Shown piece after piece: positions 1-46,696 of a stretch of DNA of 46,696 bases (position 1 is the first letter of the stretch; the number at the start of each line of letters is the position of its first letter). The translations under genes were made by a program, and so were the position numbers. The notes beneath the pieces were generated by a model. The model did not search any database. It saw nothing but the letters and a program-made list of their open reading frames with translations, and was not told the origin of the DNA. The DNA lies in contig JAJEDW010000069.1 of assembly GCA_022821265.1 (NCBI GenBank), positions 1-46,696 of the forward strand, read 5' to 3'. The DNA comes from Acidobacteriota bacterium (GTDB taxonomy: Bacteria > Acidobacteriota > Terriglobia > 20CM-2-55-15).

Positions 1-38
1 CGGGCCGCATCTAGCTTCTGAAGATCTATTCGGGCACA

Positions 39-1145
39 TTGACCGATCAGACCCAACCCTGGAACGTGAAGCGCGAATCGTCCGAGCGCATCGGACACGT
101 CATCCTGATGCGAGGGAAGGAGACGGTCACGGTCCCGCAAGTCCACGCCGGCGATATCGCGGCGATCGCGAAATTCAAGGACGTGCACACCGGGGATACG
201 CTCGCCGACAAGGCGTCGCCGATCGTCTACCCGGAAGTCGTCTGGCCCGAACCCATGATCTCGTTCGCGATCGAACCGAAGTCGCGCGGCGACGAAGAGA
301 AGATCTCGACGGCGATCCAGAAACTCATCGAGGAAGATCCCGGCCTGCGCTACGAACGCGAGCCGCAGACGCGGGAATTCCTGCTGTCGGGCCAGGGACA
401 GATGCACGTCGAGGTGGCGGTTTCACGGTTGAAGAGGCGTTACGGCGTCGAGGTCAACCTGCACCCGCCCAAGGTGCCCTACCGCGAGACCATTCGCGGC
501 ACCGCCGAGGTCCAGGGCCGGCACAAGAAGCAGACCGGCGGGCACGGCCAGTTCGGGGACTGCAAGATCCGTGTCGAGCCGCTTCCGCGCGGCGGCGATT
601 TCGAGTTCGTGGACGAGATTTTCGGCGGCGCGATCCCGAAGCAGTACATCCCGGCGGTCGAAAAGGGAATCCAGGAAGCCCGAGCCCGGGGCATGCTCGC
701 CGGCTTCCCGACCGTCGATTTCAAGGTCACGCTCTACGACGGTTCCTACCACACGGTCGATTCCTCGGAAATGGCCTTCAAGATCGCTGGCCGACTGGCG
801 TTCCGCAAAGCGGTCGAGCAGGCGAAGCCCGTGCTGCTGGAACCGGTCATGAACGTCGTCATCGAGGCGCCGGAGGAATACGCCGGCGACCTGATGGGCG
901 ACCTCAACAGCCGCCGCGGACGCGTCCAGGGAATGGAAATGAAGGGCTCCACCAGCGTGATCCGGGCCCAGGCGCCGCTGGCCGAGATGCTTTCCTACGC
1001 GTCGGATCTGACCTCCAAGACCGGCGGCCACGGGAACTACACCATGGCCTTCGACCACTACGACGAGGTGCCCGTGAACTTGGCCGAGAAGATCATCGAA
1101 GCCGCGAAATCCGAACGGACGGGGCAGGACGAAGACGACGAGTGA
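39..1145 (+). CDS. fusA: Elongation factor G, C-terminal part (5' end cut by window)
   Basis: This is the C-terminal half of an EF-G-type translocation GTPase, which moves tRNA and mRNA through the ribosome. The 368 residues cover the end of domain II and domains III to V. Recognisable parts are the domain III stretch LLSGQGQMHVEV, the domain IV stretch TGGHGQFGD and the domain V stretch LLEPVMNVVIEAP. The GTPase domain must lie upstream of the window. The TTG at 39 is probably not a real start, because the same frame reads back through LLKIYSGT to base 15 as normal domain II sequence. Just before that, codon 12-14 is TAG where EF-G normally has Ser or Thr. A nonsense mutation or an error at the sequence end are both possible. 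The form resembles the second EF-G paralogue found in many bacteria, but paralogue identity is an inference. Confidence 0.93.
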   Translation: MTDQTQPWNVKRESSERIGHVILMRGKETVTVPQVHAGDIAAIAKFKDVHTGDTLADKASPIVYPEVVWPEPMISFAIEPKSRGDEEKISTAIQKLIEEDPGLRYEREPQTREFLLSGQGQMHVEVAVSRLKRRYGVEVNLHPPKVPYRETIRGTAEVQGRHKKQTGGHGQFGDCKIRVEPLPRGGDFEFVDEIFGGAIPKQYIPAVEKGIQEARARGMLAGFPTVDFKVTLYDGSYHTVDSSEMAFKIAGRLAFRKAVEQAKPVLLEPVMNVVIEAPEEYAGDLMGDLNSRRGRVQGMEMKGSTSVIRAQAPLAEMLSYASDLTSKTGGHGNYTMAFDHYDEVPVNLAEKIIEAAKSERTGQDEDDE

Positions 1146-1190
1146 ACCCGCGGCGGGGCCCGCCGGGCCCTGTGATACCATCGGGCCGAT

Positions 1191-1361
1191 ATGGCCGTGA
1201 ACGCCGAGTTGCTCGAGATTCTCGTCTGCCCGCTCTGCAAGGCGCCGGTGACGCCCATCGACGATGACGAGGGCTTGAAGTGCGGCCAATGTCACCGCGT
1301 CTACCCGATCCGTGACGACATCCCGGTGATGCTGGTCGACGAAGCGCGGATCGAGGAATAA
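1191..1361 (+). CDS. Trm112-like small zinc-binding protein
   Basis: This 56-residue protein begins MAVNAELLEILVCPLC and ends IPVMLVDEARIEE. That is the bacterial Trm112/YcaR family pattern: a CPLC pair, a CGQC pair about 18 residues later, and a closing IPVML. The four cysteines probably form a zinc ribbon. Eukaryotic Trm112 activates methyltransferases, while the bacterial role is unclear. Such genes often sit beside lipid A or LPS genes, as here, just ahead of a GT9 gene with a 6-bp gap. The length is normal for the family. The ATG at 1191 is the only sensible start. Confidence 0.85.
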   Translation: MAVNAELLEILVCPLCKAPVTPIDDDEGLKCGQCHRVYPIRDDIPVMLVDEARIEE

Positions 1362-1367
1362 CCGACC

Positions 1368-2408
1368 GTGCCGGATCCCGCCACGCGCCCCGCCGAGGCG
1401 CCGGGCGACGCCTTGTTCCCATCCCTCGAACGCGACGCCCGCGTGCTGCTCGTCCGGCTGCGGTCCATGGGTGACGTTCTCCTTCTGACGAGCCCGTTGC
1501 ACGCCCTCAGACAGGAGTTCCCCGAATTTCGGGTTTCGGTGCTGGTCGATGCGCAGTTCGCGGCGTGCCTGGACGGGAATCCCGACGCGACCGAGGTCCT
1601 GACGACCGCGGGCGGCAAGGCCTGGACGATCCGGACGCTGCTCGGGCGGCGGTTCGACGCGATCATCAATCTTCACGGGGGCCCGACCAGCCTCGTGTAT
1701 TCCCTGGCGGCGCGCGGCATGCGCGTGGGAACCGCCGACTGCCAGTTTCCCCGCTTCTACCACCGGCTCCTGCCCCGCGAAGAAGGCCGGCGGCACACGG
1801 TCGAGAACACGATGCGCCTGTTCCGCAGATTGGGGCTCGAGACCGATCCGGCCCCGCCGCTCTACTACGCGCCGCAGGTGGAAGCGGCCGCCTGGGTCCG
1901 CGAGCATGTCACCGGCGAGGACTACGCGGTCATCCACCCGGGCGCCCGGATGTCGACGAAGCGGTGGGCCTCGGAAAACTTCGCGGCGATCGCGCGACGA
2001 CTCGCCGGAAGCGGACTGAGACCCGTGGTGGCGGCCGGACCGGGGGAAGAAGGCGTCGCCGCCGACACGGCTCGCCACCTTCCCGCCGGTTCTGTCGTTC
2101 CGGGACTCACCATTCCCAGGCTGGCCGAGTTGATCCGGCGTGCGAAACTCTATGTCGGCAACGATTCCGGGCCCATGCACCTGGCCGCCGCCGTCGGCAC
2201 ACCGACCGTCGCCGTCTGGGGCTCGTCGGACTCGATCCGCTGGCGTCCCTGGAGGGTGGAACACCGCGTGGTCCAGAACCCGTACGACTGCAATCCCTGT
2301 CCCGGCTACCGGTGCCTGGTCGCCGACACGCCGTTGTGCATCGAATCGGTGAGCGTCGACCAGGTCTCGGCCGCCATCGACGCCATCCTCCCGAATGATG
2401 CCGGATAG
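1368..2408 (+). CDS. Glycosyltransferase family 9, ADP-heptose:LPS heptosyltransferase-like
   Basis: This 346-residue enzyme probably adds a heptose to the lipo-oligosaccharide inner core at the cytoplasmic face of the inner membrane. The N-terminal strand-helix VLLVRLRSMGDVLLLTSPLH (about residues 25-44) and the C-terminal sugar-nucleotide region with YVGNDSGPMHLAAAVGTPTV (about 261-280) are GT9 hallmarks. The start is GTG at 1368, 6 bp after the Trm112-like gene. The 3' end overlaps the heptose kinase gene by 14 bp, and that neighbour makes the heptose donor precursor, which supports the role. Which core residue it modifies cannot be told from the sequence. Confidence 0.88.
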   Translation: MPDPATRPAEAPGDALFPSLERDARVLLVRLRSMGDVLLLTSPLHALRQEFPEFRVSVLVDAQFAACLDGNPDATEVLTTAGGKAWTIRTLLGRRFDAIINLHGGPTSLVYSLAARGMRVGTADCQFPRFYHRLLPREEGRRHTVENTMRLFRRLGLETDPAPPLYYAPQVEAAAWVREHVTGEDYAVIHPGARMSTKRWASENFAAIARRLAGSGLRPVVAAGPGEEGVAADTARHLPAGSVVPGLTIPRLAELIRRAKLYVGNDSGPMHLAAAVGTPTVAVWGSSDSIRWRPWRVEHRVVQNPYDCNPCPGYRCLVADTPLCIESVSVDQVSAAIDAILPNDAG

Positions 2409-3405
2409 CCGGGACGCCGCGGCGGCGCGGACCGACCGCCTGATCGCGCTCCTCGAGGACTTCCGGGACACGCCGGTCGTGATCGTTGGCGATCTGATGC
2501 TCGACGAGTTCATCTGGGGCCGCGTGCGCCGAATCTCCCCCGAGGCGCCGGTCCCCATCGTCGAGGTCGAGGACGAAACCCAAAGCCCCGGCGGGGCCGC
2601 CAACGTCGCTCTCAACGTGAAGGCGCTCGGTGGAGAACCGCTCGCGATCGGCGTCGTCGGAAGCGACGACGCGGGCCGCCGGCTCGAAGGCCTCCTCGAC
2701 GACCACGGCATACGCTCCGGTCTCGTCGTCGACGACGGCCGTCCGACCACGGTCAAGACGCGAATCCTCGCGCACGGTCAACAGGTGGTCCGCGCGGACC
2801 GCGAAGACCGTGGCGCATTGGGTTCACCCGCTCTTGGCGAGGTCTGCCGGCAGGTCATCGACGCCCTGCCCGGAGCCGCGTCCCTTGTGATGTCGGACTA
2901 CGCGAAGGGCGTCGTCACGAACGCGTTGTGCGACGCCGTGCTCCCGGCCGCCGCGCGGGCGGACGTGGGAGTCTACCTGGACCCCAAGGCCGGAAACTCC
3001 TGCGGCTACGGTCCGGTAACTCTGATGACGCCGAACCAGCGCGAGGCCGAATCGCTGTCGGGCGTCGCGATCCACGACGACGCCAGCCTCCGGAAGGCCG
3101 GCCGGCGCCTGCTCGAGCGATTCGGATGCCCGCACGTTCTGATCACCCGCGGCGACGAGGGGATGGCGCTCGTCGGGCCGAAAGGGATCCACGAGATACC
3201 CGCGGCGGCGCGGGAGGTCTACGACGTGACCGGCGCCGGCGACACCGTGATCGCCACGATGGCGATCGCGCGCGCCGCCGGAGCGACGATCGAAGAGGCC
3301 GCCGGGATGGCCAACTACGCCGCCGGCGTGGTCGTCGGGAAGGTCGGTACGGCGGGCCTGACCCCGCCCGAACTGGCCGCCGCCATCCGGTCCTCCCGGC
3401 CATGA
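2395..3405 (+). CDS. rfaE1: D-glycero-beta-D-manno-heptose-7-phosphate kinase
   Basis: This 336-residue protein is a PfkB-fold kinase of the HldE domain 1/RfaE1 type. It phosphorylates heptose 7-phosphate to the 1,7-bisphosphate on the way to ADP-heptose. Family signs are GDLMLDEFIWGRVRRISPEA (residues 32-51), the PfkB N-terminal signature PGGAAN (65-70), MTPNQREAE (211-219), and the anion-hole motif DVTGAGD (277-283) with its catalytic aspartate. The cytidylyltransferase domain found in fused HldE is absent, so a separate RfaE2 would be needed elsewhere. The gene overlaps the GT9 gene by 14 bp and the next GT4 gene by ATGA, so the three are probably translationally coupled. Confidence 0.92.
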   Translation: MMPDSRDAAAARTDRLIALLEDFRDTPVVIVGDLMLDEFIWGRVRRISPEAPVPIVEVEDETQSPGGAANVALNVKALGGEPLAIGVVGSDDAGRRLEGLLDDHGIRSGLVVDDGRPTTVKTRILAHGQQVVRADREDRGALGSPALGEVCRQVIDALPGAASLVMSDYAKGVVTNALCDAVLPAAARADVGVYLDPKAGNSCGYGPVTLMTPNQREAESLSGVAIHDDASLRKAGRRLLERFGCPHVLITRGDEGMALVGPKGIHEIPAAAREVYDVTGAGDTVIATMAIARAAGATIEEAAGMANYAAGVVVGKVGTAGLTPPELAAAIRSSRP

Positions 3406-4403
3406 ACATACTCCAGGTCTCCTCGGCCGACGTCATCGGGGGCGGAGAGGTCCACGTCATCCAGTTGACCGAAAGGCTGCGGCGTCGGGGTCACGGCGTC
3501 CGGATCGCGGGGCGTCCGGGCGGCCCTCTCGAACCGGACTACGCGCTCGGGTTTCGCAACGCGCTGGATCTGCCGACCGCATACCGGCTCCGCCGCATCG
3601 TGCGGCGGGAGCGGTTCGACGTGGTCCACGCCCACGTCGCCCGCGACTACTCGATCGTCGCCGCCGCGCTCTACGGACTGACCGGGCCGAGGCTGGTCTT
3701 CACGCGGCAGCTCATCTTCCCCATCCGCCGCCATCCGTTCTATTCGCGCGTGGACGGATGGATCGTCACGACCGGCCAGATCCTGGAGTCGATCCGGCAT
3801 CTCGCCCCCAGGGCTGCAACGATCGTGCCGAACTGGGTGGCGGCCTCCGAGCTGCCCTACCAGGACCGGCCTCTCCGCCAACCCGTGACGCTCGGGCTGC
3901 TCGGACAGGTGTCGCCTCACAAGGGTCATGACGACGCGATCGAGGCGATGCGGCGCCTGGACGGCGGCTTCCGGCTGTTCGTCGCCGGACGCGGGCGCCC
4001 CGACTACGAATCATCGCTCCGGACGAAGGCGCGCGGGTTGCCCGTCGAGTTCGTGGGATGGGTCCGGCCCGCGGAGTTCCTTCCGCGGATCGACATCCTG
4101 ATTCTTCCCTCCTGGGAGGAACCGTTCGGCATCGTCGTGCTGGAAGCCATGGCGGCGGGCGTCAGCGTCATCGCCACCGATGCCGGAGGCCCGCCCGAAA
4201 TCCTGGACTACGGCCGCGCCGGCGTGCTGACGCCGCCGCGCGATCCGGCCGCCCTGGCCCGCGCCGTCCGGCGGCTGGCCGAAGACGCGGCCCTCCGCCG
4301 GACCTTGCGGGAACGGGCCCTGGAGCGAATCCGGACGCGGTACGACATCGACTTGAACGTGCCGCGGATCGAGGCGTTCTACCGTCAGTTGGGAAGGCCG
4401 TAG
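3402..4403 (+). CDS. Glycosyltransferase family 4
   Basis: This 333-residue GT-B enzyme transfers a sugar from a nucleotide donor, presumably to the lipo-oligosaccharide. The N-terminal loop is ADVIGGGEVHVIQL (about residues 9-22). The C-terminal donor site contains PSWEEPFGIVVLEAMAAGV and ATDAGGPPEIL, the usual GT4 E-x7-E arrangement. The ATG at 3402 is chosen because it overlaps the heptose kinase stop as ATGA and begins a normal GT4 N terminus (MNILQVSSADV). A longer frame upstream is antisense-like shadow sequence. The last 19 bp overlap the convergent gene at 4385-4870. Confidence 0.88.
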   Translation: MNILQVSSADVIGGGEVHVIQLTERLRRRGHGVRIAGRPGGPLEPDYALGFRNALDLPTAYRLRRIVRRERFDVVHAHVARDYSIVAAALYGLTGPRLVFTRQLIFPIRRHPFYSRVDGWIVTTGQILESIRHLAPRAATIVPNWVAASELPYQDRPLRQPVTLGLLGQVSPHKGHDDAIEAMRRLDGGFRLFVAGRGRPDYESSLRTKARGLPVEFVGWVRPAEFLPRIDILILPSWEEPFGIVVLEAMAAGVSVIATDAGGPPEILDYGRAGVLTPPRDPAALARAVRRLAEDAALRRTLRERALERIRTRYDIDLNVPRIEAFYRQLGRP

Positions 4404-4870
4404 ATCGCCTCGCGGATGTACTTGCTCGTGGGCGAGAACGACAGGAGCCGGGTTTCCTTGTCGACGCGGAGCGGCGTCGGGGTCTCGTCGTCGGGATGGA
4501 TCGCGACGTACACGATGACCGCGCCCCCGCTGTTGTCCGAGTCGACGACACGCAGCATGGTGTCCGCGGTGTAGTACGCTTCGGGACCCCAGTCTTCCAG
4601 GAACCGATCCATGTCGTAGGCCTCGCCCCCGTCCCACATCGCGAAGGCCTCGTCGTAACGCTCGGCCAGGACCGCCTCGAGGAACAGCCGGACCTGCCGT
4701 TCTTCGGGATAGTTGATGAACGTGTACAGCAGCCCGCCGCCGACGGCGAGAACCAGCCCGATCGTCACCGGGTATTTCAGGCGTTCCTTCCATGGCCGGG
4801 CCTTCTTCGGCTCCGGATGATCGCCGTAGACGAGGCTGCCGATCAATCGCTCCGACATGACGTCCACCAT
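4385..4870 (-). CDS. Small membrane-anchored protein, unknown function
   Basis: I do not recognise this 161-residue protein. It has a short basic cytoplasmic N terminus (residues 1-32), one clear membrane helix at about 33-54 (YPVTIGLVLAVGGGLLYTF), and a soluble domain of about 105 residues outside the membrane, rich in acidic and aromatic residues (MWDGGEAYDMDRFLEDWG, AIHPDDE). The shape suggests a small periplasmic fold, perhaps NTF2- or DUF4878-like, but this is not demonstrated. It is last in the minus-strand polysaccharide operon, 16 bp after a GT2 gene, and its 3' end overlaps the convergent GT4 gene by 19 bp. A second ATG at 4858 is an alternative start. Confidence 0.7.
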   Translation of the reverse strand: MVDVMSERLIGSLVYGDHPEPKKARPWKERLKYPVTIGLVLAVGGGLLYTFINYPEERQVRLFLEAVLAERYDEAFAMWDGGEAYDMDRFLEDWGPEAYYTADTMLRVVDSDNSGGAVIVYVAIHPDDETPTPLRVDKETRLLSFSPTSKYIREAIYGLPN

Positions 4871-4886
4871 TCTACCGAAACGGACT

Positions 4887-5834
4887 TCAGTGGAACCATT
4901 CCGCGATCGCGTCGTCGGAGACGCGCACCGACGCCTGGATCCGGCGGCGTTTTCGGTACAGCCGTCCCCAGTGGCGAAAGACGTACCAGAGCCCCGGAAT
5001 CGAGGACCACTCCTTCAGGAGCACGTAGCCCACGACAGCCAGGTCCCGGGCCGTGATGTCCCAGAACAGCCGGCGATAGAGCCCCGGCGTCAGGTTGTTC
5101 ATCCGGAGCAGAAAACGATTCTTGACGGCGTGACGGTTGATCGTCTTCGGCAGGCTCGACCGGCGCTCGGGGGTCACGCGGCGGCGGTGACGGGCAACCG
5201 CCGCCGGGACGTAGAACGATCTCCAGCCCATCAGGCGGCATCGCCAAGCCAGGTCGGCGTCTTCCCGGTACGCGAAGAAGTCCTCGTCGAAGAACATCCC
5301 GTCCACCCCGACCGCTTCGAGACACGCGTAACGGTACAGTGCCGCGGCGCCGCTGACGCCGAACACTTCCCCGGGGGCGTCGTGCTGACCGGTGTCGACT
5401 TCGCCGGCCCCGCGATCCAGGTGCCGCTGGTTCCGCGTCATCACGATGCCGGTGGAATCGATGGTCCGGCCATCCATCCTGAGCAGCTTGCCCGTCGCGG
5501 AACCCGCGTCCGCACGGTCATCCAGGACGCCGGCCAGCTCTTCCACGAAACGCGGCTCCAGGACCGTGTCGGGGTTCAGGAACAGCACATACGGGGCGGG
5601 ATATTCCCGGGCAAGGCGGTTGTGGCCGGCGGCGTAACCCGTGTTGGCGTCCATCGGCACGATGTCGGCGTCGCCGGCCGCGTTTCGGACCCGCTCGAGC
5701 GTCGCGTCCGAGGATGCGTTGTCGAGGATGCGAACACGAAGATCGGAGTGCGTCTGGCGCCGGATGCTGTCCAGGCACGCCCCCACGACGTCGGCGCTGT
5801 TGAAGGTCACGATCTGGACCGCCACCCGCGTCAT
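4887..5834 (-). CDS. Glycosyltransferase family 2 (rhamnosyltransferase-like)
   Basis: This 315-residue GT-A enzyme has the N-terminal VAVQIVTFNSADVVGACLDS, LDNASSDAT, the DXD-like NPDTVLEP, and the acceptor-site FFDEDFFAYREDADLAWR. The last motif is typical of WbbL-like rhamnosyl- and related transferases. It lacks membrane-spanning segments and probably acts on lipid-linked glycan at the inner face of the inner membrane. The ATG at 5834 overlaps the stop of the upstream GT2 as ATGA. It lies in the rfbB operon, so a deoxyhexose made from the dTDP-4-keto-6-deoxyglucose pool is a plausible donor. That is inference. Confidence 0.88.
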   Translation of the reverse strand: MTRVAVQIVTFNSADVVGACLDSIRRQTHSDLRVRILDNASSDATLERVRNAAGDADIVPMDANTGYAAGHNRLAREYPAPYVLFLNPDTVLEPRFVEELAGVLDDRADAGSATGKLLRMDGRTIDSTGIVMTRNQRHLDRGAGEVDTGQHDAPGEVFGVSGAAALYRYACLEAVGVDGMFFDEDFFAYREDADLAWRCRLMGWRSFYVPAAVARHRRRVTPERRSSLPKTINRHAVKNRFLLRMNNLTPGLYRRLFWDITARDLAVVGYVLLKEWSSIPGLWYVFRHWGRLYRKRRRIQASVRVSDDAIAEWFH

Positions 5835-6661
5835 GCCGCCATCACCTGGCGCAATCCCCTCCAGTAGCCGGCGGCCCGCCGGGGCCGGACCACACTCCGG
5901 GCGACGACGCCCGCCACGAGGGCGGCCTTCAGGACCGGCACGCCCGCGGCGCCCAGGTGCTTGCGGACGTAACGGAACTGGTTGGTGTAGTAGGCGCTCA
6001 TGAAGCGCGCCGGTCCCATCGCCGCCGCGCTGTACCCGCCGTCGTGATCGAACTGCGCGGCGGGCTCGAACCAAGCCTCCCAACCCGACTCCGCCAGGGC
6101 CTTGGAGAAATCGACGTCGTCGTACCAGGCCGGATGGAAGCGTTCGTCGAAGCCGCCGACGGCTTCGTAGGCCGCGCGGCGGATGAGCAGCGCGGCGCCC
6201 GCCGGCTGCTCCACGCGCGCCAGCCCGCGGGGGCGTTCCCGAACCCGGCGGCCGAGGCCGAGGTTTTCCCGCGCCAGGCTGCCCAGCGTTGGAAGCGGAC
6301 GCGGCAGATAGCGGCGGTTGACGAACCCGCCGACTGCGCCCACCCGCGGGCGGCCGTCCAGAACGGCCGCCAGGGCCGCCACCGCCCCAGGCCGGGCCCG
6401 GACATCCGGGTTCACGAGCAGAACGTACGGCGCTTCGGTTTCGGCGAATCCGCGGTTCACACCGCCCGCGAACCCGGCGTTGGACGCGTTGCGGACGATG
6501 CGAAGGCGCGCGGCGCCGTCCATGGCGTCGACGGATCCGTCGGTGGATGCGTTGTCGACGACGAGAACCTCCGCATCGGAGGTCTCCAGCACGGATCCGA
6601 CGGCGGCGGCGAGCCGCTGCCCCGCGTTCCAGTTGACGATGACGGCGGCGGTCCGGCTCAT
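5831..6661 (-). CDS. Glycosyltransferase family 2
   Basis: This 276-residue GT-A enzyme carries TAAVIVNWNAGQRLAAAVGS at the N terminus, VVDNASTDGS, the metal-binding NPDVRARP, and the acceptor motif FHPAWYDDVDFSKALAESG. It is shorter than its downstream neighbour but has the same fold, so the two are probably paralogues acting in sequence on one glycan. It overlaps the methyltransferase gene upstream by 4 bp and the second GT2 gene by 4 bp. Donor and acceptor sugars cannot be inferred. Confidence 0.88.
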   Translation of the reverse strand: MSRTAAVIVNWNAGQRLAAAVGSVLETSDAEVLVVDNASTDGSVDAMDGAARLRIVRNASNAGFAGGVNRGFAETEAPYVLLVNPDVRARPGAVAALAAVLDGRPRVGAVGGFVNRRYLPRPLPTLGSLARENLGLGRRVRERPRGLARVEQPAGAALLIRRAAYEAVGGFDERFHPAWYDDVDFSKALAESGWEAWFEPAAQFDHDGGYSAAAMGPARFMSAYYTNQFRYVRKHLGAAGVPVLKAALVAGVVARSVVRPRRAAGYWRGLRQVMAA

Positions 6662-7542
6662 GACCGACGGATGGCCAGCGCCAGCAACACGTCTCTAGGG
6701 TTGATTCGAATCGTCCCGGGAACGCGGAGCCGGCCCGCACGCCTGAGGATCGGGAACTGCCGTCCGAGGCGGTTCAGGAAGAGGCCGAGCGTGGCGTGCT
6801 TCCCGACGTGCTCGAGCCGCACGACCCGGAAGCCGCATGTTTCGAGCAACCGGGTGAGCGTGCCCTTGTCGAAAAAAAAGTAGTGCTCGGGAATGAACTG
6901 CCGCCACCGGGCGCCGAAGAAGCGGTAGTGCGCGGAACCGATGTCGGGTGTCTCCAGGACGAGAAGCCCGCCGGGCCGGAGGCGCCGGCCGACGTCGCCG
7001 ACGAACCGTACCGGTGAGTCGACGTGTTCCAGCACGTGAAAACTCGCCGCGGCGTCGAAGTCCATCCAGGCCGCGTCGCGCGGCAGATCCTCGATCCGGC
7101 CGCGATGCACGCGCGCGTACCGGCCCGCTTCGGCGGCCAGTTCGGGATGGGGCTCCACGCCGGACACGTCGAACCGTTCCGCCGCGACCCGCAGGAAGTC
7201 GCCCCGGCCGCATCCGACTTCCAGCAACCGGTTGGCGCCCGAGTCCGCGATCCACTCCATGCGCCACCGCGCGTTGAGCGCGTTCAGCCGCCGCTCCTCG
7301 ACGAGCGGGCGCGCATCGAAGGCGCGGTTGGCGGAGCGGATGCGTTCGGCGGTGTCTTCGGACCCGTTCGCTCCGAACGCAAGGTCCGACGCCCGGTGGG
7401 CGATGTAGTGCAGTCCGCACTGCCGGCAGCGCACCAGCGGCCCGTCGAGCCGCGAGGTTTCCAGCACCGGCACCGCGTCGCCCGAACCGCACAGGTCGCA
7501 GGCCTCGACGCGGGTGCCGGACACGGTTCGGGTCTCCTCCAT
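6658..7542 (-). CDS. Class I SAM-dependent methyltransferase with N-terminal zinc ribbon
   Basis: This 294-residue protein begins with four cysteines in two pairs (C15/C18 and C39/C42, CDLC and CRQC) that probably bind zinc. A Rossmann methyltransferase domain follows, with the SAM-binding motif LLEVGCGRGDF (about 107-117) and a downstream FHVLEHVDSP. The combination is usual for methyltransferases of surface polysaccharide clusters, including sugar C- or O-methyltransferases. It overlaps rfbB by 1 bp and the downstream GT2 by 4 bp, so it is part of the same operon. The methylated substrate is unknown. Confidence 0.83.
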   Translation of the reverse strand: MEETRTVSGTRVEACDLCGSGDAVPVLETSRLDGPLVRCRQCGLHYIAHRASDLAFGANGSEDTAERIRSANRAFDARPLVEERRLNALNARWRMEWIADSGANRLLEVGCGRGDFLRVAAERFDVSGVEPHPELAAEAGRYARVHRGRIEDLPRDAAWMDFDAAASFHVLEHVDSPVRFVGDVGRRLRPGGLLVLETPDIGSAHYRFFGARWRQFIPEHYFFFDKGTLTRLLETCGFRVVRLEHVGKHATLGLFLNRLGRQFPILRRAGRLRVPGTIRINPRDVLLALAIRRS

Positions 7543-8597
7543 TATCGGAACGAGGTCAGCGTGCGGTCCCTGTGCGTGTAGTGCCGCTCATAGTAGCTGC
7601 GGTAGGACTGGTCGCGGACCCCGCGCACCCATTCCGGGTGCGTGCGATACCAGTCGATCGTCGCGCGGATCCCATCCGCGAAACCCGTCCGCGCCGCCCA
7701 CCCCCACTCCCGCTCGATCTTCGAGCAGTCGATCGCGTAACGCCGGTCGTGGCCGGGGCGGTCCGCCACGAACTCGATCAGCGTCTCCGGTTTTCCCAGT
7801 TCCGCAAGGACCATGCGCGCCAGTTCGATGTTGGCCGTCTCCTGACCGCCCCCGATGTTGTAGACCTCTCCGGGACGGCCCTTGTTGACGGCGTCCCACA
7901 CGCCCCGGGAATGATCGTCCACGTAGATCCATTCGCGCCGGTTCGACCCGTCGCCGTAGACGGGGATCGGCCGGTCCTCCATCGCGTTGGCCAGCATCAG
8001 CGGAACGAACTTCTCGGGAAACTGCATCGGTCCGTAGTTGTTCGAGCAGCGCGTGATGAGCGCCGGCGCGCCGTGCGTTCTCGCCTCGGCCAGCACCAGC
8101 AGGTCGGCTCCGGCTTTCGTCGCCGCGTACGGGTTGTTGGGGTGAAGCGGCGTATCCTCGGCGAAGGCCCCGTCCTCGCCGAGGCTCCCGTACACCTCGT
8201 CGGTCGAGATCTGGACGTAGCGCGACACGCCGGCCCGCCGGGAATGCGCGAGCAGGCACGCGGTTCCCTGCACGTTGGTCCGGACGAAGGGCGCCGCGTC
8301 TTCGATCGAACGGTCGACGTGGGTCTCGGCGGCGAAGTTGACGACGACGTCGATGCCGGCGCCGGCGAACACACCGGCCACGTCGGGTTCCGCCGCGATG
8401 TCGCCGCGAACGAAACGGTAGCGCGGATTCGTTTCGACGTCCTCGTTATTCTGCAGGTTCCCGGCGTAGGTCAGCCGGTCGAAGTTCACGACGCGAACGC
8501 CGGGCTCGGCATCGAGCACGTATCGAATGAAGTTGGACCCGATGAAACCGGCGCCGCCGGCCACCAGGACCGTCCGGTTGTCTGGGGTCTTGGACAC
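7542..8597 (-). CDS. rfbB: dTDP-glucose 4,6-dehydratase
   Basis: This 351-residue short-chain dehydrogenase family enzyme converts dTDP-glucose to dTDP-4-keto-6-deoxyglucose in the cytoplasm. The NAD-binding GGAGFIGS is at residues 14-21. The active-site triplet is T132-D133-E134 (STDEVYG), and the YxxxK pair is Y157 and K161. RNNYGPxQFPEKxxP, seen here as SNNYGPMQFPEKFVP, and RxWxYVDDH, seen as REWIYVDDH, are RmlB hallmarks. Length and motifs are normal. No rmlA, rmlC or rmlD lies nearby, so the rest of the pathway is elsewhere or the product feeds another 6-deoxysugar. It is the first gene of the minus-strand polysaccharide operon. Confidence 0.95.
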   Translation of the reverse strand: MSKTPDNRTVLVAGGAGFIGSNFIRYVLDAEPGVRVVNFDRLTYAGNLQNNEDVETNPRYRFVRGDIAAEPDVAGVFAGAGIDVVVNFAAETHVDRSIEDAAPFVRTNVQGTACLLAHSRRAGVSRYVQISTDEVYGSLGEDGAFAEDTPLHPNNPYAATKAGADLLVLAEARTHGAPALITRCSNNYGPMQFPEKFVPLMLANAMEDRPIPVYGDGSNRREWIYVDDHSRGVWDAVNKGRPGEVYNIGGGQETANIELARMVLAELGKPETLIEFVADRPGHDRRYAIDCSKIEREWGWAARTGFADGIRATIDWYRTHPEWVRGVRDQSYRSYYERHYTHRDRTLTSFR

Positions 8598-8627
8598 GTC
8601 TCTGCCGTAACTGCCCGCCCGCGCCGC

Positions 8628-10043
8628 CTACTGCTCGAAGAACGCCCGGAATCCCTTGTAGAGCTCCCAGAGATCCACCTTCGACGACACTTCGTAGGGC
8701 GAGTGCATGCTGACGATCCCGATGCCGACGTCGATGACGTCCATGTTCTGTCCGGCGAACCAGCCCGCGATGGTGCCGCCGCCGTAGCCGGCGTCGTAGG
8801 AGTGCGTCTGCCACCGTACGCCGGCGTCGTCCAGGATGCCTCGCACGCGCGCGAAGAACTCGGAGTTGGCCTCGCGGCCCGCGCCGTATTCCTTCACGAC
8901 CAGGCCGTAACCCAACCGGGACGTCAGCCGGGCGTTCTGCGGCCGCGGGAACAACGGGTTGAGAGCGGTCGTCGTGTCGCTGACCAGCACCTCGGTATTC
9001 GCATATGCCCGCCGCAGGTCCAGGCCGCTGAAGTCCCCGGACTGCGCCGCGATCACCTCGGACACCAGCGTCGAGAACCACTCGGAGTTGACGCCCGTGT
9101 TCCAGGACCCGGCCTCCTCGTTGTTGACCGCGTAGGCGACGGCCGTGTACTCGGGCGCGGCGGTCCGGAACAGCGCCCGCAGGCTGACGTAACCGGACGA
9201 TCGGTCGTCCTGCCCGTAGGCGGCGACGAGGGCGCGGTCGAGCCCGACGTCGCGCGGCGCCATGGCCGGAACGATCTGCAGGTCGGCCGAGAGGAAGTCC
9301 CGGCCCTCGATGCCGTACTCCTCCCGCAGCAGGCCGAGCAGCCGGTCCAACGCGCCGTCCGTCCCGCCATCGCCGGCGGCCGGCATCGAGGCGATGATCG
9401 GTTCCAGCTCCTCGGTCCGAATGACGTCGCGGCTGGTCCGGTCCCTGTAGTCGGCGTCCACGTGCGGGGCGATGTCGGTGATCAGCAGGACGGGATCGCC
9501 GGGGTCCGTGCCCACCTCGACCCACACCGTCGTCCCGTCGGTCTTGTCGACGCGCCCGATGACGGCCAGCGGGACGTTCGCCCACTGGTAGTTCTTGATC
9601 CCGCCGTGCACCTGGGCGTCGATCACCACGATCCCGTCCCGCTCCCGCAGGGGGCGGGTCTTGAACTCGAGGCGCGGGGAGTCGATGTGCGTGTTGACGA
9701 TGCGGAGCCCGGAGGAGACGGGCTGCCGCCCGATGACGAACAAGACGATGGTCCGGTCGCGGTTGACGGCGTACCACCGTGATCCCGGCGTCAACGCGGT
9801 GGGCGCGACGTCCGGCGGCCACGGCCGGAAGCCCTCGGCTTCGGCCAGCGCCGCGGCTTCGCGCACGAACCACATGTGACTCCGGACGCGGCCCATGAAG
9901 GCCTTGTACTCCTCGCCGAAGGCCATGACCTCGGCGCGTTCGGCGTCATCCAGCCCCGGCCACGCCGAACCGAAGCCGAAGTCCTGCGCCGGCGCCTGGA
10001 CGGCGGCCAGCAACACCGCCGCCAAAAGCAATGGATACTTCAT
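8628..10043 (-). CDS. Secreted M18 family zinc aminopeptidase
   Basis: This 471-residue M18 metallopeptidase removes N-terminal amino acids using two zinc ions. Expected ligands are visible: H119 in THIDSP, the aspartate in YGQDDRS, the glutamate pair in NNEEAGS, the aspartate in SDTTTA, and the histidine in SMHSPYE. The GSWNTG region matches the aminopeptidase I branch. Unlike typical cytosolic M18 enzymes, it starts with a clear signal peptide (MKYPLLLAAVLLAAVQAPAQ), so it is probably periplasmic or released. A good -10 (TAGAAT on the minus strand, plus positions 10066-10071) lies 22 bases before the start codon. The gene is 30 bp upstream of rfbB but has no functional link with it. Confidence 0.88.
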   Translation of the reverse strand: MKYPLLLAAVLLAAVQAPAQDFGFGSAWPGLDDAERAEVMAFGEEYKAFMGRVRSHMWFVREAAALAEAEGFRPWPPDVAPTALTPGSRWYAVNRDRTIVLFVIGRQPVSSGLRIVNTHIDSPRLEFKTRPLRERDGIVVIDAQVHGGIKNYQWANVPLAVIGRVDKTDGTTVWVEVGTDPGDPVLLITDIAPHVDADYRDRTSRDVIRTEELEPIIASMPAAGDGGTDGALDRLLGLLREEYGIEGRDFLSADLQIVPAMAPRDVGLDRALVAAYGQDDRSSGYVSLRALFRTAAPEYTAVAYAVNNEEAGSWNTGVNSEWFSTLVSEVIAAQSGDFSGLDLRRAYANTEVLVSDTTTALNPLFPRPQNARLTSRLGYGLVVKEYGAGREANSEFFARVRGILDDAGVRWQTHSYDAGYGGGTIAGWFAGQNMDVIDVGIGIVSMHSPYEVSSKVDLWELYKGFRAFFEQ

Positions 10044-10244
10044 ATGGATTCCCGCCCCAGACCGGATTCTATCCCGGACGGCCGGCTCAGCCGAAGCACT
10101 CCGGACCGTTACGCCGCGTTTCCCCCGGACACTACCGTTGGCGGCAGTAAGCTCGGTGCGGTCCCGGTGGCGTGTTCCGGAACCATGGCGTGGTCGTCAT
10201 CGAGCAGAGTGACGCGCCGGCTTGCCGGGATTCTCGGGAAGCGT

Positions 10245-11333
10245 TCACTCCACGGCCCGTCCGCCGAAGTACTGCTCCCGATGCCGCACCCGGTAGGCCG
10301 GGTATCGGGTCGTGATCTCGACCGTGTGCCAACGGCCGTCGTCGGGCGAGTGGGCGGGGTAATACCCGATGGTGTACTGGCTTCGAAGCTCTTCGGCCAG
10401 CACGTCGAGAGCCTCGGAGATCCGGTTCTCCCGACCCGAATCCGACCAGCCGGACACCATCCAGGTCCTCCCGCCGCTGATCTCGGCGAAGAGTTCGAGC
10501 ACCTCCATGTTCAGCACGTCGGCGGGAGCCGTCGGAGTCGCGGGTGGCGTCCTCGGTGGAGTCCGTGGCCCGCCCGGGCCACCGCCCGGAAACGGGATTC
10601 CGACGGGCCCGCCTCCAGTTCGGGGAAAGGTCGGGGGCGTGCCTCCCGGGAACGGAATCCCGACCCTTCCGGTGGGTCTGCCGGTGGGAAAGGTCGGGGG
10701 CGTCGGCGTGACTCCGAACGCTTCGGGCGCGATCCCGAGAGAATAGACCAGCGTCTCCGATTCCCGGACGAAGCGTTGGGCGCTCTCCAACGACCTCGCG
10801 CTTCCCGTATCCTCCCCGTCGCTGATCACGAGAATGGCCCTTTTTTCGTGGCGCCCGGTCCGCACGTGTTCGAGACCGAGGATCAGGGCGTCGTACAAGG
10901 CCGTCCCGCCCCCCACCCGGACTCTCCGGAGGGCCGCCGCCAGCCGGGAACGGTCATCGGTGAAGTCTTCCACCAGGCGCGCGCTGTTGTCGAAGGTGAC
11001 CAGGAAGATCTCGTCGTCGGGGTGGATCTGGCGGAAAAAACGATCGACCGCGGCGGTCGCGGTATCGATCTTCCGATCCATGCTCCCGCTGGTGTCCAGG
11101 ACCACGCCGACACTGACCGGCAGATCGTTCGACCGCGAGAAGTGGCGAATGGGCTGCGGCTCGCCGTCTTCATGGACGAGAAAATCGTCTTCGGTGAGGT
11201 CGGCCACATAGCGCCCCCGTTCGTCGAGAACGGTCGCCACGACATCGACCAACCCGACGTCTACCGCCAACTGGGCCCACAGCACGCCCGCGGAAACCCC
11301 GGTCAGGACGACGGCGAGGATGAAACGGTTCAT
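10245..11333 (-). CDS. Secreted VWFA-domain protein, Acidobacteria type
   Basis: This 362-residue exported protein has a signal peptide (FILAVVLTGVSAGVLWA) and a short N-terminal beta domain with DVGLVDVVATVLDERGRYV. It then has a von Willebrand factor A domain with the metal-binding DTSGSMD (D80, S82, S84) and ISDGEDTGS. The C terminus, SQYTIGYYPAHSPDDGRWH with VRHREQY, matches the VWFA-related family first defined in Acidobacteria (TIGR03436). A proline/glycine-rich insert of about 60 residues contains a duplicated 21-residue block. The ATG at 11333 is preferred over the GTG at 11339 because GGGAG lies 7 bases before it. Such proteins are thought to act in adhesion or protein contacts, but the partner is unknown. 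Confidence 0.85.
   Translation of the reverse strand: MNRFILAVVLTGVSAGVLWAQLAVDVGLVDVVATVLDERGRYVADLTEDDFLVHEDGEPQPIRHFSRSNDLPVSVGVVLDTSGSMDRKIDTATAAVDRFFRQIHPDDEIFLVTFDNSARLVEDFTDDRSRLAAALRRVRVGGGTALYDALILGLEHVRTGRHEKRAILVISDGEDTGSARSLESAQRFVRESETLVYSLGIAPEAFGVTPTPPTFPTGRPTGRVGIPFPGGTPPTFPRTGGGPVGIPFPGGGPGGPRTPPRTPPATPTAPADVLNMEVLELFAEISGGRTWMVSGWSDSGRENRISEALDVLAEELRSQYTIGYYPAHSPDDGRWHTVEITTRYPAYRVRHREQYFGGRAVE
10578..10703. repeat. Two-copy 63-bp tandem repeat inside the VWFA gene
   Basis: Two adjacent blocks with a 63-bp period share an exact 18-bp core (gggaaaggtcgggggcgt) at 10623-10640 and 10686-10703. They encode two similar proline/glycine segments, each starting TPPTFP and ending VGIPFPGG. 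The period is a multiple of three, so copy changes would keep the frame. Confidence 0.75.
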
Positions 11334-11715
11334 GATCACGCTCCCATGAGGTATGCGGCCAACCTCTCTGGTTCTTGAGACTCCGAACGCGACGATTCGT
11401 CACACGGCGCCCGGTATCGGCCGGCGGCAAGCCCCGGGCCGCCCGCGTGGCCGAAGCGCAACGCAATTGATTATTCATCGGAATTCCCATCGAACAAGAC
11501 TCTTCGGTCGGCGGCATTCTCGCACGGCGATCGAACGAGTTCGCCGCTTCATGGGAGAGTGCCGATCACTTGGTTGATCACCCCGCCGAGTTGCGGGACA
11601 AAAACACCTTGCCGGTGTTGCCGGCTTCGAGAACATGCATCATGCCGGATTTCCCATTGGTTCCGACTTCCCGGCCGGTAGACTGGAGTCTTATGCTGAC
11701 AGGAGGCGTGAGTAC
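11334..11715. other. Intergenic region between divergent VWFA and DUF6152-like genes
   Basis: This stretch of about 380 bp separates two divergent genes. I see no convincing coding sequence: the short frames here have no recognisable motif and no ribosome-binding site. It holds a small inverted repeat, GATCA-cttggt-TGATC (11564-11579), and a strong AGGAGG at 11701-11706 that belongs to the next gene. A possible weak -10, TAGACT, occurs at about 11678 with no good -35. Both genes presumably have promoters here. Confidence 0.5.
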
Positions 11716-12117
11716 GTGCGCGCGAAACTTCAGGCGACCGCGATTCTGATCGCGTGCATCGCTTCCCACGCGACGCCGGTTCGGGCGCATCATTCCATCG
11801 CCGGCGCCTACGACACTCGACGTGAGGTGACGATCGAAGGCGTCGTCACGGAGTTTCACTTCGTCAACCCGCATCCGACCCTGAGCGTCCGGGCGGGATC
11901 CAACGTCTGGCTGCTCGAGATGGACAACCGCTCGGAGTTGAGCCGTGCCGGCATGGCGGAGGATTCGTTCCTGGTGGGCGACCGCGTCGTCGTCGCCGGC
12001 AACCCGTCGCGGAGCGAGGCGCAACGGCTCTATATCCGCCGGCTGGACCGTCCTTCGGACGGGTTCGTCTATGAACAGGTGGGAACCCGGCCGAGAATCA
12101 CCCGAGCTGGGAGATAG
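11716..12117 (+). CDS. Small secreted DUF6152-like protein
   Basis: This 133-residue protein starts at GTG 11716, where a perfect AGGAGG lies 9 bases upstream. An in-frame ATG at 11635 has no such site and would bury the signal peptide. The N terminus (LQATAILIACIASHATPVRA) is a signal peptide cleaved before HHSIAGAYD. The mature domain HHSIAGAYDTRREVTIEGVV followed by FHFVNPHP is typical of the DUF6152 family of small exported beta-barrel (OB-like) proteins found in Acidobacteria and Proteobacteria. Function is unknown. It is a single gene, convergent with the island operon at 12395. Confidence 0.8.
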   Translation: MRAKLQATAILIACIASHATPVRAHHSIAGAYDTRREVTIEGVVTEFHFVNPHPTLSVRAGSNVWLLEMDNRSELSRAGMAEDSFLVGDRVVVAGNPSRSEAQRLYIRRLDRPSDGFVYEQVGTRPRITRAGR

Positions 12118-12394
12118 CGTTTCCCGAACGTTGGTCATCGCACCGCCAATCGCCGCCCCGCGGCACGGCGTCAACAAGGCGTTCCTGCCCTGAGCACGCC
12201 TGTGCCCGTTGACTGTCCGAGGTGTCCACGCTTTCCGATCCAGGGCATGCTGGACCGACCGTTGCTCAGGCAAACGTCCGCCAACTTCAGCGAATCGGCA
12301 GGCCACGGCGGAAACCGTTGGTATTCGTCGACGAGACGATCACATCATGCGCCTCGCACGCCGTCGACTGGCCGGCGGAACACGGGCCTGGATG

Positions 12395-13294
12395 TCATGC
12401 ACCCGGGATAGGCCCGAGATCGTCCACACTGACGAAGGGTCGACCCGTTTCGGCTGCCCTTCGAGCCTTCATGGCGAACACGGCCGCGAGGTCGAGCCGA
12501 CGTGACAGGACCGCGTGCAAGTCGAGGCCGTCCATGCAGATCAAGCTCTTGCCATGCCCGAACGCGGTGAGCCCTTCAGGAGAGAAACCGCTATAACTCA
12601 ACAAGAGACCGCGGGACCACCTCGCCTTTTCTTCTACCTTCGCGTTGAACGAACGAAGCGTCGCTGCGCCGACCGGGTCATTGGTCCATTTCGCTTCAAG
12701 CAAATATGTGTCGCCTCTCAGCATGAAGCTGCCGTCGATTTGCTCGCCCACAAGGCGGAAGGAGTCGCGCGCGGACAACCCGTATGCATCGAACGTGTCC
12801 TTCAACAATTTTTCGAACGCGTAGCCGCGGGGCTGTGGATCCAACTCGGAAACCTTTAGCAATCGATCGGCCAGAGACGAAGCGGCCGTCGCGTCAATTC
12901 GCGATTCTGCGGAAGCGCGGGACGCTGTTTCTTGTCTCGGCGGCGTGCCGCGTAGTCGTTCGAGGATTTTGAAGAAGGCAACTCGTACCGTATCGTTCAA
13001 CTCCGTATATTCTCGAGTCGCGCTACTGGCCTCCCGGTACTCCCAAAGCGCGTTCAGCGCCCCAAGAGCGGCTTCGCGATTCGCGTGTCGCAAGTAATAG
13101 CGCAAGCGCTTCGCCTTGCTCGCGCCCTGTACCGCCCAACGGGGATCGTCGATATCGACCCCGAGTTCTTCTCGGAAGAATTCCGCGAAGGTCTGGTTCG
13201 TGAAATCCAATACATAGCCAGATTCCATGCCAAATACCCTGTCGAGGACCGGCATGTCCGCGGTGCGGATCGTGGCGGGCGATCTTCGGCTCAT
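12395..13294 (-). CDS. Mrr-like restriction endonuclease-fold protein
   Basis: This 299-residue protein is the last gene of a three-gene operon. Residues about 14-115 form a helical domain (VLDFTNQTFAEFFREELGVD, SKAKRLRYYLRH) that I associate from memory with N-terminal modules of other defence genes. Residues about 150-290 look like a PD-(D/E)XK nuclease of the Mrr type: E161 (GYAFEKLL), D187 (EQIDGSF), E200 and K202 (LLEAKW), then the amphipathic SRGLLLSYSGFSPEGL. It would be expected to cut DNA. The start at 13294 overlaps the upstream stop as ATGA, so translation is coupled. Base composition is less GC-rich than the flanking genes. Confidence 0.72.
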   Translation of the reverse strand: MSRRSPATIRTADMPVLDRVFGMESGYVLDFTNQTFAEFFREELGVDIDDPRWAVQGASKAKRLRYYLRHANREAALGALNALWEYREASSATREYTELNDTVRVAFFKILERLRGTPPRQETASRASAESRIDATAASSLADRLLKVSELDPQPRGYAFEKLLKDTFDAYGLSARDSFRLVGEQIDGSFMLRGDTYLLEAKWTNDPVGAATLRSFNAKVEEKARWSRGLLLSYSGFSPEGLTAFGHGKSLICMDGLDLHAVLSRRLDLAAVFAMKARRAAETGRPFVSVDDLGPIPGA

Positions 13295-14154
13295 GTCTGC
13301 CTTAATCCGAGTCCTTTGAGCCAAGCGTCAACCTGTCCGAAGGCGTCCTGTTGCCATTGATCCGCAGTGCGACCGCCCAGCACGTGGGAACCTTCCACGA
13401 ATCCTCTGACGCTCGTTGGTCCGAAGTCTTCGACGTCGCGGAATTTCTCGGAGATCAGGCGGTAACCTCGCCGGGCCGATCGAACATCGAGGAGTGGCCG
13501 GGTCGCCTCGACAAGCGCGTCGATGCCGTCCGGGAAATTTCGGATGGTGAAATAGATGTCGTAGGCGTCCTTTTGTTTCAGACGATTGGCAATGGCGTAA
13601 CCCTTCATGGACAGGAAAGCCGGAATCGATGCGACGGCGATACGAACGAAATTCCGGACACCATCGGGCATGTCGCCATCGATGGGAACTATTCGACGGA
13701 ACCTGAGAGCGAGGTCGGCGCCGTCGGCGCGCTGGACGGCGAAACCCCGGATGAGCGGAGGTCGGTTTCTGCTAACCTCCGCGTCGCGCGGCATCAGGAA
13801 GTCCACAACGACGTCGATGTCGGGCCCGCCGTCTCTGGCCGGCACGGTGCGTACGAGTTGGAAGCGCTGCAGATCGTCCCGTGGATGATAGCCGTGTTTC
13901 TGGAGGGCTTCGACAAGCCGAACATATTCGCCGTCGTCCAGCGCGGATGGGTCGAGACCGAGGTCCACGTCGCCCGTGCCGATATGGGGCGTTTCGGCTT
14001 CCGTCAGCGAAAGCCAGGGAACGGCGCCGCCGACAATCACGAACTTGCCTTCGAAGCTTCCGAGGATCTGGCCGATCTCGATCAGCACGGACTTGACCGC
14101 CCGCGTCGTCCGGTCATCGTAATCGCCTGCCGATCGACGTTCTCTTACAGCCAT
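13291..14154 (-). CDS. AbiEii-like nucleotidyltransferase (candidate toxin)
   Basis: This 287-residue protein has a DNA polymerase beta-type nucleotidyltransferase core. The glycine pair is in FVIVGGAVPWL (about residues 38-48). The DxD pair is D62 and D64 (GTGDVDLGLD), and a third acidic residue lies in DIDVVVDFL (D114 or D118). A later RLKQKDAYDIYFTIRNF matches the conserved KxKDxxDI region of AbiEii/AbiGii toxins, which modify tRNA or other targets with nucleotides. The ATG at 14154 overlaps the AbiEi-like gene by 10 bp, and the stop overlaps the nuclease gene by 4 bp. The AbiEii assignment is by fold and neighbour, and activity is untested. Confidence 0.78.
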   Translation of the reverse strand: MAVRERRSAGDYDDRTTRAVKSVLIEIGQILGSFEGKFVIVGGAVPWLSLTEAETPHIGTGDVDLGLDPSALDDGEYVRLVEALQKHGYHPRDDLQRFQLVRTVPARDGGPDIDVVVDFLMPRDAEVSRNRPPLIRGFAVQRADGADLALRFRRIVPIDGDMPDGVRNFVRIAVASIPAFLSMKGYAIANRLKQKDAYDIYFTIRNFPDGIDALVEATRPLLDVRSARRGYRLISEKFRDVEDFGPTSVRGFVEGSHVLGGRTADQWQQDAFGQVDAWLKGLGLRQT

Positions 14155-15251
14155 GGGAAGCACTTTGAGGCCAAATGGTCGGCAGCCTCGCGGTCGCGAT
14201 CTCTGCCGTTCCAGAGTTCGAGATATGTGACGATCGGGCTGGCGCAGAAGACGCCCGGCGCCGGCTCGACCGCGTCCTCGAACAGGCTCTCGTCGGTCGG
14301 GATGAGCAAGTTGACATTCGCTCCCCGTTCGGCGTGAGTCAGCTTCAACTCCTTGGTCAGCATTCGAGCACCGGGTTCGTCGACGTAGAAGCCATATGTC
14401 CCCCCCCGTGCGAACGGCGCAAGCCACTGAGCGGCAGAGTTCGACGCAAAAATCGCGCGTGGGCGCTGTGGTTCCGGATTCAGCTTCCCCAACAACCGTG
14501 CGTTGAATGGGTCGCCGTGGAAGGGCGTATATCGGCTCATGCGATGACCGGCCGGCTGGCGGTAGTTCTCACGCCAAGTCCGCAAGAGCGCGTCCGGCCG
14601 AACCAGGACGATTCCGTCGTCCCGTTTTTCTATCCATTCACGCTCGAGGAGGGCTTTGCGAACGTTGCTCACATGGCCAAGGCTCGCAGAGGCCGCCTCC
14701 GCCAGGTCGATGACACGCCATGCCCGATCCCGGTTGCGAAGGAGAACCCGCAAGATCGCGGCGGCCTTCGGGGTGAAGACCGACCGCAGAGCGCGGCTTT
14801 CGGACTTTGGCCGGCGTGCGACGGCTCGATCGATATAGACATTGTCGAATGCCACGTGAGCGTTCCCGACCAGATCGAGGTAGGCGACGTCATGATCCAT
14901 GCAGATGGACCGAGACTCGAGAGACAGGTAGGGACTCACGAGCATCGGGATCGAACGTGGACCGGAGTCCCCGTGACCGGTCTGACGAGCATGCGCCAGG
15001 TAGCCCAGGAGTTGATACACGGCAGACCGGACGGAACGGGGGGCTCCGTTCGACTTGACTTCGATGATCAGCGCGTATGTATCGTCGCCGTGCTCGAACT
15101 CGATACGACCGTCTATCGGATAATCGTGTCCGCTCTCCTGGCCAAAGCGAACGGAACTGACCTCAAGGCGTGGCACATGGTGGAGCAGTTGGCGGGCCGC
15201 TTTCACGGCCGTGGCGTCCAGGTCTTTCACTGAATTATAAATTTTCATCAC
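14145..15251 (-). CDS. AbiEi-like regulator with N-terminal PD-(D/E)XK-like domain
   Basis: This 368-residue protein leads the three-gene operon. From the second Met (15248), residues 40-85 show a nuclease-fold signature: D46 (YPIDGRIEF), E63 and K65 (IIEVKS), Q79 (AVYQLLGYL). Residues about 140-210 form a winged helix (FTPKAAAILRVLLRNRDRAW, VIDLAEAASASLGHVSNVRK). The C-terminal part resembles AbiEi-type antitoxin domains (ending SPIVTYLELWNGRDRDREAA). In AbiE systems the partner represses the operon and counteracts the nucleotidyltransferase. A good promoter (15258-15286) predicts transcription from the GTG at 15251, giving a leaderless message. Whether the N-terminal domain still cleaves DNA is unknown. 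Confidence 0.75.
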   Translation of the reverse strand: MMKIYNSVKDLDATAVKAARQLLHHVPRLEVSSVRFGQESGHDYPIDGRIEFEHGDDTYALIIEVKSNGAPRSVRSAVYQLLGYLAHARQTGHGDSGPRSIPMLVSPYLSLESRSICMDHDVAYLDLVGNAHVAFDNVYIDRAVARRPKSESRALRSVFTPKAAAILRVLLRNRDRAWRVIDLAEAASASLGHVSNVRKALLEREWIEKRDDGIVLVRPDALLRTWRENYRQPAGHRMSRYTPFHGDPFNARLLGKLNPEPQRPRAIFASNSAAQWLAPFARGGTYGFYVDEPGARMLTKELKLTHAERGANVNLLIPTDESLFEDAVEPAPGVFCASPIVTYLELWNGRDRDREAADHLASKCFPWL

Positions 15252-15257
15252 ATTCTG

Positions 15258-15286
15258 AAATTAGACAAGATGATGAATACTTGCAA
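15258..15286 (-). promoter_or_regulatory. Promoter of the three-gene island operon
   Basis: On the minus strand, TTGCAA (15281-15286), a 17-bp spacer and TAATTT (15258-15263) form a strong sigma-70-type promoter. The predicted start, 7 bases after the -10, falls on the GTG at 15251, so the message should be leaderless. The spacer contains ATGAATAC (15273-15280), which matches 7 of 8 bases of the half-site in the toxin-antitoxin operator. Confidence 0.6.
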
Positions 15287-15336
15287 GACTTTTCGCTCAT
15301 ATGGCGTTTTCATCGTTTCGGTGATACTTCGTTCAA

Positions 15337-15402
15337 TTGGCCGGAATCGTGGGCGGCACGACGATACGCACGCCCCGGCCAGTCTTCACCGGATTGCGCA
15401 GG
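15337..15402 (-). pseudogene. 66-bp relic of a glycosyltransferase gene
   Basis: This fragment aligns without gaps to 18043-18108, inside the intact glycosyltransferase gene, with 57 of 66 bases identical by hand count. On the minus strand it still reads LRNPVKTGRGVRIVVPPTIP, against LRDPVRTYRGVRIVVLPTIP in the intact protein. The frame stops just after this segment and nothing upstream or downstream continues the match. It lies exactly between the AbiE-like operon and the toxin-antitoxin pair, so it is probably debris of a homologous gene broken when the island formed. Confidence 0.7.
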
Positions 15403-15428
15403 ATGAGGATCGGCAACGACGTGATACA

Positions 15429-15446
15429 GTGAATACTCGTATTCAC
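15429..15446. promoter_or_regulatory. Palindromic operator of the toxin-antitoxin pair
   Basis: GTGAATAC-TC-GTATTCAC is a perfect 8-bp inverted repeat with a 2-bp centre, 23 bases before the antitoxin start. Ribbon-helix-helix antitoxins typically bind such sites to repress their own operon. The site probably overlaps the core promoter, although no clear -35/-10 pair could be fixed. Confidence 0.65.
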
Positions 15447-15469
15447 GAGACCATCGGAGGTCTTGTACC

Positions 15470-15697
15470 ATGGCGACATCGATTCGGCTGGCGCACGAAA
15501 CCGAACGACGGCTCGACTTTCTCGCATCCCGGACCGGGCGCACGAAGGCGTTCTACCTACGGGAAATAATCGAGCGCGGACTGGAGGAGATCGAAGACTA
15601 CTATCTTGCTGCTGACGTGCTGGAACGCCTGCGCCAGGGCAAAGAGCAAGTGTACTCGGCCAGCGACGTGAGGAATGCCCTCAAGCTGGACGATTGA
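15470..15697 (+). CDS. RelB/ribbon-helix-helix antitoxin
   Basis: This 75-residue protein has an N-terminal ribbon-helix-helix DNA-binding segment, SIRLAHETERRLDFLASRTG, followed by the helix FYLREIIERGLEEIEDYYLA and a short acidic tail. The pattern is typical of RelB-type antitoxins with the RelE partner encoded next. The start has GGAGG 9 bases upstream (15456-15460). It should neutralise the downstream toxin and repress its own promoter through the palindrome at 15429-15446. The stop lies inside the toxin gene, a 23-bp overlap that couples translation. Confidence 0.85.
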   Translation: MATSIRLAHETERRLDFLASRTGRTKAFYLREIIERGLEEIEDYYLAADVLERLRQGKEQVYSASDVRNALKLDD

Positions 15698-15947
15698 GTA
15701 CGCTGCATCCGCCCGGAGCCAGCTTCGCAAACTCGACCGGCAAATGGCTCGACGCATCATCGACTTCATGAACGAGCGGATCGCGGGACTGGACAACCCA
15801 CCGAGCCTGGGAAAGGCGCTGAAAGGGCCGTTGGGCGAGTTGTGGCGTTACCGTGTCGGGGATTGCCGCGTGATCTGCGACATTCGAGATGACCGATTAT
15901 GTGTTCTCGTTGTGAGGGTCGGCAGCCGCGACAAGGTGTACCGTTAA
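15675..15947 (+). CDS. RelE/ParE-family toxin
   Basis: This 90-residue toxin has the RelE-fold pattern: WTIEYAASARSQLRKLDRQ at the N terminus, LKGPLGELWRYRVGDCRVIC in the middle, and the C-terminal VLVVRVGSRDKVYR with the conserved basic and tyrosine residues of the mRNA-cleaving subgroup. If active it would cut mRNA at the ribosome and slow growth when the antitoxin is lost. It overlaps the antitoxin gene by 23 bp. The cysteine in VGDCRV is at a site where many members have tyrosine. Whether it is RelE-like or ParE-like in target cannot be settled from sequence alone. Confidence 0.87.
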   Translation: MPSSWTIEYAASARSQLRKLDRQMARRIIDFMNERIAGLDNPPSLGKALKGPLGELWRYRVGDCRVICDIRDDRLCVLVVRVGSRDKVYR

Positions 15948-16082
15948 GCGTGTAGGCCCCGATGGGCGCGTTGCCGCCGATGGGTGACCGCCCCCGGAAA
16001 CACGGGGACGCGGCCCCGTCCGGCCCGGCCAACGGCGCGTGCGACCGCGGCGGCGTTCCATTTGACACGGAGGAACCCTGGC

Positions 16083-17108
16083 ATGAATCATCCGCATCGA
16101 TCCCTTGTCGTGGCGCTCGCCGTTTGCGCGGCCGCTTGCACCACGCCCGAGTCCGCCCCCGAACCGGGCGCCGACCCCGAAGCGGCCGTCCGCGAGCACG
16201 TGGAAGCCGCCCGCGCGGCGGCCGGATCGGAGCACGCGTTCCTGCTCGGGCAACTCTGCGCCGGTCCGATCGAGGCGGTGAACGCCGCCGCTCCGGAAAT
16301 CACGATTCCCGACTCCCTGCCGGCGACCGATCCCGAGCGCGACTGGTATACCGATCCCGTCCAGGTGTTCGACGACCTGTTCTATCTCGGGCAGACCCGG
16401 TTCTCCGCATGGGGGCTCCGGACCTCGGAGGGGATCGTCGTCGTCGACGCCATCTTCGACTATTCCGCCGAAGCCGAGATCATCGACGGCCTGCAACGGT
16501 TGGGAATCGATCCGGGTGAGATTCGCTACGTCATCATCAGCCATGCCCACGGCGACCATTCCGGCGGCGCGGGCGTGCTGCAGCAGCACGGCGCGCAGGT
16601 GGTGATGTCGGAGGCGGACTGGGACCTGTACGAGATCGATAACACCGACGCCGTCGTGGCGACGCGCGACATCGTAGCGACGGACGGCATGGAGCTGGTC
16701 CTCGGCGACCACGTCATCCGGACGTACCTGACGCCGGGGCACACCCACGGCACGCTCTCGACGATCCTTCCCGTCCACGACGGCGGGGAACCCCACGTCG
16801 CGGCGCTCTGGGGCGGAACGCTCTTCAACTTCCGCGACGCTCCCGACGACCCGAGGCTCGACCGCCTGACCGCGTACGCCGACTCGGCGCGCCGGTTCCG
16901 CGAGCTGGCCGGGGACGCAGGGGCCGACATCGTCCTGTCCAACCACCCGACCTACGACGGATCGACGGCGAAGATCCCCGCACTGGCGGCGCGTGAGCCG
17001 GGTGATCCACACCCCTATGTGATCGGGAACGACGGCGTCGGCCGGTATCTGACCGTCGCGGAAGAGTGCGCCGAGGCGACGCTGGTCGCGGAACGGGACA
17101 TGGAGTAG
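16083..17108 (+). CDS. Metallo-beta-lactamase-fold lipoprotein
   Basis: This 341-residue exported hydrolase has a lipoprotein signal (LVVALAVCAAACTTP; acylated cysteine C15 or C19). A metallo-beta-lactamase domain follows, with HAHGDH at residues 154-159, GHTHGT further on as the next zinc ligand, and SNHPTYDG near the C terminus. The arrangement resembles the B3-like group, which includes true beta-lactamases and many enzymes of unknown substrate. The ATG at 16083 is chosen over a longer frame from 15984 because GGAGGA lies about 8 bases upstream and the signal peptide starts here. A drug-hydrolysing role should not be assumed. Confidence 0.85.
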   Translation: MNHPHRSLVVALAVCAAACTTPESAPEPGADPEAAVREHVEAARAAAGSEHAFLLGQLCAGPIEAVNAAAPEITIPDSLPATDPERDWYTDPVQVFDDLFYLGQTRFSAWGLRTSEGIVVVDAIFDYSAEAEIIDGLQRLGIDPGEIRYVIISHAHGDHSGGAGVLQQHGAQVVMSEADWDLYEIDNTDAVVATRDIVATDGMELVLGDHVIRTYLTPGHTHGTLSTILPVHDGGEPHVAALWGGTLFNFRDAPDDPRLDRLTAYADSARRFRELAGDAGADIVLSNHPTYDGSTAKIPALAAREPGDPHPYVIGNDGVGRYLTVAEECAEATLVAERDME

Positions 17109-17113
17109 ACCGG

Positions 17114-17132
17114 GACGGGTGGCGATCCCGTC
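17114..17132. terminator. Possible bidirectional terminator stem
   Basis: GACGGG-tggcgat-CCCGTC is a perfect 6-bp stem with a 7-base loop. It sits in the 33-bp gap between two convergent genes. There is no run of T on either side, so intrinsic termination is uncertain. Confidence 0.3.
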
Positions 17133-17141
17133 GACCGCCGG

Positions 17142-18239
17142 TCATTTCGCCGCGCCCGCGATCCGTTCGAACAGCGCCTCGTATTGATCGGTCACCGTGT
17201 CCCAGGAATACCGGGACGCGGCCCGCTCCCGCGCGCGGCCGCGGAGCCGCGCCGCCAGTTCGCCGTCGCGCAGCACGCGTGACATCAGCGCCGTCAGGTC
17301 CCCCGCGCCGTCGAAGTACAACCCGTCGTCGCCCAGGACTTCCCGGTGCTCGGGCCGGTCCAGCGCCAGCACGCAGTTGCCCGCGCCCATCGCCTCGAGA
17401 AGCGCCGGGTGCGTGCCCCCGACTTCGGTGGCCTGGATCCAGGCGTAGGCGTGCGAGCGGAGCTGGCGGCAATCGCGTCCGTAGATCGCGCCGGGAAACA
17501 GCACGCGCCGATCGGCCGCCGCCTTCAGCCGGCGGATGTAGGCGTCCGCGTACGGCGCGTCGCCCACGATCACCAGCGGCCGGTCGGTCTCGACGGCGCG
17601 GTACGCCGCCACGACCAGGTGCGCGTTGTTCTCCGGTTCGAGACGGCTCACGTAGAGCAGGTATTCCCGCGGCTGCAGGTCCAGCGCGCGGAGCGCGTCG
17701 ACGCCTTCGTCGCGTTCGCAGTCGGCGCCGTAGGCGATCATCACCGGATCGGCCGCGTACCGGCTCCGGTAGTAGTCCTCGATCACCCGCGCATCGGCGA
17801 CGACGACCGACGGGACGCGCGTCGACAGGCGTTCCGAAAGCTCGTAGACCATCCGCGCGGCGCGGCCCCATTTCTTCCGCAAGCGCTCGATCCCGTCCAC
17901 GTTGAGAGCGATGGGCGTGCCGGCCATCCGGGGCACCACGCAGAAGACGGCGTTTGCGGCGTGGCACATCAGGATGGCGTCGACGCCCTGGCCCAGCGCG
18001 TTCAGGACCGACAGGAACGTGTGCGCGGCGGTGTCCAGGTGCTTGGTCGGGATCGTGGGCAGCACGACGATGCGCACGCCCCGGTAGGTCCTCACCGGAT
18101 CGCGCAGGTTGTTGGAGCGCGCGTAGACGGTCACATCGTGACCCCGCGCCGCCAGCCGTGTCGCCAGCTCCTCGGCGAACGTCTCGAAACCGCCGTAGTT
18201 GGCCGGTATGCCGCGGATGCCCAGAATCCCGATCTTCAT
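17142..18239 (-). CDS. Glycosyltransferase, DUF1972/GT4 rhamnosyltransferase type
   Basis: This 365-residue GT-B enzyme begins MKIGILGIRGIPANYGGFE, the signature of the DUF1972 N-terminal domain found in rhamnosyl- and related transferases of capsule or O-antigen synthesis. The donor-binding half has YLLYVSRLEPENNAHLVVAA and QATEVGGTHPALLEAMGAGN. It acts in the cytoplasm on lipid-linked sugars. The ATG at 18239 begins the conserved motif, and longer frames are shadows. The gene is monocistronic, convergent with the lipoprotein gene and divergent from the M20 peptidase gene with a 34-bp gap. A 66-bp diverged copy of its segment at 18043-18108 lies at 15337-15402. Confidence 0.9.
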   Translation of the reverse strand: MKIGILGIRGIPANYGGFETFAEELATRLAARGHDVTVYARSNNLRDPVRTYRGVRIVVLPTIPTKHLDTAAHTFLSVLNALGQGVDAILMCHAANAVFCVVPRMAGTPIALNVDGIERLRKKWGRAARMVYELSERLSTRVPSVVVADARVIEDYYRSRYAADPVMIAYGADCERDEGVDALRALDLQPREYLLYVSRLEPENNAHLVVAAYRAVETDRPLVIVGDAPYADAYIRRLKAAADRRVLFPGAIYGRDCRQLRSHAYAWIQATEVGGTHPALLEAMGAGNCVLALDRPEHREVLGDDGLYFDGAGDLTALMSRVLRDGELAARLRGRARERAASRYSWDTVTDQYEALFERIAGAAK

Positions 18240-18273
18240 GTCGTCTATAGTAAATGGAAGCCCGAGGCGGCCG

Positions 18274-19413
18274 ATGGTGAACGATCTTCTCAAGGCAACG
18301 GAGCGCCGGCTGGGCGAGTGCATGCGGCTCCTGGAAGAGTGGGTCGGCATGGAATCGCCCAGCTTCGACGCGGACCGGGTCAACCGCCTGGGAGACGCGG
18401 TCTCCGGGGAGTTCTCCCGGCTCGGCGGGCGCGTCGAGCGGCTGCCCGAGACCGACCGCGGCGACCATCTCCTGATCCGGTTCGGCGAACAGGGGGCGGA
18501 ACGCCCCGTCATGCTGCTGGGGCACCTCGACACGGTGTGGCCGGCGGGCGAGATCCAGCGGCGGCCGTTCACCGTGGACGGGGACGTCGCCAGCGGACCC
18601 GGCGTGTTCGACATGAAGGCCGGGGTCGCGATGATGTGGCTCGCCCTGAGCGCCCTCATCGACGTGAGGGGCGGGCTACCCCGGCCGGTGACGATCCTGC
18701 TGACCAGCAACGAAGAGGTCGGCAGCCCCAACGTCCGCGAACTGGTTCCACGGCTCGCCGCCGGCGTCCGCGCCGTCCTTGTCCTGGAGCCGCCGCTGCC
18801 CGGGGGCGTTCTCAAGACCGCGCGGAACGGCATGGGTCGGTTCCTCATCCGGGCGCTCGGCCGTTCGGCGCACTCCGGCGTCAATCCGGATGACGGCGTC
18901 AACGCCGTCGAGGAAACCGCGCACCAGATTCTGAGGCTCCGGGGGCTGGCCGACCCGGACGCCGGGACGACGGTGACGGCGACCATGGTCCAGGGCGGCA
19001 CGCGTCCCAACGTCGTTCCGGCCGAGTGCTTCGTCCAGGCCGATTGCCGCGTCCCGTCCACCGCCGAGGCCGAGCGCGTGACGCACGCGATCCGCGCGCT
19101 CGCGCCGGTGCTCCCGGGTTCGCGGATCGAGGTCGAGGGCGAGTTCCGAAGGCCGCCGCTGGAGCCGACGCCCGGCAACGTCCGTTTGTTCGAGCTGGCG
19201 CGGCAAGTCGGCGCGGAGATGGGCCGCGAGATCAGCGGCGGCCGGACCGGCGGGGCGTCCGACGGCAACCTGACCTCGGGTGCGGGAATCGCGACGCTGG
19301 ACGGCCTCGGCCCGGTCGGACTCGGCGCACACCAGGTGGACGAGCACATCCGCGTATCCTCCCTGCCCTGGCGAACCGCACTCGTTGCCGGGCTGATCGA
19401 GAACCTGGACTGA
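18274..19413 (+). CDS. M20 family metallopeptidase (glutamate carboxypeptidase-like)
   Basis: This 379-residue cytosolic zinc hydrolase has the M20 ligands H84 and D86 (LLGHLDTVWP), the bridging D113 (GVFDMKAG), the catalytic-site glutamates 147-148 (SNEEVGS), and a C-terminal histidine in GLGAHQVDEH. A dimerisation insert lies between (GRSAHSGVNPDDGVNAVEE). The closest familiar group is carboxypeptidase G2/ArgE-like, which removes C-terminal glutamate or acyl groups, but the substrate is not evident. The ATG at 18274 has GAGG 6 bases upstream. A longer frame from 18199 would run into the divergent gene's start region. Confidence 0.87.
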   Translation: MVNDLLKATERRLGECMRLLEEWVGMESPSFDADRVNRLGDAVSGEFSRLGGRVERLPETDRGDHLLIRFGEQGAERPVMLLGHLDTVWPAGEIQRRPFTVDGDVASGPGVFDMKAGVAMMWLALSALIDVRGGLPRPVTILLTSNEEVGSPNVRELVPRLAAGVRAVLVLEPPLPGGVLKTARNGMGRFLIRALGRSAHSGVNPDDGVNAVEETAHQILRLRGLADPDAGTTVTATMVQGGTRPNVVPAECFVQADCRVPSTAEAERVTHAIRALAPVLPGSRIEVEGEFRRPPLEPTPGNVRLFELARQVGAEMGREISGGRTGGASDGNLTSGAGIATLDGLGPVGLGAHQVDEHIRVSSLPWRTALVAGLIENLD

Positions 19414-19450
19414 CGCCGCGCGCTTCGAAAAAATCGGTGGACGTCGGTGC

Positions 19451-19479
19451 TTTACTTCCCGGCGTCCGAGGCCTAACAT
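19451..19479 (+). promoter_or_regulatory. Candidate promoter of the DHH phosphoesterase gene
   Basis: TTTACT (19451-19456), a 17-bp spacer and TAACAT (19474-19479) each match the sigma-70 consensus at 4 of 6 positions. The predicted start gives a leader of about 100 bases before the ATG at 19586. It is the best-looking pair in the gap after the M20 gene. Confidence 0.4.
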
Positions 19480-19585
19480 TTAAGGTTGGCTGGCCGCTCC
19501 GATTGCGGTCGGGAGTGACGGGCGCACGCGGCATGGGAGCGCGTCCTCGTTTCTACCCAGCGGGGAGGATGGCCGGCACGGCTCC

Positions 19586-20977
19586 ATGCGTTCCGTCGCT
19601 TTTATCGAAGAAGATTATCTGGCGGGCCTTCTCAAGGACTATTTCTCGGGAAACGGACGGACCCGCTACGTCGTCACCGATCCCGCCGCGAAGCGCTACC
19701 TCACGTCGCAGGGCCAGGACGTGTCGCTGCCCGGACGCAACAACGCCGCGTTCCGGAAGACGCTGACCGTCGAGAGCCCCGACCTGCTGCTGATTCAGTC
19801 CGACGACTTCGAACGTATCTCCGATGCGCTGACGCTTGCGGAAGACGCGGGAATGCGCGTCCCGACGCTCGTCATCACGAACGAACGGGACCGGGTCGCC
19901 GAACAGGCCGGCTACGTCCACTGCATCACGATGCAGGAGTTGCTGGAAGGCAACCTGCGGTGGCACATCGTCCTGGCGCGAACGGCCCGGCGCATGGAAG
20001 AAATACGCGCCCAGTTCGAACACGCGCACCACGTGCTGATCCTGCTTCAGGACGATCCCGACCCGGACGCCATCGCCAGCGGGCTGGCGCTGCGCCACGC
20101 CCTGGGCCGGCACCGGCAGACGGCGACCATCGGCAGCTTCGGCCGGACGACGCGGCCCGAGAACATCGCGATGGAACGGCTGCTCGACATCGAAGTCGCC
20201 GAGCTCCACCCCGAGGACGTGCCCGAATACGACCGGATCGCCATGGTCGACTTGCAGCCGCCCCACATCCGGACCGTGCTGCCCAGGCTCGACCTTGTGG
20301 TGGATCACCATCCGGAACAGTTTGGCTACGAGGCCCGTATCCGGGACATCCGCCCCGATTACGGCGCGACGTCCACGATCCTTCTCGAGTACCTGCTGGC
20401 GACGCGGCACAGCGTCGGACACCGCCTGGCGACGGCCCTGCTGTACGTGATCAAGAGCGACACGTTCCTGCTCGGCCGGCAAACCAACGAATGGGACGTC
20501 GAGGCGTTCTCCTATCTGTACCCGATCGCCAACCACAACATCCTGCGCCGCATCGAACGGCCCGAGCTCCCGCCGGCGGCGATCGACGCCCTGGGCCACG
20601 CGCTGAAGACCCGGCATGTCGTCGGCAAGGTGGCGTTCGTCCACCTGGGACGCGTCGAGCGCGAGGACCTGATCCCGCAAATCGCCGATTTCAGCCTGCA
20701 GTTCGAGGGCGCCGACTGGGCGGTGGTCAGCGGAATCTACGATTCCGACCTGGTCATCTCGGTCCGCAACGTCGGCCACGTCCGGGCCGCCGGCAAGGTG
20801 CTCAAGGACGCTTTCGGCGCGATCGGCGCGGCCGGCGGGCACGAGTCGATGGCCAAGGCCATCGTGCCGATTTCGAAGGCCTGCGAACACTGGCGCATGG
20901 CCCCGCGGAACACGCGCGGCCTCAACACCAAGCTCGAAGAACGGTTCCTTTCGAGTCTCAACAACCATTCGAAATAG
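19586..20977 (+). CDS. DHH family phosphoesterase with extra N-terminal domain
   Basis: This 463-residue protein has an N-terminal domain of about 140 residues that looks like a Rossmann/RCK-type fold (MRSVAFIEEDYLAGLLKDYF; TLVITNERDRVAEQAGY). A DHH domain follows, with DDPDPDAIAS (about 156-164), VDLQPP and the DHH triad at 240-242 (VVDHHPE). A DHHA1 domain ends it (AGGHESMAKAIVP). The catalytic half matches the NrnA/PAP phosphatase group, which degrades short RNA or cyclic dinucleotide products. The extra N-terminal domain may sense a ligand. The stop TAG overlaps the dtd start (TAGTG). No good ribosome site precedes the ATG. Confidence 0.85.
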   Translation: MRSVAFIEEDYLAGLLKDYFSGNGRTRYVVTDPAAKRYLTSQGQDVSLPGRNNAAFRKTLTVESPDLLLIQSDDFERISDALTLAEDAGMRVPTLVITNERDRVAEQAGYVHCITMQELLEGNLRWHIVLARTARRMEEIRAQFEHAHHVLILLQDDPDPDAIASGLALRHALGRHRQTATIGSFGRTTRPENIAMERLLDIEVAELHPEDVPEYDRIAMVDLQPPHIRTVLPRLDLVVDHHPEQFGYEARIRDIRPDYGATSTILLEYLLATRHSVGHRLATALLYVIKSDTFLLGRQTNEWDVEAFSYLYPIANHNILRRIERPELPPAAIDALGHALKTRHVVGKVAFVHLGRVEREDLIPQIADFSLQFEGADWAVVSGIYDSDLVISVRNVGHVRAAGKVLKDAFGAIGAAGGHESMAKAIVPISKACEHWRMAPRNTRGLNTKLEERFLSSLNNHSK

Positions 20978-21426
20978 TGCGGGCCGTGGTCCAGCGGGTC
21001 CGGGACGCCGCCGTGCGGATCGACGGAACTGTGCACAGCCGCATCGGCGCCGGCCTGCTCGTGCTCGTCGGCGTCGAGGACGGCGATTCCGACGACGACG
21101 CCCGGGTTCTCGCCCGGAAGATCGTTCACCTGCGCATCTTCGAAGACCCTGCCGGCCGCATGAACCGGTCCGTCGTCGATGCGGGCGGCGCGATTCTGGC
21201 CGTGTCGCAGTTCACGCTGCTCGGGGACTGCCGCAAGGGGCGCCGGCCCTCGTTCGTTCGGGCGGCGGAGCCGGAGCCGGCCAACCGGCTGTACGAACTC
21301 TTCGTCGGGCACGCTCGGGAGTGCGGGGTGAGGGTCGAGACCGGCGTCTTTCGGGCTGCGATGGACGTCGAGCTCACCAACAACGGACCGGTGACGGTCC
21401 TGGTCGACACCCGGGGAAGCTTCTGA
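20977..21426 (+). CDS. dtd: D-aminoacyl-tRNA deacylase
   Basis: This 149-residue protein removes D-amino acids, and glycine mischarged on tRNA-Ala, from tRNA in the cytoplasm. The two active-site motifs are intact: SQFTL at residues 77-81 and the Gly-cisPro motif NGPVT at 136-140. The start is GTG 20977, which overlaps the preceding stop in TAGTG and gives the canonical MRAVVQRV N terminus. Length is close to the usual 145. It is translationally coupled to the DHH phosphoesterase. Confidence 0.95.
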   Translation: MRAVVQRVRDAAVRIDGTVHSRIGAGLLVLVGVEDGDSDDDARVLARKIVHLRIFEDPAGRMNRSVVDAGGAILAVSQFTLLGDCRKGRRPSFVRAAEPEPANRLYELFVGHARECGVRVETGVFRAAMDVELTNNGPVTVLVDTRGSF

Positions 21427-21490
21427 CGCCGCGCCGTTGCGCTCCGTCGCCGAAAGGCCGCAAATTGTCCACTTTCGAGGCCGGGTGCGG

Positions 21491-21520
21491 TTGACGCGGT
21501 ACGGTCAGTTTTTTTATCCT
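21491..21520 (+). promoter_or_regulatory. Candidate promoter of the respiratory operon, overlapping a terminator-like hairpin
   Basis: TTGACG (21491-21496), an 18-bp spacer and TATCCT (21515-21520) lie 65-94 bases before the HEAT gene. The same bases can form a 5-bp stem, TTGAC/GTCAG, directly followed by seven T, which looks like a weak intrinsic terminator for the dtd transcript. The two readings are not exclusive. Confidence 0.4.
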
Positions 21521-21584
21521 GCCTTGTTCGCTTTGTTGCCGTCTCGGGTCGAGTCTCGCGCCGGCACGGGGTTTCCGTAAACGC

Positions 21585-22550
21585 ATGGAATCCAAGGAAA
21601 ATCCCATCGCGGTTCCTCCGGAGGAGGAGCTGGACAGCTTGACCGAAGTCCGGAAGCCCACGTCGCTCCTGGTGGCGCAGTTCTTTCTGTTTCCGCTGAT
21701 CATCATCGCCTTCGGAGTCGGGATTTTCGTGCTCTTCGGATACATGGCCTACGACGAACCGCCGCCGGAGGAATATCTCGCGGTCATCCGGAGTTCCGGC
21801 GGCTACTTCGACCGGCAGCGGTGGCAGGCCGCCGCGCAGATGACCAACGTCATCGCAACGCGCACGGAAGAGCTCCAGGGGTCGGCGTTCGCCGACGAGG
21901 TCCTGACCGCATACGTCGACGCCCAGGCAACGACCGAAACGGGGCGCGAAGCGGCGGCCTCGGATCCCCTGATGGGGTTGTTGTCTCTCGACCCGGACGA
22001 ATCCCAGCTCCGCCGTTTTCTGGCCATGAGCCTCGGCTACCTCGAGCATGCGCCCGCGGTGCCGGCGCTGACCCGCGGACTGGGCGATGCGAACGCGGAA
22101 ACCCAGATCTGGACGCTGTGGGCCCTGGGAATGGTGGGTGAACCGTCGGCGGCGCCGGCGGTGGCCGGAATGCTCGGGTCCGGCGACGCCGGCGTCCGGC
22201 AGATGTCCGCCTACGTGCTCGGCGTCCTCGCGAACCCGGCGGCCAAGGAAGATCTCCGGGACGCCCTCGGGGATCCGGCCGCCGACGTGCGGTGGACCGC
22301 GGCCATGTCGCTGGCGCAGATGGGCGACGACAGCGGCGCCGATCTGCTGATCGCGGTGACGGACCGCAGCTTTTTCGACGGCTTCGCGGAGATGTCGGAC
22401 GGCGACAAGGAAACCGTCATCACTAACGCCGTGCATTGCCTGGGTCTACTGAAACTGGACCGGGCGCGCGGGCTGCTGGCCGAGCTCCGCGAGAACGACC
22501 CGAGCCTCAAGGTGCGCGCGGCCGCGATAGCCGCCCTGGAGGCGTATTGA
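21585..22550 (+). CDS. Membrane-anchored HEAT-repeat protein
   Basis: This 321-residue protein has a cytoplasmic N terminus, one membrane helix at about 28-55 (SLLVAQFFLFPLIIIAFGVG) and an outer domain. The last 190 or so residues form HEAT-type helical pairs, for example VPALTRGLGDANAETQIWTL, AAPAVAGMLGSGDAGVRQMS and LRDALGDPAADVRWTAAMSL. HEAT repeats serve in protein contacts, and no enzymatic motif is seen. It is the first gene before the Rieske protein, so a role in assembling or anchoring the quinol-oxidising complex is likely but inferred. Three 19-bp tandem repeats begin at its stop codon. Confidence 0.82.
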   Translation: MESKENPIAVPPEEELDSLTEVRKPTSLLVAQFFLFPLIIIAFGVGIFVLFGYMAYDEPPPEEYLAVIRSSGGYFDRQRWQAAAQMTNVIATRTEELQGSAFADEVLTAYVDAQATTETGREAAASDPLMGLLSLDPDESQLRRFLAMSLGYLEHAPAVPALTRGLGDANAETQIWTLWALGMVGEPSAAPAVAGMLGSGDAGVRQMSAYVLGVLANPAAKEDLRDALGDPAADVRWTAAMSLAQMGDDSGADLLIAVTDRSFFDGFAEMSDGDKETVITNAVHCLGLLKLDRARGLLAELRENDPSLKVRAAAIAALEAY

Positions 22551-22606
22551 CGCACGATCCGCGTACTCACGCACGATCCGCGTACTCACGCACGATCGGC
22601 GTACTT
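22550..22606. repeat. Three 19-bp tandem repeats between HEAT and Rieske genes
   Basis: The unit ACGCACGATCCGCGTACTC occurs twice exactly (22550-22568, 22569-22587) and once with two changes (22588-22606). A partial ACGC follows. The array starts on the last base of the HEAT stop codon and ends 54 bases before the Rieske start. The spacing of nearly two helical turns suits a protein-binding array. It is too short and gapless to be CRISPR. Confidence 0.85.
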
Positions 22607-22660
22607 ACGCCCGGTTTCGATTTTTTCGGTAGTTGTTTCTGATCGAGCGAGGAGTCTGCG

Positions 22661-23197
22661 ATGAGCAAAGTGAATCCTCCCCTCCGCGCGGCGAAACCCG
22701 GCGAGCCCGCCGATGCGGGACGCCGGTCGTTCTTCTCGTGGATGAGCCTGGCCTGGGTCTCCTTCACCGCCTCGATGTTGGCGGCCGGCACGGCCACGGC
22801 CCGCTTCATGTTTCCGAACGTGCTGTTCGAGCCGCCGTTGACGTTCCGTGCCGGCCGGCCCGAGGAATTGCAGGTGGGCATCGTGGACGAGCGGTTCAAG
22901 GACTCCAACCAGGTGTGGCTCGTGCGCGAGGGCGGCGGGATCTACGCGTTGTCGACCACGTGCACGCACCTGGGGTGCACGCCGAACTGGCTGTCGGCCG
23001 AGCAGAAGTTCAAGTGCCCGTGCCACGGAAGCGGCTTCTACATCACCGGCATCAACTTCGAGGGGCCCGCGCCGCGTCCACTGGAACGCTTCGCGATCAG
23101 CCTGGCCGACGACGGGCAACTCGTGATCGACAAGGGCCGCAAGTTCCAGCAGGAAAAGGGTCAGTGGGAGCTTCCGGGAGCGTATCTGGAATTCTAG
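22661..23197 (+). CDS. Rieske [2Fe-2S] protein of a cytochrome bc complex
   Basis: This 178-residue subunit carries electrons from quinol to a c-type cytochrome on the outer side of the inner membrane. An N-terminal helix with the twin-arginine-like GRRSFFSW precedes a membrane anchor (about 27-50). Cluster ligands are C101 and H103 in CTHLGC and C119 and H122 in CPCHGSGF. C106 and C121 can form the stabilising disulfide. Late residues (APRPLERFAI) are typical. AGGAG lies 11 bases before the ATG (in GAGCGAGGAGTCTGCG). It is followed by two cytochrome b genes. Confidence 0.93.
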   Translation: MSKVNPPLRAAKPGEPADAGRRSFFSWMSLAWVSFTASMLAAGTATARFMFPNVLFEPPLTFRAGRPEELQVGIVDERFKDSNQVWLVREGGGIYALSTTCTHLGCTPNWLSAEQKFKCPCHGSGFYITGINFEGPAPRPLERFAISLADDGQLVIDKGRKFQQEKGQWELPGAYLEF

Positions 23198-23267
23198 CCG
23201 CGGAGTGCGGCCTCACCGGCGGCCGCGCCATCGAGCGTTCCGATTATTCCATCAGGTCTGATTGCAT

Positions 23268-24083
23268 ATGAGCCAACTCAAGGAGCTGTTAACGAGTCTC
23301 TCGCCGACGAAGCTGGGAGAGGCAATCCAGAAGAGCCAGATCTATCGCTCGGTGTTCCGGGTGGGCGTGCCGGTCTCCGACCGAAAACGGATGCTGGTCA
23401 TGCTGGGCAACGTCTTCCTGCACCTGCACCCGGTCAAGGTGCGGAAGTCGGGAATCCGGCTGCGCTTCACCTGGTGCATGGGCGGGATCACGTTCTTCCT
23501 GTTCCTGGTGCTGACCTTCACCGGCCTGCTCCTGATGTTCTACTACCGGCCGACCATCGAGTACGCCTACGTCGACATCATCGACCTGCGCGAGCAGGTG
23601 CCGCTCGGCATCATGCGGGAAATCCATCGCTGGGGCGCCCACGCGATGGTGATCAGCGTCTGGCTCCACATGGTCCGCGTGTTCATGACCGGTTCCTACA
23701 AGCCGCCGCGGGAATTCAACTGGGGCGTCGGCGTGATCCTGCTCGTCCTGACGTTGCTGTTGAGCTTCACCGGTTACCTGCTTCCGTGGGACCAGTTGGC
23801 GATGTGGGCCATCACCGTGGGCTCGAACATGGCGCGCGCCACGCCGTTCGCCGGGTACGAAGGCCCGGGCGCCAACCTGCTGACCCTGGGCGAGAACATA
23901 CCGCTGATCAGCAGCACCAGCGACGCGCGGTTCGCGCTTCTGGGCGGGACGCGGGTCGGCGAAATGGCGTTGCTGCGCTTCTATGTCCTTCACTGCGTCG
24001 GGCTCCCGCTGGTCGCCGGTTTCCTGATGGCGGTGCACTTCTGGCGCATACGCCGGGACGGCGGCATCTCCGGGCCGCTCTAG
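23268..24083 (+). CDS. Cytochrome b N-terminal subunit, cytochrome b6-like
   Basis: This 271-residue membrane protein holds the two b hemes of the quinol-oxidising complex. Ligands are H120 and H134 ([16 protein letters not shown]) and H242 and H257 ([17 protein letters not shown]). The second pair is 15 apart, as in cytochrome b6, rather than 14 as in mitochondrial-type cytochrome b. The C terminus ISGPL also matches b6. The protein ends after four helices, and the rest of cytochrome b is encoded by the next gene. The ATG at 23268 is preferred to TTG 23262. The covalent extra heme cysteine of true b6 was not established. Confidence 0.92.
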
Positions 24084-24098
24084 AGAACGGGCAAGCGA

Positions 24099-25178
24099 AT
24101 GGAAACCATCAAGGACATCATCAACACCCTGACGGCGCCCGAGATCCTGATCACGCTGGCGACGATCCTGCTGTTCGTCTCGGCCAAGTACCGGCACGTC
24201 TTCTACACGAACACGGTGGCGCTGGTCCTGTTTCCGGCGATGTTCGTGTTCATGGCGATCAGCATGTTCGACGAGGACTTCTACCTGATCGTCACCAAGC
24301 CGGACAACGTGCCGATCGTCGGCATGTTGTTCCTGATCCCGTTCTTCACGTGGTTCTCGATGCGCGAGGCGGTCCGCAACGACCGGCGCACGGACTCGGG
24401 GACGCCGCTGATCGAGAAGGAAGAAACAGCCGACAAGGTTCTGACCTGGCCCGACCTGGTCTACACCGAGTTGATCGCGATCGTGCTGTTGACGGTCCTG
24501 CTCGTCGGCTGGTCCATCCTGATCCCGGCGCCGCTGGAAGAGTCGGCCAACCCGGCCGCCACGCCCAACCCGTCGAAGGCGCCGTGGTACTTCCTCGGCC
24601 TGCAGGAAATGCTGGTCTACTTCGACCCGTGGCTGGCGGGCGTCGTGTTCCCGGGCCTGATCATCGTCGGGCTGATGGCGATCCCCTACATCGACACCAA
24701 CCCGAAGGGGAACGGCTACTACACGTTCAAGGAACGCAGTTGGGAGATCATGACGTTCCTGTTCGGTTTCCTGATCCTGTGGGTGCTGCTGGTCATCCTG
24801 GGCACGTTCCTGCGGGGGCCCAACTGGAACTTCTTCGGGCCGTACGAGTACTGGGACACGCACAAGCTGGAAGCGCTGGTCAACGTGGACCTGTCCGACT
24901 ATTTCTGGGTGCGGCTGCTCGGCATGGGCCGGCCCGACAACATCCTGATCCGCGAGAGCGTCGGATTCCTGGTCGTGCTCGGCTACTTCCTGATTCCCCC
25001 GATGGTGCTCGCCCGGACGATCTTCAAGAGGTTCTACGAGAACCTCGGACCGGCCCGCTATCACATCATGGTCTTCCTGCTGTTGTGCATGGCGTCGCTG
25101 CCGATCAAGATGGTACTGCGCTGGCTGTTCAACCTGAAGTACATCATCGGGATACCGGAGTTTTTCTTCAACATCTAG
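24099..25178 (+). CDS. Cytochrome b C-terminal subunit (subunit IV-like)
   Basis: This 359-residue protein carries the remaining helices of cytochrome b, including the quinol-oxidation site. It has about nine predicted membrane helices, more than the three of plant subunit IV. It begins with two extra helices (EILITLATILLFVSAKY and VALVLFPAMFVFMAISMF). The Qo-site segment reads SKAPWYFLGLQEML (about 159-172), where b6f and bc1 complexes have PEWY or PDWY; the acidic residue is replaced by alanine. SRxxLGxxxPLIxxEE-like loops are not obvious. It is 15 bp downstream of the b6-like gene and 30 bp before the octaheme cytochrome gene. Confidence 0.88.
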   Translation: METIKDIINTLTAPEILITLATILLFVSAKYRHVFYTNTVALVLFPAMFVFMAISMFDEDFYLIVTKPDNVPIVGMLFLIPFFTWFSMREAVRNDRRTDSGTPLIEKEETADKVLTWPDLVYTELIAIVLLTVLLVGWSILIPAPLEESANPAATPNPSKAPWYFLGLQEMLVYFDPWLAGVVFPGLIIVGLMAIPYIDTNPKGNGYYTFKERSWEIMTFLFGFLILWVLLVILGTFLRGPNWNFFGPYEYWDTHKLEALVNVDLSDYFWVRLLGMGRPDNILIRESVGFLVVLGYFLIPPMVLARTIFKRFYENLGPARYHIMVFLLLCMASLPIKMVLRWLFNLKYIIGIPEFFFNI

Positions 25179-25208
25179 CGATGACGCCTATTCGTATCGG
25201 AGAGAACC

Positions 25209-28109
25209 TTGAGTAGCGAAACACCGAACGGCGGAGTGCCGAAACCCGCCATTCCGCCTCCCGCGAAGAAGGATCCCGCACTCAATATCAGTCAGCGCGG
25301 CGATCGGCTGTACGATGACAACGGTCTCCACAAGTGGTTCGCCATCTCGAGCCTGCTGCTGTTCGTCTTCACGGTCTGGATGATCGTCGACGATTACAAC
25401 CGGGACTGGCGGCGCTACCAGCGGGCGTTCACGCGGTTGAGCGTCCAGCAGACAGAGCTGGACATCGCGGCGGCCGAAGGCGCGATCGACCGCACGGCCG
25501 GTGAAGCCATCCTGGGGGAGCTTGCCGCCGCTCAAGGCGATATCGATGGGAATGCCGCTACCATTGCGGAGATCGAGGGGCGTCTCAACGCGCTCAACGA
25601 CGAGTTCTACTCCACCAACCAAGCCTACCTGTTCGCCCGGGCGGAATACGACGTCGAACGCTACGACTACGAGGAAACACTGGCCAACGACCCGGGCAAC
25701 GCCGAGCCGCTCCGCGTCGCTGCCGAGAACCGACTCGCCGAGATCAACGAGAACCTGGAAGCCGTCGAAAGGCTCCAGATCCAGATCGACGACACCACGG
25801 CCGAATTGGAGGTCTACATCGGCGAGCGTGAGCGTCTCGAGGCGGACTTCCTCGCCCTGAGAGCCGAGTTCGACCGGCTTGGCGGCGTCCGCAGCACGCT
25901 CGACCCGGGCCTGATCCGGACGTCCATCCGCAACGCCCCGATTCTGGACTTCATGAACCCGTCCGAGACGGTCAACCAGATCCAGCTCCAGAACCTGCAC
26001 TACGACGCCCCGTTCCTCCAGGTGCCCCGCGTCGACCGTTGCACGACGTGCCACCTCGGGATCAACCAGGAGGCGTTGGGCGAATGGCCCCAGCCGTTCA
26101 CCGCGCACCCGCGCCTGGACGTCTTCGTCGGCGCCGACTCCCCGCACCCGATGGACGGCTTCGGCTGCACGACCTGCCACGCGGGACTGGACCGGGCCGT
26201 CGAGTTTTCGCGCGCCGGGCACGTGCCCGAAAACGAGGAGCAGCAGGCCGATTGGGAGAACCGGTTCGACTGGTACCTGGACCACTTCCTCGAAACACCC
26301 ATGCTGCCGATGGACCGGATCGAGGCCAGTTGCCTGAAGTGCCACACCGGCGCGGGCGACGTTCCCGAGGCGCCCGCGCTGAACATGGGACGCGACCTGA
26401 TCCGGACCTACGGCTGCTTCGGTTGCCACAACATGCCGGGCTACGAGGACGTGCGCCGGGTGGGGCCCGACCTGACGACCATCGGGAGCAAGCTGGACGA
26501 AGAATGGGTGAAGAAGTGGCTGGCCGACCCGCGAGCGTTCAAGTCGGAAGCGCGGATGCCCAAGTTCTGGTTCAACTCCAACAACGGCGGCGCGGAGTTC
26601 GAGGCGCGCAACAACGCGGAGATCACGGCCATAACCGAGTTCCTGTTCTCGCGCTCGCAGGACAACCCGTTGGCCGCGGCCGCCCCTGCCGGCGGAGACG
26701 CCGCGCGGGGCCAGGCGCTCGTGGAATCGGTGGGCTGCCTGGGATGCCACGCCGTCGGACCTATACCCGAGGACCCGGCCCGGACGCAGCACCGGCGGCG
26801 ATTCGGCTACAACCTGGCGAGCCAGGGCAGCAAGACCTCCGAGGACTGGCTGTACAACTGGGTCCGCGACCCGCGCGCCGTCTGGCACGACACCAACATG
26901 CCGACCCTGCGGCTGACCGACGCCGAAGCCGCCGACGTGGCCGCGTACCTGGTGTCGCTGACCAACCCGGAATGGGAAACGGAAGCATTCCCCGAACTGG
27001 ATGAAGCCGCACTCGACGAAGTCACGCTCGAGTTTCTGAGAACCGGTTCGACCGGAATCCAGGCTCAGGAAGCGCTGGCCGCGATGTCGCTCGAAGAGAA
27101 GATCATGACGACGGGCGAGGGGCTGATCGCCCGTTATGGATGCTTCGGCTGCCACGTCATCGAGGGTTTCGAGACCGCGCAGCCCATCGGCACCGAACTG
27201 ACGCAGCCCGGAAGCAAGCTGCTCAACCAGTTCGATTTCGGGTTTCTGGATATCGAGCACACGCGGACCGAGTGGTACGCGGCCAAGATGGCCGATCCGC
27301 GGATCTTCGACGTGGACCGCGTCAAGCGTCCCGAGGAACTGCTGCGGATGCCGGATTTCGGCTTCGACGAGACGGAGGTCGGCGCCATCGTCATGATCCT
27401 GACCGGTCTGGTCAAGGACCAGGTCACCCCGGACATGCGCAACGTCCTGACCGCCGACATCGAGGCTGGCCGGGGACTCGTCGCACAGCGGAACTGCCGC
27501 GGCTGTCATGAAATCGAGGGCGCCGGCGGCGACATCCGGTCGACGATCGACGATGAAGGCCTGTGGCCGCCGCTGTTGAATACGCAGGGCGCCAAGACGC
27601 AGCCCCTGTGGCTGCACTCGTTCCTGCAGGAGCCCGGGGAGGAGACCCTGCGCCCGTGGCTGTCGGCGCGCATGCCGACGTTCTACCTGGACCAGGCGGA
27701 GGCGACCGTGCTCGGCAAGTATTTCTCGGCAATCGACGACGCGCCCTATCCGTTCATCGACACGGCGATCGCGACGACCGACGAGAGCCTGACGGCGGGG
27801 CGCGAGCTCTTCGAGCTGGCGCAGTGCAACCTGTGCCATCCGGCGGGAGACCAGATACCGGACCGCGACGCCGCGGACCTGGCGCCGGATCTGGCCCTGG
27901 CGGCGGAACGACTTCGTCCGGAATGGGTCGAGGACTGGATACTGGATCCGCAGGCCATTGCCCCGGGGACCCGGATGCCGGCGTTCTACATCGACGGGGT
28001 GACGCAACTGCCCGACATACTGGACGACGACACGCCGCGGCAGCTCGAGGCCTTTCGCGACCACCTGTTCCTGACGATCGGGAACGGGCAGCGCGTCGCG
28101 GACAACTGA
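25209..28109 (+). CDS. Membrane-anchored octaheme cytochrome c
   Basis: This 966-residue protein has one membrane helix (about 43-61, FAISSLLLFVFTVWMIVDDYN), a long charged coiled-coil region (about 70-240), and eight CXXCH heme sites at about residues 278, 320, 375, 403, 510, 645, 763 and 873. The fourth to eighth sites lie in repeated mono-heme cytochrome c modules of about 110-135 residues, several ending in RMPxF/MPxL methionine-ligand motifs. It occupies the place of cytochrome c1 in the operon and probably takes electrons from the Rieske protein in the periplasm. The TTG start at 25209 has GGAGAG 5 bases upstream. Confidence 0.92.
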   Translation: MSSETPNGGVPKPAIPPPAKKDPALNISQRGDRLYDDNGLHKWFAISSLLLFVFTVWMIVDDYNRDWRRYQRAFTRLSVQQTELDIAAAEGAIDRTAGEAILGELAAAQGDIDGNAATIAEIEGRLNALNDEFYSTNQAYLFARAEYDVERYDYEETLANDPGNAEPLRVAAENRLAEINENLEAVERLQIQIDDTTAELEVYIGERERLEADFLALRAEFDRLGGVRSTLDPGLIRTSIRNAPILDFMNPSETVNQIQLQNLHYDAPFLQVPRVDRCTTCHLGINQEALGEWPQPFTAHPRLDVFVGADSPHPMDGFGCTTCHAGLDRAVEFSRAGHVPENEEQQADWENRFDWYLDHFLETPMLPMDRIEASCLKCHTGAGDVPEAPALNMGRDLIRTYGCFGCHNMPGYEDVRRVGPDLTTIGSKLDEEWVKKWLADPRAFKSEARMPKFWFNSNNGGAEFEARNNAEITAITEFLFSRSQDNPLAAAAPAGGDAARGQALVESVGCLGCHAVGPIPEDPARTQHRRRFGYNLASQGSKTSEDWLYNWVRDPRAVWHDTNMPTLRLTDAEAADVAAYLVSLTNPEWETEAFPELDEAALDEVTLEFLRTGSTGIQAQEALAAMSLEEKIMTTGEGLIARYGCFGCHVIEGFETAQPIGTELTQPGSKLLNQFDFGFLDIEHTRTEWYAAKMADPRIFDVDRVKRPEELLRMPDFGFDETEVGAIVMILTGLVKDQVTPDMRNVLTADIEAGRGLVAQRNCRGCHEIEGAGGDIRSTIDDEGLWPPLLNTQGAKTQPLWLHSFLQEPGEETLRPWLSARMPTFYLDQAEATVLGKYFSAIDDAPYPFIDTAIATTDESLTAGRELFELAQCNLCHPAGDQIPDRDAADLAPDLALAAERLRPEWVEDWILDPQAIAPGTRMPAFYIDGVTQLPDILDDDTPRQLEAFRDHLFLTIGNGQRVADN

Positions 28110-28172
28110 GGCCCGGCGACCGGACCGGCGCGCAAACGATTCACACGCAGCCCTGATCAGGAGATCTACACG

Positions 28173-28964
28173 ATGAACAGCAAGAGAGCCCTTGGTCTCG
28201 CCTTCGCCCTCACGCTGGCCGCCGCCGGATGCGGCGGAGGCGGCGACGAATTCTCGCTTCCGGATGGCGCCGGCTCGGGAGGCGCCGCGCCGACCGGACC
28301 GGCCTACGACCCGGCCACAGCCACCGCCGGCATCTCCGGCAGCATCCTGTTCGAGGGCGACGCGCCCGAGATGTCGCTCATCCAGATGTCGGCCGACCCC
28401 TATTGCCTGGACGCCGGCGCCGGAACCCGAACCGAGGAGGTGCTGGTCACTGACGACGGGAAGCTGCGGAACACGATGATCTTCATCCGCTCCGGACACG
28501 ACACGGGGCTCTTCTATGCCCCTCCCGCCGAACCCGTGGTGCTCGACCAGCAGGGTTGCCGCTATATTCCCCACGTCTTCACGATGATGATGAATCAGGA
28601 CATCACGTTCCGGAACAGTGACGACACACTGCACAACATCCACGCGTTCCCCATGGAGAACATGCAGATCAACGTCGGCCAGGCGGTGCAAGGGATGGAG
28701 AACACCGATTCGTTCACGATCGCCGAAGGCCCGTTCGCGATCCGCTGCGACGTGCATCGATGGATGAACTCGTTCACGGCCGTCTTCGACCACCCGTTCC
28801 ATACCACTTCGGGCGACACGGGCGACTACACGATCAGCGTGCCTCCGGGCACCTACGAAGTCGTGGCCTGGCATGAGCGGTACGGCGAGATGACCGGCAG
28901 CGTCACGGTGGCCGCCGGCGAAACCGCCGAGCTGAGCTTCACGTACTCGGAACCGGCGGCGTAG
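28173..28964 (+). CDS. Cupredoxin-like lipoprotein
   Basis: This 263-residue lipoprotein has the lipobox LAAAGC (C20), a glycine-rich linker and a beta-rich domain. Likely type 1 copper ligands are H154 (DTLHNIH), C192, H195 and M198 (RCDVHRWM), the order and spacing of a plastocyanin- or azurin-like site. A short C-terminal beta sandwich (ISVPPGTYEVVAWHERYGE) resembles a carboxypeptidase regulatory-like domain. Its place directly after the octaheme cytochrome suggests that it carries electrons between the bc-type complex and an oxidase. That role is inferred. Confidence 0.82.
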   Translation: MNSKRALGLAFALTLAAAGCGGGGDEFSLPDGAGSGGAAPTGPAYDPATATAGISGSILFEGDAPEMSLIQMSADPYCLDAGAGTRTEEVLVTDDGKLRNTMIFIRSGHDTGLFYAPPAEPVVLDQQGCRYIPHVFTMMMNQDITFRNSDDTLHNIHAFPMENMQINVGQAVQGMENTDSFTIAEGPFAIRCDVHRWMNSFTAVFDHPFHTTSGDTGDYTISVPPGTYEVVAWHERYGEMTGSVTVAAGETAELSFTYSEPAA

Positions 28965-28972
28965 CGGCGGCC

Positions 28973-29920
28973 GTGGGCCCGACGGCGCCAGCACCGGACA
29001 ACGTCGGGCTTCACCGGTTCGCCGTGTTCACGGCGCTGGCCACCACGTTTCTGATCTTCGCCGGCGGTCTGGTCACGAGCACGGGCTCCGGCCTGGCCGT
29101 TCCCGACTGGCCGCTTTCCTACGGGATGTTCTTCCCGCCCATGGTCGGCGGCGTCTTCTACGAGCACGGCCACCGCCTGGTGGCCGCTTTCGTGGGAATC
29201 CTCACCTGCGTGCTCGCGGTCTGGGCCGCGCTCAAAGAAGAGCGGCCGTGGGTCCGCTGGCTTTCGATCGGCGCGTTGCTGGCCGTCATCTCCCAGGCGA
29301 TACTGGGGGGGATCACGGTCCGTTACCTGCTCCCGACGCCGGTCTCGGTCAGCCACGCGATGCTGGCCCAGACCTTCTACTGCGTCATCGTTTCCCTGGC
29401 GTTGTTCACGTCGCCGGACTGGAAGCGGGGCCTGCCCGTCGCCGGGCCCCGGGCGGGCGCGCCGAGCCTGCCCTGGCTGTGCGCCGTGATGTCCGGCGCC
29501 GTGTACCTGCAACTGCTCCTGGGCGCCCTGATGCGCCACACCGGGTCCGGCCTGGCGATCCCGGACTTTCCCCTGGCCTTCGGCCGCTTCATTCCGGATT
29601 TCGATGCGTCGGGCGTCTCCATACACTACGCCCATCGCGTCGGCGCCGTCGCGGTGACCGGGATCGTCGTCTGGACTCTCGTTCGCGTCCTGTCCGGTTA
29701 CCGCCGCCACCCGCGCCTGGTCCGTCCCGCGGTCCTGATCGCGGCGCTCCTGTCGGTTCAATTGACGCTCGGGGCCTTCACGGTCTGGAGCGCGAAGGCC
29801 GTCATGATCACGACGTTCCACGTCGCCAACGGGGCGGTCATCCTGGGCGCCTCCGTGTTCCTGACGATCCGGTCCTTCGCGATGCTGCCCCCCGGGAGCG
29901 CCCGCCGGGGGACCGCCTGA
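28973..29920 (+). CDS. ctaA: Heme A synthase (COX15/CtaA)
   Basis: This 315-residue membrane enzyme oxidises heme O to heme A for cytochrome oxidase. It has about eight helices in two repeats. The conserved N-terminal GGLVTSTGSGLAVPDWPL, the EHGHR motif with a heme-ligand histidine, and the second-repeat GLAIPDFPLAFG with YAHRVGAVA are clear. It starts at GTG 28973, 8 bp after the cupredoxin gene. Six bases separate it from ctaB, its partner in heme conversion. Confidence 0.93.
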   Translation: MGPTAPAPDNVGLHRFAVFTALATTFLIFAGGLVTSTGSGLAVPDWPLSYGMFFPPMVGGVFYEHGHRLVAAFVGILTCVLAVWAALKEERPWVRWLSIGALLAVISQAILGGITVRYLLPTPVSVSHAMLAQTFYCVIVSLALFTSPDWKRGLPVAGPRAGAPSLPWLCAVMSGAVYLQLLLGALMRHTGSGLAIPDFPLAFGRFIPDFDASGVSIHYAHRVGAVAVTGIVVWTLVRVLSGYRRHPRLVRPAVLIAALLSVQLTLGAFTVWSAKAVMITTFHVANGAVILGASVFLTIRSFAMLPPGSARRGTA

Positions 29921-29926
29921 CCCGCC

Positions 29927-30823
29927 GTGAACGCGCGAACGCACCCGGCGGCCGTGCCCGCGCGGTCCGGACGGATCGGGCGTTACCTGGAGCTCACCAA
30001 ACCGCGCGTGACGTCTCTGGTCCTCGCCGCGACGCTCGTCGGTTTCTACATGGCTTCGGATTCCGGCCTTCGGGACTGGGCGCTCCTGCACGCGATGCTC
30101 GGCACGGCCCTGGTCGCGGGCGGCGCCAGCGCGCTGAACCAGTACCTGGAACGGCACCATGACGCGCGGATGGCGCGGACCCGCGGCCGTCCACTGGCCC
30201 GCGAACGGCTCACCGAAAGCGAAGCGCTGGCCTTTGCGCTGGCGATCTCCGTCGGCGGGACGCTGTACCTGGCGCTGACGACGAACGCCCTGACCGGGCT
30301 GCTGGCCGCCGCCACGCTCGCGCTCTACGTGTTCCTGTATACGCCGCTGAAAAAACGGACGGCGCTGGCAACCCTCGTGGGGGCCGTGCCTGGAGCCGCG
30401 CCGCCCGTCCTGGGATGGACCGCGGCCGGCGCCGCGCTGGACGGAATGGCGCTGGCGCTATTCATGATCGTCTTCCTTTGGCAGTTGCCGCACTTCCTGG
30501 CCATTGCGTGGATCTACGACGCCGACTACCTGAAGGGGGGCTTCCGCCCCCTGACCATCACGCACAGCGGCGAGGCGGGCGCCTCCCGCCAGATCATCCT
30601 GTATTGCGCCGCGCTGGTTCCGATCAGCCTCCTGCCCACGACGCTGGCCGTCACCGGGCGCGCCTACATGTTCGGCGCCCTGGTCTGCGGGTTGACGTAC
30701 CTGGGTTATGGCGCCGCGGTCGCCCTGTTCCGCACGTCCGCGGCCGCGAAGCGACTGCTCCGCGTCTCGGTGATCTATCTGCCGGTGCTGTTGGCGCTGA
30801 TGGTCGCGGACAAGGCCTTCTGA
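29927..30823 (+). CDS. ctaB: Heme O synthase (protoheme IX farnesyltransferase)
   Basis: This 298-residue membrane prenyltransferase adds a farnesyl group to protoheme. The UbiA-family aspartate region is NQYLERHHDARMARTRGRPL, with the two acid-containing sites D/M-x-R-T, and the second region is AIAWIYDADYLKGGF. About nine helices are predicted. The N terminus YLELTKPRVTSLVL is typical. GTG 29927 is the start. The stop overlaps the next gene as TGATG. Confidence 0.93.
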   Translation: MNARTHPAAVPARSGRIGRYLELTKPRVTSLVLAATLVGFYMASDSGLRDWALLHAMLGTALVAGGASALNQYLERHHDARMARTRGRPLARERLTESEALAFALAISVGGTLYLALTTNALTGLLAAATLALYVFLYTPLKKRTALATLVGAVPGAAPPVLGWTAAGAALDGMALALFMIVFLWQLPHFLAIAWIYDADYLKGGFRPLTITHSGEAGASRQIILYCAALVPISLLPTTLAVTGRAYMFGALVCGLTYLGYGAAVALFRTSAAAKRLLRVSVIYLPVLLALMVADKAF

Positions 30824-31746
30824 TGCCCGCCGTCGAAGTATCCCGCGTCCGGCACGCCTACGGCGGGCGCATCGCGCTCGACGACGTGTCCTTCCAGGTC
30901 GAGCCCGGGGAGATCTTCGCGCTGCTCGGCCCGAACGGGGGCGGGAAGACGACGCTGTTCCGCATCCTCTCCACCCTGATGCCCCCCGACGCGGGATCGG
31001 TCCGGGTATTCGACGCCGACGTGCGGACCGAAGCCGCCCAAGTGCGGCGCAACATCGGCGTCGTGTTTCAGAATCCCAGCCTGGACGGCAAGCTGACGGC
31101 CCGGGAAAACCTGTTGCATCAGGGACGCCTGTACGGCATGCGCGGAGCGGCCCTCCGGAGTCGAATCGACGAGATGCTGGCGCAGATGGCCATCGCCGGG
31201 CGCGCCGCCGATCGCGTCGAGGCGCTGTCGGGCGGTCTCCAGCGCCGGGTCGAATTGGCCAAGGGACTGCTGCACGGCCCGCGCCTGTTGATCCTCGACG
31301 AACCCTCGGCGGGTCTCGACCCGGGGGCGCGCCTCGATCTCCGGCGGTATCTGACCCGGCTGCGAGACGAGCGCCGGGTGACGGTCCTATGGACGACGCA
31401 CCTGATCGACGAAGCCGAGGACGCCGACCGGGTGTTGATCCTCGACCGGGGCCGCGTGGTCGCGACGGGCAGCCCGAACGCGCTCCGGGAAGAGATCGGA
31501 GGCGACGTCATTGCCCTGGCCACCGCGGACGCGCCCGGTCTGGGCGGACAGATCCGCGAGCGGTTCGGAATCGAGCCCATGATTCTCGACGGTTCGGTCC
31601 GCATCGAAAAGGAAGACGGCCATCGCTTCGTCGCCGCGCTGATCGAGGCGTTCCCGGGACGGATCGACTCGGTCACGCTGGCCAAGCCCACGCTCGAAGA
31701 CGTGTTCATCGACCGGACGGGCCACCGGCTCTGGGAGGACCGATGA
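30823..31746 (+). CDS. ABC transporter ATP-binding protein
   Basis: This 307-residue ATPase has Walker A GPNGGGKTT (36-44), the Q-loop FQNPSLDGKL, the signature LSGGLQRRVELAKGLL, Walker B LLILDEPSAGLD and the switch histidine in TTHLIDEAE. The C-terminal 90 residues are like those of drug- or NodI-type exporters. It works with the permease encoded next, whose start overlaps as ATGA. Its place inside a heme and oxidase assembly operon suggests export of an assembly-related substrate, but the substrate is unknown. Confidence 0.9.
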   Translation: MPAVEVSRVRHAYGGRIALDDVSFQVEPGEIFALLGPNGGGKTTLFRILSTLMPPDAGSVRVFDADVRTEAAQVRRNIGVVFQNPSLDGKLTARENLLHQGRLYGMRGAALRSRIDEMLAQMAIAGRAADRVEALSGGLQRRVELAKGLLHGPRLLILDEPSAGLDPGARLDLRRYLTRLRDERRVTVLWTTHLIDEAEDADRVLILDRGRVVATGSPNALREEIGGDVIALATADAPGLGGQIRERFGIEPMILDGSVRIEKEDGHRFVAALIEAFPGRIDSVTLAKPTLEDVFIDRTGHRLWEDR

Positions 31747-32519
31747 GCCTCACCCTCGGCTCGGCGACGCTCTGGCAGCGGGAGCTGGTGCGTTTCTTCA
31801 GGCAACCCAGCCGCATCGCCGGCGCGCTCGGGACGCCGCTGGTCTTCTGGCTGCTCCTGGGTTCCGGTATCGGCCGTTCGTTCAGCCTCCCCACGGCCGG
31901 CGGCGACATGTATTACATGGAGTACTTCTTTCCGGGCGTGGTGGTGATGATCGTGCTGTTCACGTCGATCTTTTCGACCATATCGATCATCGAGGACCGG
32001 CGCGAGGGCTTCCTGCAGGCCGTGCTGGTGGCCCCGACGCCCCGGGCCGCGATCGTGCTGGGAAAGATGGCCGGATCCACCTCCCTGGCGCTGATCCACG
32101 GCATGGCGTTGCTGATCCTGGCGCCGTGGGTCGCCGGCGCCTCTCCGGCGTCGATCCCGCGGATCGCCGCCGTCGTCGCCGTGATCGCGTTCGGTTTGAC
32201 CGGGCTCGGTTACCAGATCGCGTGGCGCATGGAGTCGACCCAGGGATTCCACGCCATCATGAACCTGTTTCTCATTCCCATGTGGATGCTGTCCGGCGCC
32301 GTTTTCCCGCCCGACGGCGCCCCGGGGTGGCTACAATGGGTGATTCAACTCAACCCCCTGACCTACGGCGTTTCGGCGCTGCGCTGGAGCATTTACGGAA
32401 CGACGGACTACCTGGCAATGGATGGCCCGAGCCCGGGCGCGGCGGTGGCGGTAATCTCGGTCTTCGCCGGGGCCATGTTCGTCGCGGGGCTGGTCGTGAC
32501 CCGCAGGCGGTCGATGTGA
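31743..32519 (+). CDS. ABC-2 type transporter permease
   Basis: This 258-residue membrane protein has six predicted helices and the ABC-2 pattern: N-terminal WQRELVRFFRQPSRIAGALG, the coupling region EDRREGFLQAVLVAPTPR, and late PMWMLSGAVFPPDGAPGWLQ with NPLTYGVSALR. It pairs with the ATPase just upstream. The NodJ/DrrB-like architecture fits export of lipids or small molecules, with no direct evidence for the substrate. Confidence 0.9.
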   Translation: MSLTLGSATLWQRELVRFFRQPSRIAGALGTPLVFWLLLGSGIGRSFSLPTAGGDMYYMEYFFPGVVVMIVLFTSIFSTISIIEDRREGFLQAVLVAPTPRAAIVLGKMAGSTSLALIHGMALLILAPWVAGASPASIPRIAAVVAVIAFGLTGLGYQIAWRMESTQGFHAIMNLFLIPMWMLSGAVFPPDGAPGWLQWVIQLNPLTYGVSALRWSIYGTTDYLAMDGPSPGAAVAVISVFAGAMFVAGLVVTRRRSM

Positions 32520-32532
32520 GCAAGGAATCGTC

Positions 32533-33126
32533 ATGAGTCGTCTCGATCGGACCGGGTGGGCGGCCCTCGCCATCATGGCGTCGAGCCTGGCGTTCGCCGT
32601 CATCCTGACGTATACGACCGAGGACCCCGCCCCCGGCTTCGGCAGCGTGCCCGATTTCGAGCTGGTCGAACGCGGCGGGCGCATGGTCACGCGAGCCGAC
32701 TTCGACGGCCGGGTCTGGGTGGCGGACTTCATCTTCACGCGCTGCGCCGGGACCTGCCCGATGATGACGTATCAGATGGGACAGTTGAACGACGCCCTCC
32801 CCGGCGAGGTGGGTCTGGTTTCGTTCACCGTCGATCCCGCGCACGATACCCCGGAAACGCTGACGCAATACGCCATTCAGCACGACGTGGACGGCGGCCG
32901 CTGGCTCTTCCTGACCGGCGCCCGCGACGCCCTGTACCGCCTCGCCCGCGAGGGTTTTCACCTGGCCGTCGACGATACCGTCGGAACGGCGTGGGAACCG
33001 ATCACGCACAGCAGCCGCTTCGCGTTGATCGACGTGGACGGGGTGATCCGGAACTACTACGACGGGACGTCGCTGGAAACCGTCGACCGGATCGTCGCCG
33101 ACGTCGAGGCGCTGCTCGCCGAGTAG
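32533..33126 (+). CDS. SCO1/SenC copper chaperone
   Basis: This 197-residue protein is anchored by an N-terminal helix (AALAIMASSLAFAVILTY) and has a thioredoxin-fold domain outside. The copper-binding C71 and C75 (TRCAGTCPMM) and H159 (ITHSSRF) are all present. SCO proteins deliver copper to the CuA site of cytochrome c oxidase. It follows the ABC permease by 13 bp and is consistent with oxidase assembly. Confidence 0.93.
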   Translation: MSRLDRTGWAALAIMASSLAFAVILTYTTEDPAPGFGSVPDFELVERGGRMVTRADFDGRVWVADFIFTRCAGTCPMMTYQMGQLNDALPGEVGLVSFTVDPAHDTPETLTQYAIQHDVDGGRWLFLTGARDALYRLAREGFHLAVDDTVGTAWEPITHSSRFALIDVDGVIRNYYDGTSLETVDRIVADVEALLAE

Positions 33127-33128
33127 TC

Positions 33129-33542
33129 GTGGACTACACCGACCTGCCGGGCCTGAACGCGATCCTCAACAGCGCCTCGGCCCTGCTGGCTTCGGCCGGC
33201 GTCTATTGCGTCAAGCGCGGCCACGTCTCCGCGCACAAGACGTTCATGCTCGCCGCGCTGGGAACGTCCGCGCTGTTCCTGACCTCGTACCTGGTCTATC
33301 ACTACCAGGTCGGGTCGGTCCGATTCGAGGGAGAGGGACCGGTCCGCGCGGTCTATCTCGGAATCCTCCTCACCCACACGATCCTGGCCGCCGTGATCGT
33401 GCCCCTGGTTCTGCGGACGGTCTACCTGGCCTGGAGGGACCGCCTGGACGCGCACCGGCGCATCGCGCGGTGGACGTTCCCGATCTGGATCTACGTCTCG
33501 GTGACGGGCGTGGTCGTCTACCTGATGCTGTACCAGCTTTGA
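33129..33542 (+). CDS. DUF420 membrane protein
   Basis: This 137-residue protein has four membrane helices and the family pattern LPGLNAILNSASALLASAGV, VSAHKTFMLAA, YLVYHYQVG, LLTHTILA and RWTFPIWIYVSVTGVVVYLM. The conserved histidines suggest heme or copper contact. A Bacillus/Staphylococcus relative (CtaM) is needed for heme-copper oxidase maturation, so a similar role fits. The start is GTG 33129, 2 bp after the SCO stop. It is the last gene of the respiratory operon in this window. Confidence 0.87.
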   Translation: MDYTDLPGLNAILNSASALLASAGVYCVKRGHVSAHKTFMLAALGTSALFLTSYLVYHYQVGSVRFEGEGPVRAVYLGILLTHTILAAVIVPLVLRTVYLAWRDRLDAHRRIARWTFPIWIYVSVTGVVVYLMLYQL

Positions 33543-33573
33543 CAGGGCGGGCGACGGCCGGGCTTCGTCGAGC

Positions 33574-34020
33574 CTAACGGTCCTCTTCGGCGCACGGCGC
33601 GATGACTCCGTCATCTTGCGTGCACAACCGGAATGGCGTCACGGGAGTTCCGGGATCGCTTTCCCCACTGCCCGCGGGAGCGTTCTCCCCGGCGTCCGAA
33701 CGCGTCCAACCGAAACGATCGGGAGCGAATTCGAGGTCCGGTTCAACCGCGGCGCAGGACGGCGCCGGCGGCGCGACGTCGCGAATGGTTCCCGACGCCG
33801 GCGGCGGCGAGGACCTGAGCGCGAACGAGCGATCCCGGGGAATCGGTACACGCGGCATCTCGATCGCGCATGGTGACTGCGAGACCTCCGGCAACCGGCC
33901 CCCGAATACGCCCGCGACGTCGAACTCGTAAACCCGGATTCGCGGTTCCGGCGATTCCTGGCCGACAGTCGTGCTCGCGCCCGCCAGCAACGCGATCATC
34001 GACGACAAGAATAACCGCAT
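33574..34020 (-). CDS. Small secreted protein, tandem paralogue 1
   Basis: I do not recognise this 148-residue protein. It has a signal peptide (MRLFLSSMIALLAGASTTVG) and a mature region rich in proline and acidic residues with four cysteines. It shares DRxxxLRxxPPxAxGxIR, the QESP at the mature N terminus and a C-terminal PGTP with the protein encoded at 34095-34532, so the two are diverged duplicates. The predicted transcript starts one base before the ATG, so it should be almost leaderless. The two genes lie in tandem on the minus strand. Confidence 0.68.
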   Translation of the reverse strand: MRLFLSSMIALLAGASTTVGQESPEPRIRVYEFDVAGVFGGRLPEVSQSPCAIEMPRVPIPRDRSFALRSSPPPASGTIRDVAPPAPSCAAVEPDLEFAPDRFGWTRSDAGENAPAGSGESDPGTPVTPFRLCTQDDGVIAPCAEEDR

Positions 34021-34027
34021 GAATGAA

Positions 34028-34057
34028 ACGCTACGTGGGAGGACGGCCGGTTGTCAA
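34028..34057 (-). promoter_or_regulatory. Near-leaderless promoter of secreted paralogue 1
   Basis: On the minus strand, TTGACA (34052-34057), an 18-bp spacer and TAGCGT (34028-34033) predict a start at 34021, one base before the ATG. The -35 is a perfect consensus. The layout matches the paralogue's promoter at 34539-34567. Confidence 0.55.
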
Positions 34058-34071
34058 AGTTATTGCATCCA

Positions 34072-34088
34072 GCGCGATCGGGACGCCG
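34072..34088 (-). promoter_or_regulatory. Conserved 17-bp element upstream of paralogue 1 promoter
   Basis: The plus-strand sequence gcgcgatcgggacgccg is identical to 34583-34599 and sits 14 bases upstream of the -35 in both duplicates (15 in the other). Conservation amid diverged sequence suggests a regulator site, though recent common descent could also explain it. Confidence 0.5.
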
Positions 34089-34094
34089 GAAGGC

Positions 34095-34532
34095 CTATCG
34101 GGAATCGTCGCGTGGAGCGGGCACATCGTCCCCGGGCGTATCCTGCGGCAGGGGTGTTCCGGGAACGTCTCCGCTACCTTCCAACGGCAACTCGTCGAAG
34201 GGAAACGCCGAGAGGCCATGGCGCAGGTACCGGCCGCGGACACCGCAAGGCCCCAGGTTCCGGATTATTCCGTTCGCCAACGGCGGCAGTACGCGAAGTG
34301 TGTACACACGATCCTGCGGATTCGGAACCGACCGCGTCGCCCCTGAGCACGGCCAGGAGCTGGGAGGCTCGCTCGGCCAGCCCTCGTCCAGGAGTTCGAA
34401 CACGTCACGCGTCGCCGACGGCAGTTGCTCGATCGCCGCTGGCGGTTCCTGGTTCGCCAACGGCGATTCCTGGGCGTTGGCCACGCCCGGCAACGCCGTG
34501 AGCGCGACGATCGAGAACGACGATAACCGCAT
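34095..34532 (-). CDS. Small secreted protein, tandem paralogue 2
   Basis: I do not recognise this 145-residue protein. It has a signal peptide (MRLSSFSIVALTALPGVANA) followed by QESP, and a mature region with two cysteines. The segment QDRVYTLRVLPPLANGIIRN aligns with RDRSFALRSSPPPASGTIRD of paralogue 1. The C terminus (PGTPLPQDTP) is disordered-looking and acidic. No catalytic motif is visible. The promoter predicts transcription from the A of the ATG, so translation should be leaderless. The gene is 74 bp upstream of paralogue 1 and 80 bp downstream of the M14 peptidase. Confidence 0.68.
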   Translation of the reverse strand: MRLSSFSIVALTALPGVANAQESPLANQEPPAAIEQLPSATRDVFELLDEGWPSEPPSSWPCSGATRSVPNPQDRVYTLRVLPPLANGIIRNLGPCGVRGRYLRHGLSAFPFDELPLEGSGDVPGTPLPQDTPGDDVPAPRDDSR

Positions 34533-34538
34533 GGTCAG

Positions 34539-34567
34539 AAATTACGTTCGGGCCGACCGCATGTCAA
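34539..34567 (-). promoter_or_regulatory. Leaderless promoter of secreted paralogue 2
   Basis: On the minus strand, TTGACA (34562-34567), a 17-bp spacer and TAATTT (34539-34544) form one of the best promoters in the window. The predicted start, 7 bases after the -10, is the A of the ATG at 34532. Confidence 0.65.
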
Positions 34568-34582
34568 ACACTTCCCCTTCCG

Positions 34583-34599
34583 GCGCGATCGGGACGCCG
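34583..34599 (-). promoter_or_regulatory. Conserved 17-bp element upstream of paralogue 2 promoter
   Basis: This is the second exact copy of the element at 34072-34088, 15 bases upstream of the TTGACA of this gene. It lies within the 80-bp gap after the M14 peptidase gene. Confidence 0.5.
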
Positions 34600-34612
34600 A
34601 CGCCGCTCCGGC

Positions 34613-37333
34613 CTACTCCCCGCCCAGCATGACCGGCTGGGCCGAGCCGTAGTAGATGCCGTTGAACAGGAACTTGAACGTGCCGTGCGGCTGCGCGCGG
34701 AACGCGATCTCCGGGCCGAACAGCAGGAGCCGGCCCGCGCCGACCTCGACGTCGACGACGGCCACGGCGTCTTCAAGATGCTCCTCGCCCCACGCCCAAC
34801 CGCTTCGAACGGGTTGGGAACCGAAGCGCGCGACGGCCTGGACACCGGAGGCGCCCTCATCCAGCCGGAACGCCGGGCTGTTGGCGAAGACGACGTCCAC
34901 GCGGTCGTCGAGCCCGTAGGCCAGCGGGTGCGCCGTGTCCACCTCGACCTCCAGGATGGATCCCGGAACGTAGAACTGCTCCGGCTCCAACCGGCGAGCG
35001 CCTCCCCCGGGCGTGGCTTCCGTGAGCGCGCTCGACACCGGCAGGCCCAAGTGCTCGGCCAGCGACGTCGAGCCGCCGATGGCCAGAACCGTGCCGCCCG
35101 ACTCCATGAACCGCCGGAGCGCCGGCACCGTCGTCTCGATGGATACGTCCCCCACGCGAGACGCGTATTCCTCGGGAACGTCCCCTCCGGCGCCGCTCCG
35201 GTTCCGGTTGCGCGAGCGTTCCCGGGCGGGGATGGCGCCGTCGACGAAAATCAGGACGTCGAAATCCTCGGCGAGCGCGCCCGCATCGAGATCGGGGGCG
35301 TAGACGACGTCGAACGGGAACTCGAAGTTTTCCAGTATGAACCGCGTCCAACCCGAGGGCGCCGAGCCGCCGTAACGGTCCCACAGGCCGATGCGCACGG
35401 GCTGGAGCCGGAGCGCCGCCGCGTCGGGCCGGGAAGGCGCGGCTTCGAACCGCAGGCCGCGCTCACGGGCCAGTTCCGACAACCGGGACGCCGCCCCGGC
35501 GCCGACGTCCAGGTAGAGCGTGCCCGCCGGCCAGACGCGGCCGTCGTTCTCGACCGGCTCGCTCAGCCAGTAGACCCGCTCGGACGCGACCAAGCGGTTG
35601 ATGGCCACGAACGCGTCGTTCACGGCGTGACTCAGGAAATAGCCCCGCGGAGAGGTGGCGTCCACGCGGCCGGCCGGCACGTCGACGAGGCCGGACACGC
35701 GTTCGAAGGGGCCGTCGAAGGCGTCCAGCACACGGTCGAACTCCACGCCCATCTGGTAGGCGAGCGTCCACCCCGTCGTGTCGTAAGGCGGCGTGGGCGG
35801 CGCGCCCGGATAGGCGAAGTCGTCCGGGTAGTCCTGGGGCTCGAACATGTCCATGACATGCGGCCGGAACGCCTGCGCGGCCCGCACGACGTAGGACCCG
35901 GCCGGGTAATCCACGCCGCCGACCTCGAAGTCGGCCGCGGCGCGTTCGATCGCGATGCCGTTCTTGATCAGGACGTTGACGAACCGGGTCGCGGTCGTGA
36001 AGTCCGGCTGATCGGCCGGAAGGATGTATCCCCTCGGATCCCGGAACTCCGGCGCCCGCAGGCGCTCGAACGCGTCGCCGGCGTCGGCGGGCGCGTCCCC
36101 GATCCGGGCCACGCGGTCGGGCGTGATGGTCCAAGTGTCCCGCCGGCCCCGTTCGATGGAGTTCATCCCCATCCGCCATATGTTGAAGAGCAGCGCGTCC
36201 CGGTAACGCGACGCCACGTCCAGAACCGCTCTGTTGGCCGTGATGGAGTAGTCCACCGACTGCCGGAAATGCCAGACCTGGGGTTCGACCGGGCGCGGAT
36301 AGTCGCCTCGGGGCACCTGCAGGTCCAGCTCGAACGGAATCTCCATCGGCGTGGGGTGGCCGATCATCTCGGTCAGGAGCCCGATCATGTTGTGGAAATA
36401 CGGCGTGGTCCGCAGGCCCCCGTTCCACCACGTGGAATAGGACGCGCCGGACCGCATCGTCGCGCCGGGCTTGCCTTCGGCAAGGAAGCGCGTGTGCATG
36501 GCGCCGGCGATCAGGTCCAGGCTGGTCACGATCAACGGGTCGAAGTTGTAGTTGAAGGGATCGCGGAACGGGGGCGCGAAGAGAACGGTGCCGTCGGGCC
36601 CGGACTGGTGGTGGTTGTAGACGATCTGGGGAAACCACTCGCGGTAGAGCACGCGGTTGACGGCTTCGGTCTCCGGTTGCGACGACATGTAGAAGTCGCG
36701 GTTGTTGTCGTGCCCCGTGTATTTCTGGTAGAGCCGGGGAAGACCGTCCAGCGTCCGCAGCTCGGGATCGGGTTCGCGCATGTACCAGTCGGCCACCAGC
36801 TCCAGGCCGTCCGGGTTGACGCAAACGGCGAGCAGAATCGTGTCGTCCAGGAATCGCAGCGTTTCCGGATCGTCGCGGCTCACCATCCGGTGGACCCACT
36901 CCATCAACTGCTGCGCGCCGAGCGTCTCGTCGGCGTGCAGCCCCCCGTCGATCCAGACCACGGCGCGCCCGCGCGCGGCCAGCTCGCGCGCCTCGTTCTC
37001 GTCGACGCCTTCGGCCAGCGCCAGGCGCCGCGCGATCGACCGGTACTCGTCCAGGTTGGCGTGATTCTCGGGCGAGGTGATGATGGCCATGTAGATCGGG
37101 CGGCCCTCGGCCGAATGCCCGATCACGTCCAGGCGCATCCGGTCGGACTCCTCCGCCAGACGCGTCCAGTAGGCCGCGAGCTGGGTGTAATTGGCCAACT
37201 GGTAATCGTCGCCGAGGTTGAAGCCGAACTGCTCCAGCGGCGAGGTGACGCCGGTCTGTGGCGCGCCGGCGGCCCACGCTGGGAACAGCAGGGCCAACAC
37301 CAAAGTCGCACCGTGGACCCGGAGTGGTGGCAT
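34613..37333 (-). CDS. Secreted M14 family zinc carboxypeptidase, large multidomain
   Basis: This 906-residue exported protein has a signal peptide (VHGATLVLALLFPAWAAG). An M14 domain at about 30-400 has zinc ligands H133 and E136 (GGLHADETLG) and H241 or H242 (YNHHQSG), plus NPDG (173-176) and NNRDF. The C-terminal 450 residues have a mixed alpha/beta fold with a segment resembling a class I glutamine amidotransferase-like or ThuA-like domain (VYAPDLDAGALAEDFDVLIF; GGTVLAIGGSTSLAEHL). The catalytic glutamate of M14 was not placed with certainty. The ATG at 37333 begins the signal peptide. The family is common in Acidobacteria and Bacteroidetes, and peptide scavenging is the likely role. Confidence 0.85.
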   Translation of the reverse strand: MPPLRVHGATLVLALLFPAWAAGAPQTGVTSPLEQFGFNLGDDYQLANYTQLAAYWTRLAEESDRMRLDVIGHSAEGRPIYMAIITSPENHANLDEYRSIARRLALAEGVDENEARELAARGRAVVWIDGGLHADETLGAQQLMEWVHRMVSRDDPETLRFLDDTILLAVCVNPDGLELVADWYMREPDPELRTLDGLPRLYQKYTGHDNNRDFYMSSQPETEAVNRVLYREWFPQIVYNHHQSGPDGTVLFAPPFRDPFNYNFDPLIVTSLDLIAGAMHTRFLAEGKPGATMRSGASYSTWWNGGLRTTPYFHNMIGLLTEMIGHPTPMEIPFELDLQVPRGDYPRPVEPQVWHFRQSVDYSITANRAVLDVASRYRDALLFNIWRMGMNSIERGRRDTWTITPDRVARIGDAPADAGDAFERLRAPEFRDPRGYILPADQPDFTTATRFVNVLIKNGIAIERAAADFEVGGVDYPAGSYVVRAAQAFRPHVMDMFEPQDYPDDFAYPGAPPTPPYDTTGWTLAYQMGVEFDRVLDAFDGPFERVSGLVDVPAGRVDATSPRGYFLSHAVNDAFVAINRLVASERVYWLSEPVENDGRVWPAGTLYLDVGAGAASRLSELARERGLRFEAAPSRPDAAALRLQPVRIGLWDRYGGSAPSGWTRFILENFEFPFDVVYAPDLDAGALAEDFDVLIFVDGAIPARERSRNRNRSGAGGDVPEEYASRVGDVSIETTVPALRRFMESGGTVLAIGGSTSLAEHLGLPVSSALTEATPGGGARRLEPEQFYVPGSILEVEVDTAHPLAYGLDDRVDVVFANSPAFRLDEGASGVQAVARFGSQPVRSGWAWGEEHLEDAVAVVDVEVGAGRLLLFGPEIAFRAQPHGTFKFLFNGIYYGSAQPVMLGGE

Positions 37334-37394
37334 GAGAAAGGCCGTGTACCCGTGAACGTCGATCGTTCCGGTCTTGATTGTAGGAACTCGCACC

Positions 37395-37409
37395 GGGGTG
37401 AGCCACCCC
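37395..37409. promoter_or_regulatory. Perfect inverted repeat in divergent promoter region
   Basis: GGGGTG-AGC-CACCCC is a perfect 6-bp inverted repeat with a 3-base centre, in the 143-bp gap between the divergent M14 and DUF721 genes. It is a candidate regulator site. No clear promoter pair was fixed here. Confidence 0.4.
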
Positions 37410-37427
37410 AAATGTGCTAAAAACACA

Positions 37428-37440
37428 GGACGGACCGTCC
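37428..37440. promoter_or_regulatory. Second perfect inverted repeat in the same gap
   Basis: GGACGG-A-CCGTCC lies 18 bases after the first repeat and 36 bases before the DUF721 start. Its single-base centre gives a near-symmetric 13-bp site. Confidence 0.4.
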
Positions 37441-37476
37441 GCATCCAGTGATCAACACGGACGCTTCGACTCCAGT

Positions 37477-37779
37477 ATGCCGATCGATCCCGCGTTTCGC
37501 CAGATAATCGCCTCACTCCGACAGTCCCCCGAGTGGGACGAGTCGCTCGATCTACGCCTGCTCCAGGCGCTGTGGCCGACGCTGGTCGGCGCCTCCCTCG
37601 CCGCGTCGACCTCGGTCATCGGCATACGCGGCTCGAGGATACTGGTCCAGGTGCCCGATCGGAACTGGGAACGGCAGTTGACGTCCATCCGGGGACGCCT
37701 TCTGGCGAGGGTCAACGAACCCTGGCCGAACCGGCGGATCAACGACATAGGATTCACGTATGAAGATCAGCGCCGCTGA
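37477..37779 (+). CDS. DUF721 (DciA-like) protein
   Basis: This 100-residue protein has the KH-like DUF721 pattern: LRLLQALWPTLVGASLAAST, IRGSRILVQVPDRNWERQL, then a short helix. DciA proteins load the replicative helicase in bacteria without DnaC. This short version may be a divergent member and its role is inferred. The ATG at 37477 is chosen because the family N terminus begins there. A longer frame from 37414 adds unlike sequence. The 3' end overlaps gatC by 20 bp. Confidence 0.7.
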   Translation: MPIDPAFRQIIASLRQSPEWDESLDLRLLQALWPTLVGASLAASTSVIGIRGSRILVQVPDRNWERQLTSIRGRLLARVNEPWPNRRINDIGFTYEDQRR

Positions 37780-38041
37780 CGTCGCCTATGTCGCCGAGCT
37801 CGCCAACCTCGAGGTCGGCGACGGCGAAAAGGACGCGTTGGCCCATCAACTGAGCCGAATCGTCCAGTACGTCGAACAGTTGGAGCAGCTCGACACGGCC
37901 GCCGTGGAACCGACGGCCCAGGTCGTCGCCGACGGGGCCCGCGCCGAGCGTCGGGACCGGGTCGAAGCTCGCGACGGGAGCTCGGAAGCGGCCGAGACCG
38001 TCGGGTTGTTTCGAGTACCCAAGGTGATCGCCGAGCGATGA
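37760..38041 (+). CDS. gatC: Asp/Glu-tRNA amidotransferase subunit C
   Basis: This 93-residue protein is the small structural subunit of the GatCAB amidotransferase, which makes Gln-tRNA and Asn-tRNA from mischarged forms. The family pattern [20 protein letters not shown] with the [16 protein letters not shown] helix and a C-terminal GLFRVPKVI is clear. It overlaps DUF721 upstream by 20 bp and gatA downstream by 4 bp. gatB is not in the window. Confidence 0.92.
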
Positions 38042-39477
38042 ACCCGAAACGCGCCCCGATCGCCGAGCTCGCGCGCGACTACCGGGAGGACCGCGCCGAG
38101 GCGAGCGACGTCATCGGCCGGACGATGGACGCCATCGAGCGGGCCGAACCCGGCCTGCACGCCTTCGTTTCGACACGCCGCGAGAAGGCGATGGACGAAG
38201 CCCGCGCCGCCGACGCGGCCTTCGCCGAAGGCCGGCCGGTGGGTCCGCTGGCGGGGATTCCCATCGCCGTCAAGGACAACATGCACATTCGCGGGGAGCC
38301 GACCACGTGCGCGTCCCGCATCCTGAAGAACTACGTTCCGCCGTACGGCTCGACGGCCGTCGACCGGCTGCGGGCCGCCGGCGCGATCGTCGTCGGCAAG
38401 ACGAACATGGACGAGTTCGCGATGGGATCCTCCACGGAGAACTCGGCGTTCTCGCCGACCCGCAATCCCCACGACCCCGAACGCGTGCCGGGAGGTTCCA
38501 GCGGCGGTTCGTCCGCGGCGGTCGCCGCCGGCCTGGTGCCCGCGGCGCTGGGTTCCGACACGGGCGGCTCGATCCGGCAGCCCGCGTCCTTTTGCGGCGT
38601 GGTGGGCCTGAAGCCGACCTACGGGCGCGTCTCGCGTTACGGGCTGGTCGCCTTCGGATCGTCGCTGGACCAGATCGGCCCGTTGTCGGGCTCCGTCGCC
38701 GACACGGCCCGGATCCTCCAGACCATCGCCGGATTCGATCCCATGGACTCGACGTCGTCCGACGTACCCACCCCGGATTGGACACAAGCACTGGACGCGC
38801 CCATCCGGGAAATGAAGGTGGGTGTGCCGAAAGAGTATTTCGTGGACGGGATGGACGCCGGAGTGGCCGAACGCGTGCGCGCGGGCATCGACCGGCTGGA
38901 AGGGCTCGGCTGCCGGATCGAGGAACTGAGCCTCCCCCATACCGAGTACGCGGTGGCGACGTACTACCTGATCTCGACCGCCGAGGCCAGCTCCAACCTG
39001 GCGCGGTACGACGGCGTTCGTTACGGGCTGCGCGCCGGCGGCGACACGCTTCAGGCGATGTACCGCCGAACGCGCATGGCGGGCTTCGGACCCGAGGTGA
39101 AACGCCGCATTCTGCTGGGAACCTACGCCTTGAGCGCGGGATACTACGACGCGTACTACTTGAGGGCCCAGAAGGTGCGCACGCTGATTCTAGAGGACTT
39201 CCGGAAAGCGTTCGAGAGCGTGGACGTGCTGGTGACGCCCACGACGCCGACCCCGGCGTTCCGGATCGGGGAGAACATCGACGACCCGTTGGCGATGTAC
39301 CTGAACGATATCTTCACGACCACGTGCAACCTGGCCGGGTTGCCGGGCGTGTCGGTCCCATGCGGCCGCATCGGGGGCCTTCCGGTCGGAATGCAGTTGA
39401 TCGGAAACCATTTCGACGAGAGCGCCGTGCTGCGGGCGGCGCATCATTTCGAGCAGGACGGCGGCTTCGATGGTTAG
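38038..39477 (+). CDS. gatA: Asp/Glu-tRNA amidotransferase subunit A
   Basis: This 479-residue amidase releases ammonia from glutamine for the GatCAB complex. The Lys-Ser-Ser triad is intact: K79 (IAVKDN), S154 ([10 protein letters not shown]) and S178 (DTGGSIRQP). Length is usual for the family. The C-terminal [16 protein letters not shown] is typical. It overlaps gatC by ATGA and the next gene by 8 bp. Confidence 0.96.
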
Positions 39478-40033
39478 CCGCCTGTGGATCTCCGGCGCCG
39501 TGCTCTTGCTGTCCGCCGCCGCCCTTTCGGCGCAGGACGCGGCGTTCAAGCTCGGCGTGGTGCACATCGAGGAGGTGGTCGAAGGCAGCCCCGACTTCAG
39601 GCGGGCGTCGGAAGAATGGGCCGCCGTTCTCGAGGAGAGAACCGGCGAGATCCAGCAACGGCAGCTCCAGTTGCGCGACGCCGAGCGGCTTCTGGTCGGC
39701 GAGGGGCCCCCGGAGGGAGTCGACCGGTCCGCGTTGATCGACCGTATCGACCGGTTGCGCATCGAAATCGAGCGCATGAGCGCGGATGTCCAGCAAGAAC
39801 TCGACATCGTGCGCCGAGGCCTTCTGGAACCCGTCGTGGCGAGTGTGCGCGCCCTGGTTGCGGACTACGCCGAGGAGAACGGCTTCGACCTGATCCTGGA
39901 TACCTCCGCGCCCGAAATCGCCTTGGCGCTGGCCGTCCGGGACATCGACATCACCGACGCGCTCCTGGCCATCCTCGAAACGGCCGAAACGCCCGAAGAA
40001 TCGGCCCCGACGGACACTCCCCTGGAGCGCTGA
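39470..40033 (+). CDS. OmpH/Skp-like periplasmic protein
   Basis: This 187-residue protein has a signal peptide ([17 protein letters not shown]) and the OmpH start [21 protein letters not shown] long charged coiled-coil region follows (about 45-120), and then a globular end with [12 protein letters not shown]. Skp-type chaperones hold unfolded outer membrane proteins in the periplasm. It overlaps the end of gatA by 8 bp, a chance-looking operon partner. Confidence 0.8.
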
Positions 40034-40053
40034 TCCGCCCGCCGAGCGCGACC

Positions 40054-40995
40054 ATGACGACGGCGCCCGTCACGATTCGTCCGCTCGAAGAGAGAGATCT
40101 GGACGCCGCGGACCGAATCGTGCGGCTGGCGTTCGGTACGTTCAACGGATTGTCCAACCCGCTGGAGTTCATGGGAGACGCCGGGTACGTCCATACCCGC
40201 TGGAGGGCGCGCCCCGATTCCGCGTTCGCCGCCGAGGTCGGAGGACGTCTGGCCGGGTCCAACTTCGCCGCGCGATGGGGCACGTTCGGTTTCTTCGGAC
40301 CGCTTTCGATCGATCCCGAGTTCTGGAACCGGGGCTACGCCGGCGCCTTGATCGAACCGGTGATCGCCCGGTTCGAAAGCTGGGGTATCACTCACGCCGG
40401 ACTCTTCACGCACGCCCAGAGTCCCAAGCATATCGGCCTGTACCAGAAGTTCGGCTTTCGACCGCGATCGCTGACCCTCATTCTCGAGAAGACGCCCCGC
40501 GGCGCCGGCGACCCGGGCGGCTGGACACGTTATTCCCGGCTGGAAACCCGGCAGCGACGGGAAGCCATGGACGTCTGCCGGCGGTTGACGGACCGCGTCC
40601 ATCCGGGTCTGGACGCCACGTCCGAGATCGAGTCGATCCGGCGCCAATCGCTGGGCGACACGATCCTGCTGACAGGCGGCGCGATCGACGGTGTCGCCGC
40701 CTGCCACGCCGGCGCCGGCAGCGAGGCCGGCAGCGGCGCCGTCTACGTCAAGTTCGGGGCGGTCCGCCCCGGCGCTCGCGGCGCGTTCCGGCGGCTGCTG
40801 GCGGCCACCGAGGCCTTTGCCGATTCCATCGGCGCCGTGCGCATCGTCGCCGGCGTCAACACGGCGCGTGAGGAAGCCTACGAGGAAATGCTGACGGCCG
40901 GATTTCGCGTGCTGCGCACCGGCATCGCCATGCACCGGCCCAATGCCCCGGGATTCAATCGGCCAGGCGTGTTCGCGATCGACGACTGGCGTTGA
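40054..40995 (+). CDS. GNAT family N-acetyltransferase
   Basis: This 313-residue protein has an N-terminal GNAT domain (VTIRPLEERDLDAADRIVRL; LSIDPEFWNRGYAGALIEPV as the acetyl-CoA loop; GLYQKFGFRPRSL). A second, weaker GNAT-like half follows (VYVKFGAVRPGARGAFRRLL; VNTAREEAYEEMLTAGFRVL). It may be a two-domain duplicate in which only the first binds cofactor. The substrate is unknown. The ATG at 40054 starts the domain cleanly. Confidence 0.82.
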   Translation: MTTAPVTIRPLEERDLDAADRIVRLAFGTFNGLSNPLEFMGDAGYVHTRWRARPDSAFAAEVGGRLAGSNFAARWGTFGFFGPLSIDPEFWNRGYAGALIEPVIARFESWGITHAGLFTHAQSPKHIGLYQKFGFRPRSLTLILEKTPRGAGDPGGWTRYSRLETRQRREAMDVCRRLTDRVHPGLDATSEIESIRRQSLGDTILLTGGAIDGVAACHAGAGSEAGSGAVYVKFGAVRPGARGAFRRLLAATEAFADSIGAVRIVAGVNTAREEAYEEMLTAGFRVLRTGIAMHRPNAPGFNRPGVFAIDDWR

Positions 40996-41116
40996 CGGGC
41001 GCCATCCGGACAGGACGGCGCTCTCGCGTTCGACAATCGCGCCGAGCCCTGGAACGACGCCGGCCGCTTCGCTTTACTGTGGCGGATCCGACCGAGCCGC
41101 ACTATGCTATTTGGGC

Positions 41117-41282
41117 CCTAGGAGCCTGTGGTGAAACTCCGCGTCGCACCGAGACCGGTGAGGCATCCCGTCCGGCAAGGCGCGAGAAGGGAGCATATTC
41201 CCGATATGTGACCGACGAGCAACGCAGTCCAGACGGGACGCGTCGCCGGTCGAATGCAGCGGGTTCAACACAGGCTCCCAGG
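41117..41282. repeat. Long imperfect inverted repeat (hairpin) in a 307-bp intergenic region
   Basis: The gap 40996-41302 holds no gene that I can support. Inside it, 41117-41175 pairs with 41229-41282. An exact 10-bp arm pair is GGAGCCTGTG (41121-41130) and CACAGGCTCC (41269-41278). Further inside, tcccgtc (41166-41172) pairs with gacggga (41232-41238), and gaccgg (41153-41158) pairs with ccggtc (41246-41251). A 53-base apical part joins the arms. Three explanations are open: a structured leader of the hydrolase gene, a small mobile repeat, or a fragment of a group II intron-like RNA. Confidence 0.6.
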
Positions 41283-41302
41283 AACGAACAGGAGCGAAGG
41301 AT

Positions 41303-42199
41303 ATGAAACGGACACGGACCGACGCCCGACAACGCTTCCGGAAAACCGCGACGGCTTTCGCGGCGGCGCTTCTGCTTGCGCCGGCGGCCACGGCGCAGGA
41401 CATCCCGGTTCAACGTGACATCGTCTACGGCAACGTCGACGGCATGACGCTGGGGCTGGACCTCTACGTGCCGCCCGGCGTCGAGGCGCCCCCGCTGGTC
41501 GTGTTCGTCCACGGCGGCGCGTGGCGCGCCGGCACCAAGGACCGCGCCCCGATGGTGTTCCCGGAGAACGGCTTCGCGATGGCCAGCCTGGACTTCCGTC
41601 AATCCGGGGACGCTCGGTTTCCCGCCATGGTCCATGACATCAAGGGAGCGATCCGGTTCCTGCGGTCCCACGCCGACGACTACGGCTACAACGCCGAGAA
41701 GATCGCGATCACGGGCCAGTCCTCGGGCGGGCACTTGGCGGCGCTGGTCGGCGTCACGAACGGACACCCCGAGCTGGAAGGCAACGTCGGCGGACACGAG
41801 GGCGTATCCTCCGACATCCAGGCGATCATCAGTTACTTCGGCGCGTCCGACCTGACGACGATCCTGGACCAGTCGACTCCGTTCGGCATGAACATGCGCC
41901 CGCCGGCGCTGGAGCAACTGCTGGGCGCTCTTCCCGAGGACGCCCCCGAGATCGCGCGGTTGGCGAGCCCGGTCTACCACGTCGACGCCGACGATCCGCC
42001 GCTGTTGCTGTTCCACGGGGACCGCGACCCCCAAATGCCGATCAACCAGGCACACCAGCTCGAAGGGGAATACGAAGCGCTGGGACTGGACGTCGACTTC
42101 GACACCGTGCACGGATCCGCCCACGGCGGGCCGGGGTTCTTCGATGCGCTGCACCTGCCGCCCGCCATCGAATTCCTGCAACGAACGATCGGGGAGTAG
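41303..42199 (+). CDS. Secreted alpha/beta hydrolase (BD-FAE/esterase type)
   Basis: This 298-residue protein has a signal peptide (ATAFAAALLLAPAATA) and an alpha/beta-hydrolase domain. The oxyanion-hole HGGAW is at 70-74, and the nucleophile S140 lies in GQSSGG. The acid is probably the aspartate in FHGDRDPQMP, and the histidine lies in VHGSAHGGPGF. The pattern fits esterases of the BD-FAE/lipase group. AGGAG lies 8 bases before the ATG. The region just upstream contains the long hairpin. Confidence 0.88.
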   Translation: MKRTRTDARQRFRKTATAFAAALLLAPAATAQDIPVQRDIVYGNVDGMTLGLDLYVPPGVEAPPLVVFVHGGAWRAGTKDRAPMVFPENGFAMASLDFRQSGDARFPAMVHDIKGAIRFLRSHADDYGYNAEKIAITGQSSGGHLAALVGVTNGHPELEGNVGGHEGVSSDIQAIISYFGASDLTTILDQSTPFGMNMRPPALEQLLGALPEDAPEIARLASPVYHVDADDPPLLLFHGDRDPQMPINQAHQLEGEYEALGLDVDFDTVHGSAHGGPGFFDALHLPPAIEFLQRTIGE

Positions 42200-42249
42200 C
42201 CGCTGCATCGGCAGCGCGCGTGTTCGCGCCGCCGGCGCCACTTCCAGCG

Positions 42250-42819
42250 ATGCCGACAACTTTGACGGCCATCGATGACCGTGTACGGGAATTCATCGAA
42301 TCACAACACGTGTTCTTCGTCGCGACGGCGCCTTCCGGGGCGGACGGACACGTCAACGTGTCGCCCAAGGGAATCGACGGGCTGCGCGTACTCGACTCCA
42401 GGACTCTCGCGTACCTCGATTACGTGGGCGGCGGCGTGGAAACCATCGCCCATCTCCGCCAGAACGGACGCATCGTCATCATGGTCTGCGCTTTCGAGGG
42501 AGCTCCCCGCGTCATCCGGGTCCATGGACAAGGCGTCGTGATCGAGCCGGGCGATGTCGAGTTCGGCACCGCGGTTCGGCGGTTGGGAAAGACCCCGGAC
42601 ACGCACGGACTTCGATCCGTGATCCGAGTCGCCGTCGAACGCGTCGGCGATTCCCGGGGTTACGGCGTTCCGAACTACGTCTATCAGGGCCCGCGGACGC
42701 AACTCGACTCGTGGGCGTCGCACAAGGACCCGAGCGAGATTCGAGACTACCAGCGCCGTCGGAACGCATCGAGCATCGACGGCCTGCCGGGTCTCCATTG
42801 GACGGACCCGACGGAATAG
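42250..42819 (+). CDS. Pyridoxamine 5'-phosphate oxidase family protein
   Basis: This 189-residue protein has the split-barrel flavin-binding pattern HVFFVATAPSGADGHVNVSP, GIDGLRVLDSRTLAYLDYVG, RQNGRIVIMVCAFEGAPRVI. The C-terminal YGVPNYVYQGPRTQL is usual for the family. Members bind FMN, F420 or heme and often remain uncharacterised. A GTG at 42220 would add ten unlike residues, so ATG 42250 is preferred. No ribosome site is obvious. It follows the hydrolase by 50 bp. Confidence 0.85.
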   Translation: MPTTLTAIDDRVREFIESQHVFFVATAPSGADGHVNVSPKGIDGLRVLDSRTLAYLDYVGGGVETIAHLRQNGRIVIMVCAFEGAPRVIRVHGQGVVIEPGDVEFGTAVRRLGKTPDTHGLRSVIRVAVERVGDSRGYGVPNYVYQGPRTQLDSWASHKDPSEIRDYQRRRNASSIDGLPGLHWTDPTE

Positions 42820-42824
42820 ACACC

Positions 42825-43346
42825 ATGGACCTGAAATACCCGATCGGCCGGTTCGAATTCACCGGGGCACTGACCGAAGACGAGCGGCGGAAATGCATCC
42901 ACCAGATCGAGGCGGCGCCGGTGCGGCTGCGCGCCGCCGTCGAGGACCTGTCCGAGGAGCAACTCGACACGCGGTACCGGCCCCGGGGCTGGACCATCCG
43001 CCAGGTCGTGCACTATCTTCCCGACAGCCACCTCAACAGCTACACGCGTTTCCGGCTCGCGCTGACCGAAGACGATCCGACCATCCGGGCGTACGACGAG
43101 GCGGCATGGGCCGAGCTCCACGACGCCCGGACGGGTCCCGTCGGCGTTTCGCTCGACCTGCTGGACGCGCTGCATCGCCGATGGGCCGGCCTGTTGCGCA
43201 ACATGGACGACGGCGATTATCGACGCGGCTTCCGTCACCCCGAGTTGGGAGCGGTCACGCTGGAAGCGAGCGTCGCGCTGTATGCGTGGCATGGCCGGCA
43301 CCACATCGCCCAGATCACCTCGCTGCGGCAGCGGAGGGAGTGGTAG
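42825..43346 (+). CDS. DinB/YfiT-like putative metal-dependent hydrolase
   Basis: This 173-residue protein is a four-helix DinB-fold member with the YfiT/BstA metal-binding histidines: one in QVVHYLPDSH (near 64) and two in YAWHGRHHIAQI near the C terminus. The N terminus YPIGRFEFTGALTEDERRKC is typical of YfiT-type bacillithiol S-transferases and related enzymes. The organism may use another thiol, so the substrate is open. The ATG at 42825 is 5 bp after the preceding stop. Confidence 0.85.
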   Translation: MDLKYPIGRFEFTGALTEDERRKCIHQIEAAPVRLRAAVEDLSEEQLDTRYRPRGWTIRQVVHYLPDSHLNSYTRFRLALTEDDPTIRAYDEAAWAELHDARTGPVGVSLDLLDALHRRWAGLLRNMDDGDYRRGFRHPELGAVTLEASVALYAWHGRHHIAQITSLRQRREW

Positions 43347-43354
43347 AGAAACCG

Positions 43355-43816
43355 ATGTCCGAGCACAGAGCGCTCTTGAACTGGACACTGGACGAGGACG
43401 GCGAGTTCCTCAAGGGACGGTTTTCCCGAAAACATACCTGGACGTTCGACGGGGGCCTGACCGTGCCGGCGTCGCCGTCTCCGGCCGTCGTACGCGCGCC
43501 GTTCTCGGACCCCGGAGCCGTGGACCCCGAGGAAGCCTACGTGGCGTCGATCGCGAGCTGCCACATGCTGACGTTCCTGTTCCTGGCGTCCCGCAAGAAG
43601 TTCGAGGTCCGGAAGTACCAGGACGAGGCGGTCGGGCGGGTCGAGAAGGGGGACAACGGCGTGCCCTGGGTGGCTTCGGTCGCTCTCCATCCGAGAATCG
43701 AGTACGGAGGCGACGCGCGTCCGACACCGGATGAGGAACGGCAGTTGCACGAAGCGGCTCACGCACAGTGCTTCATCGCCAACTCCGTGAAGACGGAGGT
43801 CGCCGTCAACGTCTGA
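43355..43816 (+). CDS. OsmC family peroxiredoxin-like protein
   Basis: This 153-residue protein has the two OsmC cysteines, C69 (ASIASCHMLTFLFLASRKK) and C139 (HAQCFIANS), which reduce organic hydroperoxides. The N terminus ends in VPASPSPAVV. The subgroup is the short OsmC type. It follows the YfiT-like gene by 8 bp, suggesting a small oxidative or thiol-stress set. The gene is convergent with the tamB-like gene across a 24-bp gap. Confidence 0.9.
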   Translation: MSEHRALLNWTLDEDGEFLKGRFSRKHTWTFDGGLTVPASPSPAVVRAPFSDPGAVDPEEAYVASIASCHMLTFLFLASRKKFEVRKYQDEAVGRVEKGDNGVPWVASVALHPRIEYGGDARPTPDEERQLHEAAHAQCFIANSVKTEVAVNV

Positions 43817-43840
43817 GATCGGGGAACGACCCGCAAGCGG

Positions 43841-46696
43841 TCAACGAAAGCGCGTCCTCAGGCGGATATCCAACCCGACGGCTCCGGTCTCGTCCCGCGA
43901 CGCGATGAACGAAGTCCTGTTGTTGAGGAAGTACTCGATCAGGATGATTTCCTGCCGGTTCGAGGACAGGTCCTGGGAATAGGTCACGATCAGATCGCGC
44001 GTGACCTGCTCCGAGATGGTAATGCGCGCCGCCGGATCGTTTTCCGCGCCGACAAGAAACGGGTCGATCCGAACCAGGCTTCCGAGGCCGAAACGCGATC
44101 CCACGCGTTCCGACAACAGGTCCGAAACCAAAGTCGCCGCCGCGCCCTGAAAGAGTTCCTCGCTGGTCGGAACGGCGCCGGCGTTGCTCGCGCCCGCGAG
44201 TTCCTCACGCGTGCGTCCGCCCGCCATCAGACTGACGATCTCTAGTTGCGGCAGCGGCGGATCGCTGCTCATGGCCATCTGGATGTCGCTGCCCGTGCCG
44301 GTGATCGTCAAGATCACGCGATAATCCCGGAGCTCGGTCTCGGCCTGGACGTCGATGCGCGGTTCGATGCCCACCGGATCGACGAAATCGACCGTGCCGC
44401 GGGTGATCAGGTAACGGTTCTCCTGCAGATCGAGAACGCCGTCGATGGATTCGACCCGGCCCGTCAGCGTCGGCTGTCCCAACGTGCCGCCGATGTCCAG
44501 GTCCAGCCGCGCGTCGACGCGGGCCAGTTCGTTTTCGATGCGGATGCCCCGCTCGCCCTGCACGTGCACGGCCAGCACCAGGGCATCGAAAAGACCGGCG
44601 TCGGCGGACAAGCCTCCACCCGAGGATTCCCCGAACAAGGTCAGAAACTCCTCGAAACTCTCCTCGAAGGACAGGCTCGAGATGTCCGCGTTGCCGTCGA
44701 GCGTCGGCGATTCGAGCGTGCCGCGAAGGGAGAGCGAAGCGTCGAAGGCGGCTCGGAGGCCTTGCGGCGTCCGGACGCGGATGTCGCGGCCGTCGGCCTG
44801 CAGGTCCAGCCGGGACGGCCGGATTCCCTCGACCCCGATCGCGCCGCCGACGGTCACCGCGCCGCCTCCGGCCACGCCGGTCACGTCGAACACGTTGATC
44901 TGATCCCCGGTGAACTGAATGTCGCCGTTCAACTCCGACAGGCCGAGGAACAAGTCCGGATGACTGATCGCGGCGGAGTTCAGCACAGCGAAACCGTCGA
45001 GCTCAGGGTTCGCCAACGTGCCCACGACGCTGCCGCTGATCGACAGCGTTCCGCTGGTCTCCAGGTTCGGGAAACGCGCCGACAGCACCGAGGACGACAA
45101 CAGCGTCAGGTTGACGTCTCCATTGACGGCGAAATCGATTTCGGAGTCGGCGGCGAGCGACACGTCGCCGTCGATGGTCATCGACGTGACCTCGCCGGCG
45201 AGCTCGACCCGGGAAAGGCGCACTTCCTCGGCGTCGAAGTCGAACGGAAACGGAGGAGAGGCGATCGCTTCTTCGTCGAGAAAGACCCGCAATTCCGCGA
45301 CCTCCCCCTCCCCGTCGATCGACTCGAGATCGTTCAACTCGCCGTCGAACTGGGCCATCCCGGTCACCAGGACCGTGCCGGGCGCCATTCCCACGATTCC
45401 GGCCGCATCGTAGCGTGTGAACGCGGCGCGGCCGGCAAACGGATAGTTGTCGTCGAAGGTGTCCAGCTCGACGTCGATGCGCAGGTCCGAACCCATCTCG
45501 ATTCGGGCCGCCGTCAGCGGCGTCCCATCCGCGTCGTCGACCGTCGACACGGTGACGACCCCTTCGTCGAACGCCTGTTCCCGGAACCGGAGATCGTCGA
45601 TCGCCGCGCGGCCGTCGATCAGGGGATTCGCCGGTGTCCCACCGATGGTGAAGTCCGCTGCCCGGACCGTGCCGCCCAGCGCGTCCGGGACGCCCAGCCA
45701 CCGGAACGCCGCCAGCTCGTGGCCCGAGGCTTGCAGCGTCGAGTCCAACGCCCCCGTCGCGCGGTCGAATTCCAGATCGCCGGTCACGGTAGACGGTCCT
45801 TGACGCAGGCGGGCGTTCCGCAGCCGCACCGTGTCCCCGTTCACCGTCACGTCCGAGGCGGCATCCCCGAGACCGATGCCGTCGTATTCCAGTCCGGCCA
45901 CTTGAACCAGACCGCTAGCCTCGATGGGCGCGAGGGAATCCACCCGCAGGCGCCCGGAAAGCCGTCCGGCTGCGGGAACGGCGATCACCTCCGCGATGTC
46001 GGAAACGTCGACCGCATCCACCTCCACGTCGAGCGCGGGCTCCAGCGTTCGCACGTCGATTTCGCCATCGATAACCAGGTGGGATTCCCCCACGTCGAGG
46101 CGGACGGCATCCAACGCGGCGACATCGCCCGCGAGTTCGATCCGGCCGGCAATCCGGTCGATCGGCAACGGGCCGCTCCCTCCAACCTCGAATTCGTAGC
46201 CTTCCAACGTGAATCGACCGGCGGCATCGGGGCGCGGCCAGCTTCCGCGCAGGGATCCCTCGAACGCGCCCGTCCCCCGGGCTCTTGGATCGACGAACGC
46301 CAAGTCGGTCAGATCGCCGGAAACGAGGTCCACGGTCAAATCCACGCCCTCGGCGCCGACGAGTCCGGAGGCTTCGAGGGACGTGGCGCCCAGTTGGCCC
46401 GCCATCCCCTGCAGCTCGACCTCGCCGGGCCGTCCCCGATAGAAGGTCGTCCCGGCCACGGGCAGGTGAAGCGCCGCGCCCGGCGCCGTCCGTTCCGACG
46501 GCGAAAACGCGGCCTCGCCGGACAGATCGAAATCGTCGAATCGCCCGCGGAACCACCCGGCCATCGTTCCCGAGACGCTCGAATCCAACACGGGGTCCGG
46601 ACCCCAGGGATAGAAACCGCGCAACAGGGCGGCGTCGATATCCTGATAGGCGAGATCAAGTTCGGCCCGCGAGGGACCCGGCAATGGGAGCACCCT
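43841..46696 (-). CDS. tamB: TamB-like translocation/assembly module protein (5' end outside window)
   Basis: These are the last 950 or so residues of a large periplasm-spanning protein that continues past the window end. The body is a long series of beta-strand repeats typical of the AsmA/TamB family (for example GTLANPELDGFAVLNSAAIS and GTLESPTLDGNADISSLSF). The C terminus matches the conserved TamB (DUF490) end: ITRGTVDFVDP, PRIDVQAETELRDYRVILTI, PLPQLEIVSLMAGG, then FLNNRTSFIASRDETGAVG. Such proteins move lipid or autotransporter cargo between membranes with a BamA-like partner. No partner is visible in the window. Confidence 0.9.
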   Translation of the reverse strand, partial: RVLPLPGPSRAELDLAYQDIDAALLRGFYPWGPDPVLDSSVSGTMAGWFRGRFDDFDLSGEAAFSPSERTAPGAALHLPVAGTTFYRGRPGEVELQGMAGQLGATSLEASGLVGAEGVDLTVDLVSGDLTDLAFVDPRARGTGAFEGSLRGSWPRPDAAGRFTLEGYEFEVGGSGPLPIDRIAGRIELAGDVAALDAVRLDVGESHLVIDGEIDVRTLEPALDVEVDAVDVSDIAEVIAVPAAGRLSGRLRVDSLAPIEASGLVQVAGLEYDGIGLGDAASDVTVNGDTVRLRNARLRQGPSTVTGDLEFDRATGALDSTLQASGHELAAFRWLGVPDALGGTVRAADFTIGGTPANPLIDGRAAIDDLRFREQAFDEGVVTVSTVDDADGTPLTAARIEMGSDLRIDVELDTFDDNYPFAGRAAFTRYDAAGIVGMAPGTVLVTGMAQFDGELNDLESIDGEGEVAELRVFLDEEAIASPPFPFDFDAEEVRLSRVELAGEVTSMTIDGDVSLAADSEIDFAVNGDVNLTLLSSSVLSARFPNLETSGTLSISGSVVGTLANPELDGFAVLNSAAISHPDLFLGLSELNGDIQFTGDQINVFDVTGVAGGGAVTVGGAIGVEGIRPSRLDLQADGRDIRVRTPQGLRAAFDASLSLRGTLESPTLDGNADISSLSFEESFEEFLTLFGESSGGGLSADAGLFDALVLAVHVQGERGIRIENELARVDARLDLDIGGTLGQPTLTGRVESIDGVLDLQENRYLITRGTVDFVDPVGIEPRIDVQAETELRDYRVILTITGTGSDIQMAMSSDPPLPQLEIVSLMAGGRTREELAGASNAGAVPTSEELFQGAAATLVSDLLSERVGSRFGLGSLVRIDPFLVGAENDPAARITISEQVTRDLIVTYSQDLSSNRQEIILIEYFLNNRTSFIASRDETGAVGLDIRLRTRFR

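Follow-up and report, generated by a model that had tools for sequence, protein, structure and literature searches.

A predicted AbiE-type toxin-antitoxin operon from an acidobacterium with an optional third gene for an Mrr-like nuclease

Background

The closest described relatives of the locus analyzed here are the AbiE systems, type IV toxin-antitoxin systems consisting of two genes in which, according to Dy et al. 2014 (PMC3985639), AbiEi autorepresses AbiE through inverted repeats. The MenAT systems of Mycobacterium tuberculosis are similar in encoding DUF1814 nucleotidyltransferase toxins and, in the case of Rv0837c, a COG4861 antitoxin, but comprise two genes as described in PMC11375011 and PMC7319586; the MenT toxins modify tRNA (PMC11375011). 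With the COG4861-COG4849 branch of AbiE, our locus shares a regulator gene in the first position and an overlapping nucleotidyltransferase gene in the second, an order that is kept in relatives, as well as inverted repeats at the promoter, the AbiEi_2 family and, judging by motifs and named relatives, the AbiEii family. It differs in the presence of a third, nuclease gene and so is not bicistronic. Given that AbiE operons contain two genes and that the third one overlaps here, we consider the pair to be AbiE and the locus to be a variant thereof.

Specifically, we propose, with moderate confidence, that this is a COG4861-COG4849-branch AbiE operon with a portable, co-regulated but separately working Mrr-like nuclease as the third gene, such that product A represses, B is toxic and C cuts. 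This reading draws on the layout of the locus, the protein families, the conservation of catalytic positions in B and in C, the promoter repeats, the co-divergence of the genes and the independent losses of B or C.

Layout of the locus

The window, that is, the entire stretch of 46,696 nucleotides analyzed, contains at positions 12395-15251, on the minus strand, three overlapping genes in the operon order A-B-C. The principal features are the following.

14145..15251, minus strand: gene A, predicted COG4861-type AbiEi antitoxin/repressor, 368 aa; starts GTG then ATG
13291..14154, minus strand: gene B, predicted AbiEii/COG4849-type nucleotidyltransferase toxin, 287 aa
12395..13294, minus strand: gene C, predicted Mrr-like PD-(D/E)XK nuclease, 299 aa
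14145..14154, minus strand: overlap of A and B, 10 bp
13291..13294, minus strand: ATGA overlap of the B stop and the C start, in relatives retained or persisting as a scar
15470..15947, plus strand: RelB/RelE-like type II toxin-antitoxin pair, a divergent neighbour outside the operon (RelB, NF048017, 93.5 bits; RelE, TIGR02385, 24.3 bits, below the cutoff of 27.9)

The three reading frames and the two overlaps of the original prediction were all confirmed in position, as was the less GC-rich composition: the operon has a GC content of 60.5% and the 0.7 kb preceding it one of 57.0%, compared with 67.4% elsewhere in the window, which suggests that the locus was acquired. Another stretch of lower GC content (0.61-0.63) lies at positions 23000-26000 of the window. 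A gene neighbouring the operon encodes the acidobacterial VWFA domain TIGR03436, which makes an acidobacterial genome probable. All three genes of the operon are under purifying selection, with a dN/dS of about 0.15-0.20 for C (window versus relatives) and similar values for A and B; together with the identical three-gene order in other phyla, this indicates that the locus did not arise by chance. None of the three operon genes encodes the cognate methyltransferase that would mark a type II restriction-modification system.

The RelB/RelE-like pair is located just upstream of A on the opposite strand, so that two toxin-antitoxin modules abut; in the nearest relative from the same phylum, a BrnA antitoxin-like gene (L034:4160-4420) takes the place of RelBE just upstream of A.

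The regulator and its promoter

Residues 216-361 of A match PF09952 (AbiEi_2; 21.6 bits against a cutoff of 21), a family that corresponds to COG4861 (PMC7251935), and plasmid relatives that are 38-47% identical to A are named AbiEi antitoxin in RefSeq. Two further regions precede this domain.

14808..15251, minus strand: N-terminal PD-(D/E)XK-fold domain of A, approximately residues 1-148 (D47, E64, K66, Q80), with an AF2 pLDDT of about 70-85, Foldseek matches and a family signature
14577..14798, minus strand: helix-turn-helix region of A, approximately residues 152-225, with weak Pfam HTH matches and the near-invariant SLGHVSNVRKALL.REW

The AlphaFold2 model, which is poor for the C-terminal half of A, predicts a restriction-endonuclease-like order of elements in the N-terminal domain, and the Foldseek matches of this domain are EndoMS, PaqCI, XisH and MspJI. 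The residues originally noted as D46, E63, K65 and Q79 exist and become D47, E64, K66 and Q80 when the first codon is counted. The nuclease-like domain had been considered an addition to the regulator in this particular locus, but this view did not hold: the D...ExK...Q signature is found throughout the relatives of A, including those from two-gene plasmid pairs, and so marks the A family rather than this locus. The domain also sets the A family apart from AbiE as presented in the consulted passages of PMC3985639, where it is not mentioned. Its catalytic residues are altered in L034, L040, L043, L141, L142, L172 and the plasmid locus L022, which makes catalysis by A uncertain and weakens the idea that the operon encodes two active nucleases.

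Upstream of A, the following elements were identified.

15243..15260, minus strand: TTTCA-N8-TGAAA inverted repeat spanning the start of A and probably serving A as operator, with conserved half-sites
15258..15286, minus strand: probable promoter, TTGCAA, 17 nt, TAATTT, a weak consensus match, aligned with TTGACA-like boxes of relatives and missed by the consensus scan

The strong promoter that the operon was originally thought to possess was not borne out, inasmuch as a consensus scan found no sigma-70-like site upstream of A; a TTGACA-like -35 box is nevertheless aligned at a conserved position in the upstream regions of relatives. The repeats are more conspicuous. In 15 loci, the regions upstream of A contain 57 TTTCA/TGAAA half-sites, compared with 9.5 +/- 2.9 in dinucleotide shuffles, and TTTCA occurs at -27 and -9 in nearly all of these loci. 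In the window, the -9 site is kept, the -27 site reads TATTCA, and the inverted repeat TTTCAGAATGTGATGAAA spans the start codons of A. Since the two-gene plasmid relatives carry these repeats too, they belong to the A family, and their conservation at the A promoter fits the autorepression of AbiE through inverted repeats reported in PMC3985639.

The nucleotidyltransferase and the nuclease

The match of B to PF08843 (20.1 bits) falls just under the Pfam cutoff of 22.5, and PADLOC returned weak AbiEii matches and nothing more. Relatives that are 57-69% identical to B are named AbiEii toxin in RefSeq, and AbiEii motifs I, II and IV (GG42-43, D62/D64 and K195-D196-x-x-D199) are conserved. The GG and D62/D64 residues, by which B had originally been described as AbiEii-like, are present and conserved in relatives. 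By analogy with the MenT family, B probably blocks translation.

The main recognizable part of C is the nuclease domain.

12512..12826, minus strand: Mrr_cat nuclease domain of C, residues 157-261, Pfam PF04471 match

This domain is detected in C with 28 bits against a cutoff of 21, and also in 62 of 62 C relatives. The predicted catalytic residues E161, D187, E200 and K202 are all present; the first three are invariant in 93 relatives, and position 202 is K in 88 and R in 5 of these. In the AF2 model (pLDDT 87.8), a helix carries E161, the second strand D187 and the third strand E200/K202, an arrangement expected of the PD-(D/E)XK fold; in structure comparison, the fold of C weakly matches those of MspJI, EndoMS and HindIII. 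In its complete set of catalytic residues and the weak MspJI match, C resembles the Mrr-like restriction nucleases (PF04471), but differs from them in that it is encoded in a toxin-antitoxin operon and that its N-terminal 116 residues match no Pfam family. Proteins of the C family have so far been named only "restriction endonuclease".

Among the NCBIfam models, none names A, B or C; the PADLOC matches of A and C were at chance level; and PDB sequence searches with the single proteins A, B and C gave no matches. Azurin and other profile matches were taken as chance.

Recurrence of the three-gene order

Scanning genomes with a C profile yielded 391 relatives, and the analysis covers the best 80 of them. 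Among these 80, all seven loci in which C is at least 60% identical to that of the window (60-72%) have A-B immediately upstream (L039-L043, L052 and L054). They are labelled Latescibacterota, Binatia, Gamma- and Alphaproteobacteria, Gemmatimonadetes and unclassified; the locus labelled Gammaproteobacteria groups with a Gemmatimonadetes genome, and two of the genome searches represent one phylum and are not independent. The C genes of the A-B-C loci form one clade (SH-aLRT 97), indicative of one gain, and the three genes diverge in parallel, as seen in the correlation of their evolutionary distances across loci (Mantel test: A-C, r 0.83, p 6e-4; B-C, r 0.71, p 0.006). A second, distant A-B-C arrangement is present on a Rhizobium tropici plasmid (A 23%, B 25% and C 43% identity); in this locus (L032:4969-8521), the genes behind A-B-C encode an OLD-like ATPase and a helicase, which by annotation form a Gabija-like pair.

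Given the gene overlaps, the co-divergence, the single origin of the trio and the distant Rhizobium tropici arrangement, a true three-component system could be envisaged, in which C is an effector whose activity hinges on B or A (C might, for instance, also be restrained by A or be modified by B) and defence is provided by the trio only. We consider such a system unlikely, as a survey of the clade shows. The clade sample consists of 17 loci (the window, L034, L039-L043, L052, L054, L141-L147 and L172), the extra loci coming from genome searches with B. Intact genes were found in 16 of these loci for A, 12 for B and 8 for C, although some of the B or C breaks, single frameshifts in particular, may be assembly errors of metagenome-assembled genomes. 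C is absent or broken in nine of the 17 (L034, L054, L141-L146 and L172), and A-B is retained without C in L141-L145 and L172. Traces of the third gene remain: a short C remnant in L172, a C cut off behind residue 66, with a transposase-like ORF alongside, in L144, and the stop-start junction as a scar in L142, L143 and L145. Conversely, most of B is deleted and C kept in L041 and L147, and in L039 B is frameshifted and C intact. The plasmid A-B pairs examined outside the clade (L022-L026) all lack C; on one of these, from Mesorhizobium, a Schlafen/AlbA_2 gene occupies the third slot behind A-B, with a 4-bp overlap with B (L025:4843-6288).

The trio is therefore not obligate: even in its own clade, C is optional and can be dispensed with. 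That B and C have been lost independently speaks for each functioning without the other, and the C family also has members that stand by themselves or are paired with different genes; an AbiE operon with a separately working nuclease is accordingly likelier than an obligate three-component system. Judged by the refuting condition set originally, namely that the third gene be rare next to the AbiE-like pair in other genomes, the outcome is mixed: among its closest relatives C always adjoins A-B, outside the clade it rarely does. Likewise, the notion of a composite module is supported by the recurrence of an AbiE-like pair and a nuclease in one operon, but A-B itself is an ordinary COG4861-COG4849 pair that mostly lacks C.

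The same losses bear on the improbable alternative that the toxin-antitoxin pair merely stabilises, by addiction, a locus with a costly nuclease gene, without a joint defensive response. AbiE stabilises plasmids (PMC3985639), and relatives of C adjoin toxin genes of several unrelated kinds, as this explanation would have it, but C alone is often lost and A-B stays, so that the pair gives C no particular protection. A CreTA-type guardian, which would require C for antitoxicity, is rejected because A-B occurs without C.

Genomic context of the C family

In the 80 loci, the same-strand gene upstream of C encodes a DUF6088-associated AbiEii in 15 cases, one of them a remnant; A-B occupies this position in 7 loci, a Fic gene in 3, a PIN gene in 3 and the gene of an Xre/HigA-like antitoxin, assigned by sequence inspection and HTH counts, in 2. 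By Pfam counts, toxin genes are found upstream of C in 25/61 cases versus downstream in 1/47 (p 7e-7), and after clustering of C at 85% identity in 17/42 versus 1/30 (p 2e-4) or, without the A-B clade, with p 0.005. The downstream control relies on a basic ORF caller, and common ancestry is corrected for only in part. The C tree requires several separate gains of toxin partners.

The C family is mobile and present on many plasmids, and many relatives lack an adjoining toxin gene, as would be expected if C were a passenger that, in DNA rich in defence genes, happened to end up behind A-B and merely shares its transcript. We regard this as doubtful: C is under purifying selection along with A and B across phyla, and the upstream excess of toxin genes persists once near-copies are removed. 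Nor does the locus appear to be chiefly a phage module, as viral contigs contain 12 C relatives and one A relative and no B relatives.

The hamA gene of Hachiman follows C in 25/80 loci, and an arrangement that recurs, for instance in L028, L175, L090 and L091, is DUF6088 - AbiEii - C - HamA. C may thus belong to Hachiman loci as an accessory gene that has gone unrecognised. Such loci of rhizobial plasmids resemble the window locus in that a toxin-antitoxin pair is directly followed by a C relative, but the AbiE pair is a different one and hamA comes next, whereas no HamA is encoded within 600 bp downstream of C in any of the seven A-B-C loci, which sets them apart from Hachiman as well.

A more far-reaching but less likely reading is that C represents a portable nuclease family that serves as the third component in unrelated toxin-antitoxin operons (AbiE, Fic, PIN); toxin and nuclease would be released jointly, and a single trigger would cause both growth arrest and DNA destruction.

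Proposed mechanism and implications

The reading of the locus as an AbiE operon with a separately working nuclease is favoured by the loss of C with A-B kept, by the retention of C with B broken and by the location of C relatives behind other toxins; we also count in its favour the Schlafen/AlbA gene in the C slot of the Mesorhizobium plasmid. Against it, B scores just under the Pfam cutoff, the C-terminal part of A is poorly modelled, and C could be a passenger. Under this reading, A would repress the operon by binding the TTTCA/TGAAA repeats that cover the promoter and the A start codon, and would counteract B, a putative nucleotidyltransferase toxin that probably blocks translation. Loss or titration of A, as might occur during phage infection, would lead to joint production of B and C from one mRNA; B would halt growth and C would cut DNA independently, a combination that could provide phage defence.

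The A-B pair and the PD-(D/E)XK/Mrr nuclease domain are already known. The bundling of a third gene, the repeated occurrence of this arrangement and the association of the C family with toxins are undescribed in the literature and libraries searched; in the open-access literature, covered largely at the level of titles and abstracts, there was no description of the A-B-C trio or of C with Hachiman. The locus thus provides a concrete case of a toxin-antitoxin operon as a regulated carrier of a nuclease, complete with natural variants that lack B or C. The C family forms a link between AbiE, Fic, PIN and Hachiman loci, and a so far uncharacterised PD-(D/E)XK domain spans a whole branch of AbiEi antitoxins.

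Follow-up and report, generated by a model that had tools for sequence, protein, structure and literature searches.

The imperfect hairpin in front of an esterase gene in the window (the whole 46,696-nucleotide stretch of Acidobacteriota DNA that was analysed) is a mobile element, neither a gene-specific leader nor an intron, and very probably represents a copy of a miniature, enzyme-less, MITE-like transposable element of about 166 bp. The element is repeated, insertionally polymorphic between sister species, ends in inverted repeats and is flanked by a duplicated 4-bp CTAN target. What sets it apart from usual MITEs is its apical part (the tip): many phyla retain it on elements with exchanged ends, an unusual combination for this class.

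The region 41117–41282 folds into a single long imperfect hairpin (RNA fold, −92.1 kcal/mol). None of 200 dinucleotide shuffles was as stable (mean −59.5, sd 4.1, z = −8.0), in agreement with the original prediction of pairing far above chance, whose coordinates were also right to within one base: the element copy including both 4-bp targets covers 41118–41281 and lies 21 bases upstream of the esterase ATG at 41303 (a gap of 20 bases when counted from the hairpin 41117–41282). The window copy is 92.8% identical to the genus consensus and contains small indels. The gene downstream encodes a BD-FAE / alpha-beta hydrolase esterase (Pfam E = 2.4e-59). The features of the locus are as follows:

40054–40995, plus strand: upstream gene, GNAT acetyltransferase, outside the element (Pfam, gene finder)
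41118–41281, plus strand: whole copy of the non-autonomous hairpin mobile element with both 4-bp targets (fold, copy alignment)
41118–41121, no strand: left 4-bp target copy, CTAG (copy alignment, empty sites)
41122–41140, plus strand: left terminal inverted repeat GAGCCTGTGGTGAAACTCC, genus consensus GAGCCTGTGGTGAAACCCC (copy alignment, end-motif search)
41174–41230, plus strand: apical conserved motif GGCAAGGCGCGAGAAGGGAGCATA...TATGTGACCGACGAGCAACGCAGTCC, common to many phyla, with regular G·A mismatch steps and a covarying pair
41259–41277, minus strand: right terminal inverted repeat, degenerate in the window copy (copy alignment, end-motif search)
41278–41281, no strand: right target copy, CCAG in the window and CTAG in many other copies (copy alignment)
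41303–42199, plus strand: downstream gene, BD-FAE-type esterase, outside the element (Pfam)

The hairpin is not a single-copy structure, as it would have had to be under the refuting condition of the original prediction. The window's own draft genome (G000; 3.88 Mb, 351 contigs, about 86% complete) contains it at no fewer than 40 places with 82–100% identity, several of them clipped by contig ends, 40 of 90 candidates having been scored; 30 other listed matches pair an arm with the opposite arm. The sister species (G001) carries 21 element places, and a DNA search of 101 genomes gave matches in four, G000 among them. The end motif GGAGCCTGTGGTGAAACC (up to three mismatches) occurs 50 times forward and 44 times in reverse, against 0 and 2 for the reversed-pattern control, some of the matches being lone ends. 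In 30 G000 copies aligned with 40-base flanks, the boundaries are abrupt (CTAGGAGCCTGTGGTGAAACCCC...GGGGTTTCACCACAGGCTCCTAG) and the flanks unrelated; the copies are thus dispersed and sharp-ended, as those of MITEs are. The lone ends in L041, L043, L050 and L051 (G000 contigs C248, C207, C169 and C209) now seem to be parts of genes, contributing either a GFTTGS tail at the C-terminus or, in order, a TAG stop, GGAG and a start codon (GTG or ATG); the gene with the element-end tail in L041 is GAPDH-like by eye.

Comparison of the two species points to movement. Of 33 G000 copies, 29 have 200 or more bases of flank (the other four were left out); for two of the 29, L013 and L027, the same flanks enclose an element in G001. 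The joined flanks of 12 other G000 sites were searched in G001, of which 11 gave a locus and one (L011) none. A single CTAN marks the empty site in seven of the 11 loci, best at L012, where CTAA occurs once in G001 versus CTAA...CTAA around the copy; the others are L005, L020 and L025 (CTAG), L010 and L018 (CTAC), and L024 (CTAT). The site of L016 reads CCAT, that of L008 aligns poorly beyond CTAG, that of L014 retains a 13-base remnant of the element end, and that of the window copy (L001) has diverged flanks with neither CTAG nor element. The remnant at the L014 site, CGCAGGCTCCTAT (L301, G001:C51:157007–157271), is a footprint of excision or deletion. Terminal inverted repeats and a target-site duplication are both present. 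The option of a miniature mobile element, which the original prediction had listed among others, is therefore borne out by the copies, their sharp ends, the target duplication and the insertional polymorphism, and membership in the general MITE class is well supported at the level of sequence.

The insertions mostly spare the genes around them. Neighbouring genes were called by a codon-usage gene finder trained on the window and tabulated for 54 copies (34 of 40 G000 places and 20 of 21 G001 places, excluding six G000 places that run off a contig and the incomplete G001 match L076); six of these copies have a gene on one side only. In 40 of the 54 copies the 4-bp target copy forms the stop codon of the neighbouring gene, which stays intact. 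CTAG is very rare outside the elements, with 38 sites in 233 kb of G000 and G001 loci (about 218 kb minus repeats), 12 of them coding, 13 intergenic and 13 at stops. The overlap with stop codons is largely explained by this rarity of CTAG inside genes, that is, by target choice and tolerance, and elements that land on stop codons spare their hosts. A special targeting of stop codons was considered and rejected (40 of 54 copies versus 13 of 26 unoccupied non-coding CTAG sites, Fisher p = 0.04). Genes that end at the element are antisense to its conserved strand in 32 cases and sense in nine (p = 0.0004), and co-directional neighbours are antisense in 30 and sense in 10 (p = 0.002). A hand tally of genes ending at the element in other lineages, with several copies per genome, gives 10 antisense versus two sense.

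The likely source of the enzyme is an IS1182-like insertion sequence. G001 carries an IS of about 1.48 kb (L095) with CTAG on both sides and the ends CAGCCTGTGGTGCAATT.../...CCACCACGGGCTG; its end (CAGCCTGTGGTG..) is of the same type as the hairpin end and agrees with it at 11 of the 12 outer bases. The transposase (457 aa) has DUF772 and DDE domains. A second case is found in a Thermoanaerobaculia chromosome (G268; 4,634,923 bp), where the right end of two IS copies (L317 and L321), CAGCCCGTGGCAGAAGTC, is identical to that genome's hairpin ends at 18 of 18 positions, and the left end, CAGCCCGTGGTGAAAGTC, is that of another G268 hairpin subfamily (L246 and L248). These copies are flanked by CTAT/CTAT and CTAC/CTAC, respectively. 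A third copy (L323) has one difference at the right end, six at the left end and unmatched flanks (CTAG and CTGC), and a fourth (L324) lacks such an end. The L317 and L095 transposases are 58% identical, and the best NCBIfam model for the transposases of both G001 and G268 is IS1182 (E = 3.4e-49 and 2.5e-51), with scores of 168 and 175 bits that lie below its cut-off of 270, Pfam DUF772 being above its own. Ends common with an autonomous transposon, another property of MITEs, are thus present in G268 (18/18 at the right end) and nearly so in G001 (11 of 12 outer bases). Positions 1–600 of L317 hold a repeat array with a 61-bp period, CRISPR-like by eye, which adjoins the IS1182-like insertion.

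Elsewhere the pairing of hairpin and transposase is seldom seen. No DDE_Tnp_1 gene or relative of the L095 transposase was found in the G000 draft (about 86% complete). Among 13 further hairpin-bearing genomes, nine gave no DUF772 match; of the four that did, only G268 has hairpin ends at its transposase, none having been found at the transposases of G482, G484 and G486 (the IS ends of G486, a Myxococcales genome, are not those of its hairpins), so that 12 of the 13 yielded no transposase with matching ends. In the verrucomicrobial carrier G477, visual inspection of the first 100 of 158 end matches revealed no autonomous partner, and the one tested frame beside an extra end had no Pfam match. 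Mobilization by an IS1182-like enzyme has good support in G268 and is likely in the genus of the window. An IS1182-like DDE transposase would probably act in trans, recognizing the hairpin ends of about 18 bp, excising the hairpin and joining it to CTAN sites, with duplication of the target.

The tip RAGGCGCGASGAGGGAGCATA...TGACCGASGAGCAACG recurs in hairpins of many phyla with differing terminal repeats. A degenerate tip pattern, run over one genome each of 84,980 species, matched at least 106 stretches, 80 of which were made into loci (81 matches). By record title, the matches listed include Acidobacteria, Verrucomicrobia, Myxococcales, Bacteroidetes, Elusimicrobia, Nitrospinota, Aminicenantes, Gemmatimonadetes, Actinomycetota and Eremiobacterota, mostly as metagenome bins and for some phyla as one bin, so that an individual assignment may reflect a binning error; Phaeodactylibacter luteus, whose copy lies in L127, is a culturable carrier and a named strain. 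The search itself imposes conservation on the fixed letters of the pattern, but the 5′ positions outside it (RAGGCGCGASGAG) are nearly constant too. The ends vary with the lineage (CTAG-GAGCCTGTGGTGAAAC, CTAG-GCCGTGTTTTCAAAAT, TTAG-AGCTTTTTGGGATTT, CTAG-TGCATCAACCCGTAA and TTAG-GGCCCGCGGCGGAATAA), and the verrucomicrobial contig L186 carries two end types with the same tip. Automatic arm tracing of 62 elements placed YTAN at both traced ends in 19, and 16 of these span 161–168 bp (the other three 150, 171 and 176 bp); in the remaining 43, exact-seed tracing mostly ended early, or the element differs. The distance from target to tip is 70–72 nt in 12 of 14 hand-picked lineages, and 66 and 68 nt in L154 and L162. 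Further candidate target tetramers exist in L120, L141 and L177, where the traced arm ends pick the one used; L246 was entered in this distance table with no pattern match, and a Psychrobacter match (L112) with no visible hairpin was dropped. Two tips about 20 bases apart and inverted (L328, G717:C61:213465–213643) suggest compound elements, and L116 and L117 are longer forms with a second, inverted tip-like stretch.

A covariance model of the tip hairpin (R1) matches at least 71 of 396 genomes and at least 50 of 211 genera of the window's phylum, with at most 11 candidates scored per genome. In the phylum of G477, 22 of 288 genomes match, and G268 has 28 matches at E ≤ 0.01. By a hand tally from the GC skew of 20 sampled stretches, 19 of these 28 have the conserved strand opposite to the leading one (p = 0.09). 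Neither the exact nor the degenerate core occurred in viral contigs, and a distant blastn search of plasmids and phages gave no match. A prior description of the element was not found in the literature searched, outside which most subscription papers lay, and a text search for core strings matched one 11-base string, only in works unrelated by title.

Compensatory changes, which the original prediction had named as a check, are present both within the genus and across phyla. Within the genus, 21 double changes were counted versus 8.4 in permuted data (maximum 16 in 100). Across phyla, the central S-S position pairs in 75 of 81 pattern matches (C-G 32, G-C 30, T·G 10, A-T 2 and T-A 1); these counts include related copies from the same genome and a G-C row, L141, that is one base out of register. 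An alignment of 36 of 42 non-redundant cores with 21 hand-drawn pairs (A1) was also analysed, leaving out L141, L158, L166, L171, L182 and L189 for odd indels or near-duplication. In A1, 87.9% of the cells pair, two-sided changes occupy 135 cells versus 49 ± 5 when shuffled (0 of 500 as high), and the covariation score is 0.417, versus 0.121 for shuffled and 0.05–0.11 for slid controls; the structure was drawn from the same alignment, which favours it in the test. Less marked is the excess of doubly changed pairs (12 versus 10.2, reached in 24 of 500). The outer helix (eight of nine pairs) and the second (three of four) carry most of the signal; the tip stem has one of eight, a value that is low partly because the pattern fixed this stem. 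Between the Watson-Crick pairs, GA/AG mismatch steps are present in 33–36 of the 36 rows; the pattern fixed several of their letters, but the free ones (A11, G13, G17, A18, G20 and A22) are equally constant. In three rows, one mismatch step is swapped for Watson-Crick TC/GA. The mismatch steps may form sheared pairs.

In 37 young copies (at least 95.5% identical to the consensus) the tip diverges by 1.7% and the arms by 3.0% (p = 0.001), whereas in 17 old copies the values are 6.8% and 7.4% (p = 0.64); the young/old cut and the tip limits were chosen by the analyst and the copies are related, which makes these p-values too kind. As old copies decay evenly and young ones keep the tip, selection seems to act on propagation and not on behalf of host genes. 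The retention of the tip in the spreading lineage fits a propagation role and speaks against a host function such as a leader. Among 14 stretches of G477 with odd end spacing or single ends, eight (L335–L340, L343 and L345) are short tip-less copies with the same ends; one deletion junction is common to L335, L336 and L337, and a second to L339 and L340. Copies with a recurring junction have either moved or arisen by repeated deletion, and movement may not depend strictly on the tip. Since some copies lack the tip, and 12 of 13 genomes yielded no transposase with matching ends, the task of the tip is one that we infer.

MITEs of bacterial insertion sequences are short, lack a transposase, and have terminal inverted repeats, a target duplication and many copies, all of which the hairpin shares. 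The interiors of MITEs are usually lineage-specific and are regarded as deletion leftovers; the hairpin, in contrast, has a structured tip common to many phyla while its ends differ, at a distance of 70–72 nt in 12 of 14 lineages. Conservation of about 50 nt across phyla with compensatory changes, the ends being replaced, suggests that transposases read the structure of the hairpin besides the sequence of its ends, or that a small mobile RNA has escaped notice. Tentatively, the tip might be a structure for recognition, in cruciform or single-stranded DNA or in RNA, which would help the element to spread and would not serve host genes. More speculatively, all these hairpins could belong to one very widespread family that has the same structured tip throughout and arms of constant length, and that persists by swapping its terminal repeats to suit the resident CTAN/YTAR-targeting transposase; such a non-coding transposon parasite would use its motif, with the GA/GA mismatch steps and the covarying pair, as a recognition structure or an RNA in transposition.

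The orientation data bear on a rather unlikely reading, in which the hairpins are structured non-coding RNAs on mobile elements, the conserved strand being transcribed, the tip binding a widespread protein, much as other RNAs encoded by transposons do, and the transposase only moving the element. Genes ending at the element are mostly antisense (32 versus 9, and 10 versus 2 in other lineages), which does not favour transcription of that strand, and the one copy scanned had no sigma-70-like match; yet a strand-specific tip, covariation, nearly constant G·A mismatch steps and similar dimensions in many lineages are what such RNAs would display. A protein partner is not evident near the copies. 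When the open frames lying up to 4 kb away in the 80 loci were compared by all-against-all blastp, they formed 17 clusters of at least three loci, some of which consist of short frames that lie near the element or cross it. The representatives of nine clusters that were run against Pfam contained neither a transposase nor an evident partner gene; those with a match are genes of the host with ordinary functions (sigma-54 activator, histidine kinases, ABC transporters, secretin, biotin carboxylase and an N-methylation-motif protein), and one had no match.

REP/BIME, ERIC, Correia and Rickettsia palindromic elements resemble the hairpin in being dispersed palindromes, and are confined to narrower groups. 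Movement of REP/BIME-like palindromes as single-stranded DNA by a tyrosine (RAYT/IS200-type) transposase would agree with the long palindrome and with the strand tendency in G268 (19/28, p = 0.09), but that replication tendency is weak, and the target duplication and the ends common with a DDE transposon make this very improbable. Mobilization by an IS1182-like enzyme remains the preferred reading. The IS1182 family (NCBIfam NF033551; here DUF772 and DDE_Tnp_1) resembles the hairpin in its near-identical ends of about 18 bp with CTAN on both sides in G001 and G268, and differs from it in possessing a transposase. One published member, ISPse1, is tabulated with 16-bp ends and a 4-bp duplication (PMC3281130). 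Another relative, IS1272, is reported to insert at stem-loops and to replace them without a target duplication (PMC5678879), which likewise links an IS1182-family enzyme with stem-loop DNA. The same paper gives the support for a still less probable explanation, that the hairpins are immobile hot-spots or landing sites for IS1182 relatives such as IS1272, replaced as inverted repeats with no target duplication. Here, unlike the IS1272 case as given there, the stem-loop itself is inserted and its target duplicated, with no replacement seen at the sites examined; moreover, the hairpin is insertionally polymorphic, seven of 11 empty sites hold one CTAN, and three IS1182-like elements have CTAN on both sides.

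The least probable explanation is a cis-acting, riboswitch-like structured mRNA leader controlling the esterase: the very stable fold, 21 bases before the ATG and downstream of a TATGCTAT stretch that the sister species has too, would suit it, but the same hairpin occurs at 40 scored places and is missing before the orthologous esterase, flanking genes that are co-directional are mostly antisense to the conserved strand (30 versus 10), aged copies keep the tip no better than the arms, and Rfam gives no match. At the window locus in G001 (L306), the GNAT ortholog (82% identity) and the esterase ortholog (92%) have no hairpin between them, so the leader considered in the original prediction is not supported as a function of this esterase gene; conservation before orthologous genes, as expected of a riboswitch-type element, is absent in the one sister species examined. 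The remaining proposal, a fragment of a group II intron-like RNA, fares no better: no Rfam model reached its gathering score in the window, in line with the original prediction, which could not match the hairpin to a known riboswitch, and at E ≤ 10 the hairpin matched only the MIR918 miRNA model at chance level (E = 0.64). Rfam searches of 12 further loci gave no match at the element, the matches being tRNA and Acido-Lenti-1 only, both about 1 kb away. The mobile element accounts for a recurring hairpin that, looked at one gene at a time, would be taken for a leader or a terminator.

The consensus element has one open frame per strand, from a GTG after GGAG to the TAG of the far target copy, of about 50 aa each. 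A selected coding role for these frames was considered and rejected: the reverse frame is kept in 46 of 46 and the forward frame in 43 of 46 indel-free copies, and random change would keep 91% and 85%, respectively, among copies that are related, so selection is not claimed. The window copy is an old, decaying one that may still sit in the 5′ leader of the esterase by accident. The promoter scan gave no match at TATGCTAT (41103–41110); this stretch, directly upstream of the insertion and also present before the sister-species esterase (L306), is a candidate −10 element.
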